52,968 bases of DNA from an uncultured Eubacteriales bacterium (GTDB lineage: Bacteria > Bacillota > Clostridia > Christensenellales > Aristaeellaceae), in the NCBI GenBank assembly GCA_902765735.1, contig CACXBB010000033.1, positions 1-52,968 of the forward strand. Reading direction: 5' to 3'. The notes under the pieces are model-generated. The model did no database searches and was not told the origin of the DNA. It saw only the letters and a list, made by a program, of their open reading frames with translations. The first letter of the stretch is position 1. Every line of letters begins with the position of its first letter. Positions 1-52,968 of this stretch are shown here, in pieces. A program made the translations under genes and the position numbers.

Positions 1-330
1 CTTTCCGACGGCGTAGCTCTGGAACAGCTCGCCCACCTGGTAGAGCAGCATGACCGCCACGCCCTCGCCGTACTCGCCCAGCGCGATCGCGCCCACGGTG
101 GCCACGGTCATCAGGAAGCACTCGTCGAACACCTTGCCGTTCTTGATGCCCAGAAACGCCTTGCGCAGTATGTCCCAGCCCACCGTCAGGTAGGGGATCA
201 AAAACAGCACTATGATGGCCCATTGGGGCAGATCGACGTGCACGTAGTCCTCCGAGATCAGGTACAGCGGCACGAAAAACACGGCGGCAACGATGATGCG
301 AATCAACAGGTTTTTCTGCTTTTTGTTCAC
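1..330 (-). CDS. Heavy-metal P1B-type ATPase, N-terminal part only (cut by window edge)
   Basis: Reads leftwards out of the window, so only about 110 N-terminal residues are visible. They begin with a basic stretch, then two hydrophobic segments and the motif GEYGEGVAVMLLYQVGELFQ, which is typical of the region before the transduction domain of CadA/ZntA-type Zn/Cd/Co exporters. The catalytic DKTG, CPC and ATP-binding parts lie outside. The GTG start (328-330) has an AAAGG ribosome site about 10 nt upstream. No metal-binding HMA domain precedes the membrane segments; a free HMA protein is encoded 24 bp upstream, so the two probably form one efflux unit. Metal specificity cannot be read from this fragment. 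Confidence 0.85.
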   Translation of the reverse strand, partial: MNKKQKNLLIRIIVAAVFFVPLYLISEDYVHVDLPQWAIIVLFLIPYLTVGWDILRKAFLGIKNGKVFDECFLMTVATVGAIALGEYGEGVAVMLLYQVGELFQSYAVGK

Positions 331-354
331 ACCGTCACGACCTTTCTTATGGTA

Positions 355-573
355 TTACAGGAAAATCTCGCAATCGTCCTCCACCTTCTTGCAGTTGGCG
401 CGGACCTCCTGCATCACGGCGGCGGGGTCGGCCCCCTCCTCGAACTCCACCTTCATCTTGAGGGTCATGAAGCTCACGGTGCAGTCCTTGACGCCCGCGG
501 TCTTCTTGGCGGCGTCCTCCATCAGGTTCGCGCAGTTGGCGCAGTCCACTTCGATCTTGTAGGTCTTCTTCAT
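355..573 (-). CDS. One-domain heavy-metal-associated (HMA) metallochaperone-like protein
   Basis: 72 residues forming one ferredoxin-like HMA domain with a CxxC metal site (CANC, residues 11-14) near the N-terminus and an acidic C-terminal half. Such free HMA proteins hand soft or divalent metal ions to P1B ATPases in the cytosol. The gene has an excellent GGAGG site 8 nt before ATG. It starts 19 bp after the stop of the secreted binding-like protein and ends 24 bp before the P1B-ATPase, so it looks co-transcribed with both. The usual GMxCxxC of copper chaperones is replaced by VDCANC, more like Zn/Cd/Co-type domains; this is family knowledge, not proof. Confidence 0.88.
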   Translation of the reverse strand: MKKTYKIEVDCANCANLMEDAAKKTAGVKDCTVSFMTLKMKVEFEEGADPAAVMQEVRANCKKVEDDCEIFL

Positions 574-592
574 GGGTTTATCCTCCTTGTCG

Positions 593-1765
593 TCATTTCT
601 CCCGGGTACCTCTTCTCGCCTGCACGGCCCGGTAGGAGTAGGCCTCAGCCAGCGCCACCAGCGCGTTCAGGTCGGCGTCCGGGTTGTAGATCTTCGTCAC
701 GCGGGAGAGGTCGTCAAAGTTGTAGGCGTTCATGGCGGCGCTGGCGGACAGCGCGTATTTCTCGCTGTAGTCCTCGGCGCTGTCGGACACCCAGAAGCCC
801 TGGGTGACCTGGATCGCCCGGCCGTTGTCGCGGAACTCGTCCGCGTAGCCGGTGACGGCGTTGAGCATCAGCGCAAACGCCGGGCCGATGATGGAGCTGT
901 ACTTGCCCACCACGAACCGGAGCGTGCCGTCGGTGACGAGCTGCAGGTTGCGGGTGTTGTAGCTGTCCACCATGCCCAGCGGCGTCTTGCCGATGACGTT
1001 CACCATCTCCGCGGGGGGCAGCACGGACAGCACGGCGTCGTACTCGCCCGCCTCAAAGGCCGCCTTCGCGATGTCAAAGAAGCTCTCGCGGCTGATGTAG
1101 CCGGGGCAGAGGGTCACCCGCACGCGGTCCGTCTCCACCGTCACGGGCTCCTCCGACCGGGCCAGCGCCTCCCGCGGCTGGGAGAAGGTCGCCCCGTAGG
1201 CGCTGGAGAGGGTGTCCAGTATGCCCAGCGCACGCTGGTAGTGCATCTCGTTGCCCAGCGGCGCGCCGCCGCTCAATACGAAGTAGCGGCTTCCGACCTT
1301 CTCCCGGATGAAGAAGCGCGCCATGTCCGCGCCGGCCTGGAACTCGAAGGGCTGTCCGGGCCCGAATGTGCCCAGGAACCAGGGGTTTTGCTCCACCGCC
1401 TCGAAGTCCTCGGCGGACACCGTGCCGGAGGCCAGCAGATAGTAGGCCCGGTTCTGCTCGCACAGCGCCACCTCCGCCTGAAGGTCCTGGGTCAAAAAGG
1501 ACATGAAGCCCTCCACGCCCTGGTCGCAGGCGGTCTGTATGAAATCAAGCTCTTCTTCCCGGGAGGTGATGGAGCCGGAGTAGACGAATTTCACCATCTC
1601 GAAGTTTTGTTCGATGTAGCCCTTGAGGTACTCCTTGAAGCCCAGCACCTCGTCGTCGGCGGTGTTGTACACGATCACGCCGATCTTGTGCACGCCCTCC
1701 TCGGCCATTGCCGGAAGGCACAGCCCGATCGCCAGTATCAGCAGCATTGCCATCAGCCGCTTCAT
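593..1765 (-). CDS. Secreted periplasmic-binding-protein-like protein (type 1 fold suspected)
   Basis: 390 residues with a classical signal peptide (MKRLMAMLLILAIGLCLPAMA, then EE) and no clear lipobox. The mature part looks like a two-lobe binding protein: an early beta strand KIGVIVYNTADDE, later a strand-turn RYFVLSGGAP, a lobe with DAVLSVLPPAEMVNVIG and a late ...LQLVTDGTLRF segment, as in type 1 sugar or basic-lipoprotein-like binders. The start is taken at 1765, where ATG overlaps the stop of the upstream ATPase gene (ATGA), although the frame stays open further upstream. It is the last ABC-linked gene before the HMA/P1B-ATPase pair. The ligand is unknown; it could be a second binding protein or a sensor for the same transporter. 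Confidence 0.7.
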   Translation of the reverse strand: MKRLMAMLLILAIGLCLPAMAEEGVHKIGVIVYNTADDEVLGFKEYLKGYIEQNFEMVKFVYSGSITSREEELDFIQTACDQGVEGFMSFLTQDLQAEVALCEQNRAYYLLASGTVSAEDFEAVEQNPWFLGTFGPGQPFEFQAGADMARFFIREKVGSRYFVLSGGAPLGNEMHYQRALGILDTLSSAYGATFSQPREALARSEEPVTVETDRVRVTLCPGYISRESFFDIAKAAFEAGEYDAVLSVLPPAEMVNVIGKTPLGMVDSYNTRNLQLVTDGTLRFVVGKYSSIIGPAFALMLNAVTGYADEFRDNGRAIQVTQGFWVSDSAEDYSEKYALSASAAMNAYNFDDLSRVTKIYNPDADLNALVALAEAYSYRAVQARRGTREK

Positions 1766-2719
1766 GCGTCTTCCCCCCTTCCGAACAGGTGGCAGGCGAC
1801 CTCGTGGCCCGGCCCGATCTCCTGAAGCGTCGGCCGTTTTTCCCGGCAGACCGGCATGCACCGGTCGCACCGATCCCGGAACGGGCATCCGGCGGGCACA
1901 TCCAGCGGGCTCGGCGGCTCGCCCTTGATGGGCTCGATCTTTTTGGAGAAGTCCATCCGCGTGTCGAATACGGCGTTGAGCAGCGCCCTTGAGTACGGAT
2001 GGCAGCACACCTCAGACAGCTTGTCCCCCGGCATGACCTCCACGATGTTGCCCAGATACATCACCGCGATCTGGTGGGAGAAGGACTGTATGAAGCCCAG
2101 GTTGTGGCAGATGAAGCCTATGGTGATGTTCTTCTCCCGCTGCAGCTTTGTGATGAGCTCGATCACCGTCTCCTGCACCGACACGTCCAGCGCGCTGGTG
2201 GCCTCGTCCATCACGATGATCTCCGGCTCCAGCGCCAGCGCCCGCGTGATGGCCACCCGCTGCCGCTGGCCGCCGGACATGTTGTGGGGGTAGCGGTCGG
2301 CAAACTCGCCGGGCAGCTCCACCATCTGGAGCAATTCGCGGGCCCTGGCGTTCTTCTCGGAGCGCCTGATCCTGCCGTAGTTCAGAAGCGGCTCGCACAC
2401 GATGTCGCGGATCTTCATCTTGGGGTTGAAGGAGGTGGCGGGGTCCTGGAACACCATGTGGATGTGCTGGCGCATCTCGTGAAGCTCGCGCCCCTTCAGC
2501 TTGGTGATGTCCCTGCCCTTGTAGATGATCTCGCCCTCGGTGGGCGTGTCCAGCCACACCAGAAAGCGCATGAAGGTGCTCTTGCCGCAGCCGGATTCGC
2601 CCACGAGCCCGAGGGTCTTTCCCCGGTAGAGCTTCAGATTGACGTCGTTGCACGCCACCAGCTCCCGGCCGTCATTGGTGGGAAAGCGCCGGGTGACGTG
2701 CCTGGCCTCGAGCAGTAAT

Positions 2720-2727
<8 letters not shown>
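1762..2727 (-). CDS. Peptide/nickel-type ABC transporter ATPase, OppF/DppF class
   Basis: 321 residues. Walker A GESGCGKST (43-51), Q-loop region MVFQDP (91-96), signature MSGGQRQR (150-157) and Walker B IIVMDEATSALD (170-181) are intact. A C-terminal Cys-rich tail (CPFRDRCDRCMPVC) is the oligopeptide/dipeptide transporter C-terminal domain. It should energise import with the neighbouring ATPase and two permeases at the cytoplasmic face. It overlaps the preceding ATPase gene by 8 bp and the following binding-like gene by an ATGA, so the genes are translationally coupled. The substrate cannot be deduced from the ATPase; this subfamily moves peptides, nickel, cobalt and other small solutes. Confidence 0.95.
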
Positions 2728-3508
<781 letters not shown>

Positions 3509-3513
3509 GCGCT

Positions 3514-4350
3514 CTACCTCCCCTCATTGGACCGAGGGTCCAGTATGTCGCGCAGGCCGTCGCCCAGCATGTTGAACACGACGACGGTCACGAAGATCGC
3601 CAGGCCGGGGTAGATCATCAGCCACGGCGCGGACTGCATGAAGTTGCGGCCCTCGTTGAGCATGGAGCCCCACTCCGGGTTCGGCGGCTGCGCGCCGAAG
3701 CCCAGGAAGGAAAGCGCTGCCAGCTCCATCATCATGCCGCCGATGTCTGTGGCGGCGGTGATGACCAGCGTGGTGATGGTGTTGGGCAGCATGTACTTCC
3801 ACAGCATGTAGGGGGTCTTCGAGCCGGTGACCATGGCGGCGGCCACGAAGTCCGTGTGGCGGATCTTCATGACCAGGCTCCGCGCGAGGCGGGCGTACTT
3901 GGACCAGGTGACCACGGCGATGGCGATGATGGCGTTCTTGATGCTCGCGCCCAGTATGCCCGCCACGGCGATGGCCAGCACCAGGCCGGGGAAGGCGATC
4001 ATCATGTCCGCCAGGCGCATGATCACGGCGTCCACCCAGCCGCCGAAGTAGCCGGCCAGTATGCCCAGGAACGTGCCGATCACGAACACCACGCCTACCA
4101 GTATGAACGTGGAGGAAAGCGACGTCCGCGCGCCGTAGAGCACGCGCACGAATATGTCGCGGCCCATCTTGTCGGTGCCGAAGGGATGCTCCGCGCTGGG
4201 CGGCTTGATGGACTCCTTCAGGCTGCCCTTGATGGGGCTCACGTCCCCGGCGATCTGCGGCGCGAGCACTGCCATCAGCACGATCAGCACCGCCAGCACG
4301 GCGAATATGACAAAGACGGGATACTTACGGATAAAACTTTTCTTTTCCAT
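3514..4350 (-). CDS. ABC transporter permease, DppC/OppC class
   Basis: 278 residues. A short cytoplasmic N-terminus (MEKKSFIRKYP) leads into a first membrane segment, then the external loop with the HPFGTDKMGRDIF motif found in the OppC N-terminal region, and a core of about five membrane helices with the EAA-type loop around ...GSKTPYMLWKYMLPN. It pairs with the DppB-class permease, from whose gene it is separated by only 4 bp, and with the two ATPases downstream. Length and motif order are complete. Location: cytoplasmic membrane. Confidence 0.94.
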   Translation of the reverse strand: MEKKSFIRKYPVFVIFAVLAVLIVLMAVLAPQIAGDVSPIKGSLKESIKPPSAEHPFGTDKMGRDIFVRVLYGARTSLSSTFILVGVVFVIGTFLGILAGYFGGWVDAVIMRLADMMIAFPGLVLAIAVAGILGASIKNAIIAIAVVTWSKYARLARSLVMKIRHTDFVAAAMVTGSKTPYMLWKYMLPNTITTLVITAATDIGGMMMELAALSFLGFGAQPPNPEWGSMLNEGRNFMQSAPWLMIYPGLAIFVTVVVFNMLGDGLRDILDPRSNEGR

Positions 4351-4354
4351 ATCA

Positions 4355-5293
4355 TCACCGCCTCAGCCGCATCCGCGGGTCCACGTAGTTGTAGGAGATG
4401 TCCACCAGCAGGTTGATGACCATGTAGATCACCGCCACCCACAGCACATAGCCCTGTATGAGATAGTAGTCATAGGAAGTGATGGCGGACACCGCCAGGT
4501 TGCCCATGCCGGGGTAGGAGAATATGACCTCCACCACGCTGGTGCCGCCCAGGAGCGAGCCCACGGACAGGCCCAGCATGGTGATCAGCGGCAAAAGCGA
4601 GTTGGGGAACACGTTGCCCCACAATATCTTCCACTCCGGCACACCCCGCGCCCGCGCGCCGGTGACGTAGTCCGAGTGCAGCTCCTCCAGCACCGCCGTG
4701 CGCACCTGCCGGGTGTATTTGGCGGACATGGCCACCGCCAGCGTCGCCGCGGGCAGTATCATGTCCTTGAAGGTGCCGCCGGAGGACACCACGGGCAGCA
4801 GCCGAAGCTGCACGCAGAACACCAGTATCAGCAGAAGCCCCACCCAGAAGTTGGGGATGGACACGCCGAAGAAGGTGATGGCCCGGACGATGTAGTCGAT
4901 GGGACCGTCCTGATACACCGCCGACAGCACGCCCAGCGGCACCGCTACGATCAGCATCAGCACCATGCTCATCAGCGCCAGCTTGAGCGTCGGCCACAGC
5001 CGCGCCGCCAGCAGCGTCACCACCGGCTTTTGCAGCGCGAAGGACGTGCCGAAGTCCCCGTGCAGACAGTTGCCCAGCCAGCGGAAGTACTGAGCCAGAA
5101 ACGGGTCGTTCAGCCCCATCTCCTCCCGGAGCACCGCCACCTGCTCCTCGTCGGGCATCAGGCCCTGGGCGAGGTACATGTTCCGCACCGGGTCGCCCGG
5201 CGACAGATAGGTCAGCAGGAACGTGATGATGCTGATGCCGATTAACACGATCAGCATCTGCAACAGCCTGGACAGTATTTGCTTTTTACCCAA
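4355..5293 (-). CDS. ABC transporter permease, DppB/OppB class
   Basis: 312 residues from a TTG start at 5293, chosen because GTGAGG lies 9 nt upstream and the first membrane helix (LLQMLIVLIGISIITFLLTYL) follows in the normal place; longer in-frame starts add only repeat-derived residues. The conserved SPGDPVRN motif, six predicted membrane helices and the EAA loop (...ARGVPEWKILWGNVFPNS) are present. The upstream intergenic gap is filled by a composite palindromic repeat, so the permease-ATPase block is separated from its binding-protein gene by about 180 bp of non-coding repeat. Confidence 0.93.
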   Translation of the reverse strand: MGKKQILSRLLQMLIVLIGISIITFLLTYLSPGDPVRNMYLAQGLMPDEEQVAVLREEMGLNDPFLAQYFRWLGNCLHGDFGTSFALQKPVVTLLAARLWPTLKLALMSMVLMLIVAVPLGVLSAVYQDGPIDYIVRAITFFGVSIPNFWVGLLLILVFCVQLRLLPVVSSGGTFKDMILPAATLAVAMSAKYTRQVRTAVLEELHSDYVTGARARGVPEWKILWGNVFPNSLLPLITMLGLSVGSLLGGTSVVEVIFSYPGMGNLAVSAITSYDYYLIQGYVLWVAVIYMVINLLVDISYNYVDPRMRLRR

Positions 5294-5323
5294 GCAAATC
5301 GCCTCACTTGTACGTTGAATTGG

Positions 5324-5460
5324 GTTACGACCTCTTCCGTCAGCCCTTCGGGCTGCCACCTTCCCCTGAAGGGGAAGGCATAGCGAAACGCTGCCAAAAG
5401 CCTTCCCCTTCAGGGGAAGGTGGCCCGCGAAGCGGGTCGAAAGAGGTCGTCCCCCGTTCC
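5324..5460. repeat. Composite palindromic intergenic repeat (REP-like family A)
   Basis: Two inverted copies of a hairpin unit with core CCTTCCCCTGAAGGGGAAGG, flanked by small variable stems (GCCCTTCGGGC, CCCGCGAAGCGGG) and by GACCTCTTCCG / AAAGAGGTC ends that are themselves inverted. Variants of the same unit recur near 10895, 14441, 16812, 19341, 32029, 32168 and 41835. The element lies between the binding-protein gene and the permease gene. It could stabilise or attenuate the polycistronic RNA, but no T-run follows, so it is not called a terminator. Confidence 0.85.
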
Positions 5461-5475
5461 CCTCAGATCCCCCCC

Positions 5476-7030
5476 TTACTCTGCGGGCGTGATCTCCGTG
5501 GACAGCCAGTAGTAGTCCGCGGTATGGATATGCGCGTGGCCCACGTTCTTGGAGTAGGCCATGGAGCTGTTGTAGTAGCCGTCGATGACCACGGCGGCGT
5601 CGTCGATCAGGATCTGCTGCATCTCCTGCAGAAGCGCGGCACGCCCCTCGGTGTCGGGGGTCTCCAGGAACTTCTCATAGGCGGCGTCGTAGGCGTCGTT
5701 CTGATAGCCGCAGTAGTTGGAGCCGCTCTTGCCGTACCAGTTGGCCATGTACTCGGTGGGATCGCCGTTGCCCACGGTGGTCCAGTTGTTGTTGTCGAGG
5801 TCGTAGTTGAAGGTGACCAGGTCGTTCCAGCAGTCGTCGGAGGAGCCGTAGGCGGGGTTGACGCCGATGCCCAGCTCGGCCATGTACATGGTGTTGGCGT
5901 CGGAGAAGTCGTTCAGCAGGCGGTTCTCATAGGAGGAGTAGCGCAGGAAGATGGGCTGGCCGTCCAGCTCGCGCACGCCGTCGCCGTCGCTGTCCACGAT
6001 GCCCGCCTCGTCCAGCATCGCCGCCGCGGCGTCGGGATCGTAGGCGTAGGGATTGTTCAGATTCTCATAACCGTAGGCCAGCGTGCTGGGCAGCACGGAG
6101 AAGCCCGTGGTGTACAGGCCGCCGATGGTGTTGGACTCGCAGATGGTGGGGTTGTCGATGCCCATCACGATGGCCTTGCGCAGGGTGTCGTTGCCCAGTA
6201 TGCCCTTGAAGTTGATCCAGCTGAAGCCGCAGCGCACGCCGGAGGCGATGTCCACGGTGTAGCTGTCGTCGGCCTGCAGGCGCTGGAGGTCGGAAACGTT
6301 GGTGATGTTCTCCACCAGGTCCACCTGGCCGGCCATCAGCGCGTTGGCCTTCGCGGAGGCGTCGCCCATGAAGATGATCTCCACCTTGTCATAGGGCACC
6401 TCGCCGCCCCAGTAATGGGGGTTCTTCGCCATGGTGTAGCCCACCAGGTCGGCGTGGGATTCCGCCATGTACGGGCCGGTGCCGATGACGCCGTGGTCAA
6501 AATCGGTGGTGTCGGCGACATTGATGATGGCCATGACCGGGTAGGCCAGGTTGCCGGGCAGGTTGTAGTCCGGCTTGGGCAGCGTGATGGTGATGGTGTT
6601 CGCGGCGTCGTCCGCCACGACCTCCGCCTCGAAGGGCAGGTAGTTCTGCGGGTTGGAGGAGCCGTCCGGGCCGTGCTCGCGCACGCTGTCCAGGGACTCC
6701 TTGACCTTGGCGGCGGGTCATGTCCGCGCTGTTGGAGAACTTCACGCCGTCGCGCAGCTTGATGGTCCAGACGGTGGAGTCCTCGTTGGCCTCCCAACTC
6801 TCGGCCAGCCAGGGCTCGATCTCCATGTTGTCGTTGAACTTGAACAGGCCCTCGCTGATGCCGTAGCGCATGCAGTTCCAGGCGCAGTTGATCTGGGCGG
6901 CGGGGTTGAGCAGGCCGTCGGAGTACATCTGGCAGCCGAAGGTGAGCACCTTCTCCTCCGCCAGCGCGGGCACGGCGAGCATCGCCGCGACCAGCGTCAG
7001 AGCCACTAAAAACGCAATAAACTTCTTCAT
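5476..7030 (-). pseudogene. ABC transporter substrate-binding protein (family 5), interrupted by a +1 frameshift
   Basis: A family-5 (peptide/nickel-type) solute-binding protein of about 517 residues in two frames. The first frame (7030 leftwards) holds a signal peptide (MKKFIAFLVALTLVAAMLA..., cut near ALA-EE) and the N-terminal lobe up to KFSNSADMT. The second frame resumes AAKVKESLDSVREHG and runs to 5476 with normal family features (GTGPYMAESH, NPHYWGGEVPYD). The break is one extra base in a CCC/GGG run at 6715-6717; removing it restores one continuous frame. No lipobox Cys is present. Either the gene is recently inactivated or the base is a sequence error. Its ribosome site is GAGGAG upstream of ATG 7030. 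Confidence 0.85.
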
Positions 7031-7082
7031 GATCCTCTTCTCCTCTCGTGTTGTATCGCATGGCCCGCGGGCCTTGTGATCA

Positions 7083-8096
7083 TTATACCTCCGAATCCCC
7101 CACGCCGTAGGCGATCAGGAACTCGCCCTTCGGCGCGGCCAAACCGGTGTAGACGTACAGCACATGCCCGTCGCAACGGGCGCGGACCTCGGCGACGGGG
7201 CTGCCGTAGAGGTCCTCCAGCGTGCCGAGCAGCTGGCCCTTTTGGACGGGCCGGTTCTTGTCCACGGCGGGATACCACAGGCCGTCCCACTCGGAATCGA
7301 CATACACCGCCTCCCTGAACACGCGGCGCCTGAGCGTATCGTCCCGCAGGCCGGGCTGCTCCGGAAGGATGCCCAGGTGCGCAAGCAGCAGCAGTATGTC
7401 CCTGCGGTTCGCCTCGACCAGGTCGATATCGCAGAGGTACCCCTCGCCGCGCTCCACCAGCAGACCAGGGATGCCCAGCTTCGACGCGGCGTAGCTGTAC
7501 TGGCCCTTTGTCGCCTGCGATTCGATCAAAAAGCCCAGGTTCAGCGCCTTTGCCGCCTTGAGCGACGCCTCCCGCGCCCCCGGATGGGTGGGGAAGAACG
7601 CCAGCGGCGTCATGCGCTCGCCGCGGCTGCCGCCGTGGAGGTCCAGTATGAAGTCGGCCTGCGGCAGTATCTCCCGGACGAAGAAGTCCGCGACGCGCTC
7701 CCCGACGGTGCCGTCGGGCCGGCCGGGGTATCCGGCGTTTAAGTTGTAGTTGTCCTCGGGCAGCATGCGCGGGAACATCGTCCAGAAGCCGCTGGTGTTC
7801 ACGCAGGGCAGGAAGATCGCCCGCCCGGACATCTCCGACGGCTCAAGCGCCCGCGCGACCCGGATCGCCGCCGGCGTGCCGTTGAACTCCCCGGCGTGCA
7901 TGCCCGCGGTGACCAGCAGCGTCCTGCCGGGCTTTAAACCGTTGACGAGTATGGCGGGCTTCTCATAATCGCCGCCCCGCCGCCGGCCCGGATAGACCTC
8001 GCCGTCGTTGGCCAGGCCGCCCACGGGCACGCGGATCACCGTCTGCCGCTTCTCCCCGGGCGCGAGCGTCTCACCGAAAATCGTCCAATGTGTCAT
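7083..8096 (-). CDS. Succinylglutamate desuccinylase/aspartoacylase-family zinc amidohydrolase
   Basis: 337 residues from ATG 8096, chosen for an AGGAGG site 5 nt upstream. The zinc site of the AstE/AspA carboxypeptidase-like family is visible: H67-x-x-E70 in GMHAGEFNG and H154 in LDLHGG. A C-terminal segment (KGQLLGTLEDLYGSP...) is the beta/biotinyl-like tail of this family. It should hydrolyse an amide or N-acyl bond in the cytosol. It is the first gene after a cobalamin riboswitch plus terminator and is followed 52 bp later by the ABC binding-protein gene. Such hydrolases often process what the linked importer brings in; the substrate here is unknown. Confidence 0.9.
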   Translation of the reverse strand: MTHWTIFGETLAPGEKRQTVIRVPVGGLANDGEVYPGRRRGGDYEKPAILVNGLKPGRTLLVTAGMHAGEFNGTPAAIRVARALEPSEMSGRAIFLPCVNTSGFWTMFPRMLPEDNYNLNAGYPGRPDGTVGERVADFFVREILPQADFILDLHGGSRGERMTPLAFFPTHPGAREASLKAAKALNLGFLIESQATKGQYSYAASKLGIPGLLVERGEGYLCDIDLVEANRRDILLLLAHLGILPEQPGLRDDTLRRRVFREAVYVDSEWDGLWYPAVDKNRPVQKGQLLGTLEDLYGSPVAEVRARCDGHVLYVYTGLAAPKGEFLIAYGVGDSEV

Positions 8097-8114
8097 ATAT
8101 GCCTCCTGTAAACG

Positions 8115-8160
8115 GAAAAACGGTCCGCCCCGCGACATGCGGCGGCAGACCGTTTTTTTG
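8115..8160 (-). terminator. Riboswitch-linked intrinsic terminator
   Basis: Read on the minus strand, a strong hairpin (arms ACGGTCTGCCGCC and GGGGCGGACCGT, about 12 bp with mismatches) is followed by TTTTT. It sits between the cobalamin riboswitch and the AGGAGG of the amidohydrolase gene, the classical position of a transcription-terminating expression platform. The opposite strand also ends in T7, so it may work both ways. Confidence 0.8.
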
Positions 8161-8212
8161 CAGCCAAAAACAAACCATCCGTCCTTCAGAAATCCGTGAA
8201 GCGAATGTCCTC

Positions 8213-8375
8213 AAAGCGCAGGCAAGTCTTCTGACTCAGGTTCATCGCGTCCGCCGTCTTCCCGGGTGTAAGCCCAGTGACATTATGGCGTCCGCTCCCC
8301 AATACAGCGGCGGCCCCGTGCGGGATTCTCACCCGCTTCCTTTTTCAGCCTCTCCCGTGGGAAAGGTCACCTGTG
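8213..8375 (-). promoter_or_regulatory. Cobalamin riboswitch controlling the amidohydrolase/ABC operon
   Basis: On the minus strand the conserved blocks appear in order: an AAAGGAAGCGGGTGAGAATC segment, a CCGCACGG stem, GCCGCTGTA, a variable arm, and the B12 box AGTCAGAAGACTTGCCTG at the 3' end (8218-8240). This is the standard architecture of adenosylcobalamin-type riboswitches. The terminator at 8115-8160 follows and then the start of the gene at 8096, so vitamin B12 should repress this operon. The genes run co-directionally from 8096 towards the P1B-ATPase, so the riboswitch may govern about nine genes. Confidence 0.93.
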
Positions 8376-8454
8376 CCGATTATTTGATTATATTGTGATG
8401 TTATCAAATGGCGCAGGCAATGTCAGGTGTTTTATTGGTAAATCGCTACAAATA

Positions 8455-8817
8455 TCAGTGAGCGTCCGGGCCCTTGCAGCTTTCGCGGTAGGCGGTCGGA
8501 GTGCAGTGCGTGATTTTTCTGAAGACATGTGAGAAGTGGGCGGAGGATACGAACCCCACGGCCGCGCCGATCTCGGAGACGCTCATCTCCGTGTTGCGAA
8601 GCAGCTCCCTGGCTTTTTCGCACCTGACGGCGTTGTGATATTCCAGCAGCGTCTGGCCGGTGTGGGCTTTGAACTGGCGCAGCAGATAGCTGCCGTTGAT
8701 GTAGAGCGTCTCGGAGATCTTCTTCAGCGAGAACTTCTCCAGGCTGTGCGCCTCGATGTAGGCCTTCGCCGCCTTAACAAGCGCGTCGCCGGAATCCTGT
8801 TGCTTCCGCCAGCCCAT
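8455..8817 (-). CDS. Short AraC-family transcriptional regulator (DNA-binding domain only)
   Basis: 120 residues from ATG 8817, preferred over an ATG 33 nt upstream because GGAGGGG lies 5 nt before it. The sequence is a single AraC/XylS double helix-turn-helix domain: FSLKKISETLYINGSYLLRQ (first HTH) and MSVSEIGAAVGFVSSAHFSH (second HTH, with the usual GF.s..hFs.vFrk). No sensor domain is present. It is divergent from the FTR1 operon, and the 230-bp gap holds two 16-bp direct repeats 22 bp apart, as AraC-type proteins bind. Iron-uptake operons in other bacteria are often controlled by AraC-type activators, so control of FTR1 is likely but inferred. Confidence 0.88.
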   Translation of the reverse strand: MGWRKQQDSGDALVKAAKAYIEAHSLEKFSLKKISETLYINGSYLLRQFKAHTGQTLLEYHNAVRCEKARELLRNTEMSVSEIGAAVGFVSSAHFSHVFRKITHCTPTAYRESCKGPDAH

Positions 8818-8910
8818 CAAATCCCCTCCATGACGCAAGGAAACCATCATAGTTATACAACACTAATATATGTTAGCATATTATAACTATTATTTCAAGG
8901 GGTTTGTCAA

Positions 8911-8948
8911 AAGAAGTCAATATCAGAACAGCAAGAAGTCAATATCAG
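8911..8948. promoter_or_regulatory. Two 16-bp direct repeats, candidate AraC-type operator
   Basis: AAGAAGTCAATATCAG occurs at 8911-8926 and again, identical, at 8933-8948, giving a 22-bp period (about two DNA turns). It lies between the divergent AraC-type regulator gene and the FTR1 gene. Same-face direct repeats are the usual AraC-family binding arrangement. This is sequence-supported as a repeat; the binding is inferred. Confidence 0.6.
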
Positions 8949-8962
8949 GATTGCAAAGGAAG

Positions 8963-9004
8963 TTAGTTTATGCTAAAATAGGCTACGGAATTAGAGAATA
9001 CTAA
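8963..9004. promoter_or_regulatory. Two TTAG-N6-CTAA palindromes upstream of the iron operon
   Basis: TTAGTTTATGCTAA (8963-8976) and TTAGAGAATACTAA (8991-9004) share inverted TTAG/CTAA arms with 6-bp centres and start 28 bp apart, just before the FTR1 gene. They resemble half-conserved DtxR/IdeR-type iron boxes, and a DtxR/MntR-family gene is encoded at 44618. This is a candidate metal-repressor site, not a proven one. Confidence 0.45.
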
Positions 9005-9054
9005 TTATTGTTAAATCTGTTTAACGCTTTTCACGACGGAAAGGAAGTATGGCA

Positions 9055-10803
9055 ATGAGAAGGACGATAGGCGCCCGGATCGCGCTGGTGGGATTGATGA
9101 TGATCCTGCTGACGCAATGCCTGGGCGCGATGGCGGAGGCGGACACCCGCTGGGCGGACGCCGCCGACGAGATCGACAGATTCCTGGACACGGCCTTCGA
9201 GGACTACCTGGCGGGCAGCGCGGACACCGCCTATCAGAACGTCTCCAACGCATATTTCCGCGTGTACGAGACCACGGGCTTCGAGCGCCAGACGATGAGC
9301 TACATCTCCGGCAACCGCAAAAACGCCGTGGAGATGCAGTTCTCCAACTGCAAGGCGGCGGTCAAAAAGGACAACGCCGAGCAGGACACGAAGGTGTCCG
9401 TGCGCACCGCGCTGGTGAAGCTCAAGGGCATGATCCGCGAGGACGCCAACAAGCTGGCGGACCAGCAGGGCGGCGTGCAGAGCGAGATGAAGTGGTACAA
9501 GGGCGGCGAGTTGGTTTCCGCCGACCCATACCCGGAGTATTCCGCCGACCCCAACGCCGCCGCGAAGTACGAAAGCTGGTACGAGGCCGCGACGCTGGTC
9601 AAGGAGCTGCTGGACACGGCCTACATGGGCTATCTGGACAAGGACTTCACCGCCGCGGCGGACAACCTGGAGACCGCCTATTACAGCGTCTATGAGGAGT
9701 CCGGCCTGTCGCACAAGATCTACACCGACCTCTCGCTGTCCGACCGCCTGGGGATGGAAAAGCAGTTCGCCAGCCTGAACGGGCTGGTGAGCACCGCGGA
9801 GGAGAAGTATCAGAAGAACAAATACCGCACCACCACCGACAAGGCCAAGAACAGCATACTGAAGCTGGCCAAGCGCATCGACGAGCAGGAGGCCGAAGCG
9901 AAGGCGGCGGAGGCCCCGGCGGTTGCCGAGGCGGAGGTCGTGGAGGAGAAGCCCTCCGACCCGCGGCTGCTCACCTTCCTGGCCGCGTTCGGCATCATCG
10001 TGCGCGAGGGGCTGGAGGCCATACTGGTCATCGCCGCCATCATCGCGTACCTCACCAAGTCCGGCAACGGCAGAAGCCTCAAGAACGTGTACATCGGCGC
10101 GGTCGCCGGCATCGCGGCGAGCTTTGCCGCCGCGGCGGTGCTGGCCTGGGCCAAGCGGGCGTTCGTGGGCGCGGGGCTGGCGCAGGAGGTCATCGAGGGC
10201 ATCACCGCGCTGATCGCCGTGTGCGTGCTGTTCTACGTGAGCAACTGGATGATCTCCAAGGCCGAGGCCGCGAGCTGGAGCCGCTACATCGACGGCAAGG
10301 TGCAGTCCTCGGTGGAGCAGGGCAGCGCGTTCGCGCTGGCGTTCACCGCGTTTTTGTCCGTGTTCCGCGAGGGCGCGGAGGTGGTGCTGTTCTACCAGCC
10401 GATGCTTGCCGAGGGCAATCCCGGCATGGTGTGGGCGGGCTTCGGCGCGGGCTGTGTGCTCTTGGTGTTCGTGTACCTGGCCATCACGAAGCTTTCCATT
10501 AGATTGCCCATCAAGGTGTTCTTCACCGCCACGTCGATCCTGATGGCCGTCATGTGCGTGTCCTTCCTCGGCAGCGGCATCAAGGAGCTGGCCGAGGGCA
10601 ATGTGTTCGACCTGTCGCTTCGGGTGCCGGGCATCCCCGAGAACGACGTGATCCAGATCTTCGGCATTTACCCCTACCTCGAGACGCTGGTGCCGCAGCT
10701 CATCCTCTCGATTATACTGCTGGTGACGTTCATGATCGCGCACTATCGCGGCAAGATGGATGCGTTGCGGGCAAAGTACGTAGGGATCAGGAACGAGGAA
10801 TGA
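9055..10803 (+). CDS. FTR1-family high-affinity iron permease with large duplicated external domain
   Basis: 582 residues counted from ATG 9055, preferred over ATG 9049 because the AAGGAA site then has an 8-nt spacer. A signal peptide (cleaved near AMA-EA) precedes about 270 external residues made of two related helical repeats, each with a [YN].V..AY..VYE motif. The permease core follows with the two hallmark motifs REGLE (about 317-321) and REGAE (about 438-442) on membrane helices, which bind and move ferric iron. Family members need an oxidising or reducing partner: here the P19-like, DUF2318 and ABC/FMN genes follow in the same direction. The gene is divergent from an AraC-type regulator. 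Confidence 0.95.
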   Translation: MRRTIGARIALVGLMMILLTQCLGAMAEADTRWADAADEIDRFLDTAFEDYLAGSADTAYQNVSNAYFRVYETTGFERQTMSYISGNRKNAVEMQFSNCKAAVKKDNAEQDTKVSVRTALVKLKGMIREDANKLADQQGGVQSEMKWYKGGELVSADPYPEYSADPNAAAKYESWYEAATLVKELLDTAYMGYLDKDFTAAADNLETAYYSVYEESGLSHKIYTDLSLSDRLGMEKQFASLNGLVSTAEEKYQKNKYRTTTDKAKNSILKLAKRIDEQEAEAKAAEAPAVAEAEVVEEKPSDPRLLTFLAAFGIIVREGLEAILVIAAIIAYLTKSGNGRSLKNVYIGAVAGIAASFAAAAVLAWAKRAFVGAGLAQEVIEGITALIAVCVLFYVSNWMISKAEAASWSRYIDGKVQSSVEQGSAFALAFTAFLSVFREGAEVVLFYQPMLAEGNPGMVWAGFGAGCVLLVFVYLAITKLSIRLPIKVFFTATSILMAVMCVSFLGSGIKELAEGNVFDLSLRVPGIPENDVIQIFGIYPYLETLVPQLILSIILLVTFMIAHYRGKMDALRAKYVGIRNEE

Positions 10804-11136
10804 GGAATAGGGAACAGGGAACAGGGAACAGGGAACAGGAATAGCCGCTACCGCGCGGATAATCGTAGGGGCGCTGATGTGGCGCCCGCCCAAAAGCCTT
10901 CCCCTTGAGGGGAAGGTGGCGCGTAGCGCCGGATGAGGTGGCGCGTTTCAACCCGGCGGGCGGCGCATCGCCGCCCCTACGACGGGGCTCCGGGCGATGA
11001 GGGCATCGCCCCTACACTGCACTCTGCACTCTGCACTCTGCACTCTCCACTCTCCATACCTGGTCTTAACGCCCCTGCCCCGCGCGGGCGGCGTTGAAGA
11101 TACAAATCAAAATCACATCATTAGGAGGATTCAACC
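10804..11136. repeat. Intergenic composite repeat array between FTR1 and P19 genes
   Basis: The 333-bp gap holds, in order: a short GGGAACA microsatellite (10810-10843), a GTAGGGGCG/CGCCC palindrome (family B), a family-A hairpin CCTTCCCCTTGAGGGGAAGG with a GGATGAGG tail (10895-10940), further family-B palindromes (10955-11015) and a CTGCACT microsatellite (11017-11056). The P19 ribosome site AGGAGG follows. No gene or clear terminator is seen. Confidence 0.85.
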
Positions 11137-11685
11137 ATGAAGAAGTTTTTGGCCCTGCTGCTCGCAGTGATGATGCTGTCCGTTTCCGCGTTTGCCCTGG
11201 CCGAGGAGGAGGCCGGCTTTGACGAGTACGAGCTGGGCGTCGAGGGCGAGCAGGAGGTCGGCTTCATGACCATGGCGATGGTCTACTTCCAGCCCGTTGA
11301 CATGGCCCCCGCCGATCTGGCCGCGCCCCGTGAGGGCTCCGACCTGCACATCGAAGTGGACCTGACCGCCAACGAAAACCCCTACGGCTTCCCGGTGGAC
11401 GGCTGGGTGCCCTACCTGAGCATCGACTACGTCATCAAGGACACCGAGGGCAAGGAGGTCGTGACCGGCTCCATGATGCCCATGGCGGCGTCCGACGGCC
11501 CCCACTACGGCAACAACATCGCGCTGCCCGAGGGCGAGTACTCCGTGACCCTGTCCATCAAGAGCCCCGCCGAGAACGGCTACCTGCTGCACGTGGACGA
11601 CGAGACCGGCGTCGAAGCCGACGGGTTCTGGACCGAGCCGCTGGAGGCCACCTGGACCGGCTGGAAGTTCGTTAAGGAGTGGTAA
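11137..11685 (+). CDS. P19/Tp34-type periplasmic-like iron-uptake protein
   Basis: 182 residues with a type I signal peptide (MKKFLALLLAVMMLSVSAFA, cut near LA-EE). The mature protein matches the P19/Tp34 family: YFQPVDM, DLHIEVDLTANENPYGF, WVPYLSIDYVI, and GPHYGNNI, which supply the Met, Glu and His metal ligands of the Cu/Mn site in characterised members. P19 proteins bind copper and help ferrous/ferric handling next to FTR1 permeases. There is no lipobox, so it is released or held by partners. AGGAGG lies 8 nt before ATG. It follows FTR1 and precedes the DUF2318 gene, the same order as the Campylobacter p19 locus. Confidence 0.93.
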   Translation: MKKFLALLLAVMMLSVSAFALAEEEAGFDEYELGVEGEQEVGFMTMAMVYFQPVDMAPADLAAPREGSDLHIEVDLTANENPYGFPVDGWVPYLSIDYVIKDTEGKEVVTGSMMPMAASDGPHYGNNIALPEGEYSVTLSIKSPAENGYLLHVDDETGVEADGFWTEPLEATWTGWKFVKEW

Positions 11686-11775
11686 TTCTCCGCTCACGAC
11701 CTGTTGAAACGCATGCTGATACACCGTCCGCGGGGGATGGCGTATCAGCTTATCCATGTTGACGGAGGAATCAGG

Positions 11776-13047
11776 ATGCTCAAGTATCTATGGACCGTGA
11801 CCCAGGACCTGTTTGCCGCGGTGACGCTGGTCACCTGGATGCACGCCGTGCTGGCGCGGCGTTATGGCAAACAGGGCACCACCCTGCACGGCGCCGGCAT
11901 CATCCTCGGCGTCGTCGCGTCGGCGGTATTGGCCGCCGTGAAGGGCAACTCCAACAAGATCATATCCAGCCACTGGAACCACTATATCTACGCCTTTATC
12001 ATGGGCTTCACGCTGGGCTTCATCGTGTTCAGCCTGCTGGCCGGGAAGCGGTGGAGCAAAATCCCGCTGTGCCTGTGTGGCGCGGGGCTCTCCGCGGCGC
12101 TGATCTTCTACCAGCTCCCCGGCGTGATGCTGTATCCCTTCAACTTCAATACGATGGGCGAGGGCTACCTCTCGTCCTACTACATGGTGCGCATGGCGGG
12201 CTGGCTGCTGGCGCTCCTGCTGCTCGTCGCCTATTCGCGCATGCTGTACAACTGCGCTTTGCATATCAAACCGCTCGCCACGGTCAACGGGCTGCTGACC
12301 GCCGGGACGCTGGTCAACGCCGCCTACTGCTTCGGCCGGTTCTTCGCGCCCTGGGTCAACCGCGCCAAGTGGCTGAAATGGCCGGTCAAATACACCGAGG
12401 AGGCCTACGGCTGGATCGGCAATTGGATGATGTTCACCGCCTACCAGTCCATGCTGTTCATATGGCTCGTCGCGGCGCTTGCGGCGGCGTGCTTCATCAT
12501 CTGCTTTGCGCAGAACGTCCGCGTGACCGAGCCCTGGGACAACCCCGCCCAGCGCCGCAAGCTGCGCGCCCGCAACCGCCACTTCCGCCGCACGGCCTGC
12601 GGCGCGCTGGCGGCGCTTTTGCTGTTCACGGGCTTTCTGACCATCGTCAAGGCGTATGACACCCGCGTGGTCGAGCTGTCCGCGCCGGAGACCTTCACCG
12701 AGGACGGCGACCGCATACTGGTGCCCATGGAAGCCGTCAACGACTTCCACCTGCACCGCTTCGAGTGGAAGACGCCCAACGGCATCGACGTCCGCTGGAT
12801 CGTGGTGCGCAAGCCCAACTCCGCGTCCTACGGTGTGGGGCTGGACGCCTGCGAGGTCTGCGGCAACGCGGGCTACTACGAGCGCAACGGCCTGGTGGTC
12901 TGCCGCCGCTGCGACGTGGTGATGAACACCAACACCATCGGCTTCAAGGGCGGCTGCAACCCGATACCGCTGGCCTATCAGGTGGAAGGCGGCAATCTGG
13001 TGTTCGCCATGGCCGATCTCATCGCCGGAGAAAGGGAGTTCAAATAA
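11776..13047 (+). CDS. DUF2318-type Fe-S/metal-containing membrane protein of the FTR1-P19 system
   Basis: 423 residues from ATG 11776 (GGAGGAA site; a longer frame upstream lacks one). About seven membrane helices fill residues 1-300, followed by an external or cytosolic soluble tail. The tail carries a Cys-rich centre C359-x2-C362 ... C376-x2-C379 ... C394 with the motif GGCNPIPL, the DUF2318 signature thought to hold an iron-sulfur cluster or metal. A conserved His/Glu-rich strand (FHLHRFEWKT) precedes it. In the Campylobacter p19 locus the equivalent gene is also between p19 and the ABC permeases. Its role is probably electron or metal transfer to support the permease; not experimentally settled. 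Confidence 0.88.
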   Translation: MLKYLWTVTQDLFAAVTLVTWMHAVLARRYGKQGTTLHGAGIILGVVASAVLAAVKGNSNKIISSHWNHYIYAFIMGFTLGFIVFSLLAGKRWSKIPLCLCGAGLSAALIFYQLPGVMLYPFNFNTMGEGYLSSYYMVRMAGWLLALLLLVAYSRMLYNCALHIKPLATVNGLLTAGTLVNAAYCFGRFFAPWVNRAKWLKWPVKYTEEAYGWIGNWMMFTAYQSMLFIWLVAALAAACFIICFAQNVRVTEPWDNPAQRRKLRARNRHFRRTACGALAALLLFTGFLTIVKAYDTRVVELSAPETFTEDGDRILVPMEAVNDFHLHRFEWKTPNGIDVRWIVVRKPNSASYGVGLDACEVCGNAGYYERNGLVVCRRCDVVMNTNTIGFKGGCNPIPLAYQVEGGNLVFAMADLIAGEREFK

Positions 13048-14330
13048 TGCTGTTCAGAATGATACGCGGCGTGCTGTTCCACCAGAAGGGCAAGATGCTG
13101 CTGATCGCCATCACCATCGCGCTGGGCGCGTCGCTGGCCACGGGCATGCTGAACGTGGTGATGGACGTGGAGGACAAGGTCAACAAGGAGCTCAAGAACT
13201 ACGGCGCGAACATCACCGTGAAGCCCAAGGACGCCTCGCTGTTGTCCGACATCTACGACGTGGGCGATGGCGGCGCGCTGAACGCCGCCTACCTGCGGGA
13301 GGACGAGCTGGGCAAGCTCAAGACCATCTTCTGGGCCTTCAACATCGTGGACTTCACGCCCTTCCTCGACGCGCAGGTCACCCTGCCGGACGGCGAGGGC
13401 GCGAAGGTCGTCGGCACCTGGTTCAACCACCACCTGTCGCTGCCCACCGGCGAGGAGCTGGACGCGGGCGTGCAGGGCATGCGCTCCTGGTGGGAGATCA
13501 CCGACGGGCGCTGGCTGAACGAGGCGGACGAAAATGCCGATCAGGAGATCATGGTGGGCGCGCTGCTGGCCGAGCGGGAGCGCTGGACCGTGGGGGAGAG
13601 CGTAAAACTGGGCGATCGGGACATGACCATCGTGGGCATCTACGATGCCGGCGGCGACGAGGACGATCAGATCTTCGCCACGCTGGACGCCGTGCAGGCG
13701 ATGACCGACCGGGAGGGCAAGGTGGCCTCCATCGAGGTCTCCGCGCTGACTACCCCCGACAACGACCTCGCCCGCCGCGCGGCGAAGAACCCCGCGGCGC
13801 TCACCAGCCGCGACTACGAGACCTGGTACTGCACGGCATACGTCAGCGCCATCTGCTATCAGATCCAGGAGGTCATCACCGGCTCGGTGGCCAGCGCCGT
13901 GCGGCAGGTGGCCGAGAGCGAGGGCACGATACTGGACAAAACCAAGCTGCTGATGATCCTGATCACGGCCCTGAGCCTCATCGGCTCGGCGCTGGGCATC
14001 TCCAACCTCGTGACCGCCTCCGTCATGGAGCGCGCGCAGGAGATCGGACTTCTGAAGGCCATCGGCGCGAAGGACCGGTCCATCACCGGCGTGGTGATGA
14101 CGGAGATCCTCATCACCGCGCTGATCGGCTTCGCGGCGGGCTACGGCATGGGCTTCGGCTTCGCGCAGCTCATCGGCCAGAGCGTGTTCGGCTCGGCCAT
14201 CGAGATGAACACCAAGGTCATCCCCGTCGTGGCGGGGCTGATCGCGCTGGTGACCGTCGCGGGCTCCCTGCCCGCCATCCGCATGGTGCTGCGCCTGAAG
14301 CCCGCGGAAGTGCTGCACGGAGGACACTGA
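13047..14330 (+). CDS. FtsX/MacB-type ABC permease of the FTR1-P19 system (first)
   Basis: 427 residues. One N-terminal membrane helix (MLLIAITIALGASLATGML), an external domain of about 230 residues, then three C-terminal helices with the FtsX core motif SVMERAQEIGLLKAIGAKDRS. The start ATG overlaps the preceding stop (TAATG), so it is coupled to the DUF2318 gene. This matches the first of two permeases in the Campylobacter p19 locus. MacB-type permeases do not import; they transmit ATP-driven motion to extracytoplasmic partners. It lacks the FMN domain of its neighbour. Confidence 0.92.
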   Translation: MLFRMIRGVLFHQKGKMLLIAITIALGASLATGMLNVVMDVEDKVNKELKNYGANITVKPKDASLLSDIYDVGDGGALNAAYLREDELGKLKTIFWAFNIVDFTPFLDAQVTLPDGEGAKVVGTWFNHHLSLPTGEELDAGVQGMRSWWEITDGRWLNEADENADQEIMVGALLAERERWTVGESVKLGDRDMTIVGIYDAGGDEDDQIFATLDAVQAMTDREGKVASIEVSALTTPDNDLARRAAKNPAALTSRDYETWYCTAYVSAICYQIQEVITGSVASAVRQVAESEGTILDKTKLLMILITALSLIGSALGISNLVTASVMERAQEIGLLKAIGAKDRSITGVVMTEILITALIGFAAGYGMGFGFAQLIGQSVFGSAIEMNTKVIPVVAGLIALVTVAGSLPAIRMVLRLKPAEVLHGGH

Positions 14331-14542
14331 ACCATTTGACTGAAAGTCAAATGGTTCAGAGTGGAGAGTGAAGAGTGGAGAGTGGAGTTGAAGATGGCCA
14401 GAGGTGAAGCAGCATAGGGCTGAAAACGCGGCAGCATGCCTTCCCCTTGAGGGGAAGGTGGCGCACAGCGCCGGATGAGGTGTCATCTCCACTCTCAACT
14501 CTCCACTCTCGCAAAGCCATATCACTCCACTGGAGGAATAAC
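14331..14542. repeat. Hairpin plus composite repeat between the two permease genes
   Basis: Immediately after the stop is a perfect 11-bp stem (14331-14341 with 14345-14355, loop GAA) without a T-run, then a GAGTGGA microsatellite (about 14357-14390), a family-A hairpin CCTTCCCCTTGAGGGGAAGG with a GGATGAGG tail (14441-14482), and a second microsatellite (CTCTCCACTCTC, about 14487-14510). The next ribosome site TGGAGGA begins at 14531. Confidence 0.85.
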
Positions 14543-15997
14543 ATGACGAAAAGAAGGATGTTCCTGAGAATGGTCACCGCGTCGCTTTTGCGGCGGCGCT
14601 CGCGGATGCTGATCGCGCTTTTGTCCATCGGCATCGGCGCGACGATCCTGGCGGGCATGGTGACGATCTACTACGACGTGCCGCGGCAGATGCGCGCCCA
14701 GATGCGCTCCTACGGCGCGAACATGCTGCTGATGCCCGCGGAGGGCGAGACGCTGGATTCCGAAAGGCTGTCGGCGGCGCTTCAGAAGCTGCCGGAGGAA
14801 AAGCTGGTGGGGGCGTCGCCCTACCGCTACGTGCGGCTGGACATGACCAGCCGCCAGCAGTCGTTCACCACCGCCGGCACCGATTTCGAGCAGGTCCAGA
14901 AGACCAGCCCCTATTTCAGCGTGGAGGGACGCTATCCCGAGGCGCCGCGCGAGATACTGGTGGGCAAGGAGATCGCCGAGATGATCGGCGTGAAGGAGGG
15001 CTCCAGCATGGAGCTGACCTGGCAGCCCGCGGCGAAGGACGCCTCCGGCAGCGCCGAGGACGACCGGGTGCCCGGCGCGACGCTCTCCGGCAGCGCCAGG
15101 GGCTTCGGCGACGCCGCGGTCTACGTGACTGCGACGCTGGACGATGAAGCGAGGATCGCCGAACTGACGATCGACGCCTCCACCCAGACGCCGGAGTACG
15201 GCGGGCGCACCGCCGAGGACGCGCTGTTCTTAAAGCAGTTCATCGGCAAATCGTTGCCCCTGTCCATGAATGAAGATGTGGATGTTCTGTCCGGCGCGAC
15301 GGTCACCTCGACCGCCGTGGTGGAAGCGCTGAACGCCGCCACCGCCGCCGATGCCGCCGCCAAGCCGAAGACCACGCGCTACGAGGTCACGGGCATACTC
15401 GTCACCGGCGGCGAGGAGGAGGGCTACGTGTTCATGTCCACGGACGACCTGCAGACCCTGACCGGCGAGGACAGGCTGGACGTGGCCGAGCTCTCCGTCT
15501 CCGCGGACGAGGAACAGTTGAACGCCTACGCGGAGGCGCTGACCGGCGACGGCGTGCAGGCGCGGCTGGTGAAGCGCGTCACCAAGTCGGAGACGGCGGT
15601 GCTGGGCAAGCTCCAGGCGCTGGTGTTCCTGGTGACCGTGGTCGTGCTGATCCTGACAATGATCTGCGTGTCCACCACCATGATGGCGGTGGTGTCCGAG
15701 CGGCGTCGGGAGATCGGACTGCGCAAGGCGCTGGGCGCGTCGGACAACTCCATCCGCGGCGAATTCCTGGGCGAGGGCATGTTCCTCGGCCTGCTGGGCG
15801 GCGCGCTGGGCGCGGTGCTGGGCTTCGTGTTCGCGCAGGTGGTGTCGGTGAATGTGTTCAATTCGTCCATCACGTTTCAGCCGCTGCTGCTGCCGGTGAC
15901 GGTTCTGGTCTCGATGCTCATCGCGGCGGCGAGCTGCCTGATGCCGATCAAACGGGCCGTGGCGATCGATCCCGCCATCGTGCTGAAAGGAGAGTAA
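14543..15997 (+). CDS. FtsX/MacB-type ABC permease with an inserted FMN-binding domain
   Basis: 484 residues from ATG 14543 (GGAGGAA site; longer frame is repeat-derived). The layout is one N-terminal helix (about 20-40), external domain, an extra domain at about 182-275, then three C-terminal helices with the FtsX motif SERRREIGLRKALGASDNS. The extra domain runs ARGFGDAAVYVTATLDDEA... to D-V-L-SGAT-V-T-S (SGAT = residues 250-253), the FMN-binding (NqrC/RnfG/ApbE-substrate) motif in which the Thr receives FMN by a phosphoester. It lies outside the membrane. This suggests a flavin electron-transfer step built into the ABC permease of an iron-uptake system. An ApbE transferase is not in the window. 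Confidence 0.9.
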   Translation: MTKRRMFLRMVTASLLRRRSRMLIALLSIGIGATILAGMVTIYYDVPRQMRAQMRSYGANMLLMPAEGETLDSERLSAALQKLPEEKLVGASPYRYVRLDMTSRQQSFTTAGTDFEQVQKTSPYFSVEGRYPEAPREILVGKEIAEMIGVKEGSSMELTWQPAAKDASGSAEDDRVPGATLSGSARGFGDAAVYVTATLDDEARIAELTIDASTQTPEYGGRTAEDALFLKQFIGKSLPLSMNEDVDVLSGATVTSTAVVEALNAATAADAAAKPKTTRYEVTGILVTGGEEEGYVFMSTDDLQTLTGEDRLDVAELSVSADEEQLNAYAEALTGDGVQARLVKRVTKSETAVLGKLQALVFLVTVVVLILTMICVSTTMMAVVSERRREIGLRKALGASDNSIRGEFLGEGMFLGLLGGALGAVLGFVFAQVVSVNVFNSSITFQPLLLPVTVLVSMLIAAASCLMPIKRAVAIDPAIVLKGE

Positions 15998-16000
15998 AAC

Positions 16001-16675
16001 ATGGCGCTTCTTGAACTGAAAAACATATCAAAGATATACGGCGAATTAAAGGCGCTGGACAACGTGAGCCTCCACGTGGACAAGGGTGAGTGGGTGGCCA
16101 TCATGGGACCCTCCGGCTCCGGCAAGTCCACGATGATGAACATCATCGGCTGCATGGACAAGCCCACCAAGGGCGAGGTGCTGCTGGACGGCGAGGACAT
16201 CTCCCGTCTCCCCGGCAAGCGGCTGACGGACATCCGCCGCGACAAGATCGGCCTGATCTTCCAGCAGTTCCACATGGTCACCTACCTGACCGCGGTGGAG
16301 AATGTGATGGTCTCGCAGTACTACCATTCGATGCCCGACGAGGCCGAGGCGCTGGAGGCGCTGGGGCGCGTGGGACTTCGGGAGCGCGCGAAGCACCTGC
16401 CCAGCCAGCTCTCCGGCGGTGAGCAGCAGCGCGTGTGCGTGGCGCGGGCGCTGATCAATCACCCAGAACTGATCCTCGCCGACGAGCCCACCGGCAACCT
16501 CGACGAGGCCAACGAAAACATCGTGCTCGACCTGTTCCGGCAGCTCCACCGCGAGGGCACCACGCTCATCGTCGTGACCCATGACCCCGAGGTCGCCGAG
16601 GCCGCCCAGCGCACCATCGTGCTGGAGCACGGCAGGGTGGCGAGGGAGGTTGTCAACGAAAACTTTGTGGAATGA
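16001..16675 (+). CDS. LolD/MacB-type ABC ATPase partner of the two permeases
   Basis: 224 residues, a complete single nucleotide-binding domain: Walker A GPSGSGKST (about 37-45), Q-loop FQQF, signature LSGGEQQR, Walker B LILADEPTGNLD and H-loop VTHD. The length and ADEPTGNLD are typical of the MacB/LolD class that pairs with FtsX-type permeases. The gene starts 3 bp after the stop of the FMN-domain permease with a GAAAGGAGAG site, so permease and ATPase are made together. It corresponds to the third ABC gene in the Campylobacter p19 locus. Confidence 0.94.
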   Translation: MALLELKNISKIYGELKALDNVSLHVDKGEWVAIMGPSGSGKSTMMNIIGCMDKPTKGEVLLDGEDISRLPGKRLTDIRRDKIGLIFQQFHMVTYLTAVENVMVSQYYHSMPDEAEALEALGRVGLRERAKHLPSQLSGGEQQRVCVARALINHPELILADEPTGNLDEANENIVLDLFRQLHREGTTLIVVTHDPEVAEAAQRTIVLEHGRVAREVVNENFVE

Positions 16676-17020
16676 GCGTGCAGAGTACAGAGTGCAGAGT
16701 ACAGAGTACAGAGTACAGAGTGCAGAGTAGGGGCGATGCCCTCATCGCCCGGAATCCCATCGCCCGGAACCCCGTCGTAGGGGCGGCGATGCGCCGCCCG
16801 CCGGGTTGAAACGTGGCGCCTCATCCGGCGTTACGCGCCACCTCCCCCAAAGGGGAAGGCTTTTGGGCGGGCGCCGCATCGGCGCCCCTACGGGGGACGC
16901 GGTATTCGCGGACGCCATGAATGGCGTCCCTACGGGGGACGCGGTATTCGCGGACGCCATGAATGGCGTCCCTACGAGAGGTCGTCCCCCAATTCCCAAT
17001 TAACTGAAAGGTGATCGGTT
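16676..17020. repeat. Composite repeat array between ATPase and DUF4418 genes
   Basis: The 345-bp gap contains an AGAGTACAGAGTGC microsatellite (16677-16727), family-B palindromes (16728-16805), an inverted family-A unit (16812-16863) and two direct copies of a unit of about 49 bp reading GGGGGACGCGGTATTCGCGG followed by a GACGCCATGAATGGCGTC palindrome (16889-16980). The end GAGGTCGTCCCCC (16980-16992) also ends the arrays at 5444-5456 and 41881-41893. No gene is seen. Confidence 0.85.
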
Positions 17021-17413
17021 ATGAAAAAGACAATCATCCCCGCCCTGATCGTACTGATCCTATCCCTTCTCGCTGCCCTCGGCAGCCAGACCTTCCTGGG
17101 CGCGTGCGTCCACGAGGACGGGAGTTTTGGCGCGTGCCACTGGGCTTGTCGGGCGATATTGGGCGAGGGCGGTCTGCTGGCGGTGCTGTCGCTGCTGGCG
17201 CTGGCGCTCAAAAGGGAACGCGCGGGGCTGTATCTGGCGATGCTGCCCGCGTCAGTGCTGGGGCTTCTGACCCCCGGAACGCTGATCGCGCTTTGCAAGA
17301 TGCCGACCATGCGCTGCCGCATGCTGACGCAGCCCGCGATGCTGATACTGTTCGGCGCGATGCTGGTCGCGGCGCTCGTCGGCTGGCTGCAGTCGCGCAG
17401 GGGGGAGAAATAG
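17021..17413 (+). CDS. DUF4418-family small membrane protein
   Basis: 130 residues with four predicted membrane helices. After the first helix comes a Cys/His-rich segment, FLGACVHEDGSFGACHWACR, which is the conserved feature of DUF4418 proteins (C-x-H ... CHWxxx), and a later KMPTMRCRMLTQP loop with another Cys. These conserved Cys and His residues could bind metal at the outer face. The gene has a GAAAGG site and is followed 3 bp later by the third FtsX-type permease, so it likely works with that ABC pair. The function of the family is unknown. Confidence 0.8.
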   Translation: MKKTIIPALIVLILSLLAALGSQTFLGACVHEDGSFGACHWACRAILGEGGLLAVLSLLALALKRERAGLYLAMLPASVLGLLTPGTLIALCKMPTMRCRMLTQPAMLILFGAMLVAALVGWLQSRRGEK

Positions 17414-17416
17414 CCT

Positions 17417-18616
17417 ATGGGGACTTCTGGTCTGCCGATCAAGAACCTGCTCCGGCGACCCGGGCGCACGACGGCCCTGATACTGCTGACGGCGCTTTTA
17501 GCGGCGTCGGTGTTCGGCGGCTCGGTGGTGGTCGGCTCGCTGCGGCGCGGCCTTGAGAGCCTGGAGGCGCGGCTCGGCGCGGACATCATCGTGATGCCCT
17601 CCGAGGCCGAGAGCAAGGTCAGCTTCAAGAACATGCTTTTGCAGGGCACCACCGGCGCGTTCTACATGGACGCCTCGGTGCTGGACGAAGTGCGCGGGGC
17701 GCAGGGCGTGGAGCTCGCCGCGCCGCAGACCTTCCTGGCCTCGTTGAAGGCCGACTGCTGCGCCATCAAGGTGCAGATCATCGGCATCGATCCCGGCGCG
17801 GACTTCACCGTGAAGCCGTGGATCGAGGAGCGCTATGCCCGGGACCTCGGGGACATGGAGGTGGCCGTGGGCTGCAAGGTCACGGCGGGCGTGGGGGAGA
17901 CGCTCAAAATCTACGAGCAGTACACCCACGTGGTGGCGAAGCTGGCAGAGACCGGCACCGGGCTCGACACGGCGGTCTACTGCAACATGGACACCATGCA
18001 AAAGCTGCTGGCCGCCGCGGAGGCCAAGGGTGTCAGCCACAAAATCTCCAGCGGCTCCGACGTGATCTCCGCCGTATACGTGAAGGTGAAGGACGGCTAC
18101 GACCCGGGCCAGGTGAACAACTGGCTCAACGGGCACATCCGCAAGGTCACCGCCGTGCGCGCCCGCAGTATGTTCACCGACGTGGCCGACAGCCTCTCCG
18201 ACATCGCCCGCGCGGCCCGGGCGCTGATCGGTGCGGTGTGGGCGCTGGCGCTGGCGATACTGCTGGTGGCCTTCGCCATGATGATCCACGAGCGGCGGCG
18301 GGAGTTCGCGGTGCTGCGATTGCTGGGCGTGTCCCGGCGCGGGCTGCGCGGGGAGATCCTCTCGGAGACCACGCTGTGCGGCCTGGCGGGGGCGCTCGTC
18401 GGCGTGGGCGTCGCGGCGCTGGGCGTGTTCCCGTTCACGACGCTGATCGAGACGAAGCTGGGCCTTCCGTACCTGACGCCCGCCGCCGGGACGCTTCTGA
18501 AGCTGGCGGTCGGCACGGTGCTGGCGACGCTGGCGGTCGGGCTGCTGGCGGGGGCCTGGGCGGCGGCGCGGCTGAGCCGCACCGACCCCGGCACGACGCT
18601 GAGAGAGGGGGCGTGA
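17417..18616 (+). CDS. FtsX-type ABC permease (third in the iron locus)
   Basis: 399 residues. N-terminal helix (LILLTALLAASVFGGSVVV), an external domain of about 220 residues beginning GADIIVMPSEAESKV, then three C-terminal helices with HERRREFAVLRLLGVSRRG, the FtsX core loop. The external part contains a Cys pair (KADCCAIKV) and is shorter than in the two upstream permeases. It begins 3 bp after the DUF4418 stop and precedes its own ATPase by 2 bp, so DUF4418, permease and ATPase form a second ABC unit joined to the FTR1 system. Confidence 0.9.
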   Translation: MGTSGLPIKNLLRRPGRTTALILLTALLAASVFGGSVVVGSLRRGLESLEARLGADIIVMPSEAESKVSFKNMLLQGTTGAFYMDASVLDEVRGAQGVELAAPQTFLASLKADCCAIKVQIIGIDPGADFTVKPWIEERYARDLGDMEVAVGCKVTAGVGETLKIYEQYTHVVAKLAETGTGLDTAVYCNMDTMQKLLAAAEAKGVSHKISSGSDVISAVYVKVKDGYDPGQVNNWLNGHIRKVTAVRARSMFTDVADSLSDIARAARALIGAVWALALAILLVAFAMMIHERRREFAVLRLLGVSRRGLRGEILSETTLCGLAGALVGVGVAALGVFPFTTLIETKLGLPYLTPAAGTLLKLAVGTVLATLAVGLLAGAWAAARLSRTDPGTTLREGA

Positions 18617-18618
18617 AC

Positions 18619-19308
18619 ATGCTGAGAGCTGAGAACCTGTCCATGCGCTACTTCCGAAAGACCGGACAGGCCAATCATTTCTACGCGGTGAAGGATGTGT
18701 GCCTGGAGCTGCGCCCCGGCGAGGTGGCGCTGCTCACGGGCCGCTCCGGCTCCGGCAAGACGACGCTTTTGCACATGCTCTCGGGGCTTTTGAAGCCCAC
18801 CGAGGGCAGGGTCATGCTGGACGATACGGACCTTTACGCCCTGCCGGACGCCGATCTTTCGCGTCTGCGCAACGCGAAGTTCGGCGTGATCCCTCAGGGC
18901 CGAAGCGCCGTGGACACCCTTACCGTACTGGAAAACGTGCTCTTGCCCCAGCAGCTTCGCGGCGAGAAGGGGAATGTGGACGAGGCCGTGAAATGGCTGG
19001 CCGCCCTCGGCATCGCCGACCTCACAAACGCCCGCCCCGCCGAGCTGTCCGGCGGCGAGCTTCGGCGCATGGCCATCGCCCGTGCGCTGGCCGGCAACCC
19101 GGACATCATACTCGCGGACGAGCCCACCGGCGACCTCGACGACGAAAACACCGCGGCGGTGCTGTCGCTGCTGCAAAGGTCCGCCGTGGAGGATGGAAAG
19201 ACGGTGCTGCTGGTCACGCACGACAGCGAGGCGCTGCCCTATGGGACGGCGATCTATCGCCTGGAGAGCGGCACGCTGTCCCCGGGGCGCTGTCCCGATG
19301 TCCGATAA
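18619..19308 (+). CDS. LolD/MacB-type ABC ATPase of the second FtsX unit
   Basis: 229 residues from ATG 18619. Walker A GRSGSGKTT (about 42-50), signature LSGGELRR, Walker B IILADEPTGDLD and H-loop VTHD are intact. The Q-loop reads VIPQGRS, a variant also seen in other FtsX-type ATPases. It should power the permease whose stop codon is 2 bp upstream. It is the last gene of the iron locus; a long repeat array follows and no clear T-run terminator is seen. Confidence 0.93.
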   Translation: MLRAENLSMRYFRKTGQANHFYAVKDVCLELRPGEVALLTGRSGSGKTTLLHMLSGLLKPTEGRVMLDDTDLYALPDADLSRLRNAKFGVIPQGRSAVDTLTVLENVLLPQQLRGEKGNVDEAVKWLAALGIADLTNARPAELSGGELRRMAIARALAGNPDIILADEPTGDLDDENTAAVLSLLQRSAVEDGKTVLLVTHDSEALPYGTAIYRLESGTLSPGRCPDVR

Positions 19309-19702
19309 AAAGGCTCTTTGCGGAAACTTGTGGGATGCCGACTCCCTCCGTCACCGCTTCGCGGCGCCACCTCCCTCAAAGAGGGAGGCTAACTCCCTCC
19401 GTCACCGCTTCGCGGCGCCACCTCCCTCAAAGAGGGAGGCTAACTCCCTCCGTCTCGGCTTCGCCGAGCCACCTCCCTCAGAGAGGGAGGCTATGGGCTT
19501 GCTGCCAAAAGGCCCCCGTCATGGCCCCCTCTCCGAGGGGGCTGTCAGCGAAGCTGACTGGGGGAGTCCTCCCTGCGGGAGTTCCTACTCAATCCCGCAA
19601 CAAAATGTGAAGAGCCATACAGATTCATGAAACATGCGCAGGGGCGCCGATGCGGCGCCCCTGCGGCATGCGTACACCTCAACGATTTTACGTTTTTTGC
19701 GG
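19309..19702. repeat. Long composite repeat array after the iron locus, including a 51-bp tandem triplet
   Basis: Three head-to-tail copies of a 51-bp unit start at 19341, 19392 and 19443 (ends about 19493); each begins ACTCCCTCCGTC and contains an inner stem (GCTTCGCGGCGC or GGCTTCGCCGAG) and a CTCCCTC...GAGGGAGG stem. The third copy has diverged in the inner stem with compensating changes. A related larger hairpin with GTCAGCGAAGCTGAC follows at 19523-19575, and a family-B palindrome (GGGGCGCCGATGCGGCGCCCC) at 19633-19653. No gene is seen. Confidence 0.88.
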
Positions 19703-19731
19703 TTGCCGGCAGGGGGCGGATGTGGTAAAAT
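19703..19731 (+). promoter_or_regulatory. Sigma-A-type promoter for the hydantoinase-like gene
   Basis: TTGCCG (19703-19708), 17-bp spacer, TAAAAT (19726-19731), 42 bp before the ATG of the hydantoinase/oxoprolinase-like gene. Confidence 0.55.
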
Positions 19732-19773
19732 AGCATCATCACTGACTGCGATTCGTCCGAAAGGAAATGGATA

Positions 19774-21795
19774 ATGACAGGCATCGGCATAGATACGGGC
19801 GGGACCTGCACGGACGCCGTGATTTACGACACCGAGACAAGGCAGATCCTGGCGACCGGCAAGACCCTCACCACGAAGGCCAATCTGGAGATCGGCATCG
19901 CCAACGTGCTCGACCAGTTTCCGGACAGGCTGCTCCGGCAGGCGGAGAGCCTCGCCCTGTCCACCACGCTTGCGACAAACGCCTGCGTGGAGAACAAGGG
20001 CTACCGGGCCAAGCTGCTCGTCATCGGTGCCAGGCAGGACATCATCGACAGCCTGAGGAAGGAGCTGTCCGATCACGGGATCAGCGACATATCCCAGCTG
20101 ATCGTGCTGGACGCCCGGCCGGAGAACATGTTTTCCGAGCCCTACGACCCGGACTGGGACGCGCTCGAGGCGCGCATTCCGGAGCTCTTTTCGGACTGTG
20201 AGAGCGTCGGCATCGTGCAGGCCTATTCGACCGCGAACGGCGGGCGCTTTGAGCTGACCGCCCTGAGGCTCCTCAAAAAGCATCTGACGATCCCGGTGAC
20301 GATCGCCTATGACATCTGCAAGGAGGTCAACTTCCTGAAGGTCTGCGCCAGCACCCTGCTCAACGCGCGGCTGATGCCGCTGATCTCCGAGTTTCTGCTG
20401 GCCATCCACAACGTCCTGGCCTGCCGCGGGCTGGATATCCCCGTGCTGATCGTCAGAAGCGACGGCATCCTCATGTCGGAGGAAATGGCCCGGAGCTGTC
20501 CCGTGGAGACGCTGCTGTGCGGTCCCGCGGCCAGCGTCATCGGCGGCCTGGCGCTCTCCGGCGCGGACGACGCCATCGTGCTGGACATGGGCGGGACCAC
20601 GACGGACATCGCCATGATCCGACACCACGACCCCGTCATGGCGGCGGACGGCATCATGATCGGCCCCTACCGCACCACGGTGAAGGGCGTGGACGCCCGG
20701 GCCATCTCGCTGGGAGGGGACACTGCCGTCCGCTATGACAACGACGGACTGTACCTCGATACCGTGCGCATCATTCCCGTTTCGGTGCTGGCGGATTCGT
20801 GCCCGTCCGTCCTGCGGGAGCTCAGGACGCTTGCCGAAAGCGAGCGCCCGCAGACGCGGATGAGCCATGAATTCTACGTTTTGCAGAAGGATATATCCGG
20901 GAAGGCGGGATTTACGCAGGAGGAGCACGCCGTCTGCGACGCGCTGAGGAACGGGCCGCTGATTACGGCCAGGCTGGCGCAGGCCGTCGGCATCGATGTC
21001 TATGCCCTCAACACGAAGCGCCTCGAGCAGGAGGGCATCGTCATTAAAAGCGGCATCACGCCCACCGACATGATGGTGCTCAAGGGCGATTTGACGCTGT
21101 TTGATCCCGCCGCCGCGGCGGAGGCGCTGAAGTGCGTATCGAAAAAGACCGGCATCCGGGCGGATGCAATCCCGGAGATGGTCTGCGAGATGGTGGTCAG
21201 GGCGATGTACAGGCACCTCGGGGCCTATCTGCTGCACCAGCAGTATCCCGGGCGGAAGAGCCCCTTTGCCCCGGAGCGCACGGAGGCCCTGCTCGATGCG
21301 TTCTACGATCAGGCGCGCCGGCAGAAGGGCGCGGTCGCGGAGCTTTCGCTGCGCACCTCCCTCCCGCTCGTCGGGATCGGGGCGCCGATCCACGTCTTCC
21401 TGCCCAGGGTGGCGGAGCTGTTCGGGACCCGGGCGATACTGTCCGACTACTCCCATGTCGCCAACGCGCTCGGCGCGGCGCTGGCGCAGAGGGTCGCAAG
21501 GCTGGATGTGAATATCTACGTGAACTCCATGGAGGCCGCCACGGGCGGCTACTATGTCGTCGCGGACTGCAAAAAGCATCTTTACAGGGATCTGGAGGAC
21601 GCCATTGCCTTCGGGAAGCAGACCGCCAAGGCGGAAATCCGGAAGAAGGCCGCCTTGCAGGGGCTCGGAAGTGACCCGGAGATCGAATTGACGGTCGAAC
21701 ACAACGTCTTCGACAACAAGGTGCTGCTGGGGTGCGTCGTCCACGCGGAGGCCCGCCCCCGCAGGGCGCGATACGCCGGGGTGAGCCGCCGGTGA
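19774..21795 (+). CDS. Hydantoinase/oxoprolinase-family (HyuA-like) ASKHA ATPase
   Basis: 673 residues. The N-terminus GIDTGGTCTDAVIYD is the phosphate-1 loop of HyuA/5-oxoprolinase ATPases; STTLATNACVE is the second conserved block; VLDMGGTTTDIAMI (about residues 269-282) is the phosphate-2 loop; GVDARAISLGGDTAV follows. HyuA-type proteins use ATP to open cyclic amides or related rings, usually with a HyuB partner; no HyuB is next to it here. Some stand-alone members have unknown roles. AAGGAA lies 7 nt before ATG. It is a single-gene unit, facing the HD-domain gene with a 20-bp gap. Confidence 0.88.
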   Translation: MTGIGIDTGGTCTDAVIYDTETRQILATGKTLTTKANLEIGIANVLDQFPDRLLRQAESLALSTTLATNACVENKGYRAKLLVIGARQDIIDSLRKELSDHGISDISQLIVLDARPENMFSEPYDPDWDALEARIPELFSDCESVGIVQAYSTANGGRFELTALRLLKKHLTIPVTIAYDICKEVNFLKVCASTLLNARLMPLISEFLLAIHNVLACRGLDIPVLIVRSDGILMSEEMARSCPVETLLCGPAASVIGGLALSGADDAIVLDMGGTTTDIAMIRHHDPVMAADGIMIGPYRTTVKGVDARAISLGGDTAVRYDNDGLYLDTVRIIPVSVLADSCPSVLRELRTLAESERPQTRMSHEFYVLQKDISGKAGFTQEEHAVCDALRNGPLITARLAQAVGIDVYALNTKRLEQEGIVIKSGITPTDMMVLKGDLTLFDPAAAAEALKCVSKKTGIRADAIPEMVCEMVVRAMYRHLGAYLLHQQYPGRKSPFAPERTEALLDAFYDQARRQKGAVAELSLRTSLPLVGIGAPIHVFLPRVAELFGTRAILSDYSHVANALGAALAQRVARLDVNIYVNSMEAATGGYYVVADCKKHLYRDLEDAIAFGKQTAKAEIRKKAALQGLGSDPEIELTVEHNVFDNKVLLGCVVHAEARPRRARYAGVSRR

Positions 21796-21815
21796 GACGC
21801 CGCCGGAGATCGGTA

Positions 21816-22382
21816 TCAGGCCTCCGTGCCCAGCAGGCCGATCTCGGCCGCGTGCGGGCGCATGCCCTCGATGCAGATGGCGGCCACGTCCTTGACGTCC
21901 ATGCCCAGCATGGCGCAGCCCTTCAGCACCAGCGCGCGGTCGCACTTGGCGGCGAACTTCTTATCCTTGAACTTCTTCATGAAGCTCTGGACCTCCAGAT
22001 CGGCGATGCCCTTTGGCCGCATCCGGGCGCAGGCCTGTATGATGCCCGTCAGCTCGTCCACGGTGAACAGGGATTTCTCCAGGTTCGTCACGGGCTCCAC
22101 GTCCGTGCAGATGCCGTAGCCGTGGCTGAGGATGGCCCGCACCTCGTCGGGCTCAACCCCCGCGGCCAGCAGCGGCGCTTCGGTGTGTTGGAGGTGCTCG
22201 TCGGGGTACTTCTCGTAGTCGTAGTCGTGCAGAAGCCCGATGGCCTCCCAGTGCCCGACGTCCTCGCCGAAGTGCCGGGCCATGGCCCCCATGGCGTAGG
22301 AGACGTTCAGGGCGTGTATCTTCAGGTGCTCCTGGGTGACCATGGTATCGTTGAGCGCGCGCGCTCTTTCCAGTGTCAGCAT
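21816..22382 (-). CDS. HD-domain phosphohydrolase-like protein (HDIG type)
   Basis: 188 residues from ATG 22382, chosen for an AAAGGAG site; ten more residues would be possible upstream. The metal-binding HD residues are visible: H-x(n)-H in KIHALNVSYAM, LLHDYDYEKYPDEH (the HD pair), and ILSHGYG. This is the pattern of small HDIG proteins, which hydrolyse phosphoesters of nucleotides; substrate unknown. It is monocistronic with its own promoter at 22424-22452 and converges on the hydantoinase-like gene. Confidence 0.88.
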   Translation of the reverse strand: MLTLERARALNDTMVTQEHLKIHALNVSYAMGAMARHFGEDVGHWEAIGLLHDYDYEKYPDEHLQHTEAPLLAAGVEPDEVRAILSHGYGICTDVEPVTNLEKSLFTVDELTGIIQACARMRPKGIADLEVQSFMKKFKDKKFAAKCDRALVLKGCAMLGMDVKDVAAICIEGMRPHAAEIGLLGTEA

Positions 22383-22423
22383 GTCAAACTCCTTTCCCGC
22401 GTGGGATGTCATTTGTTCACTTT

Positions 22424-22452
22424 AGTGTAGCACAGCGCGGACCGTTTTGCAA
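22424..22452 (-). promoter_or_regulatory. Promoter for the HD-domain gene
   Basis: On the minus strand TTGCAA (22447-22452), 17-bp spacer, TACACT (22424-22429), 41 bp before the ATG at 22382. Confidence 0.55.
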
Positions 22453-22524
22453 GCCGTTCCCTGCCCGATAAGGGTTCACGCATGAGTTACAAGAATATTA
22501 CGACAACAGGACAAATCGTGTTTG

Positions 22525-22608
22525 TAGGGGCGGCGATGCGCCGCCCGTCGGGTACAATCTGTCGAGTTGTTGTCTGGCGGGCGCCCATTGGGCGCCCCTA
22601 CGGCATCA
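22525..22608. repeat. Family-B palindromic repeats between divergent genes
   Basis: Two facing copies: GTAGGGGCGGCGATGCGCCG (from 22526) and GGCGGGCGCCCATTGGGCGCCC (22576-22597). The sequence between them (about 22550-22575) is unrelated. The rest of the 22383-22670 gap holds the HD-gene promoter and no gene. Confidence 0.8.
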
Positions 22609-22670
22609 TGTTGCAACAATGAAACAGAATTGCCATTCATGCGTTTGCCCCGCTGCCCGATAAAAAACGG

Positions 22671-22699
22671 TTGAAACCCCCGGCGCGATCTGGTATCAT
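22671..22699 (+). promoter_or_regulatory. Promoter for the small ORF and alpha/beta hydrolase
   Basis: TTGAAA (22671-22676), 17-bp spacer, TATCAT (22694-22699). Transcription would start near 22706, just before the GGAGG site that serves the 16-codon leader ORF. Confidence 0.6.
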
Positions 22700-22734
22700 A
22701 GGATTGAACCCATCATACTGCGGAGGCGTCATCA

Positions 22735-22785
22735 ATGATCTGTATCGAACGGTCCCCGATCCCGGCGGACGGGGTGGCGGCATGA
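22735..22785 (+). CDS. 16-residue leader ORF coupled to the alpha/beta hydrolase
   Basis: ATG 22735 follows a strong GGAGG site and opens a 16-codon frame (MICIERSPIPADGVAA) whose TGA overlaps the ATG of the hydrolase gene (ATGA at 22782-22785). The hydrolase itself has only a weak G-rich site, so ribosomes probably load on the leader and re-initiate. Whether the leader peptide has a role is unknown. Confidence 0.5.
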   Translation: MICIERSPIPADGVAA

Positions 22786-23333
22786 AGCTCGCGGCGCTGT
22801 TTCCGGGCATCGGGTACACCTGCGACAAGCCCCTGATGTACTATGCCGGCAAGCTGGCGGCGCAGGCGGGCTGCACCGTGGTGCCGGTGAACTACGGCGG
22901 CTTTCCGAGGGGCGTCAAGGGCGATGCGGAGAAGATGCGGCGCGCCTTTGAGATCGCCTGCGAGCAGTCGGATAAGCTGCTTGCGGACATCGACTGGCGG
23001 GCGTACACAGACATCGTGTTCATCGGCAAGAGCATCGGCACGGCGGTGGCGGCGCGCTACGCCCGTATGCGCGGCATCCCCGCCCGGCTGGTGCTGCTCA
23101 CGCCGCTTCTGGAGACCTTCGACTATACCGACGGCCATGCCATAGCGTTCCACGGCACCGCCGACCCCTGGGCCGCGACGGACGGCATCGCCTTGGCGTG
23201 CGCCCGGCAGGGCATCCCGCTCAAGCTGACCGAGGGGGCCAATCACTCGCTGGAGACGGGCGACGTGACCATGGACCTTAAGACGCTGACGGAGACGATG
23301 GAGGCCGTGCGCCGCTTCCTGTCCGGCGTGTGA
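22782..23333 (+). CDS. Small alpha/beta-hydrolase-fold protein
   Basis: 183 residues from ATG 22782. The fold elements are visible: FPGIGYTCDKPLMYY (first strand and oxyanion loop), the nucleophile elbow GKSIGT (G-x-S-x-G), a later acidic residue in HGTADPWA, and the catalytic His in GANHSLE. This is a compact esterase/hydrolase-like protein of the cytosol; the substrate is unknown. It is translationally coupled to a short leader ORF. A 71-bp downstream gap leads to a region with no gene until the double-glycine peptide at 23523. Confidence 0.8.
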   Translation: MKLAALFPGIGYTCDKPLMYYAGKLAAQAGCTVVPVNYGGFPRGVKGDAEKMRRAFEIACEQSDKLLADIDWRAYTDIVFIGKSIGTAVAARYARMRGIPARLVLLTPLLETFDYTDGHAIAFHGTADPWAATDGIALACARQGIPLKLTEGANHSLETGDVTMDLKTLTETMEAVRRFLSGV

Positions 23334-23522
23334 CGGTTCTGTGACAGTGCCCGTGCTACAATGGCCCTGCAAACGGAAAGGAGAGCGCCGGGGGCGATCG
23401 AGGGCAATGTGCCGGGTTTGCCCCACAAATGCCCATCTCTCCCCGACATCTTCCGTCCCGTCTGTGATAGAATAATATGGTAAGCGACACCATTATCGAC
23501 GCTGCGAAGGAGGCAATGAATC

Positions 23523-23807
23523 ATGGAGAACATCGAGAATAAGAACGCGGTTGAGCTCAACGAGCAGGAACTGGACGAGGTCGTCGGCGGCAAGGGCGGC
23601 TCCGGCAAGCGGGTCAAGGCCACGGGCGACGTGCACGTGCGCAAGTACGCGGACAAGGATTCCGCCGACCTGGGCATACTGTACACCGGCGACACCGCCA
23701 CCTACATGGGCGACAAGAAGACGGACTACCGCGGCGTGGTCTGGTACAAGATCGCCTTCCGCAACGGGAAGGGCTGGGTCTCCTCCAAGTTCAGCAAGCT
23801 CGTCTGA
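23523..23807 (+). CDS. Double-glycine-leader peptide with a bacterial SH3 domain
   Basis: 94 residues. The N-terminus MENIENKNAVELNEQELDEV-VGG has the form of a double-glycine leader (conserved L, E, L and E-V spacing before GG at 22-23) as used by class II bacteriocins and related exported peptides. After GG the mature part would have 71 residues: a basic Gly-rich linker and an SH3b domain (VHVRKYADKDSADLGIL ... WYKIAF ... GWVSSKF). SH3b domains bind peptidoglycan or peptides. GGAGG lies 9 nt before ATG. The usual peptidase-containing ABC exporter is not in the window; an MFS carrier gene follows by 91 bp. Confidence 0.78.
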   Translation: MENIENKNAVELNEQELDEVVGGKGGSGKRVKATGDVHVRKYADKDSADLGILYTGDTATYMGDKKTDYRGVVWYKIAFRNGKGWVSSKFSKLV

Positions 23808-23827
23808 GCATAGCGACAGGACATGCA

Positions 23828-23852
23828 CAGGGGCGGCCATTGGCCGCCCCTG
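23828..23852. repeat. Perfect G+C palindrome between the SH3 peptide and MFS genes
   Basis: CAGGGGCGGCC-A-TT-GGCCGCCCCTG, about 11 bp per arm, a member of the family-B palindromes. It may end or shield the SH3-peptide mRNA, but no T-run follows. Confidence 0.75.
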
Positions 23853-23898
23853 CAACTGTGCAGTCATACCATCATGGATCGGATCGCGGGGGGCTGAC

Positions 23899-25080
23899 AT
23901 GGGAAAGAACTATCAAAAGACCTTGAGGGCCTGCTACCTGGGCTTCATCACCCAGGCCATCGCGGCAAACTTCGCGCCGCTTCTGTTTTTGAAGTTTCAC
24001 GCCGATTACGGCATCCCGCTGGGCAGGATCGCGCTGATCTCCACCGCGTTTTTCTTCACACAGCTCGTCGTGGACCTGCTGTGCGCCCGGTTCGTGGACG
24101 CCATCGGCTACCGCAGGGCCGTCATCGCCTCGGAGGTCACCTCGGCGGCGGGGCTGATGGGCCTGGCGTTCCTGCCGGGGCTGTGCCGGGACCCCTTCAC
24201 GGGCATACTGATCTGCGTGATCGTGTACGCCATCGGCAGCGGGCTGATCGAGGTGGTGGGCAGCCCCATCGTGGAGGCGTGCCCCTTCGATCACAAGGAG
24301 GCCGTGATGAGCCTGCTGCACTCGTTCTACTGCTGGGGCTCGGTGGGCGTGATCGTGCTGTCCACGGCGTTCTTTGCGCTCTTCGGCATCGACCACTGGC
24401 GGGTGCTGGCGTGCCTGTGGGCGCTCTTGCCGCTTTACAACATCTACAACTTCGCCACCTGCCCCATCGAGCGCCTGGTGGAGGACGGGCAGGGCATGAA
24501 CATCCGAGCGCTGTTCAAGACGCCCGTCTTCTGGATCGCGGTACTGTTGATGGTGTGCTCCGGAGCCTCGGAGCTGGGCATGGCCCAGTGGGCGTCGGCC
24601 TTCGCGGAGTCGGCGCTGGGGCTCAACAAGACCGTGGGCGACCTTATGGGGCCGTGCCTGTTCGCCATCACCATGGGCGTCTGCCGGGCGCTCTTCGGCA
24701 AATTCGGGGACCGGCTGGACCTGTCGAAGACCATGCTGGCCTCCGGGGCGCTGTGCCTCGCGTGCTACCTGCTGGCGTCCCTGGCCCACAGCCCCGTGAT
24801 GGGCCTGGTGGGCTGCGTGATGTGCGGCTTCTCCGTGGGCATCATGTGGCCGGGCACCATCAGCATCTCCTCCCGCAGCATGCCCCTGGGCGGCACGGCG
24901 CTGTTCGCGCTGCTGGCCATGGCCGGGGACCTGGGCGGGGCCTTCGCCCCGGGCCTCGTGGGCTGGGTCACCCAGCGCGCCGGCGACGATCTGCGCGCCG
25001 GCATGCTGGCGGGATGCGTCTTTCCCGTACTGCTGATGGTGGGGCTGGTTGCGATGCGGATCAGGGAACAGCGCAATTAA
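23899..25080 (+). CDS. MFS transporter
   Basis: 393 residues with about 12 hydrophobic segments. The first-loop MFS motif is VDLLCARFVDAIGYRRA (D-x(3)-R form), and the matching C-half loop is RALFGKFGDRLDLSK. The start ATG 23899 follows GGGGGG by 5 nt. The sequence resembles the fucose/sugar-permease-like branch (FPGLCRD... SPIVEACPF, and MWPGTISISSRSMPLGGTA). Its substrate cannot be fixed; sugar or drug export are both possible. It ends 4 bp before a strong hairpin shared with the convergent gene. Confidence 0.85.
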   Translation: MGKNYQKTLRACYLGFITQAIAANFAPLLFLKFHADYGIPLGRIALISTAFFFTQLVVDLLCARFVDAIGYRRAVIASEVTSAAGLMGLAFLPGLCRDPFTGILICVIVYAIGSGLIEVVGSPIVEACPFDHKEAVMSLLHSFYCWGSVGVIVLSTAFFALFGIDHWRVLACLWALLPLYNIYNFATCPIERLVEDGQGMNIRALFKTPVFWIAVLLMVCSGASELGMAQWASAFAESALGLNKTVGDLMGPCLFAITMGVCRALFGKFGDRLDLSKTMLASGALCLACYLLASLAHSPVMGLVGCVMCGFSVGIMWPGTISISSRSMPLGGTALFALLAMAGDLGGAFAPGLVGWVTQRAGDDLRAGMLAGCVFPVLLMVGLVAMRIREQRN

Positions 25081-25083
25081 AAC

Positions 25084-25114
25084 CGCCCCGCGTGACAGCC
25101 TGTCACGCGGGGCG
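25084..25114. terminator. Bidirectional hairpin between convergent genes
   Basis: A perfect 15-bp stem (25084-25098 with 25100-25114, CGCCCCGCGTGACAG) with almost no loop, between the MFS stop (25080) and the stop of the minus-strand gene at 25129. It lacks a clear T-run on either side. Confidence 0.6.
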
Positions 25115-25128
25115 ATCTCATGTCGGTC

Positions 25129-25593
25129 CTATTGCGCCTCTTCGACGGGCACGGGGTCGCTGACCATGACCTTATGGTCGTACCACTTGCCCTTTTTGCC
25201 TATGAGGGCGAGGTCAAACTCCTCGCCGATGGCGGGCACCGGCACGTCGAAGCCGAAGGCCTCGTCGGTGGTGCCGTCGGGGTAATCCACCGCGTCCACG
25301 GTGGGCTCCAGCAGCGTCGCGCCCTCCTTTTTGGCGTCCTCGGCCAGGCCGGGGAAGAGGTTGACGATACTCTTGGACGCCAGCGTGACGTGGATGGTCA
25401 TCTGCCCGTCCTGGACGGTCAGCGTGCCCTTGTCCTCCAGGGCCTCGTTGACGTGGAACATGCTGCTGTCGGTGGTGAAGGTGGCGGTGTACACGCCGTC
25501 CTCAAGCGCCGCGGCCTCCGAAGCCTCGGCCAGAGCCGACAGGCAGCCAAGCGCCAGCAGCGCGCAGAGCAGTATTGCAAGTGCTCTCTTCAT
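25129..25593 (-). CDS. Exported single beta-domain protein linked to CbiK (NEAT-like, tentative)
   Basis: 154 residues. Signal peptide of MKRALAILLCALLALGCLSALA form; a weak lipobox (ALGC) and a type I site (ALA-EA) are both possible. The mature part is one beta-rich domain: DGVYTATFTTDSSMFHV ... LTVQDGQMTIHVTL ... FGFDVPVPAIGEEFDLALIG ... WYDHKVMVSD. The same pattern (DG.Y, L.V..G.M, F.[IV]PVP, W/YD) recurs in the membrane-anchored protein at 40342. The fold resembles NEAT-type Ig domains that bind haem, but the YxxxY haem motif is not seen. It starts 13 bp after cbiK and should share the cobalamin riboswitch. Confidence 0.72.
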   Translation of the reverse strand: MKRALAILLCALLALGCLSALAEASEAAALEDGVYTATFTTDSSMFHVNEALEDKGTLTVQDGQMTIHVTLASKSIVNLFPGLAEDAKKEGATLLEPTVDAVDYPDGTTDEAFGFDVPVPAIGEEFDLALIGKKGKWYDHKVMVSDPVPVEEAQ

Positions 25594-25606
25594 GATGACT
25601 CCTTAA

Positions 25607-26731
25607 TCAGCCGATGGCCTCGATGGCGTCGGCGGTGTGGGCGACGTAGAGCGCCTGCACCTCGGGGATGCGGCCCAGGCCCTCGATCTGGCAGTCGATC
25701 TGCTCGAAGGACCCGTCGGCGGTGAACATGGACAGCCAGCTCTCCTCGTCCTCGGGGTCGGCCATGTCGTTGTTGGCGTGATCGCCGGCCACGACCATCA
25801 GGGGACGCAGCACGACCTTGGTGAACCCGGCGGCCTTCACGGCCTCGATGACGGCGTCACAGGCGGTCTCCTCGGGCTCGCCCTCAACGGTGCCGATGAA
25901 CACGTTCTTGTAGCCCAGCGCGTCCATCTGCGCCTGCATCTGGCTGTAGGTCACCTTGGCGGTGTGGGAGGTGCCGTGGCCCATCAGCACAAGGGCGACG
26001 TCCTCGGGCACGTTCGCGGCGGCCACGACGGCCTTGGCGACGGCTTCCTTGTCGGCGTTGATGACGGTGGCGTCCTCGCCGACCTCGCCCAGCAGCGGCT
26101 CGGCCACGACCACGGCCTCAAACTTGTCGGTGTAGGCGGCCAGGGTCTCGCACAGCTCGTCGTACTCGGCGCCGTGCATCAGGTGGGTGGGCTGCACGAC
26201 CAGCTTCTTGACGCCGTTGGCCACGGCGCGCTCCAGCGCCTGCGCCACGTTGTCGATCTTCTCGCCGTCGCGGGCCTGCACGTGGTTGATGATGATCTGG
26301 GCGGTGAAGCCGCGGCGCACGGACCAGTCCGGATACGCAGCGATCAGGGCCTTCTCGATGCCGCCGATGTCCTCGGCGCGGCTGTCGTTGAAGGAGGTGC
26401 CGAAGGACACCACCAGCAGCTCGTTCTCGCCGATGTCGTCGGCGTTGAGCGGGTCGTCGGCGGAGGCGTCGCCGGTGTCGCGGCCGAAGTAGTCGGGATC
26501 GGCCTCCTCGCCCTCAACCAGCTCCTTCTGCGCGTCGGTCAGGGCGTCCCAGCCGGCTTTGGCGGCCTCGATCTGGGCGTCGGTGTCCTCGGTGCGCTCC
26601 TGGACGTAGATGGCGTCGATCAGCTCGGCCACGGCGTCGGCGGCGGCCTTGTCGGCGTCCTCGGCAAACGCGGCGACGCCCATCGCGGCGACCATCGCCA
26701 GCACGATCAGCAGGGAAATCAGCTTCTTCAT
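25607..26731 (-). CDS. cbiK: Exported CbiK-type sirohydrochlorin cobaltochelatase
   Basis: 374 residues. The N-terminus is a signal peptide (MKKLISLLIVLAMVAAMGVAAFA, cut before ED) followed by an acidic helical linker of about 75 residues. The CbiK domain begins NELLVVSFGTSFNDSR and includes GFTAQIIINHVQARDG, VVQPTHLMHGAEYDEL and VLMGHGTSHTAKVTY, with the catalytic His residues of the chelatase in the last two. CbiK inserts cobalt (or iron) into sirohydrochlorin. Cytosolic CbiK lacks a signal peptide and linker, so this one acts outside, as a periplasmic CbiK does in Desulfovibrio. It lies downstream of a second cobalamin riboswitch, so B12 should repress it. Confidence 0.9.
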   Translation of the reverse strand: MKKLISLLIVLAMVAAMGVAAFAEDADKAAADAVAELIDAIYVQERTEDTDAQIEAAKAGWDALTDAQKELVEGEEADPDYFGRDTGDASADDPLNADDIGENELLVVSFGTSFNDSRAEDIGGIEKALIAAYPDWSVRRGFTAQIIINHVQARDGEKIDNVAQALERAVANGVKKLVVQPTHLMHGAEYDELCETLAAYTDKFEAVVVAEPLLGEVGEDATVINADKEAVAKAVVAAANVPEDVALVLMGHGTSHTAKVTYSQMQAQMDALGYKNVFIGTVEGEPEETACDAVIEAVKAAGFTKVVLRPLMVVAGDHANNDMADPEDEESWLSMFTADGSFEQIDCQIEGLGRIPEVQALYVAHTADAIEAIG

Positions 26732-26793
26732 GATAAAGTTCCTCCTGAGTGATATTTATTGAAGCCCTTGTGGGGAGGATCTCCCCCGGGCAG

Positions 26794-26855
26794 CAATACA
26801 AGAGAGAATTCTGCCATGCCAAAAGACGCCGGGCAGAATTCTCCCTTGTAATTGC
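26794..26855 (-). promoter_or_regulatory. Long hairpin in the cbiK leader (expression-platform candidate)
   Basis: Inverted arms of about 20 bp centred on GAATTC (CAATACAAGAGAGAATTCTG with its near-complement at 26831-26853) lie between the cobalamin aptamer and the cbiK ribosome site. A second, smaller hairpin (GGGGA-GGATC-TCCCC, about 26773-26787) follows. Neither has a long T-run. They may act by termination or by changing access to the AGGAGG site. Confidence 0.5.
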
Positions 26856-26902
26856 TTGTGCTGTCAGGGTCTCGTGACATGAAGGCGCATCGCGCCTTGA
26901 GC

Positions 26903-27076
26903 ATACAGCCGGGCAGGTCTCCTGACTTACGGATCATCACGGTGCCGGCGCCTTCCCGTTTCCAGTGGCGTACTGCCGGCCTGTTCCCCGATTACAGTGA
27001 CGAGTTCGCGCGGGAGTTTCACCCGCTTCCCTTTTCATCGGACGCCTTGCGCGCCCGACACCCGCTGCCTATTCAG
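26903..27076 (-). promoter_or_regulatory. Cobalamin riboswitch controlling cbiK
   Basis: Minus-strand reading shows GATGAAAAGGGAAGCGGGTG, AAACTCCCGCGCG, the GTCACTGTA core, and the B12 box AAGTCAGGAGACCTGCC (about 26911-26930), in the canonical order. The cbiK ATG lies about 170 nt downstream. The two riboswitches in the window share the core motifs but differ in the variable arms. Confidence 0.94.
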
Positions 27077-27292
27077 TTTTCATGTGTATACTTTATCACA
27101 TCCGCGACGCGATTGCAAGCGTCCGCGGGGAAAATGTCGCTTTTTTCACACGTCAAACGAATGTTGCCAAATCCATGATGTTTTGTAATGATATCTTCCT
27201 CAACCTTCCAAACTTTTTACGGATTTTGACACTTTCATATCATAGGTGTGGTTTATAATGTTTAGTATCCATGGAAAGAGGATGATGATACG

Positions 27293-28852
27293 ATGACGCA
27301 AAAGACAATCCGGCGCATGGCAGCGCTGCTGCTGACGATGCTGCTGCTCATCCCCGTCGGCATCGCCGAACCCGGCGAGGACACCGACCTGAGCGGCTAC
27401 AATCCCTTTGCCTCCGGCGATACCGGGACCGCGGCGGCCACCGACGGCGCGGCAACCTCCACGAACCTGTTTGAAGCCGACGCCGGTGCGACCGGAGCGA
27501 CCGGTGCGACCGGTGCGACCGGAGCGACCGGTGCGACCGGTGCGACCGGTGCGACCGGAGCGACCGGTGCCACCGGGACCACCGGGGCGGTTGCCGAGCC
27601 GGTGATCGGCACCAATCAGAACGCCGATCCCCTGGCGGACAACGCCGCCACCCCCGTGGTGAACGATCCCTTCGGCGTGGGCGGCAGCGTGACGACCGCC
27701 GCGCCGGTGGTGAACGATCCCTTCGGCGTGGGCACCGCGGCCACTCCCGCGCCCGTTCAGCCCACGGAGACCATCAGCGGCTACAACCCCTTCGATCCCA
27801 CCGTCGCCCCCGCCGCGGCGACGCCGACCAACACGGTGATGTACGTCACCGCCGCCAACACCCGGCTGTACAAGAAGGCGGACGAGAAGTCCCGGCGCAT
27901 GGGCAGCCTGACCTTCGGCGACCAGGTGACCGTCACCGCCACCCAGGGCGACTGGGCCCAGGTGACCTCCGCCAAGGGCTCGAAGGCCTTCTGCCGGCTG
28001 GCCGACCTGTCCGCCGCCAACCCCAACGTGATGAACAAGAGCATGTACGCCCAGCTTGCGCGGGTGCCGGTGTACAAGAACCCCTCCAAGCGTTCCGGCC
28101 GGGTGAAGAACCTCAAGAAGGGCGACACCATCACCGTGGTGGCCATCACCTCCGACGGGCGGTGGTGCCGGGTGACCGACGGCGTGAAGAACGGCTTCGT
28201 GCCCACCGTGTACCTGGACGACGCGCCCCAGGCCACGGGCACCCCGGTGTGGTGCGTCGCCGGCTCCACCGCGATCATTGTCAATCCCGACAGCTGGATC
28301 GAGATCAGCAAGCTGTCCTTCGGCCAGGAGGTGTTCCTGGTGGGCTACACCAGCAACAACACCGTGGCCAAGATCCGCACGGCCAAGGGCTATGTGGCCT
28401 ACTGCGACGCCAGCGCCCTGTCCACCGCGAACCCCGCCACGCTGACCACCCCGGTGTACGCCCAGGTCACCGGCAGGATCCTGAGCAGCTCCACCGCCGA
28501 GAAGGCCAGGCACTACCACATCAACAAGAACAACCGGCTCACGCTGCTGGGCATCGATTCCAGCCAGTACTGGGCGCTGGTGAAGCAGGGCCGCCGGAAG
28601 CTGTACGTGCCCTACATCTTCGTGGGCACCTCCCGCCCCGGCAAGAACTACAAGGTGGTCGTCACCAACCAGGACGCCCCGATGTACCAGGGCCCGCAGG
28701 CCAACTCCGCCGTGCTGGCTACGCTGCCCATGGGCACAAGGCTGTACCTCACCGGCATCGGCGAGAGCGGCGCGAAGGTCACCACCGTCAGCGACGGGGT
28801 CACCCAGGCCGTCAACGGCTACGTGCCGCTGCAGTATCTGAGAAGCGAATAA
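27293..28852 (+). CDS. Secreted SH3-repeat surface protein with a collagen-like Gly-Ala-Thr tract
   Basis: 519 residues. Signal peptide (LLLTMLLLIPVGIA-EP), a low-complexity linker with SGYNPF/NDPFG repeats, and a (GAT)n tract at about 64-98 encoded by ten 9-bp repeats (27485-27577). From about residue 183 come several bacterial SH3-like units (e.g. NTRLYKKADEKSRRMGSLTF, VPVYKNPSKRSGRVKNLKKG, DAPMYQGPQANSAVLATLP), each ending with a G/A-[YF]-[VC] strand. Such proteins bind cell wall. No anchor motif or membrane tail is seen. A TATAAT box is at 27254-27259 without a good -35. The GAT tract is likely length-variable. Confidence 0.85.
   Translation: MTQKTIRRMAALLLTMLLLIPVGIAEPGEDTDLSGYNPFASGDTGTAAATDGAATSTNLFEADAGATGATGATGATGATGATGATGATGATGATGTTGAVAEPVIGTNQNADPLADNAATPVVNDPFGVGGSVTTAAPVVNDPFGVGTAATPAPVQPTETISGYNPFDPTVAPAAATPTNTVMYVTAANTRLYKKADEKSRRMGSLTFGDQVTVTATQGDWAQVTSAKGSKAFCRLADLSAANPNVMNKSMYAQLARVPVYKNPSKRSGRVKNLKKGDTITVVAITSDGRWCRVTDGVKNGFVPTVYLDDAPQATGTPVWCVAGSTAIIVNPDSWIEISKLSFGQEVFLVGYTSNNTVAKIRTAKGYVAYCDASALSTANPATLTTPVYAQVTGRILSSSTAEKARHYHINKNNRLTLLGIDSSQYWALVKQGRRKLYVPYIFVGTSRPGKNYKVVVTNQDAPMYQGPQANSAVLATLPMGTRLYLTGIGESGAKVTTVSDGVTQAVNGYVPLQYLRSE
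27485..27577 (+). repeat. 9-bp minisatellite encoding Gly-Ala-Thr repeats
   Basis: Ten copies of GG[T/A]GCGACC (the last reads GGTGCCACC), then two degenerate units (GGGACCACC, GGGGCGGTT). T and A alternate in the third base of the Gly codon in an irregular T-A-T-T-A-T-T-T-A-T pattern. The tract lies in the linker of the SH3-repeat protein. Confidence 0.92.
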
Positions 28853-29131
28853 GGAACTTTCACGAAATAACTAGAGTGTGTTTCTAAATGCCGGGAGATG
28901 CAGTTTCGAGCGGATTTGGCTGCATTTCAAGGCGATTTTCCGCAGGCTTAGTGGGGCTAAGTCAAGGGTCTAGCACATCTTACTTGCCTGAATCCGCCCC
29001 TATACCCTCGGCTCTGCGAGCCTTCGGCGGCGTTGTCATCGGTCAACGTGCCCCGGCACGCCTCCCTCCTCCGCCTAGTAGGGACGGATTCATTCGGCGC
29101 AATCTGCGCAACTTATTTCGTTACAGTTCCT
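28852..29131. mobile_element. 280-bp non-coding element with 21-bp terminal inverted repeats (MITE-like)
   Basis: The left end AGGAACTTTCACGAAATAACT (28852-28872) and the right end (29111-29131, inverted) match at 18 of 21 positions. Between them is a GC-rich non-coding segment with several potential stems (TCGGCTCTGCGAGCCTTCGG, CCCCGGCACG) and no plausible ORF. The left end overlaps the last base of the stop codon of the SH3-repeat gene, as if the element inserted at the gene end. A transposase is not encoded, so it would depend on another element. No obvious target-site duplication was identified. Confidence 0.6.
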
Positions 29132-29182
29132 AAACAAATCCCTTTCCATCGCAGATATCAGCAACCGATCGGCTGCTGATAT

Positions 29183-29211
29183 TTGTTTTTTGAGGGAGAC
29201 TGTGCTATAAT
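29183..29211 (+). promoter_or_regulatory. Promoter for the RsmC-like methyltransferase
   Basis: TTGTTT (29183-29188), 17-bp spacer, TATAAT (29206-29211), 23 bp before the ATG at 29234. An inverted repeat ATCAGCAACCGATC/GGCTGCTGAT precedes it (about 29157-29180). Confidence 0.6.
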
Positions 29212-29233
29212 ACAGAAAAAAACGAGGTGCGCC

Positions 29234-29824
29234 ATGTCCGAGCATTACTACACCGAAAATCCCCATTCCGCCCACGACGAGCGGTTAATCGAGGTCCGGG
29301 CGCTGGGGAACGTCCTGCGCTTCACCACGGACGCGGGGGTGTTCTCCCGGGACGGCCTGGACCGGGGCACGGAGGTGCTCCTGAACGCGCTGCCGGAGCT
29401 CACGGGCCGGGTGCTGGACCTGGGCTGCGGCTGGGGCGCTGTGGGCGTGGCGCTGGGGGCGAAGTGCCCGGGGCTTGAGATCGTCATGACGGACGTAAAC
29501 GCCCGGGCGGTCGAGCTGTCCCGGCGCAACCTTGTGCAAAACGGCGTCCGCGCCGAGGTTTTGCAGGGCGACGGCTTTGCGCCCGTGACGGGCACGTTCG
29601 ACGCCATCGTCACCAATCCCCCCATCCGGGTGGGCAAGGCGGTGATCTATGGCCTTTTCGACCGGGCGCGGGACTTTTTAAACCCCGGCGGCCGCCTGTA
29701 CGTCGTCATCCGCAAGCAGCAGGGCGCGCCCTCGGCGCTGAAGCATCTGAAGGAGCGCTACAAAACCGCCGGGGTCATCGACCGCGGCGGGGGCTTCTGG
29801 GTCATAGAGGCGTCAATGGAATAA
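29234..29824 (+). CDS. RsmC-like class I SAM-dependent methyltransferase (small domain MTS)
   Basis: 196 residues from ATG 29234, following GAGGTG. The Rossmann SAM motif is VLDLGCGWGAVGVALG (about 60-75), the acidic end of strand 2 is VMTDVNARAVELSRRN, and the catalytic N-P-P-[FIY] motif is TNPPIRVGK. This is the C-terminal methyltransferase half of RsmC/RsmD-type enzymes, which methylate guanine N2 in 16S rRNA; in Firmicutes the single-domain form is common. Its last 12 bp overlap the convergent membrane-protein gene. Confidence 0.9.
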   Translation: MSEHYYTENPHSAHDERLIEVRALGNVLRFTTDAGVFSRDGLDRGTEVLLNALPELTGRVLDLGCGWGAVGVALGAKCPGLEIVMTDVNARAVELSRRNLVQNGVRAEVLQGDGFAPVTGTFDAIVTNPPIRVGKAVIYGLFDRARDFLNPGGRLYVVIRKQQGAPSALKHLKERYKTAGVIDRGGGFWVIEASME

Positions 29825-30349
29825 TTTGGGCCGGAAGCGCACGATGTAGATCGACGCGAACCGCGCCAGGGCCACGTCGTACAGCGCCAGGGTGACGTTG
29901 CCCATCAAAAGCGTGAGCAGGGTCATGGCCAGCGTGGCGTCCATGTAGTCGGCCATGATCTCGTCAAGCCTCAGCACGAAGAAGATCAGCGCGTACATCG
30001 CCCCGATGGCGACGTTCCACAGCAAAAGCTTCACGAGCCTGCGCAGCCACGCCCGGCGCGCGAATCTGACGTCGATATCCCACTTGAGCACCGGGTAGTA
30101 CCCCAGGAACGCGAACAGCAGCGCGGCCTCCTTGTCCGGGCACAGCATCAGCCCCAGCAGCGCGATGGCCGCCCAGCCGCACCAGGCGAGGGTCCGGCCG
30201 CAGTCGAACACCAGCGGGATCAGCGCAAAGCCCGCCAGCGCCGGGCAGCAGAACGTGGCCAGCGGGATCACCCCGCCCAGCAGCATCACTGCCGCGCCCA
30301 GCGCCACCATCATGCCGCTGACGGCCATCCTCCGGCTGTTTGCGCGCAT
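29813..30349 (-). CDS. Small polytopic membrane protein of unknown function
   Basis: 178 residues with five or six hydrophobic segments, beginning MRANSRRMAVSGMMVALGAAVMLLGG. The N-terminal part (RRMAVSGMMVALG...PLATFCCPALAGFALIP) recalls ECF-transporter S-component-like proteins, but no ligand motif is recognisable, so the family stays open. It ends with basic residues (YIVRFRPKLFH). It converges with and overlaps the RsmC-like gene by 12 bp and is divergent from the SDR gene at 30434. Confidence 0.75.
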   Translation of the reverse strand: MRANSRRMAVSGMMVALGAAVMLLGGVIPLATFCCPALAGFALIPLVFDCGRTLAWCGWAAIALLGLMLCPDKEAALLFAFLGYYPVLKWDIDVRFARRAWLRRLVKLLLWNVAIGAMYALIFFVLRLDEIMADYMDATLAMTLLTLLMGNVTLALYDVALARFASIYIVRFRPKLFH

Positions 30350-30433
30350 GGATGAACACCCCCTTTACGGGGATTCATTCGACGCGAAACGCGCGTTTTC
30401 CTGCATCATTACAAGCAAAGGGATGAACACCAC

Positions 30434-31225
30434 ATGAGCGAAGTCGTCATCATCACCGGCGGCACCAGCGGCATCGGCCTGGCCACCGCCCGGCTCTTGC
30501 GGGCGAAGGGCTACAGGGTCTACGATTTCAGCCGCCGCCCCCACGCCGACACCCCCGACCACCTGAGCGTGGACGTCACCGACGAAAGCGCCGTGCGCGC
30601 CGCGGTGGAGGCGCTCTATGCCCGGGAGGGGCGCATCGACATACTCATCAACAACGCCGGCTTCGGCATCTCCGGGGCCATGGAGTTCACCGAGTCCAAA
30701 GACGCCCACAGGCTGATGGAGGTCAACCTGTTCGGCATGGACAACATGATCCGCGCCGTGCTGCCCCACATGCGCGCGGCGGGGCGGGGCCGCATCGTGA
30801 ACATCTCCTCCGTGGCGGGGGTGTTCGCCATCCCCTTCCAGGCGTGGTACTCCATCTCCAAGGCCGCGGTGCGCTCGCTGACGCTGGCCCTGGCCAACGA
30901 GGTCGCCCCCTACGGCATACAGGTGACCAGCGTGCTGCCCGGGGACATCAAAACCGGCTTCACCGCCGCCCGGGAGAAGAGCGTCGCGGGCGACGACGCC
31001 TACGGTGGCCGGATCGCCCGGTCCGTTCAGCGCATGGAGCACGACGAGCAGGGCGGCATGTCCCCCGACGTGGCCGCAAGGACCGTCGCGCGCGTCGCCA
31101 CCAAAAAGGGCGGCGTCAAGCCCTATTACACCATCGGTTTAAGCTACAAATGCCTGGTGTTCCTGGACAATCTGCTGCCCTGCGGGGCCGTGCGGCGGCT
31201 ACTGTACCTGCTGTATGCGAAATGA
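30434..31225 (+). CDS. Short-chain dehydrogenase/reductase
   Basis: 263 residues. The NAD(P) glycine motif GGTSGIG (about 8-14), the structural NNAG (about 73-76), the catalytic Ser in VNISSVAG and the YSISK (Y-x3-K) are in normal order. SRR after strand 2 suggests NADP preference. The C-terminal 50 residues (YYTIGLSYKCLVFLDNLLP...) resemble membrane-associated SDRs of lipid or retinol type. Its substrate is unknown. It is followed closely by the cutC gene, probably in one transcript. Confidence 0.9.
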   Translation: MSEVVIITGGTSGIGLATARLLRAKGYRVYDFSRRPHADTPDHLSVDVTDESAVRAAVEALYAREGRIDILINNAGFGISGAMEFTESKDAHRLMEVNLFGMDNMIRAVLPHMRAAGRGRIVNISSVAGVFAIPFQAWYSISKAAVRSLTLALANEVAPYGIQVTSVLPGDIKTGFTAAREKSVAGDDAYGGRIARSVQRMEHDEQGGMSPDVAARTVARVATKKGGVKPYYTIGLSYKCLVFLDNLLPCGAVRRLLYLLYAK

Positions 31226-31238
31226 TGAGGTGAATGTC

Positions 31239-31979
31239 GTGTCGAAACTGACGCTTGAGGTCTGCTGCGGCAGCGTGGAGGACGTATTGCAGGCCGCCCG
31301 GGGCGGCGCGGACCGCGTGGAGCTCAATTCCTGCCTGTTCCACGGCGGGCTGACCCCCTCCATCGGGGAACTGATCACCGCAAAGGCGCTGTGCGACCTG
31401 CCGGTGATGACCATGGTGCGCCCCCGGCAGGGCGGCTTCTGCTACACCGACGCGGAGTACAAAACCGCCCTGGCCGACGCCGAGCAGCTGCTTGAACACG
31501 GCGCGGACGGGCTGGTGTTCGGCTTTCTGAACGCGGACGGCACGCTGGACGCGGCCCGCACGAGGGAGCTTTGCCGGCTGGCGGGCGACAGGACCAAGGT
31601 GTTCCACCGGGCCATCGACGTGGCCCCCGACTGGCGCAGCATGCTGGGGCAGCTGATCGAGCTGGGCGTGGACCGCGTGCTGACCAGCGGCCAGGCCCCG
31701 GACGTGTTCTACGGCATCGATGTCATCCGCGAGATGATGGACTTCGCCCAGGGCGCGATACAGATCCTGCCCGGCGCGGGGGTCAGCCTCAAGAACGTGG
31801 ACGCCATCGTCGAGCGCACCGGCTGCGATCAGATCCACGTCGCCCGGTTCACCCAGGCCGTCGATCCCTCCACCGCCAACAACCGCGATATCTTCTACGG
31901 CGGCGCGCTCTATCCCCCGGAGGACCGGTATGACGTGATCGACGGAGGGTATATCGCAAGGATACGGGAGAGGGTATAA
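31239..31979 (+). CDS. cutC: CutC family protein (TIM-barrel)
   Basis: 246 residues from GTG 31239, preferred because GAGGTG lies about 6 nt upstream; the frame is open from ATG 31215, which overlaps the SDR stop and has no site. Conserved CutC blocks are present: LEVCCGSVEDVLQAARGGADRVELN, GGLTPSIG, MVRPRQGGFCY, GFLNADGTLD and FHRAIDVAPDW. CutC was linked to copper tolerance, but that role is doubtful in many bacteria; the barrel resembles a lyase or hydrolase. It is cytosolic and likely co-transcribed with the SDR gene. Confidence 0.93.
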   Translation: MSKLTLEVCCGSVEDVLQAARGGADRVELNSCLFHGGLTPSIGELITAKALCDLPVMTMVRPRQGGFCYTDAEYKTALADAEQLLEHGADGLVFGFLNADGTLDAARTRELCRLAGDRTKVFHRAIDVAPDWRSMLGQLIELGVDRVLTSGQAPDVFYGIDVIREMMDFAQGAIQILPGAGVSLKNVDAIVERTGCDQIHVARFTQAVDPSTANNRDIFYGGALYPPEDRYDVIDGGYIARIRERV

Positions 31980-32332
31980 TTGGGAATTGGGAATGGGGAA
32001 TTGGGAATTATGGAATGCCGGAATGCGCCCCCTCAGTCAGCTTCGCTGACAGCTCCCCCTGCGCAGGGGAGCCTGAGCCCGGCGCAGGGACGCCATTCAT
32101 GACTGCGGGGTTGCCAAGCCTTCCCCTTCAGGGGGTTCGAGCGCCCGGAAAACAGTCCGGTGGACTTGCCTTCCCCTTTGGGGAAGGTGGCAGCCCGAAG
32201 GGCTGACGGATGAGGTCGGCAGGCCCCCGGAACGGTGGCGCGAAACGCCGGAAGAGGTCGTCCCCCAATTCCCCATTCCCAATTCCCCATTCCCAATTCC
32301 CCATTCCCAATTCTCCCAAAAAGGAGGCTCTA
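31980..32332. repeat. Composite repeat array between cutC and rsmG
   Basis: The 353-bp gap holds an AATTGGGAATGGGG microsatellite at its start (31979-32010) and its complement at the end (32266-32317). Between lie a hairpin unit with GTCAGCTTCGCTGAC and CTCCCCTGCGCAGGGGAG (32033-32070), a CCTTCCCCTTCAGGG half-unit (32118-32133), and a full family-A unit with CCTTCCCCTTTGGGGAAGG, CAGCCCGAAGGGCTGA and GATGAGG (32168-32216). No gene is seen; the rsmG ribosome site AAGGAGG follows. Confidence 0.85.
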
Positions 32333-33046
32333 ATGCTCTCAGGACTTCTAAGTACGCGCGCCGCCTCGATGGGCCTGCCGATGACGGAGGGGCAGGCGGC
32401 GCAGTTTGCCGCGTATCACGGCATGCTCGCCTCGGCCAATGCCCGGATGAACCTGACCCGCGTGCCGGAGGACCCCCGGGAGGCGGCGGACCGCAACTAT
32501 CTGGACAGCATCGCGCCGCTGGCCTACGGCTTTCCGGCGGCGGAGTGCGCCATCGACGTGGGCTCCGGCGCGGGGTTTCCGGGCATACCGCTGTCGATCA
32601 TGCTGCCCGGGGTGCGCTTCACGCTGATGGACGCCCTGCAAAAGCGGGTGGAATTCCTGCAATCGGTGATCGACGCGCTCCATCTGAACGCCGAGGCGGT
32701 CCACCTGCGCTCGGAGGATGCCGCCCGCAGGCCCGAATTCCGGGAGCGCTTCGATATAGCCGTCGCACGGGCCGTGGCGCCGATGAACGTGCTGTGCGAG
32801 CTCCTGCTGCCCTTCGTGCGGGTCGGCGGGCGCATGCTGGCCATGAAGGGGCCGAATCTCGACGATGAGCTCCGGGACGCCGACCGCGCCCTGACGACCC
32901 TGGGCGGCGCCATCGAGCGGGTGATCGAGATGCCCATCCCCGGCAGGGACTGGAACCACCGCGGGGCGTGGATCGTCAAGGTGTCCGCCACCCCGGAAAA
33001 ATACCCCCGCCGGGCAGGCATGCCGGAAAAACGCCCGATAATCTGA
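32333..33046 (+). CDS. rsmG: 16S rRNA (guanine-N7) methyltransferase RsmG (GidB)
   Basis: 237 residues. The RsmG fold is clear: NARMNLTR before the domain, NYLDSIAPL, the SAM-binding DVGSGAGFPGIPL (about 76-88), LMDALQKRVEFLQ after strand 2, and VARAVAPMNVLCELLLPFV near the catalytic region, with KG at the end of strand 5 (AMKGPNL). It methylates G527 of 16S rRNA at N7. AAGGAGG lies 7 nt before ATG. It is not next to gidA or parAB here, unlike in many genomes. Confidence 0.96.
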   Translation: MLSGLLSTRAASMGLPMTEGQAAQFAAYHGMLASANARMNLTRVPEDPREAADRNYLDSIAPLAYGFPAAECAIDVGSGAGFPGIPLSIMLPGVRFTLMDALQKRVEFLQSVIDALHLNAEAVHLRSEDAARRPEFRERFDIAVARAVAPMNVLCELLLPFVRVGGRMLAMKGPNLDDELRDADRALTTLGGAIERVIEMPIPGRDWNHRGAWIVKVSATPEKYPRRAGMPEKRPII

Positions 33047-33130
33047 CTATTTTTCCGCAAACTGGCATTTTTGGGGATTCTCCCGGATATAATAATGGCT
33101 GTAATCCATTATGATTCAGGAGGATACACC

Positions 33131-33394
33131 ATGAAGAAGCTGTTTGTACTGGCGCTGATGGCGGCCCTGATCGCGGCCGCGCTGTCGGCCTGCTCCATGA
33201 CCGGCGTCACCCGGAACACCACCACCGCCACCGAGAAGCCCGCCGTCACCGAGGCGCCCACCGCCGGGCCCGCCGCGGAGGCGACCGCGGAGCCCGCGGA
33301 GGCGACCGCGGAGCCCGCGGAGGCGACTGTGGAGCCCGCGGCCGAGCCCACCGTGGAGACCACCACCGCCACCGAGAAGCCCGCGGGGAATTAA
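33131..33394 (+). CDS. Small lipoprotein with Ala-Glu-Pro-Thr repeats
   Basis: 87 residues. Signal peptide with a good lipobox LSAC (Cys 21), so it is lipid-anchored at the outer face of the membrane. The rest is low complexity: three tandem units of the form (EATAEPA) between two copies of TTTATEKPA. No domain is recognised; such tails act as spacers. AGGAGG lies 7 nt before ATG, and a TATAAT box is at 33088-33093. It is monocistronic and ends before a strong terminator. Confidence 0.8.
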   Translation: MKKLFVLALMAALIAAALSACSMTGVTRNTTTATEKPAVTEAPTAGPAAEATAEPAEATAEPAEATVEPAAEPTVETTTATEKPAGN

Positions 33395-33412
33395 CTATGG
33401 CGCAGGGGGCCG

Positions 33413-33462
33413 AAAAATATCGCAGGAACGCCGATCGCGGCGTTCCTGCGATATTTTTATTC
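33413..33462 (+). terminator. Intrinsic terminator after the small lipoprotein gene
   Basis: A perfect 18-bp stem (AATATCGCAGGAACGCCG with its complement, loop ATCG) followed by TTTTTATT. Confidence 0.9.
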
Positions 33463-33554
33463 CTTCTCGGACAGTGTCTGTCGATGCGTCCCGGGACAGC
33501 CCCCGGTCCGCCTCCGCCGGAAGCATCCGCAAGGCAGCTTCATCAGATTACAAT

Positions 33555-33770
33555 TCTGTTGCAGTGACTTCGAATCCCATCGTAGGGACGCCATTAATGG
33601 CGTCCGCGTCATTGACTCCACCTGAATCGGACGCCAAGAATGGCGTCCCTACGATGCGATTGCGCCGTATGATCGTCGTTTTCAGACAGTCCCACACATT
33701 GACTTCACCTGAGTCGGACGCCAAGAATGGCGTCCCTACGATGGATTTTCCGGTCCTGTAATCCGATAAA
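33555..33770. repeat. Family-B palindromic repeats, two long direct copies
   Basis: A palindrome TAGGGACGCCATTAATGGCG (from 33583) is followed by two copies of a longer unit reading TTGACT[C/T]CACCTGA and then CGGACGCCAAGAATGGCGTC and CCTACGATG (33612-33654 and 33699-33743). The rest of the gap 33463-33782 has no gene; it ends at the stop of the LCP gene. Confidence 0.8.
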
Positions 33771-33782
33771 GTCACCCGGGAA

Positions 33783-34853
33783 TCATCCGTAGATGAACTT
33801 GTGCAGCTTCTGCTTGTTGGCGTTGAAGTCCACCTTGATGGCCCAGATGCCCTCATAGGTGCCGGTCTGGTAGGTATTGTCGGCGGGCACGCGGAATTGG
33901 GGGATGTTGTCCATGTTCATCTGCAAACCGGCGGCGGCGATGGTCATGAGCTGGGTCATGTTCATGTTGGTCTCGACGCAGGAGAGCAGCTTCATGATGA
34001 CGGACACGATGGTGCCCGCGTTTTCCTGCTGCAAACGCTTGGCGATCTGGGTCAGCACGTAGCGCTGGCGCTCGGTGCGCTTGTAGTCGGAGTCGATCTT
34101 TCGGATGCGGGCGTAGGCGGTGGCCTGGTTGCCGTTCAGATGGACGTTTTCGCCGTACTCCTCCAGCTTCTCCATGCCGGACAGGGGCGACAGGTCGAAC
34201 AGGCCCTTGTTGAGCGCGTTCATCTCCTTCTCGGTGACGTCGAGATCCAGCCCGCCCAGCAGGTCGATGATCTCCGCCATGCTGGACAGGTTCACCAGCG
34301 CGTAGTATTGCAGGTTCAGGCCGAAGTGCTCGTTGATGGTGCGCATCACCAGCGCGGGGCCGCCGTAGATGCAGGCGGAATTCAGCTTGCCGGTCTTGGT
34401 GCGGCCGTCCATCGACACCCAGATGTCGCGCATGAAGGAGGTCAGCTTGGCCTGCTTGGTGGCCAGGTTGACGGACATCACGATCATGCTGTCCGTGCGG
34501 CCGTACTGGTTGGTGTACTTCACGTCGGTACCCAGCAGCAGTATGTTCACCCAGTTGTCCGGCAGGCCCTCGGTCACCGCGAAGTCGTCGATGGTGTACG
34601 CCTGGTCCACCACCACGTCCTGCTGCTCGGTGCCGGCCATCCAGTCCTCGTTGGGATTTTCGAGGGAGGCGCTGTCCTCCGCGGGCTGGAAGCCGTCGTC
34701 CTGCTGAGTATCGGCTGACGGCTGGGCTTCGCTTGCCTGCCGGAGGCTGCCCGGGTCGGGCATGGGGATGGTATTCTCCGAGAGCGCCCCCGCCACCGCG
34801 GCGAAAACCAGCATCAATACCGTCAATAGCGCGATTGTCTTTTTGCCGTTCAC
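33783..34853 (-). CDS. LytR-CpsA-Psr (LCP) family protein
   Basis: 356 residues from GTG 34853 (GGAGG 9 nt upstream). N-terminal signal anchor (IALLTVLMLVFAAVAGAL), an acidic linker of about 80 residues, then the LCP domain: NILLLGTDVKYTNQYGRTDS, MIVMSVNL, SFMRDIWVSMDG, and the late RKIDSDYKRTERQRYVLTQI block with the Arg residues that hold the lipid pyrophosphate. LCP enzymes transfer teichoic acid or polysaccharide from undecaprenyl phosphate to peptidoglycan. Here it acts at the outer face. Its own promoter is at 34887-34915. Confidence 0.94.
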   Translation of the reverse strand: MNGKKTIALLTVLMLVFAAVAGALSENTIPMPDPGSLRQASEAQPSADTQQDDGFQPAEDSASLENPNEDWMAGTEQQDVVVDQAYTIDDFAVTEGLPDNWVNILLLGTDVKYTNQYGRTDSMIVMSVNLATKQAKLTSFMRDIWVSMDGRTKTGKLNSACIYGGPALVMRTINEHFGLNLQYYALVNLSSMAEIIDLLGGLDLDVTEKEMNALNKGLFDLSPLSGMEKLEEYGENVHLNGNQATAYARIRKIDSDYKRTERQRYVLTQIAKRLQQENAGTIVSVIMKLLSCVETNMNMTQLMTIAAAGLQMNMDNIPQFRVPADNTYQTGTYEGIWAIKVDFNANKQKLHKFIYG

Positions 34854-34886
34854 AGGTCTTTTCCTCCGAAGTATTTCGTTGCTAAC

Positions 34887-34915
34887 ATTATATCAGCCCC
34901 CTTTGTAAAAATCAA
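34887..34915 (-). promoter_or_regulatory. Promoter for the LCP gene
   Basis: On the minus strand TTGATT (34910-34915), 17-bp spacer, TATAAT (34887-34892), 34 bp before the GTG start. Confidence 0.65.
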
Positions 34916-34977
34916 TCCGTGCGCACAATTCAACCAAACTTGTCACCATTTCATCGCATTCCTGTCGAATTTTCATA

Positions 34978-35013
34978 AAAAACAGACCCACCGTGAATAC
35001 GATGGGCCTGTGG
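34978..35013 (-). terminator. Intrinsic terminator of the helical repeat protein gene
   Basis: Minus-strand hairpin CAGGCCCA ... TGGGTCTG (8 bp with one G-T pair) followed by TTTTTT, 12 bp after the stop at 35025. Confidence 0.8.
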
Positions 35014-35024
35014 CTGCGAGGGGA

Positions 35025-35516
35025 TCACTCCTCCTCGTATTCCTCCTCGGCGGGCTCCTCGACCGCGGGCGCCTCGGCAACGGGGGCCTCCGGCGCGGGC
35101 GCCTCGGCCGCGGGGGCGTTCTGCCGGTTCATGAAGTCATGGATGGGATCGGTGCCCTTGGCGGCGGCCCTGATCTGGTCGAACTGGGCGGTGACCTCCT
35201 CCTTGATGACGTCCATGGCGTCCTTCTCCCGCTCGGTGGGCGTGAGCGCCTGCTTGAGGTTCTTGGCGGCCTCGGCCAGCTTGTCGTCCACCTGGGTCTT
35301 GTCCAGCGCGGCCTGGGCCTTGTCCTTCAAACCCTTGGCGGCCTCGACGATTTTCTCATCGATGTCGGTCTTGTCCAGCGCGGCCTGGGCCTTGTCCTTC
35401 AAATCCTTGGCGGCCTCGACGATCTTCTCGTCGATGTCGGTCTTGTCCAGCACGCTCTTGGCGCTCTCCTGTATCTTCGATACCGCCTTGTTGACCTCAT
35501 CCAGCAATCCAGCCAT
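35025..35516 (-). CDS. Helical protein with 24-residue tandem repeats and acidic tail
   Basis: 163 residues, no signal peptide or membrane segment. Residues about 20-92 hold three repeats of a 24-residue unit of the form LDKTDIDEKIVEAAK-xLKDKAQAA, encoded by 72-bp DNA repeats; the first two are nearly identical. The repeats favour amphipathic helix and coiled coil, like late-embryogenesis or CsbD-type stress proteins. A Pro/Ala/Glu-rich tail ends in EEEYEEE. The function is unknown. AGGAGG lies 9 nt before ATG, and the gene is divergent from hemC with separate promoters. Confidence 0.72.
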   Translation of the reverse strand: MAGLLDEVNKAVSKIQESAKSVLDKTDIDEKIVEAAKDLKDKAQAALDKTDIDEKIVEAAKGLKDKAQAALDKTQVDDKLAEAAKNLKQALTPTEREKDAMDVIKEEVTAQFDQIRAAAKGTDPIHDFMNRQNAPAAEAPAPEAPVAEAPAVEEPAEEEYEEE

Positions 35517-35548
35517 ATTCGGTAACCTCCTGTCGATGTTTTGAGGGT

Positions 35549-35577
35549 ATTATACCAGATTTAACACGCCAATGCAA
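35549..35577 (-). promoter_or_regulatory. Promoter for the helical repeat protein
   Basis: On the minus strand TTGCAT (35572-35577), 17-bp spacer, TATAAT (35549-35554). Confidence 0.65.
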
Positions 35578-35591
35578 CCTCAAATGCTTCC

Positions 35592-35620
35592 TTGACTTTC
35601 CCGCGGAATGCGGTTACAAT
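35592..35620 (+). promoter_or_regulatory. Promoter for the hemC-led tetrapyrrole operon
   Basis: TTGACT (35592-35597), 17-bp spacer, TACAAT (35615-35620). It is placed back to back with the minus-strand promoter at 35549-35577. The hemC ATG follows at 35664. Confidence 0.65.
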
Positions 35621-35663
35621 TATGGTAGAAAGTTGACAATACGGGGCGAAGGAGCCGAGGCAC

Positions 35664-36566
35664 ATGAAGAAAATTGTGGTTGGCAGTCGGGAGAGCCGCC
35701 TGGCGATGATCCAGAGCATGACGCTGGTGAACCATCTGCGCTCGGCGCATCCCGAGATGCGGGTCGAGCTCGTGACCATGAAGACCACCGGGGACGTGAT
35801 ACTGGACCGGACGCTCGACAAGGTGGGCGGCAAGGGGCTTTTCGTGAAGGAGCTGGACGCGGCGCTGCTGGATCGTCGCATCGACCTGGCGGTGCACTGT
35901 GTCAAGGACATGCCCATGGCACTGGCCGAGGGCACCGCGGCGCTGTGCTACTCCCGGCGGGAGGACCCCCGGGACGCGCTGGTGCTGCCGGAGGGCGTGA
36001 AGGCGCTTAAAAAGGCCCCGGTGCTGGGCACCTCCAGTCTGCGGCGCGCCCTGCAGCTCAAGAAGCTGTTTCCGGACTGCGAGATCAAAACGGTGCGCGG
36101 CAACGTGCTCACGCGGCTTAAGAAGCTGGACGCCGGGCAGTTCGACGCGCTGGTGCTGGCCGCGGCGGGGCTCAAGCGGCTGGGCCTGGAGGGGCGCATC
36201 ACCCGCCTGTTCGAGCCGGACGAGATCATCCCCGCGGCGGGCCAGGGCATCCTCGCGGTGCAGGGCCGCGCCGGGGACGACTGCCCGGAGCTGAGCGGCT
36301 ACGCGGACCGGGACGCCATGCTGTGCGCGCTGTGCGAGCGGGCCTTCGTGCGGACGCTGGACGGCGGCTGCACCTCGCCGGTGTGCGCTCACGCCCGGGT
36401 GCAGGGCGACGCCATCAGCGTGCGGGCGCTGTACTGGAGCCCGGACACCGGGTGGGACCCTAAAACCGGGGAAATTCGCATCGGCACGGACCGCGGCGCG
36501 GCGGCGGACGCCGAGGCCATCGGCATCCGGCTGGCGAACCGCCTGCGCGGGGAGGTGGCCCCATGA
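35664..36566 (+). CDS. hemC: Hydroxymethylbilane synthase (porphobilinogen deaminase)
   Basis: 300 residues with all main HemC blocks: VGSRESRLAMIQ, GGKGLFVKELDAALLDRRIDLAVHCVKDMP, LGTSSLRRALQL, VRGNVLTRLKKLD, LAAAGLKRLG and DGGCTSPV, whose Cys carries the dipyrromethane cofactor. It joins four porphobilinogens into hydroxymethylbilane, the start of the tetrapyrrole branch. AAGGAG lies 9 nt before ATG. The gene overlaps cobA-hemD by ATGA. The first hem genes (hemA, hemL, hemB) are not in the window. Confidence 0.96.
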   Translation: MKKIVVGSRESRLAMIQSMTLVNHLRSAHPEMRVELVTMKTTGDVILDRTLDKVGGKGLFVKELDAALLDRRIDLAVHCVKDMPMALAEGTAALCYSRREDPRDALVLPEGVKALKKAPVLGTSSLRRALQLKKLFPDCEIKTVRGNVLTRLKKLDAGQFDALVLAAAGLKRLGLEGRITRLFEPDEIIPAAGQGILAVQGRAGDDCPELSGYADRDAMLCALCERAFVRTLDGGCTSPVCAHARVQGDAISVRALYWSPDTGWDPKTGEIRIGTDRGAAADAEAIGIRLANRLRGEVAP

Positions 36567-38059
36567 CCGGGAAGGTCTGGCTGGTGGGCGCGGGTCCCGG
36601 GGACCCGGGGCTTCTGACCCTCAGGGCCCGCCGGGCGCTCGAGCAGGCCGACGTGGTGGTCTACGACGCGCTGGTGGGCCCGGGGGTGCTGGGCATGATC
36701 CCGGACACCGCCCGGCTGATCTTCGCCGGGAAGCGCTCCAGCCATCACTACATGAAGCAGTCCGACACCAACCGGGTGCTGCTGGAGGAGGCCCTCGCGG
36801 GCAACAGCGTGGTGCGGCTGAAGGGGGGCGACCCCTTCCTGTTCGGCCGGGGCGGCGAGGAGCTGGAGCTTCTGTGTCAGCACGGCGTGCCCTTTGAGGT
36901 GGTGCCAGGGGTGACCAGCGCCTTCGCGGTGCCGGCGTACTGCGGCATCCCCGTCACCCACCGGGACTGCTGCTCCAGCGTGCACGTGATCACCGGGCAC
37001 CGGCGGGAGGGGCAGGATTACGACATCGACTTCGACGCCCTGGTCAGAACCGGCGGCACGCTGGTGTTCCTGATGGGCGTGGCGGCGCTTCACGACATCG
37101 CGTCCGGCCTCATGCGCGCCGGCATGTCCCCCGACATGCCCGCCGCGGTGCTTGAAAAGGGCACCACCGCGCGGCAGCGCCGGATCTCCGCCACCATCTC
37201 CACGCTGGAGGACGCCTGTACCGCGGCGCAGGTGCAGACCCCGGCCATCATCGTGGTGGGCCGGGTGTGCGCGCTGGCGGAGGACTTTAAGTGGTTTGAA
37301 AGGAAGCCCCTGTCCGGCGTGCGGGCGGTCGTCACCCGGCCCCGGGAGCTGTCCTCCGGGCTGGCGGAGATGCTGCGCCGGGAGGGGGCCGAGGTGCTGG
37401 AGCTGCCCGCCATACGCACGGTGCCGATCCGGGATAAAGGCATCGACGACGCCGTCCGCCGCCTGGAGCAGGGCGGGTTCGACTGGCTTGTCTTCACCAG
37501 CCCCAGCGGCGTGCGGGTGTTCATGGACCGGCTGATCGAGTTAAGCGACCTGCGCGCGCTTTCGGGCGTCAGGCTGGCGGCCATCGGCGAGGGCAGTCGC
37601 AGGGCGCTTAAACAGTACGGCCTGCGCTCGGACTTCATGCCCACGGTGTACGACGGGGAGACCCTCGGGCGCGAGCTGCGGGACGTCTGCGCGCCGGGTT
37701 CGCGCATACTCATTCCACGCGCCGCCATCGGCAACCCCGAGCTCATCGAAGAGCTCAGGAAGGGCCCGGGCTTCGACGTCACCGACCTGCCCACCTACGA
37801 CACCGAGTACGCCCGGAGCCGCACCGTCGATGTGGCCGCCCTGCTCGACGCGGGGGAGATCGACTTCTGCGTGTTCACCAGCGCGTCCACCGTGCGGGGC
37901 TTCGCCGCGGGCGTGCCGGACGCCGATTTTACAAAGGTCAACGCCGTGTGCATCGGCCGCCAGACCGCCGAGGCCGCGCGGCAGTACGGCATGCGCGTGC
38001 GCGTAGCGGAGAAGGCGGCGCTGGAGGCGCTGGTTCAGTGCGTCAAAGACGCAATATAA
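36563..38059 (+). CDS. cobA-hemD: Fused uroporphyrinogen-III C-methyltransferase / uroporphyrinogen-III synthase
   Basis: 498 residues. The N-half (about 1-245) is a SUMT: VWLVGAGPGDPGLLTL, DALVGPG, GGDPFLFGRGGEE, VVPGVTSAFAVPAYCGIPVTHR and LMG. The C-half (about 250-498) is HemD: GVRAVVTRPRELSSGL, DWLVFTSPSGVRVF, LAAIGEGSRRAL, and DFCVFTSASTVRGF. Together it closes hydroxymethylbilane to uroporphyrinogen III and methylates it to precorrin-2 using SAM. The fusion is common in Clostridia. It is coupled to hemC by ATGA and sits 23 bp before cbiL. Confidence 0.96.
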   Translation: MTGKVWLVGAGPGDPGLLTLRARRALEQADVVVYDALVGPGVLGMIPDTARLIFAGKRSSHHYMKQSDTNRVLLEEALAGNSVVRLKGGDPFLFGRGGEELELLCQHGVPFEVVPGVTSAFAVPAYCGIPVTHRDCCSSVHVITGHRREGQDYDIDFDALVRTGGTLVFLMGVAALHDIASGLMRAGMSPDMPAAVLEKGTTARQRRISATISTLEDACTAAQVQTPAIIVVGRVCALAEDFKWFERKPLSGVRAVVTRPRELSSGLAEMLRREGAEVLELPAIRTVPIRDKGIDDAVRRLEQGGFDWLVFTSPSGVRVFMDRLIELSDLRALSGVRLAAIGEGSRRALKQYGLRSDFMPTVYDGETLGRELRDVCAPGSRILIPRAAIGNPELIEELRKGPGFDVTDLPTYDTEYARSRTVDVAALLDAGEIDFCVFTSASTVRGFAAGVPDADFTKVNAVCIGRQTAEAARQYGMRVRVAEKAALEALVQCVKDAI

Positions 38060-38082
38060 AACGACCGAAGGGAGTTATCAAA

Positions 38083-38772
38083 ATGCGTGGTATCGCTTAC
38101 GGCGTGGGCGTCGGTCCGGGGGACCCGGAGCTGATGACGCTGAAGGCCGTCAAACTGATCAGGGAAAACGACGTGATCGCGCTGCCGGGCCGGGAGCCGA
38201 AGGAGACGGTGGCGTACAAAATCGCCGTCGCGGTGGTGCCGGAGCTCGCGGACAAGGAGCTCGTGCCGGTGTACATGCCCATGGTGAAGGACCGGGCGCT
38301 GATCGATCTGGAGCACCGCAAGGCGGCGAAGCTGATCGAGGGCTATCTGGATCAGGGCAAGAACGTGGTGTACCTCACCCTGGGGGACTCCACCGTCTAC
38401 TGCACCTTCTCCTACATCCAGCACCATCTGGAGGCCGACGGCTACGCAAGCGCGCTGGTGCCGGGCATCACATCGTTCTGCGCGGCGGCGTCGCGGCTGA
38501 ACGTGCCCCTTTGCGAGTGGGACGAGCAGCTGCACATCGTGCCCGCGGTGCACCGCCTGGACAAGGTGCTCGACGAGCCCGGCAACTACGTGCTGATGAA
38601 GTCCGCCAGCCAGATGGCCGCCGTGAAGCGCATGCTCAGTGACAGCGGCCGGGACGTGATGATGGTGGAGAACTGCTCCATGCCGGACGAGAAGGTCTAC
38701 CGCAGCGTGGACGAGATCCCCGACGACGCCGGGTATTTCTCGCTGATCATCGCCAAGGAAAAGCATGATTGA
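38083..38772 (+). CDS. cbiL: Precorrin-2 / cobalt-factor II C20-methyltransferase
   Basis: 229 residues from ATG 38083 (GAAGGGAG site). It is a tetrapyrrole methylase: GIAYGVGVGPGDPELMTLKAVK, VIALPG, LTLGDSTVYCTF and VPGITSFCAAASRLNVPL. The order GDSTVY...TFSY and LPG are typical of CobI/CbiL. With an anaerobic CbiK-type chelatase elsewhere in the window, the cobalt-sirohydrochlorin substrate is more likely than precorrin-2. No further cbi genes follow. It overlaps the ABC ATPase gene by 8 bp. Confidence 0.93.
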   Translation: MRGIAYGVGVGPGDPELMTLKAVKLIRENDVIALPGREPKETVAYKIAVAVVPELADKELVPVYMPMVKDRALIDLEHRKAAKLIEGYLDQGKNVVYLTLGDSTVYCTFSYIQHHLEADGYASALVPGITSFCAAASRLNVPLCEWDEQLHIVPAVHRLDKVLDEPGNYVLMKSASQMAAVKRMLSDSGRDVMMVENCSMPDEKVYRSVDEIPDDAGYFSLIIAKEKHD

Positions 38773-39598
38773 GCTTGTGAACCTCACCAAGCGCTTCGGC
38801 GACTTCACCGCCGTGGACCACCTGAGCCTGACCATCGAGACCGGGGAGTTCTTCGGCCTGCTGGGGCCCAACGGCGCGGGCAAGACCACCACCATCTCCA
38901 TGATGTCCACGGTGCTTCTGCCCTCCGAGGGGGAGATCCGGGTGGACGGCGCGCGGCTGGACCGCCGGGCCTCGGCCCAGAAGCGCAAGCTGGCCGTGAT
39001 CACCCAGGAGTACTCCATGCGCCAGGACATGAACATGGACGAGGTCATGGAGTACCAGGGGCGGCTTTACTACCTGCCGAAGAAGGTCATCCGCGAAAAG
39101 ACGGAGGCGCTGCTCAGCTTCGCGGGGCTCATCGACTACCGCCGCCGCACGGTCAGGCACCTGTCCGGCGGCATGAAGCGCAAGCTGATGATCTGCCGGG
39201 CGCTGATGATCGAGCCGGAGATACTGCTGCTGGACGAGCCCACCGCCGGCATGGACGCGCTGTCCCGGCGGCAGATGTGGAACCTGCTCAGGCGGGTCAA
39301 TTCCGACAAAATGACCATCGTGCTGACCACCCACTACATCGAGGAGGCCCAGGCCCTCTGCAACCGCGTGGCGCTGATCAACCGGGGACGGCTTCAAAAG
39401 CTGGACACCCCCGCCGCGCTGATCAACGAGCTGGGCCCGTTTGCCGTAGACGAGACCGCCGACGAGACGTTGAAGAGCCGCTATTTCCACGACCGGGACG
39501 CCGCCATCGCCCACCTCTCGAAGGCCGGGGACGGCGCGGCGCTGCGGGCCACCACCCTGGAGGACGTGTTCGTGGACTGCGCCGGGAGGAAGCTGTAA
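38765..39598 (+). CDS. ABC-2-type exporter ATPase in the tetrapyrrole cluster
   Basis: 277 residues: Walker A GPNGAGKTT (about 34-42), Q-loop TQEY, signature LSGGMKRK, Walker B ILLLDEPTAGMD and H-loop TTHY, with a C-terminal helical tail ending TTLEDVFVD. This is the CcmA/DrrA class of drug, lipid or polysaccharide exporters. It overlaps cbiL by 8 bp and its TAA overlaps the permease ATG (TAATG), so it is translated with both. Its place inside a haem/corrin operon suggests export of a tetrapyrrole or a related metabolite; the substrate is inferred only from the neighbours. Confidence 0.93.
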   Translation: MIELVNLTKRFGDFTAVDHLSLTIETGEFFGLLGPNGAGKTTTISMMSTVLLPSEGEIRVDGARLDRRASAQKRKLAVITQEYSMRQDMNMDEVMEYQGRLYYLPKKVIREKTEALLSFAGLIDYRRRTVRHLSGGMKRKLMICRALMIEPEILLLDEPTAGMDALSRRQMWNLLRRVNSDKMTIVLTTHYIEEAQALCNRVALINRGRLQKLDTPAALINELGPFAVDETADETLKSRYFHDRDAAIAHLSKAGDGAALRATTLEDVFVDCAGRKL

Positions 39599-40329
39599 TG
39601 GGCATCATCACCGTACTGTGGGAAAAGTGGGTGGAGTTCCGCCGGGACTTCTACAAGATCACCGTGGCGGCCATGATCTCCCCGCTGATGTACCTCATCA
39701 TATTCGGCATGGGCATACAGACCACCTCCCACGGGGAGCCCTACCTGCACTTTCTGATCCCCGGCATCGTGGCGATGGCCACCATGACCGGCTCCTTCTC
39801 GGCCATCGCCCAGAACATGAGCGTGCAGCGGCTGTACGAAAAGGCGCTGGACCAGATCATGGTCTCGCCCACGCCGCTGTGGCAGTTCATACTGGGCCAG
39901 GTGATCGGGGGCAGCCTGCGGGGGATGTACGCGGGCGGGGTGATACTGCTTCTGACCCTGCCCATCCGCACGGACCTGATCTTCAACGGCATGTCGCTTT
40001 TGATCATGTTTCTGAACGGCACCGTGTTTTCGACCATCGCGCTGGTGCTGTCGTTCCTGGCCAAGAGCTACACCGACGCGCCCCGCTACACCTCCTACAT
40101 CATCATGCCCATGTCCTTTCTGTGCAACACCTTCTTCTCCACCGACCAGATGCCCGCGGGCTTTCGGCAGGTGATTGCGCTGCTGCCGCTTTCGCAGGCC
40201 AGCGCCATGATCCGCGCCGTGGCCAACGGCAACCCGCCGGGCGGGTTCGGCTTCATCGTGCTGTGCGCCTACCTGATCATCTTCGGCGCGGTGTCGGTCA
40301 TATTCATTTATAAGAAGAAAAACCTGTGA
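39598..40329 (+). CDS. ABC-2-type permease in the tetrapyrrole cluster
   Basis: 243 residues from ATG 39598 (overlapping the ATPase stop). Six hydrophobic segments with the ABC-2 features: an N-terminal amphipathic helix (LWEKWVEFRRDFYK), FLIPGIVAMATMTGSF, EKALDQIMVSPTPLWQFILG (the coupling loop) and RQVIALLPLSQASAMIRA before the last helices. It forms the membrane part of the exporter with the upstream ATPase. Confidence 0.92.
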   Translation: MGIITVLWEKWVEFRRDFYKITVAAMISPLMYLIIFGMGIQTTSHGEPYLHFLIPGIVAMATMTGSFSAIAQNMSVQRLYEKALDQIMVSPTPLWQFILGQVIGGSLRGMYAGGVILLLTLPIRTDLIFNGMSLLIMFLNGTVFSTIALVLSFLAKSYTDAPRYTSYIIMPMSFLCNTFFSTDQMPAGFRQVIALLPLSQASAMIRAVANGNPPGGFGFIVLCAYLIIFGAVSVIFIYKKKNL

Positions 40330-40341
40330 GGAGGCGGCCCC

Positions 40342-41355
40342 GTGAAGCGAATCATCTGCCTGATGGCCTGCCTCCTGCTGCTCCTGCTGCCCGCGGCGGG
40401 GGCGGTGACCGTGCTGACCCCGTCCGACGACATGCCCGCGCGGCTTGAGACAGCCCGGGAGACCATGGACGGCATGCGGGTCGGGCGCTACGGCATGACG
40501 CCCGTCACCGACGTGCCCGACGGCACCTATGCCGTCCGGGTGGAGTCCTCCTCGCCCTACTTCAGGGTCGTCGAGGCGACGCTGACGGTTCAGGGCGGGG
40601 CGATGTCCGCCGACATCGTGATCGGCAGTACAAGCTACGACCGCGTGCGGGTGGGGGAGGAGATCCCCGGGGAGGTCCGGGACGGCCGCACGACGTTCCG
40701 CATCCCCGTGCCCGGGCTGAACGTGGCCTTCGACTGCGCCGCCCACAGCGTCAAGCGCGATCAGTGGTACGACCGGCAGCTGCTCGTCGACGCCGCCTCG
40801 CTGCCCGAGGGCACGCTGCCCTACGCCCTGCCGGACTACGCGCTGGTCGAAAAGGCGCTGGACGCCTTCCTCCCCGAGAAGGAGCCGGAAACGGTCGAAG
40901 CGGAGGCCGTCGAGCCGGTGGCGGTCAGCTGGCCCGACGGGGACTACGCCATCGAGGTCACCCTCACCGGCGGCAGCGGGCGGGCGTCGGTCAGCTCCCC
41001 CACGCGGATGATCGTGCGGGAGGGCCGGGCTTACGCGCGGCTTCTGTGGTCCAGCGCCTACTATGACTACATGCTGCTGGGCGGGGTCCGCTACGACAAC
41101 CTGGCCGACGACGGGGGCAATTCCACGTTTGAGATCCCCATCCCCATGATGGATCAGCCGGTGGAGGTCGTCGCCGACACCACCGCCATGGGCGAGCCGG
41201 TGGAGATACGCTATCAGCTCACGTTCTACGCCGAGTCGGTGGGCGACGTGCGGCAGGTGCCCCAGGAGGCCGCGAAGTCGGTATTGATGATCTCGCTGGT
41301 CATCATCGTGCTGGGCGGGGTGCTGAACTACTTTATCAAGAGGGGGCGGCGGTGA
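40342..41355 (+). CDS. Membrane-anchored protein with two extracytoplasmic beta domains (NEAT-like, tentative)
   Basis: 337 residues from GTG 40342 (GAGGAGG site). Signal peptide, then two related beta domains: DGTYAVRVESSSPYFRV ... FRIPVPGLNVAFD ... QWYDRQLLVD (about 60-160) and DGDYAIEVTLTGGSGRA ... WSSAYYDYMLLGG ... FEIPIPMMDQPVEV (about 200-300). A C-terminal helix (SVLMISLVIIVLGGVLNYF) with a basic stop anchors it. The first domain matches the exported protein beside cbiK (25129). Domains of this kind accompany haem/iron ABC importers in Clostridia; here they may hold a tetrapyrrole at the surface (inference). Confidence 0.75.
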   Translation: MKRIICLMACLLLLLLPAAGAVTVLTPSDDMPARLETARETMDGMRVGRYGMTPVTDVPDGTYAVRVESSSPYFRVVEATLTVQGGAMSADIVIGSTSYDRVRVGEEIPGEVRDGRTTFRIPVPGLNVAFDCAAHSVKRDQWYDRQLLVDAASLPEGTLPYALPDYALVEKALDAFLPEKEPETVEAEAVEPVAVSWPDGDYAIEVTLTGGSGRASVSSPTRMIVREGRAYARLLWSSAYYDYMLLGGVRYDNLADDGGNSTFEIPIPMMDQPVEVVADTTAMGEPVEIRYQLTFYAESVGDVRQVPQEAAKSVLMISLVIIVLGGVLNYFIKRGRR

Positions 41356-41358
41356 GCC

Positions 41359-41808
41359 GTGAAGCCGTATTTTCCGATGTTCGTGGACCTGTCCCACAGG
41401 CGCGCGCTGGTGGTGGGGGCGGGCAAAATCGCCGCGCGGCGGGTCAAAACCCTCGCCGTATTCTGCAGCGATATCACCGTGGTGGCCCCTGAGATCTGCC
41501 CCGAAATTGAAGAAACCGGCGTGACCCTCGTCCGCCGAGCCTACCTGCCCGCCGACCTGGAGGGCGCGGACCTGGTGCTGGCCGCCACCGACGATCACGC
41601 GCTCAACGCCGATATCGCCGCGGCCTGCCGGGCGCGGGGCGTGCCGGTCAACGTCTCAAGCGACCAGAACCTGTGCGATTTCTTCTTCCCCGGCGTGGCT
41701 GTCAGCGGGGCCGTGGTGGCGGGGGTCACCGCCAGCGGCACGGACCACGCCCTGGCGCGGCGGGCGACGGAGGTTGTGCGGGAGGCGCTGGGGCGCGTCG
41801 GGGAATAG
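41359..41808 (+). CDS. Short precorrin-2 dehydrogenase-like protein (NAD domain only)
   Basis: 149 residues from GTG 41359, directly after the stop at 41355. It has the SirC/CysG-N features YFPMFVDLSHRRALVVGAGKIAARRVKTL (glycine motif GAGKIAARR), VVAPE, LVLAATDDHALN, VNVSSDQNLCDFFFPGV and A-V-V-A-GVTASGTDHALA. Met8/SirC proteins are usually 200 or more residues with a C-terminal helical domain, which is missing here, so only the NAD-binding half remains. It should oxidise precorrin-2 to sirohydrochlorin. Truncated forms of this length are common in Clostridia; activity is probable. Confidence 0.85.
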   Translation: MKPYFPMFVDLSHRRALVVGAGKIAARRVKTLAVFCSDITVVAPEICPEIEETGVTLVRRAYLPADLEGADLVLAATDDHALNADIAAACRARGVPVNVSSDQNLCDFFFPGVAVSGAVVAGVTASGTDHALARRATEVVREALGRVGE

Positions 41809-41893
41809 GGAACAGGAATAGCCGCTCTAACGAGCCTTCCCCTTTAGGGGAAGGTGGCATTTGCGAAGCAAATGACGGAAGAGGTCGTCCCCC
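41809..41893. repeat. Microsatellite and family-A hairpin before feoAB
   Basis: GGGAACAGGAATAGCCGCT (41808-41826, also at 10834-10853) is followed by CCTTCCCCTTTAGGGGAAGG (41835-41854), GCATTTGCGAAGCAAATG and GGAAGAGGTCGTCCCCC. The same end GAGGTCGTCCCCC closes the arrays at 5444, 16980 and 32253. Confidence 0.85.
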
Positions 41894-41916
41894 GTTTCCT
41901 CACGACAAATCCCCCC

Positions 41917-41945
41917 TTGACAACGGGTTGAATCGCGAATATCCT
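41917..41945 (+). promoter_or_regulatory. Promoter for feoAB
   Basis: TTGACA (41917-41922), 17-bp spacer, TATCCT (41940-41945). The predicted RNA start is near 41952, which bears on the choice of feoAB start codon. Confidence 0.65.
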
Positions 41946-41969
41946 AAAGGTATCGGAGAAAAAAGGCAA

Positions 41970-44345
41970 TTGCATGGAACGGAGGCGATTTCTACGACAT
42001 TAAGGGAGCTTGAGATCGGCAAGTCGGCGCGGATCGAGGCCGTGGGCGGCGACGGCGCGCTGCGGCAGCACTTCCTGGACATGGGCGTGATCCCGGGGGC
42101 GGAGGTCACGCTTGTGAAATACGCCCCGCTGGGCGACCCCATGGAGCTGAGGATCCACAGCTACGAGCTGACGCTTCGGCTGTCGGACGCGGAGAAGATC
42201 GAGATCACCCCCATCGCCCGACGCGCGCAGAAGCCCGAGAGCGCGGAGAGCGCGGAGAAATCCCGGCACCTGGGCCTGGGCGAGGAGGGCATATTCCATC
42301 CCCCGGGCACAGGCAACCCGCTGCCGGACACGGAGATATTGACCTTCGCGCTGGTGGGCAACCAGAACTGCGGCAAGACCACGCTGTTCAACCAGCTCAC
42401 CGGCATGAACCAGCACGTGGGCAACTTCCCCGGCGTGACGGTGGACCGCAAGGACGGCGCCATCATCGGCGCGCGCAACACCCGCATCACCGACCTGCCG
42501 GGCATCTACTCCATGTCCCCCTACTCCAGCGAGGAGCTGGTGTCGCGGGACTTCGTGCTGAACGAAAAGCCCCGGGCCATCATCAACATCGTGGACGCCA
42601 CCAACATCGAGCGCAACCTGTACCTGACCATGCAGCTATTGGAGACGGGCATCCCCACGGTGGTGGCGCTCAACATGATGGACGAGCTGCGCGGCAACGG
42701 CGGCTCGGTGGACATCAACCGCATGGAGGCCATGCTGGGCGTGCCCGTGGTGCCCATCTCCGCGGCCAAGAACGAGGGCGTGGAGGAGCTGAAGGACCAC
42801 GCCGTGCACATCGCCCGCTATCAGGAGCCGCCATTGAGGCAGGACTTTTGCGGCAAGGACGATCAGGGCGGCGCGGTGCACCGCTGCCTGCACGCGGTGT
42901 GCCATCTGATCGAGGACCACGCCCAGCGCGCGGGCCTGCCGCTTCGGTTCGCGGCCAGCAAGATCGTCGAGGGTGACAGGCTGATACTGGACAAGCTGAA
43001 TCTGGACGCCAACGAGCTTGAGATGCTGGACCACATCGTTAAGCAGATGGAATCCGAGCGCGGCCTGGACCGGGCGGCGGCTATGGCGGACATGCGCTTT
43101 TCGTTCATCGAGAAGGTGTGCGACGCCTGCGTGACCCGGCCCCACGAGAGCAAGGAGCACCTGCGCAGCGAGCGCATCGACCGTCTGCTGACCGGGCGCT
43201 TTACCGCCATACCGATGTTCATACTGATCATGGGCCTGGTGTTCTACCTGACCTTCAGCGTGGTGGGCGCGTGGCTTCAGAACCTGATGGCCGCGGGGGT
43301 ATCGGCGCTGACCGACGCCGCGGACGTCGCGCTGAGCGCCGCCTCGGTCAACCCGGTGATCCACAACCTGATCATCGGCGGCATCTTCGAGGGCGTGGGC
43401 AGCGTCCTGAGCTTTTTGCCCATCATCGTGGTGATGTTCTTCTTCCTGTCGATGCTGGAGGACTCCGGCTACATCGCCCGTGTGGCGTTCTTCATGGACA
43501 AGCTGCTTCGAAAGATCGGCCTCTCGGGCCGCAGCATCGTGCCGATGCTGATCGGCTTCGGCTGCACGGTGCCCGCGGTGATGTCCACCCGCACCCTGCC
43601 CAGCGAGCGCGACCGCCGTATGACCATACTGCTGACGCCCTTCATGTCCTGCACGGCGAAGCTGCCCATCTACGGCTTCTTCGTGGCGGCGTTCTTTCCG
43701 AAGCGGGGCTGGCTGGTGATGGTGGCGCTGTACGCCCTGGGCATACTCACCGGCATCGCGGCGGCGGCGCTCTACAAGAGCACGCTGTTTAAGGGCGAGG
43801 CCGTGCCGCTGGTACTGGAGCTGCCCAACTACCGGCTGCCCAGCCCCCGAAGCGTCATGCAGCTTCTGTGGGAGAAGTCCAAGGACTTTCTGCAGCGCGC
43901 CTTTTCGGTGATCCTCGTGGCCACCATCGTGGTGTGGTGCCTGTCCCACTTTGACACCCAGTTCAACCTCACCGAGGACATGCGCACCAGCATACTCGCG
44001 CTGCTCTCCGGCTGGCTGGCCCCGATCCTCAGGCCCCTGGGCCTGGGCGACTGGCGGGTGGCCACCTCGCTGATCACCGGCTTCATGGCCAAGGAGAGCG
44101 TGGTCACCGTGATGCAGATGCTCTACCGCGGCGAGAGCGGCGTGGTGGCGGCCATGAGCACGCTGTCCGCCGCCAGCATGCTGGCCTTCAGCCTGCTCTA
44201 CACCCCCTGCGTGGCCGCCGTGGCCGCCATCCGCCGGGAGCTGGGCCGCCGCTGGGCCGTGGGCGTGGTGCTCTGGCAGTGCGGCATCGCCTGGTTCGTG
44301 GCGCTGTGCGTGCGCGTGATCGGGCTGGCGCTGGGACTGGGATAA
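41970..44345 (+). CDS. feoB: Fused FeoA-FeoB ferrous-iron transporter; start codon uncertain
   Basis: 791 residues if TTG 41970 is used. The N-terminus (about 9-85) is a FeoA SH3-like domain (LRELEIGKSARIEAVGG ... FLDMGVIPGAEV). A linker leads to the G domain: G1 GNQNCGKTT (130-138), G3 DLPG (175-178), G4 NMMD (235-238), then the FeoB-N helices and about ten membrane helices, including the two gate repeats (LIGFGCTVPAVMSTR, TPFMSCTAKLPIY). It imports Fe2+. The best ribosome site (GGAGG, 41981-41985) lies 8 nt before an ACG codon at 41994 in frame, which reads like a mutated ATG giving MTLRELEIG; the TTG would be only 18 nt from the predicted RNA start. Confidence 0.95.
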   Translation: MHGTEAISTTLRELEIGKSARIEAVGGDGALRQHFLDMGVIPGAEVTLVKYAPLGDPMELRIHSYELTLRLSDAEKIEITPIARRAQKPESAESAEKSRHLGLGEEGIFHPPGTGNPLPDTEILTFALVGNQNCGKTTLFNQLTGMNQHVGNFPGVTVDRKDGAIIGARNTRITDLPGIYSMSPYSSEELVSRDFVLNEKPRAIINIVDATNIERNLYLTMQLLETGIPTVVALNMMDELRGNGGSVDINRMEAMLGVPVVPISAAKNEGVEELKDHAVHIARYQEPPLRQDFCGKDDQGGAVHRCLHAVCHLIEDHAQRAGLPLRFAASKIVEGDRLILDKLNLDANELEMLDHIVKQMESERGLDRAAAMADMRFSFIEKVCDACVTRPHESKEHLRSERIDRLLTGRFTAIPMFILIMGLVFYLTFSVVGAWLQNLMAAGVSALTDAADVALSAASVNPVIHNLIIGGIFEGVGSVLSFLPIIVVMFFFLSMLEDSGYIARVAFFMDKLLRKIGLSGRSIVPMLIGFGCTVPAVMSTRTLPSERDRRMTILLTPFMSCTAKLPIYGFFVAAFFPKRGWLVMVALYALGILTGIAAAALYKSTLFKGEAVPLVLELPNYRLPSPRSVMQLLWEKSKDFLQRAFSVILVATIVVWCLSHFDTQFNLTEDMRTSILALLSGWLAPILRPLGLGDWRVATSLITGFMAKESVVTVMQMLYRGESGVVAAMSTLSAASMLAFSLLYTPCVAAVAAIRRELGRRWAVGVVLWQCGIAWFVALCVRVIGLALGLG

Positions 44346-44355
44346 GGAGGCGACC

Positions 44356-44523
44356 ATGAATCTTATCGATATCCTGCTGATACTGGCCATCGCCGCGGCG
44401 GTGGTCCTCGCCCTGCGCCATGCCGTGAGGACCCGCCGGTCCGGCGGCTGCGGCTGCGGCTGCGCCGGATGCAACAAGCCCTGCGCGTCCCGGAACGCCG
44501 GCACCCGGCCGCCCGAACGGTAA
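44356..44523 (+). CDS. FeoB-associated Cys-rich membrane protein
   Basis: 55 residues. One N-terminal membrane helix (LIDILLILAIAAAVVLAL), a basic stretch, then a Cys cluster GCGCGCAGCNKPC and a charged end. This is the small FeoB-associated protein seen beside feoB in many Firmicutes; the Cys residues may bind iron and could play the part of FeoC. GGAGG lies 6 nt before ATG. It follows feoAB by 10 bp. Confidence 0.88.
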   Translation: MNLIDILLILAIAAAVVLALRHAVRTRRSGGCGCGCAGCNKPCASRNAGTRPPER

Positions 44524-44535
44524 TCCCTGACCCGA

Positions 44536-44615
44536 TCAACCTCCTCTGCTTCCTGCCCGTCTGGCTTTCCCGACTTGCCCCTCGCCGTCATCGACAAGAA
44601 ACAGTAGGAGGTTGA
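44536..44615 (+). promoter_or_regulatory. Inverted repeat pairing the ribosome site of the DtxR/MntR-type gene
   Basis: TCAACCTCCT (44536-44545) is the exact reverse complement of AGGAGGTTGA (44606-44615), which contains the Shine-Dalgarno site of the regulator gene (ATG 44618). The loop is 60 nt. The fold would hide the ribosome site. No aptamer family is recognised. Confidence 0.5.
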
Positions 44616-44617
44616 CC

Positions 44618-44992
44618 ATGGCAAGACCCACCACCAATCAATCCATCGAAGACTACCTGGAGGCCATACTGGTCGTCCAGCAGCAAAGCGGACACTGTCG
44701 GTCCGTGGACGTCGCCAACCACCTGGGCTTCACGAAGGCCAGCGTGTCGGTGGCGGTGTCCAACCTGTCCCGGCTGGGCTACGCCCGCAAGCTGGCCGAC
44801 GGCAACCTGGTGCTCACCGAGAAGGGCATGGAGTATGCCGCGTCGGTGCTCCGGCGGCACCGGCTGCTCACGGACGTGCTCGTGCGCCTGGGCGTGCCGC
44901 CGGAGATCGCCGAGGAGGACGCCTGCCGCATCGAGCACGACATCAGCGCCGAGACCTACGACCGGATCAAGGCGTGGTACGAGCGCGCATAG
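44618..44992 (+). CDS. DtxR/MntR-family metal-dependent regulator, short form
   Basis: 124 residues from ATG 44618. The winged helix (SVDVANHLGFTKASVSVAVSNLSRLGYA) precedes the dimer/metal domain. By alignment, metal ligands are D12 and E15 (EDYLEA, MntR-type), H81 (RRHRLL), C103, E106 and H107 (EEDACRIEHDIS); C103 in place of Glu is the DtxR/IdeR (iron) form. There is no C-terminal SH3/FeoA domain. It likely senses Fe2+ or Mn2+ and represses iron uptake, and sits behind feoAB. Its ribosome site can pair with an upstream complement. Confidence 0.9.
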   Translation: MARPTTNQSIEDYLEAILVVQQQSGHCRSVDVANHLGFTKASVSVAVSNLSRLGYARKLADGNLVLTEKGMEYAASVLRRHRLLTDVLVRLGVPPEIAEEDACRIEHDISAETYDRIKAWYERA

Positions 44993-45006
44993 CGCCGCCC
45001 GAATCA

Positions 45007-45035
45007 TTGACACTGATCGCACGGAATGATATAAT
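45007..45035 (+). promoter_or_regulatory. Consensus sigma-A promoter for kduI-kduD
   Basis: TTGACA (45007-45012), 17-bp spacer, TATAAT (45030-45035): a perfect consensus, 38 bp before the kduI ATG. Confidence 0.85.
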
Positions 45036-45072
45036 TGCAGTATAAAAATGACAAGAAACGGGGGTCATACCA

Positions 45073-45915
45073 ATGGACATTCGCTATTCCTGCAACCAGC
45101 GCGACTTCAAGCGCTACACCACCGAGGAGGTGCGGAAGGAATTCCTGATCGAGACGCTGTTCGTGCCGGGCAGGGTGACACCGGTGTACAGCCACGTGGA
45201 CCGCATGGTCACGGTGGGCATCATGCCCGCGGACAGGCCGCTGTCCATCGACGACGGCATCGACGTGTGGCACTGCTTCGGCACCCACGCCTTCCTGGAG
45301 CGCCGCGAGGCCGGCCTGTTCAACGTCGGCGGCGCGGGAACGGTGACGGTGGACGGCACGGTCTACCCGATGGGCTACAAGGACTGCCTGTACATCACCA
45401 TGGGCGCGAAGGACGTGGTCTTTGCCTCCGACGATCCGGCGAATCCGGCCAAATTCTACATGGTGTCGGCTCCAGCCCACACCCGCTATGAAAACCGGCT
45501 CATCAAGATCGCCGACGCCGCCAAAAAGCCCTGCGGCGCGGCGGAGACCAGCAACAAGCGGGTCATCAACCAGTTCATCCACCCCGACGTATTGAAGACC
45601 TGCCAGCTCTCCATGGGCATGACGGTGCTGGAGCCCGGCAGCGTGTGGAACACCATGCCCGCCCACACCCACGAGCGGCGCATGGAGGTGTACTTCTACT
45701 TCGAGGTGCCCAAGGACAACGTGGTGTTCCACTTCATGGGCGAGCCCGATGAGACCCGCCACGTGGTGATGCTCAACGAACAGGCCATCATCAGCCCTTC
45801 CTGGTCCATCCACGCCGGCGCGGGCACCAGCAACTACACCTTCATCTGGGCCATGGGCGGCGAAAATCAGGCCTTTGACGACATGGACAACATACCCACC
45901 ACAGAACTGCGATAA
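45073..45915 (+). CDS. kduI: 5-dehydro-4-deoxy-D-glucuronate isomerase
   Basis: 280 residues, cupin fold. Conserved KduI blocks: RYSCNQRDFKRYTTEEVRKEFL, DRMVTVGIMPADRPL, CFGTHAFLERREAGLFNVGG, and the zinc site PAHTHERRMEVYFYF (two His and a Glu), then GEPDETRH and SWSIHAGAGTSNY (last His). It converts 5-keto-4-deoxyuronate from pectin or glycosaminoglycan breakdown to 3-deoxy-D-glycero-2,5-hexodiulosonate. It stands with kduD (15 bp) behind a consensus promoter. Confidence 0.96.
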   Translation: MDIRYSCNQRDFKRYTTEEVRKEFLIETLFVPGRVTPVYSHVDRMVTVGIMPADRPLSIDDGIDVWHCFGTHAFLERREAGLFNVGGAGTVTVDGTVYPMGYKDCLYITMGAKDVVFASDDPANPAKFYMVSAPAHTRYENRLIKIADAAKKPCGAAETSNKRVINQFIHPDVLKTCQLSMGMTVLEPGSVWNTMPAHTHERRMEVYFYFEVPKDNVVFHFMGEPDETRHVVMLNEQAIISPSWSIHAGAGTSNYTFIWAMGGENQAFDDMDNIPTTELR

Positions 45916-45930
45916 GAGGAGGAGATACCC

Positions 45931-46734
45931 ATGAACGATTTTATGAAGAACTTCAGCCTTGAGGGCAAGATCGCCTGGATCACCGGCGCGAGCTACGGCA
46001 TCGGCTTCGCCATCGCCACCGCCTACGCCCACAGCGGCGCGAGGATCGTGTTCAACGACATCAACCAGGAGCTGGTGGACAAGGGCCTGGCCGCCTATAA
46101 AGAGGCCGGCATCGACGCCCGCGGCTACGTGTGCGACGTGACCAATGAGGAGGCCGTGCAGGCGCTGGTGAAGCAGATCGAGGCCGAGGTCGGCGTGGTG
46201 GACATACTGGTCAACAACGCCGGCATCATCCGCCGCATCCCCATGTGCGAGATGCCCGCCTCGGAGTTCAGCAAGGTCATCAACGTGGACCTGGTGGCCC
46301 CGTTCATCGTGGCCAAGGCCGTCATCCCCTCCATGATCAAGAAGGGCCACGGCAAGATCATCAACATCTGCTCCATGATGTCCGAGCTGGGCCGCGAGAC
46401 CGTGTCCGCCTACGCTGCGGCCAAGGGCGGCCTCAAGATGCTGACCCGCAACATCTGCTCCGAGTACGGCGAGTTCAACATCCAGTGCAACGGCATCGGC
46501 CCCGGCTACATCGCCACCCCCCAGACCGCGCCCCTGCGGGAGCGCCAGCCCGACGGCAGCCGCCACCCCTTCGACCAGTTCATCGTGGCCAAGACCCCCG
46601 CGGCCCGCTGGGGCACCACCGACGACCTGATGGGCCCCGCCGTGTTCCTGGCCTCCGACGCCTCCAACTTCGTCAACGGCCACGTGCTCTACGTGGACGG
46701 CGGTATCCTCGCCTATATCGGCAAGCAGCCGTAA
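45931..46734 (+). CDS. kduD: 2-dehydro-3-deoxy-D-gluconate 5-dehydrogenase-type SDR
   Basis: 267 residues. SDR motifs: ITGASYGIG (about 18-26), NDIN after strand 2 (NAD type), NNAG (about 95-98), catalytic Ser in NICSMMS and YAAAK (Y-x3-K). The loop GRETVSAYAAAKGGLKMLTRN and the end FVNGHVLYVDGGILAYIGKQP are typical of KduD/gluconate 5-dehydrogenases. With KduI upstream it likely makes 2-keto-3-deoxygluconate with NADH; gluconate 5-dehydrogenase activity is the alternative. GGAGG lies upstream. A strong inverted repeat follows the stop. Confidence 0.9.
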   Translation: MNDFMKNFSLEGKIAWITGASYGIGFAIATAYAHSGARIVFNDINQELVDKGLAAYKEAGIDARGYVCDVTNEEAVQALVKQIEAEVGVVDILVNNAGIIRRIPMCEMPASEFSKVINVDLVAPFIVAKAVIPSMIKKGHGKIINICSMMSELGRETVSAYAAAKGGLKMLTRNICSEYGEFNIQCNGIGPGYIATPQTAPLRERQPDGSRHPFDQFIVAKTPAARWGTTDDLMGPAVFLASDASNFVNGHVLYVDGGILAYIGKQP

Positions 46735-46741
46735 AAAAAGC

Positions 46742-46800
46742 AATCAATAACAAACCCCGTGGGGACGGCCGATGGCCGCCTCGACGGGGTTTGTTATTGA
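46742..46800. terminator. Bidirectional terminator between kduD and hepT
   Basis: A perfect 17- to 19-bp inverted repeat (AATCAATAACAAACCCCGT and its complement) with an inner GGCCGATGGCC stem. Its right arm touches the stop codon of the minus-strand hepT gene. The A/T-rich ends act as T-runs for each strand. Confidence 0.75.
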
Positions 46801-46801
46801 T

Positions 46802-47149
46802 TCAGTTCATTCGATTCAATATATCCGACAGCGCATCCCGAAGGGGTTTAAAGTCGCCCGTGATGGCTTCCCAGACGATCCTCATGCGGACGCCCTCATA
46901 ATCATGGACGATGCGGTTGCGCAGGCCGTACATCTGCCGCCACGGGATTTCCGGGTGCGCGGCGGAGAAGGCGTCGTCCAGTCCGTTTCGGGCGAGTTCC
47001 CCGATTTGCAGCACGTTGAAGACGCACGCCTCCTGGAGCATGCGATTGTCCACAAAATCCTGAAAATCCCGGCCTTCGCAGTATTCGAGGGTGTGGTCGA
47101 GGTGGCCGATGATCTTGCGAAGGACCTGCGCGTTTCGCTTATCGCTCAT
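46802..47149 (-). CDS. hepT: HepT-family ribonuclease toxin (DUF86)
   Basis: 115 residues, all-helical HEPN domain. The catalytic R-x4-H-x-Y motif is at 77-84 (RNRIVHDY). HepT cleaves RNA and is switched off when its partner MntA adds AMP to the motif Tyr. The gene overlaps mntA by 11 bp and is second in the pair, as in known HepT/MntA systems. Confidence 0.92.
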   Translation of the reverse strand: MSDKRNAQVLRKIIGHLDHTLEYCEGRDFQDFVDNRMLQEACVFNVLQIGELARNGLDDAFSAAHPEIPWRQMYGLRNRIVHDYEGVRMRIVWEAITGDFKPLRDALSDILNRMN

Positions 47150-47438
47150 AGATGACCTTCCCCGTTTTCTGTATTTCGCGCTCGATCCTCGAGCCGGGAA
47201 CGATGTCCCGGGTGTCGATCAGGTCCACCGGGCAATCGAAGGACCGGCAGACGTCCTCCATGAGCCCGAAGAAGGAGAGGCCCGGCAGGCCGCTGTCCAC
47301 GAGGATGTCGATATCGCTATCCGGCGTGGCGAGTCCTTTGCCGTAGGAGCCGAACAGCACGGCCCTGCGGACGTTGTTCCGGACGAACACGGGCGTCAGC
47401 CGCGCCTTGATCTGGTCGATCGTATAGGGATGAACCAA
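47139..47438 (-). CDS. mntA: MntA-family nucleotidyltransferase antitoxin
   Basis: 99 residues with the minimal nucleotidyltransferase motif GS-x10-DxD at 30-44 (GSYGKG...SDID) and a third acidic residue in VDLID. It should AMPylate the HepT Tyr and neutralise it. The gene begins 79 bp after the gap stop, downstream of the gap terminator, and overlaps hepT, fixing their ratio. Confidence 0.92.
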   Translation of the reverse strand: MVHPYTIDQIKARLTPVFVRNNVRRAVLFGSYGKGLATPDSDIDILVDSGLPGLSFFGLMEDVCRSFDCPVDLIDTRDIVPGSRIEREIQKTGKVIYER

Positions 47439-47466
47439 AGGGCTCCCTCCTCTCGCGTCCGAATGG

Positions 47467-47500
47467 ATAAAACGCCCCGCTTCCCTACGGAAACGGGGCG
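47467..47500 (-). terminator. Intrinsic terminator of the gap gene
   Basis: Minus-strand stem CGCCCCG/CGGGGCG with a 14-nt loop, followed by TTTTATCC, 17 bp after the gap stop. Confidence 0.75.
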
Positions 47501-47516
47501 CGACGTTTATTGGGGA

Positions 47517-48530
47517 TTACTTGAGCTCGGAGAAGTACTTGATGGTGCGGACCATCTGGCTCACGTAGCTCATCTCGTTGTCGTACCAGGACACGACCTG
47601 CACCTGGCTCTTGCCGCCCTCGAGCTTATTGACCATGGTCTGGGTGGCGTCGAACAGGCTGCCGAACCGCATGCCGATGACGTCGGAGGAAACGATCTGG
47701 TCCTCGTTGTAGCCGAAGGACTCGGTCACTTCGCTCTTCATCTGGGCATTGATCTCCTCAACGGAGGGCTGGCCGGCGATGACGGCGTTCAGGATGGTGG
47801 TGGAGCCGGTCGGGGTGGGCACGCGCTGGGCCGCGCCGATCAGCTTGCCGTTGAGCTCGGGGATGACCAGGCCGATGGCCTTGGCGGCGCCGGTGCTGTT
47901 GGGCACGATGTTGCAGGCGCCGGCACGGGAGCGACGCAGGTCGCCCTTGCGCTGCGGGCCGTCCAGGATCATCTGATCGCCGGTGTAGGCGTGGATGGTG
48001 CACATGATGCCGGACTCGATGGCCCAGCCGTCGTTCAGGGCCTTGGCCATGGGGGCCAGGCAGTTGGTGGTGCAGGAAGCGGCGGAGATGATGGCATCCT
48101 CGGGCTTCAGGGTGGTGTGGTTGACGTTGTAGACGATGGTGGGCAGGTCATTGCCGGCAGGCGCGGAAATGACGACCTTGCGGGCGCCAGCGTCCACGTG
48201 GGCCTGGGCCTTGGCCTTGCTGGTGTAGAAGCCGGTGCACTCCAGCACGACGTCCACCTTCAGCTCACCCCAGGGCAGCTCAGCGGCGTTCGCCTTGGCG
48301 TAGATGGTGATCTCCTTGCCGTCCACGATGATGGAGTTGTCGGTGAAGTCCACCTTGTGGTCGCGAGCGTAGTTGCCCTGAGTGGAGTCATACTTGAGCA
48401 GGTGCGCCAGCATCTTGGGGGTGGTCAGGTCGTTGATGGCAACGATCTCATAGCCCTCAGCGCCGAACATCTGACGGAAAGCCAGACGGCCGATACGACC
48501 AAAACCATTAATAGCAACTTTAACAGCCAT
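47517..48530 (-). CDS. gap: Glyceraldehyde-3-phosphate dehydrogenase
   Basis: 337 residues from ATG 48530 (AGGAGG 9 nt upstream). [11 protein letters not shown] (NAD site), the catalytic C153 in [12 protein letters not shown], the His in [33 protein letters not shown] and WYDNEMSY are all in place. It oxidises glyceraldehyde 3-phosphate in glycolysis. Its codon use is more regular than that of the neighbours, as expected for an abundant protein. Promoter at 48603-48631 and terminator at 47467-47500 make it monocistronic. Confidence 0.97.
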
Positions 48531-48602
48531 TGGAATCAACCTCCTAAAATATGGTCGTTTTCAACACCGGGACGTTTTCCCGATGCCTATAACTACATCA
48601 TT

Positions 48603-48631
48603 ATTGTACCCCATTGTACAGGGAATGAAAA
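48603..48631 (-). promoter_or_regulatory. Promoter for gap
   Basis: On the minus strand TTTTCA (48626-48631), 17-bp spacer, TACAAT (48603-48608), leaving a leader of about 65 nt with a GGGAAAACGTCCC hairpin. Confidence 0.55.
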
Positions 48632-48677
48632 GCCCCTTTTTGTAAAATTATCACACGATATTAATAAACGATGAAGA

Positions 48678-49856
<1,179 letters not shown>

Positions 49857-49858
49857 GG

Positions 49859-50629
49859 TCAACCCTCCCATCTGAGTATGTCCGCAAGCTGCGCAATCAT
49901 CTCGCTGCAGGTGGGCCTGCCGCGCCTTGCGTCAATTGTATCGCCAAATATGCGCTGCTGTTCGTCGATCTCGCCCGTGCGCCAGGCAGCGTCGATCACG
50001 TGCCGTATGGCGCGCTCCGCCTGGGCCCCGGTCCGCCCGAGAGGCCTCGCCGCGTCGGGATACACCCGGTCCCGCAGGTTTTGCAGCCTGCTCCGGTCCC
50101 GCCAGACCAGCCCCACCGCGCATCGGAGCATCTCCCGGCCCGGGTGATCGGGCACGCCCAGCCGGTCGAGCAGCCCCTGAAGCCGCGCGTCCCGCGACGG
50201 GGGCAGCCGTGTGGAGCGCGCCTCCAGCGCCGTGAGGGCGTCCGCGATGCCGTCGGGCGTCGGCGGGCCCTCCGAAAGCGCCGCGCCGAGGCCGTCCAGC
50301 GCGTCCAGCCCGGGCAGCGCCAGCCGGGGCGGGACGATCAAAAGCACGTGGGGATAGAGATCCAGCGACGCCGCGACGATATCGCGCGAGAGCGACACGC
50401 CGTCGCCGCCGGGCAGCACCGCCTCCGCCAGCAGCAGCCGGGGCTGGTGCTGGCGCAGCATCGGCAGGACCTCCCGGGTCGAGTGCGCCTCCGAGACCAC
50501 CTCGAAGCCCGCCGCCGCCAGCACGTCGGCAAACCGCCGCGCGCTCTCGGCGTTCAGACAGGCGGTCATCGCCCGGCAGGCGGTCACCGCCCGGCAGGCG
50601 GTCACCGCCCGTTCGCGCCCGGTTTGCAT
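49859..50629 (-). CDS. Spo0A-like protein with degenerate receiver domain
   Basis: 256 residues from ATG 50629 (GGAGGG 8 nt upstream). The C-terminal part (about 165-254) is a Spo0A DNA-binding domain: YPDAARPLG, AERAIRHVIDAAW (205-216) and GRPTCSEMIAQLADILR. The N-terminal part keeps the outline of a receiver (LLLAEAVLPGGDG) but has Glu69 where the phosphorylated Asp should be, no N-terminal acidic pair and no switch Lys. Residues 8-24 are extended by an 18-bp tandem repeat (AVTACR units). It may be a phosphorylation-independent Spo0A paralogue or relic. It lies 2 bp before deoB. Confidence 0.82.
   Translation of the reverse strand: MQTGRERAVTACRAVTACRAMTACLNAESARRFADVLAAAGFEVVSEAHSTREVLPMLRQHQPRLLLAEAVLPGGDGVSLSRDIVAASLDLYPHVLLIVPPRLALPGLDALDGLGAALSEGPPTPDGIADALTALEARSTRLPPSRDARLQGLLDRLGVPDHPGREMLRCAVGLVWRDRSRLQNLRDRVYPDAARPLGRTGAQAERAIRHVIDAAWRTGEIDEQQRIFGDTIDARRGRPTCSEMIAQLADILRWEG
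50564..50610. repeat. 18-bp tandem repeat in the Spo0A-like gene start
   Basis: GCCCGGCAGGCGGTCA[C/T]C is repeated two and a half times, adding the AVTACR-AVTACR-AMTAC residues just after the start. Confidence 0.8.
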
Positions 50630-50830
50630 ATCCTAATCCCTCCAAACCTTTTACATTCTACACGGCATGGCAAAAATCCTGCGTGCCGGACACATTTTCT
50701 GTTAAGTTAACCCGCTTTTGCGGGGATTATGTCGGCGCGCGCTTAATATTGCTCAGGAATCTTTCCCGCAAGTTCACTTTTGTTACAATGTGGTGTGGTA
50801 TAATCGTGGTGGAAATAGCTGTATATATGC

Positions 50831-51397
50831 GTGGTGTTGATATTGTTATACCTGATAATCGCGCTGGTGCTGGCGCTGGGGGCCGCCGGATATCTGGGCT
50901 GGCGGCTCTATGCGACCGCACAGGCGCTGAAGCAGGCCCGGGCGCACTGCCGCGAGATGGAGCAGGACCGCGCGATCCGCCAGAACCTCCAGCAGCTGCT
51001 GGACAGCCGGATCGCCGAGAACCGCAAGCTCAAGTCCCGGCTGCGCAGGACGGAGGATTCCCTGCACGAGATGGAGCAGCAGGCCCACGACCTGAACCTG
51101 AACCTGTTCCACGAAAGCGGCCTGCGCATCCTCAAGGAAAAGGAGGAGGGCGCGCGCCGCATGAAGCTGGACCTCTTGGAGCGCCAGCTCGACGAGGCCA
51201 ACCGCAAACTGCGGGAGCAGGCCGAATCCCAGCGCGCCGGCGAGGCCATGCTGCAGCAGATCATCGCCGATAAACAGGAGGAGATCGACCGACTCAACGC
51301 CTCCCAGCTCCGCCGGGGCAACCGCCGGCGCGCCGAGGGACTGCCGAATCAGGTGACGCTGAGCGATCTGCTGGGCGAAGACAAAACCCCGGTCTGA
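50831..51397 (+). CDS. Single-span membrane protein with long coiled coil
   Basis: About 188 residues if the first GTG (50831) is used; GTG 50834 and TTG 50837 are alternatives and no strong ribosome site is present. One N-terminal membrane helix (LILLYLIIALVLALGAAGYLGWRLY) is followed by about 130 residues of heptad-rich charged helix (LKQARAHCREMEQDR ... LLERQLDEANRKLREQAES) and a short tail. The form is like EzrA/FtsL-type or DivIVA-linked structural proteins, but no family was recognised. A TATAAT box is at 50799-50804. Function unknown. Confidence 0.7.
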   Translation: MVLILLYLIIALVLALGAAGYLGWRLYATAQALKQARAHCREMEQDRAIRQNLQQLLDSRIAENRKLKSRLRRTEDSLHEMEQQAHDLNLNLFHESGLRILKEKEEGARRMKLDLLERQLDEANRKLREQAESQRAGEAMLQQIIADKQEEIDRLNASQLRRGNRRRAEGLPNQVTLSDLLGEDKTPV

Positions 51398-51453
51398 TCA
51401 ATGATAACCGTCACCTGAAGTTTGTTAAAAATCTCGTTCTCACTCAAAATCTA

Positions 51454-51483
51454 TGGACAAAATCCCGGCCCGTGTGGTATAAT
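51454..51483 (+). promoter_or_regulatory. Promoter for the tRNA pair
   Basis: TGGACA (51454-51459), 18-bp spacer, TATAAT (51478-51483), 31 bp before tRNA-Thr. Confidence 0.7.
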
Positions 51484-51514
51484 CTATTACTGTCAGCGGT
51501 TAAGGTTGAATCGC

Positions 51515-51590
51515 GCCAATGTAGCTCAGTTGGCAGAGCAGCGGTTTCGTAAACCGCAGGTCAAGGGTTCGAGTCCCTTCATTGGCTCCA
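51515..51590 (+). tRNA. tRNA-Thr (anticodon CGT)
   Basis: 76 nt with encoded CCA. Acceptor GCCAATG/CATTGGC, D arm GCTC..GAGC, anticodon stem GCGGTTT-CGT-AAACCGC (anticodon CGT reads ACG) and T arm AAGGGTTCGAGTCCCTT. It should decode the Thr codon ACG, frequent in this GC-rich DNA. Confidence 0.96.
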
Positions 51591-51596
51591 TGATGA

Positions 51597-51673
51597 CGAG
51601 GTGTAGCGCAGTTTGGTAGCGCGTTTGGTTCGGGACCAAAAGGTCGCAGGTTCAAATCCTGTCACCTCGACCA
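51597..51673 (+). tRNA. tRNA-Pro (anticodon CGG)
   Basis: 77 nt with encoded CCA. Acceptor CGAGGTG/CACCTCG, D arm GCGC..GCGC, anticodon arm TTTGG-TTCGGGA-CCAAA (anticodon CGG reads CCG), T arm GCAGGTTCAAATCCTGT. It lies 6 nt after tRNA-Thr, so the two share one transcript and terminator. Confidence 0.96.
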
Positions 51674-51713
51674 AAAACCGGAACAGAATGTCACGTTCTG
51701 TCCGGTTTTTTTC
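51674..51713 (+). terminator. Intrinsic terminator after the tRNA pair
   Basis: AAAAACCGGAACAGAA...TTCTGTCCGG stem followed by TTTTTTT. Confidence 0.9.
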
Positions 51714-51965
51714 TACCCTTTGCACAAAAATACTGGATTTTACCGGATAGTGGACAATTCGGATACACCTGGACAGCAACGGATTTTGTCGGATAAATGT
51801 ACATTATGTCTGGTTGTCAGGGAAAAACCAGTCGCTATCAGTCATTTTCAGACACGACCAAATGGTTCATGAATCCTTGGAAACACGACAATTCGGGTTT
51901 ATTCATCAGGTTTGGTTTCCAGCCAAACAGCCAGATAAATCGGATTACCAGAAAGGGCCAAAACG

Positions 51966-52010
51966 CGAAAAAAAGCACCGCGATTCAGTCGTCGCGGTGC
52001 TGCTGTTTTT
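51966..52010 (-). terminator. Terminator of the integrase remnant
   Basis: Stem GCACCGCGA/TCGCGGTGC (51975-51983, 51992-52000) followed on the minus strand by TTTTTTT; the plus strand also shows TTTTT after the stem. Confidence 0.7.
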
Positions 52011-52017
52011 CCCGGCT

Positions 52018-52104
52018 TCAGTCCTTCCCAGCCCTCTTCTTGAACACGCCCTCAAGGTCAACGGTGGCCTTCTTCAGCATATCCTCCTTGATGTGGGTAT
52101 AGAT
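52018..52104 (-). pseudogene. C-terminal fragment of a tyrosine recombinase/integrase
   Basis: 28 codons ending in TGA read IYTHIKEDMLKKATVDLEGV then FKKRAGKD. IYTH[IV] is the active-site Tyr motif of phage-type integrases and the following helix is their usual tail. An in-frame TGA stands immediately before this segment (52105-52107), and the catalytic R-H-R parts are gone, so it is a remnant. It lies 345 bp from tRNA-Pro, a usual integration site. Confidence 0.65.
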
Positions 52105-52369
52105 TCATGAAGCATTTCAGTAGGTACGAACAATATATGGCAATTATATTATATAACTATTTCATTTTCAAACGTATTAATGCATATTTTAGACATGTAA
52201 AAGAAATAATAGAATATGAAAACAACTTCAAGTTCAACTGGCGAAGTGGATGCGCGTCTTACCCGAAGGTCACGATGAAAATGCAAACAAATTATAGATT
52301 AATTCATCATACATATAAAAGGAAGTATTGTCGATTATGTTGTTATATACATTTCCCCTTCTTTGACTA

Positions 52370-52398
52370 TTGACAAATCCCATCATCGGTGGTATACC
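52370..52398 (+). promoter_or_regulatory. Promoter for the flavin reductase gene
   Basis: TTGACA (52370-52375), 17-bp spacer, TATACC (52393-52398), 55 bp before ATG 52454. It overlaps a CCCAT/ATGGG inverted repeat (about 52379-52408). Confidence 0.75.
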
Positions 52399-52453
52399 CA
52401 TACATGGGATCGAATGGGCGCCGCTGCGCCCGGGAGAAGAAGGAGATGTAATT

Positions 52454-52968
52454 ATGAAGAAGATCCTGTGTCTGATGCTCGCTTTGATGATGGTGATGAG
52501 CTTTTCCGCGTTTGCCGAGGACGGCACCTTTACCGGCGTCGGCGAGGGCGGCAAGGCCGGCAATGTGTCCGTCGAAGTCACCGTTGAGGGCGGCGCGATC
52601 AAGGACATCAACATTCTGGAAAACGAAGAGACCGAGGGCCTGGGCGACGTAGCCATGGAGGATCTGAAGCAGCAGATGCTGATCGGCAACACCGTGGACG
52701 TCGAGGCCGTCACCGGCGCGACCCTGTCCTCTACCGCGTTCATCGCCGCCGTGAAGGATGCCCTCTCTCAGGCCGGCATCGATCCGGAAAGCCTGGTCGC
52801 CACCGGCGAGACCGCCGAAGCGGCGGAGCTGGAGGACGCCTATGACTGCGACGTGCTGGTGATCGGCGCGGGCGGCGCGGGCATGGCTGCCGCCATCAAG
52901 GCCAAGGAGGCCGGCGCGAACGTCATACTGATCGAAAAGATGAACAACATCGGCGGCAACACCCTGCT
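52454..52968 (+). CDS. Secreted FMN/FAD reductase of the fumarate/urocanate reductase type (3' end outside window)
   Basis: 171 residues are visible. A signal peptide (MKKILCLMLALMMVMSFSAFA-ED) is followed by an FMN-binding domain (GVGEGGKAGNVSVEVTVEGG ... VTGATLSST); TGAT at 87-90 is the covalent FMN-Thr motif set by ApbE. After a linker an FAD-binding Rossmann segment begins: CDVLVIGAGGAGMAAAIKA (about 132-150) and LIEKMNNIGGNT. This domain order is that of extracellular flavin reductases (fumarate, urocanate, methacrylate or other enoate acceptors). The acceptor cannot be named without the C-terminal half. AAGGAG lies upstream of ATG and a near-consensus promoter precedes it. Confidence 0.9.
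   Translation, partial: MKKILCLMLALMMVMSFSAFAEDGTFTGVGEGGKAGNVSVEVTVEGGAIKDINILENEETEGLGDVAMEDLKQQMLIGNTVDVEAVTGATLSSTAFIAAVKDALSQAGIDPESLVATGETAEAAELEDAYDCDVLVIGAGGAGMAAAIKAKEAGANVILIEKMNNIGGNTL

Follow-up and report, generated by a model that had tools for sequence, protein, structure and literature searches.

How can a permease of an iron-uptake operon contain a flavin-binding domain, and what would such a domain do there? The question is raised by a 52,968-nucleotide contig of an uncultured Eubacteriales bacterium (assembly GCA_902765735.1; hereafter the window), in which an operon on the forward strand, as are all its genes and their parts given below, encodes two adjacent permeases of the MacB/FtsX type. 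The gene of the second, FetC (14543..15997; 484 aa), is preceded by the Shine-Dalgarno-like GGAGGAATAACATG, starts with ATG at 14543 and ends with a stop at 15997; frame and coordinates are those of an earlier note made from the DNA letters. That note had placed an FMN domain in the external loop of this permease and proposed a Pfam search and a structure prediction. Pfam assigned MacB_PCD to residues 23-196, FMN_bind (PF04205) to residues 192-266 (15116-15340; 40.7 bits, with the cut-off at 22; E = 3.8e-10) and FtsX to residues 363-477, and a whole-genome domain scan recovered the same FMN_bind match. FetC has the topology of type VII proteins: TM1, a large extracytoplasmic domain and three TM helices of the FtsX fold. 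A full-length AlphaFold2 model (pLDDT 81.5, pTM 0.56) was matched by Foldseek to LolE (best, E = 2.1e-18), MacB (E = 6e-15) and LolC; the mutual placement of its domains is unsure, given the pTM of 0.56 and an rmsd above 11. A profile of 20 fused permeases matched RnfG (9eri_G) at residues 171-270 (E = 1.4e-8), and its matches in the C-terminal half were to MacB and LolE. In the alignment the insert is cleanly flanked on either side by a strand of the extracytoplasmic domain and is missing from all ten aligned unfused homologues. In MacB/FtsX-type permeases the domain between TM1 and TM2 faces outward, and the outward side of the membrane is where ApbE acts. The models place the insert in this outward-facing domain, after TM1 and before TM2, so that the Pfam and fold matches bear out the position proposed earlier.

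The inserted domain, delimited by Pfam, profile, AlphaFold2 and Foldseek, spans residues 178-272 (15074..15358). Modelled alone (AlphaFold2; pLDDT 92.5, pTM 0.85), it adopts an RnfG-type FMN fold, and its four best PDB matches found with Foldseek are all RnfG subunits. The best of them, 9eri_G, has a TM-score of 0.76 by query length, an rmsd of 2.1, a probability of 1.00 and E = 0.0027, in a search in which nothing reached E = 0.001. The domain contains the motif D247-VLSGA-T253 (15281..15301; Thr253 codon, 15299-15301), which fits completely the ApbE consensus D-x-x-[S/T]-G-A-[S/T] given in an excerpt of PMC12052999. D247, G251, A252 and T253 are invariant in 41/41 aligned fused proteins, and with Thr in every one of them Thr253 is, as had been suspected, the likely ApbE site. 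The motif is present in 80 of 81 fused loci, the window included, L151 being the exception; in L057 the residue before the motif Gly is Ala and not Ser/Thr. The dN/dS ratio of the FMN domain is below 1 in all seven computable pairs (0.09-0.54; an eighth pair was not computable), and that of the remaining FetC is 0.11-0.25. In the fused FetC of L151 (L151:7072-8535), an in-frame deletion takes out the flavinylation Thr together with the following helix; this may be a decaying gene, a variant that is not flavinylated or a fault of the assembly.

The operon around FetC opens with an FTR1 iron permease of the FetM type with a long N-terminal part (9049..10803; 584 aa; Pfam FTR1, E = 7.9e-38), whose two REG.E motifs are conserved among 34 sequences. 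It is followed by a P19/FetP iron-binding protein (11137..11685; 182 aa; Pfam Iron_transport, E = 4.1e-48), with M114, M116, H123 and H152 kept in 35/35 sequences, and by the membrane protein FetA (11776..13047), which has a C-terminal Cys-rich FtrD-like (DUF2318) domain (Pfam, E = 3.5e-27). The FetA cysteines follow the pattern CxxC-x13-CxxC-x14-C, and five Cys and one His are present in all 35 sequences. A role of FetA as a haem-bearing electron conduit was considered and rejected, as no transmembrane His is conserved across the 35 sequences. The first permease, FetB (13047..14330), matches FtsX (E = 2.7e-20) and MacB_PCD (E = 1e-15) in Pfam and shows no FMN_bind match, in agreement with the earlier statement that the sister permease lacks the domain. 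FetB has an invariant extracytoplasmic Cys (codon 13830..13832) in a WYCTAY motif found in 35/35 FetB proteins of the phylum of the window, as well as in Fusobacterium (L222) and on an E. coli plasmid (L223). This Cys is a likely redox or metal site; the excerpts of the P19/Fet literature consulted here make no mention of the motif. The ATPase FetD (16001..16675; Pfam ABC_tran, E = 8.6e-36), with Walker A, signature and Walker B sequences, completes the ABC unit.

Six genes of the known system, namely, those for FTR1, P19, the DUF2318 protein, two FtsX-type permeases and an ATPase, are thus present in order according to Pfam, which upholds the operon context read from the window at the outset. 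A seventh, carrier gene for a thioredoxin or an FMN-binding protein is absent from the window, where the FMN domain is found within FetC instead. According to excerpts of PMC6083913, the first six genes stay the same throughout 33 species and it is the seventh that varies; since the seventh is also unrecognised in 8/20 unfused clusters described below, membership in the FetMP-FetABCD group rests on the six genes. On these ordered domain matches, we identify the operon as the known FTR1-P19-FetA-FetB-FetC-FetD iron-uptake cluster and the fused protein as its FetC. Instead of an FMN gene, the next gene 3' of FetD in the window encodes a DUF4418 protein (17021..17413; Pfam, E = 1.8e-22), followed by a third MacB/FtsX-type permease without an FMN domain (17417..18616; Pfam FtsX, E = 6.9e-16, and MacB_PCD) and a second ABC ATPase (18616..19308; Pfam ABC_tran, E = 3.1e-32). 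Most Fet loci of the window's family are accompanied by this module of DUF4418 protein, MacB-type permease and ATPase, which also occurs near Fet clusters in other genomes of the class (L219, L220) and in Fusobacterium (L222). The window also contains five copies of a short interspersed palindromic repeat, CCTTCCCCTTNAGGGGAAGGTGGC (at 5355, 5401, 10897, 14439 and 41835), two of which occupy spacers of the Fet operon.

To see what stands in related clusters, we collected unfused homologues. Among 398 sampled genomes of the phylum, 18 stretches with a DUF2318 match were examined, a set without the PF10080 matches in short frames or below the cut-off; L081 (G444), L082 (G353), L084 (G243) and L085 (G230:C41), in which FTR1 and P19 do not accompany DUF2318, were excluded from the counts. 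The whole six-gene cluster was found in 14 phylum genomes besides the window's own, in each case with a second permease that is plain and 372-393 aa long. The gene directly 3' of the ATPase encodes a separate FMN_bind protein in five of these (Pfam) and a small CxxCH protein in one (below the Pfam cut-off), while no carrier was recognised in eight, which were re-tested with a profile of the separate FMN proteins. After FetD, L078 has a 78-aa frame with a weak FMN match (12.5 bits) that is too short for the domain. The CxxCH protein (L075:9228-9503) looks secreted, has two such motifs and is a cytochrome-like occupant of the position. In the class sample (291 genomes), the three others with the permease all have it in plain form, together with a separate FMN_bind protein (3/3). 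The Fusobacterium cluster likewise combines a plain permease with a separate FMN protein, detected with a home-made profile, and that of the E. coli plasmid combines one with a TlpA-type thioredoxin after the ATPase. Upstream of FTR1, the plasmid cluster also has a gene for an NqrC-like FMN_bind protein (L223:902-1717), along with Dsb-type genes, so that flavin may serve the Fet system in Proteobacteria too.

Taken together, FetC is plain in all 20 unfused clusters, and the position after the ATPase holds a separate FMN protein in ten (five from the phylum, three from the class, that of G061 and that of Fusobacterium), a cytochrome-like protein in one, a thioredoxin in one and no recognised carrier in eight. 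A simple lipobox pattern fits eight of the ten separate FMN proteins, and nine contain D-x-x-x-G-A-T, L219 having Glu for Asp. Judged by its occupants, the position 3' of FetD is a slot for a carrier, although a carrier gene in it is not always needed, given the eight clusters with none recognised. A separate FMN protein was looked for near FetD in 76 fused loci (the window and 75 named loci), 68 of which extend at least 600 bases beyond FetD; at E = 1, none was found by either of two profiles, one of them built from nine separate proteins. By this distribution of genes, the domain in fused loci stands in place of the separate seventh gene.

The earlier note had left room for a fusion confined to one assembly; it is not. 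The permease occurs in 37 of 120 sampled genomes of the window's family and is fused in 36 of them, with domain and motif seen directly in 36/36; these include 12 genomes that were first counted from an unbroken match and confirmed on re-check. Residues 1-484 are matched unbroken in 34/37 genomes; in G086 and G108 the match is in two pieces owing to a longer loop, and the domain is present. G061 is the sole sampled family genome that has the permease without the FMN domain. In the best 80 of 396 named relatives, the domain is found in 80/80 and the motif in 79/80 (L151 being the exception); these loci are not a random sample, because they were taken by similarity and come partly from the same assemblies as the family genomes. 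Their record labels include Clostridia, Clostridiales, Oscillospiraceae, Lachnospiraceae, Blautia sp. and Christensenella sp., and many of the loci are from ruminant gut. In a sample of the order (297 genomes), DUF2318 matches that were both strong (at least 98 bits) and in long frames numbered five, all in the window's family; this count leaves out two weak long-frame matches (G552, G578). Fused FetC was found in none of the 14 phylum clusters, three class matches, one Fusobacterium cluster and one E. coli plasmid cluster that make up the comparison outside the family, which does not cover Actinobacteria, Spirochaetes and Synergistetes. With the FMN insert as a query against plasmids there was no match. 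In another plasmid search, which matched 846 records, two of these were examined. The fusion is a trait of a family of mostly uncultured gut Clostridia.

To investigate the origin of the insert, a cluster tree was built from FetB, FetD, FetA and the FetC columns without the insert, and rooted at the midpoint. The unfused cluster of G061 and the 20 fused clusters form a sister pair with a support of 100, the fused side itself having 78, and the next branch is another cluster with a separate FMN protein. Since both carry one, the separate FMN protein probably came first. In the domain tree, the inserted domain groups among RnfG-like and multi-FMN domains. Relocation of the operon's own FMN gene into FetC was rejected (AU p = 0.003 for a clade of fused and operon-borne domains); tree and test rest on 80 columns and call for caution, and the hypothesis was a prior alternative, yet was tested after the first tree had been viewed. 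The fused domains do not form one clade in the tree, multi-FMN domains of G048 lying among them, and a single clade of fused domains is not rejected either (AU p = 0.42). By its affinities in these trees, the insert is RnfG/multi-FMN-like and of another lineage than the FMN protein of the operon. The FMN function would thus have been kept while the gene supplying it was exchanged and fixed to FetC, an indication that flavin is needed at this position.

ApbE is encoded in 109/120 family genomes, including 35/37 of those with the permease. The window's own assembly (G000; 96.7% complete, 73 contigs) gave 0 ApbE matches and 11 FMN_bind matches; as ApbE is present in 4/4 other sampled genomes of the same genus, an assembly gap would be the simplest reason. 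G079, which has the fusion and is 72% complete, also lacks an ApbE match. In G437, G293 and G318 the operon FMN protein is the only FMN_bind match, and in two of these three genomes ApbE lies beside the P19 cluster (L070, L071); in the third, G318 (L079), the stretch around the cluster contains none. This adjacency ties ApbE to the Fet system, not in every case. The window's genome also has RNF. Elsewhere in the same genome, what we take to be an RnfD-like part and an RnfG-like part appear to share one 524-aa frame ahead of two Rnf-Nqr genes (L173:6033-7607). At the end of the window (52370-52968) begins a fumarate-reductase-like protein with FMN_bind and FAD_binding_2 domains, which is ended by the contig end.

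A link between flavin and iron uptake is not new, given the published mutants of Bifidobacterium breve and the FMN gene already reported in P19 clusters. Excerpts of PMC6083913 (2018) describe an FMN-binding protein as the seventh gene of P19 clusters, and those of PMC8238504 (2021) report FMN-binding proteins in a set of 260 such clusters. Insertion mutants of B. breve in sifE, the gene of the separate FMN protein, and in apbE are sensitive to the iron chelators dipyridyl and phenanthroline, growing poorly or not at all, and not to ciclopirox, according to excerpts of PMC5449479; its authors regard apbE as an Fe-S gene, so that the apbE phenotype may have another cause. In Campylobacter jejuni, fetB and fetC are each needed, and a model in PMC10783030 (excerpts) has FetBCD supply reducing power via FetA; the available portions of both PMC6083913 and PMC10783030 describe the job of FetBCD as unclear. 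The bfeUO-sifABCDE cluster of B. breve and other Gram-positive P19 clusters share with the window the FTR1 protein, the iron-binding protein, the membrane protein, two FtsX permeases and the ATPase, as well as the participation of an FMN-binding protein. They differ in that the FMN domain is a separate seventh-gene protein, whereas in the window it lies inside the second permease and belongs to another FMN_bind lineage. The first six genes of C. jejuni fetMP-fetABCDEF correspond to those of the window in family and order, whereas its carriers are the thioredoxin-like FetE/F, and the excerpts mention no FMN domain in FetC. RnfG/NqrC and the multi-FMN protein CbFMN4 are the closest relatives of the insert in sequence and fold and share the motif D-x-x-[S/T]-G-A-T; unlike the insert, neither belongs to an ABC transporter, the former being subunits of redox complexes and the latter carriers of tandem domains. 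MacB, LolCDE, FtsEX and YbbAP (type VII) have the same permease fold with an extracytoplasmic domain between TM1 and TM2, but differ in substrates and, judging by the titles of matched entries, have no built-in cofactor domain. A fusion of FMN domain and permease is not mentioned in the excerpts of PMC6083913 and PMC8238504, the supplementary tables of the latter being a place where such genes may be listed. Mainly open-access literature yielded no description of an FMN_bind-FtsX/MacB fusion or of a covalent flavin in an ABC permease; the earlier note, too, had known of no description of the fusion. As far as this search extends, what is new is that the domain is built in, that the fusion is spread through the family and that it arose by displacement.

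The reading that we favour, and consider more likely than not, is that FetC carries its own covalent flavin, which delivers electrons for iron uptake and replaces a separate carrier. The RnfG-type FMN domain in the extracytoplasmic domain of FetC would take over from the FMN protein or thioredoxin, with ApbE attaching FMN to Thr253, as the motif suggests. The flavin may take electrons from the membrane side, possibly from RNF, and at the FetB-FetC heterodimer could pass them to the conserved thiols of FetB/FetA; from there they would reach ferric iron or its ligand, and P19 and FTR1 would then take the iron in. The proposal in the earlier note that the flavin supplies electrons for iron is backed to this extent, by homology and by the literature. 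Because FetBCD resembles type VII mechanotransmission units, the two extracytoplasmic domains may, as ATP drives their motion, alternately bring the flavin to its partner. A bolder and decidedly tentative extension is that FetBCD might be an ATP-driven electron-delivery machine, in which a mechanotransmission arm moves the covalent flavin between its donor and a FetB/FetA thiol centre and in this way couples ATP hydrolysis to the reduction or release of ferric iron outside the membrane. We know of no ABC transporter with an electron-delivery job.

Several other explanations have to be weighed against electron delivery. That assembly or gene prediction joined two genes is scarcely credible. Judging by record titles the source genomes are mostly MAGs, but the fusion is one open frame, with the same homologous insertion place in many assemblies of several projects, and it is an insertion within a domain, not a head-to-tail join; on this recurrence we reject an artefact. 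It is also improbable that the insert is structural or degenerate and binds no FMN. Its faster evolution than that of the remaining FetC, the loss of Thr in one locus (L151) and the lack of ApbE in the window's assembly would fit such a state; against it stand the motif residues D, G, A and T, which 41/41 aligned proteins keep, dN/dS below 1 in every computable pair and ApbE in 35 of the 37 permease-bearing family genomes. Slightly less remote, though still unlikely, is a flavin that serves as a redox sensor, tuning the ABC unit by gating ATP hydrolysis and carrying no electrons to iron. The location of the domain in a LolE/MacB-like extracytoplasmic part that is expected to move agrees with a sensor, but the domain replaces separate carriers of the same system (FMN protein, thioredoxin, cytochrome-like protein), with which a carrier fits better.

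FTR1 belongs to a permease family linked to ferroxidases. This link, together with the intact REG.E motifs of the FTR1 protein, would suit a flavinylated and redox-active domain that works as an electron acceptor, with electrons passing from Fe(II) or thiols to the flavin and FTR1 receiving Fe(III). Electrons might indeed run this opposite way, because FetE/F of C. jejuni resemble oxidases more than reductases according to excerpts of PMC10783030. We nevertheless regard the acceptor role as doubtful, if the least so of these four alternatives: in SaFMN3, a related protein that binds FMN covalently, the potential is -184 mV (PMC10339131, excerpt), which would be low for oxidising most ferrous complexes, and in an anaerobe reduction is the easier direction.

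If electron delivery by FetC is the right reading, the fusion is a natural case of an electron carrier bound to FetC, points to the extracytoplasmic domains of FetBC as the site of the redox step and suggests where electrons enter the iron-uptake system. It also argues against the carrier being an exported cargo of FetBCD: a carrier that can be a fixed part of FetC does not have to be released or exported by the ABC unit. For work on the system, the fusion provides a test object in one polypeptide, with Thr253 as the residue concerned. In this family of gut Clostridia, iron uptake would then involve a covalent flavin within an ABC permease.
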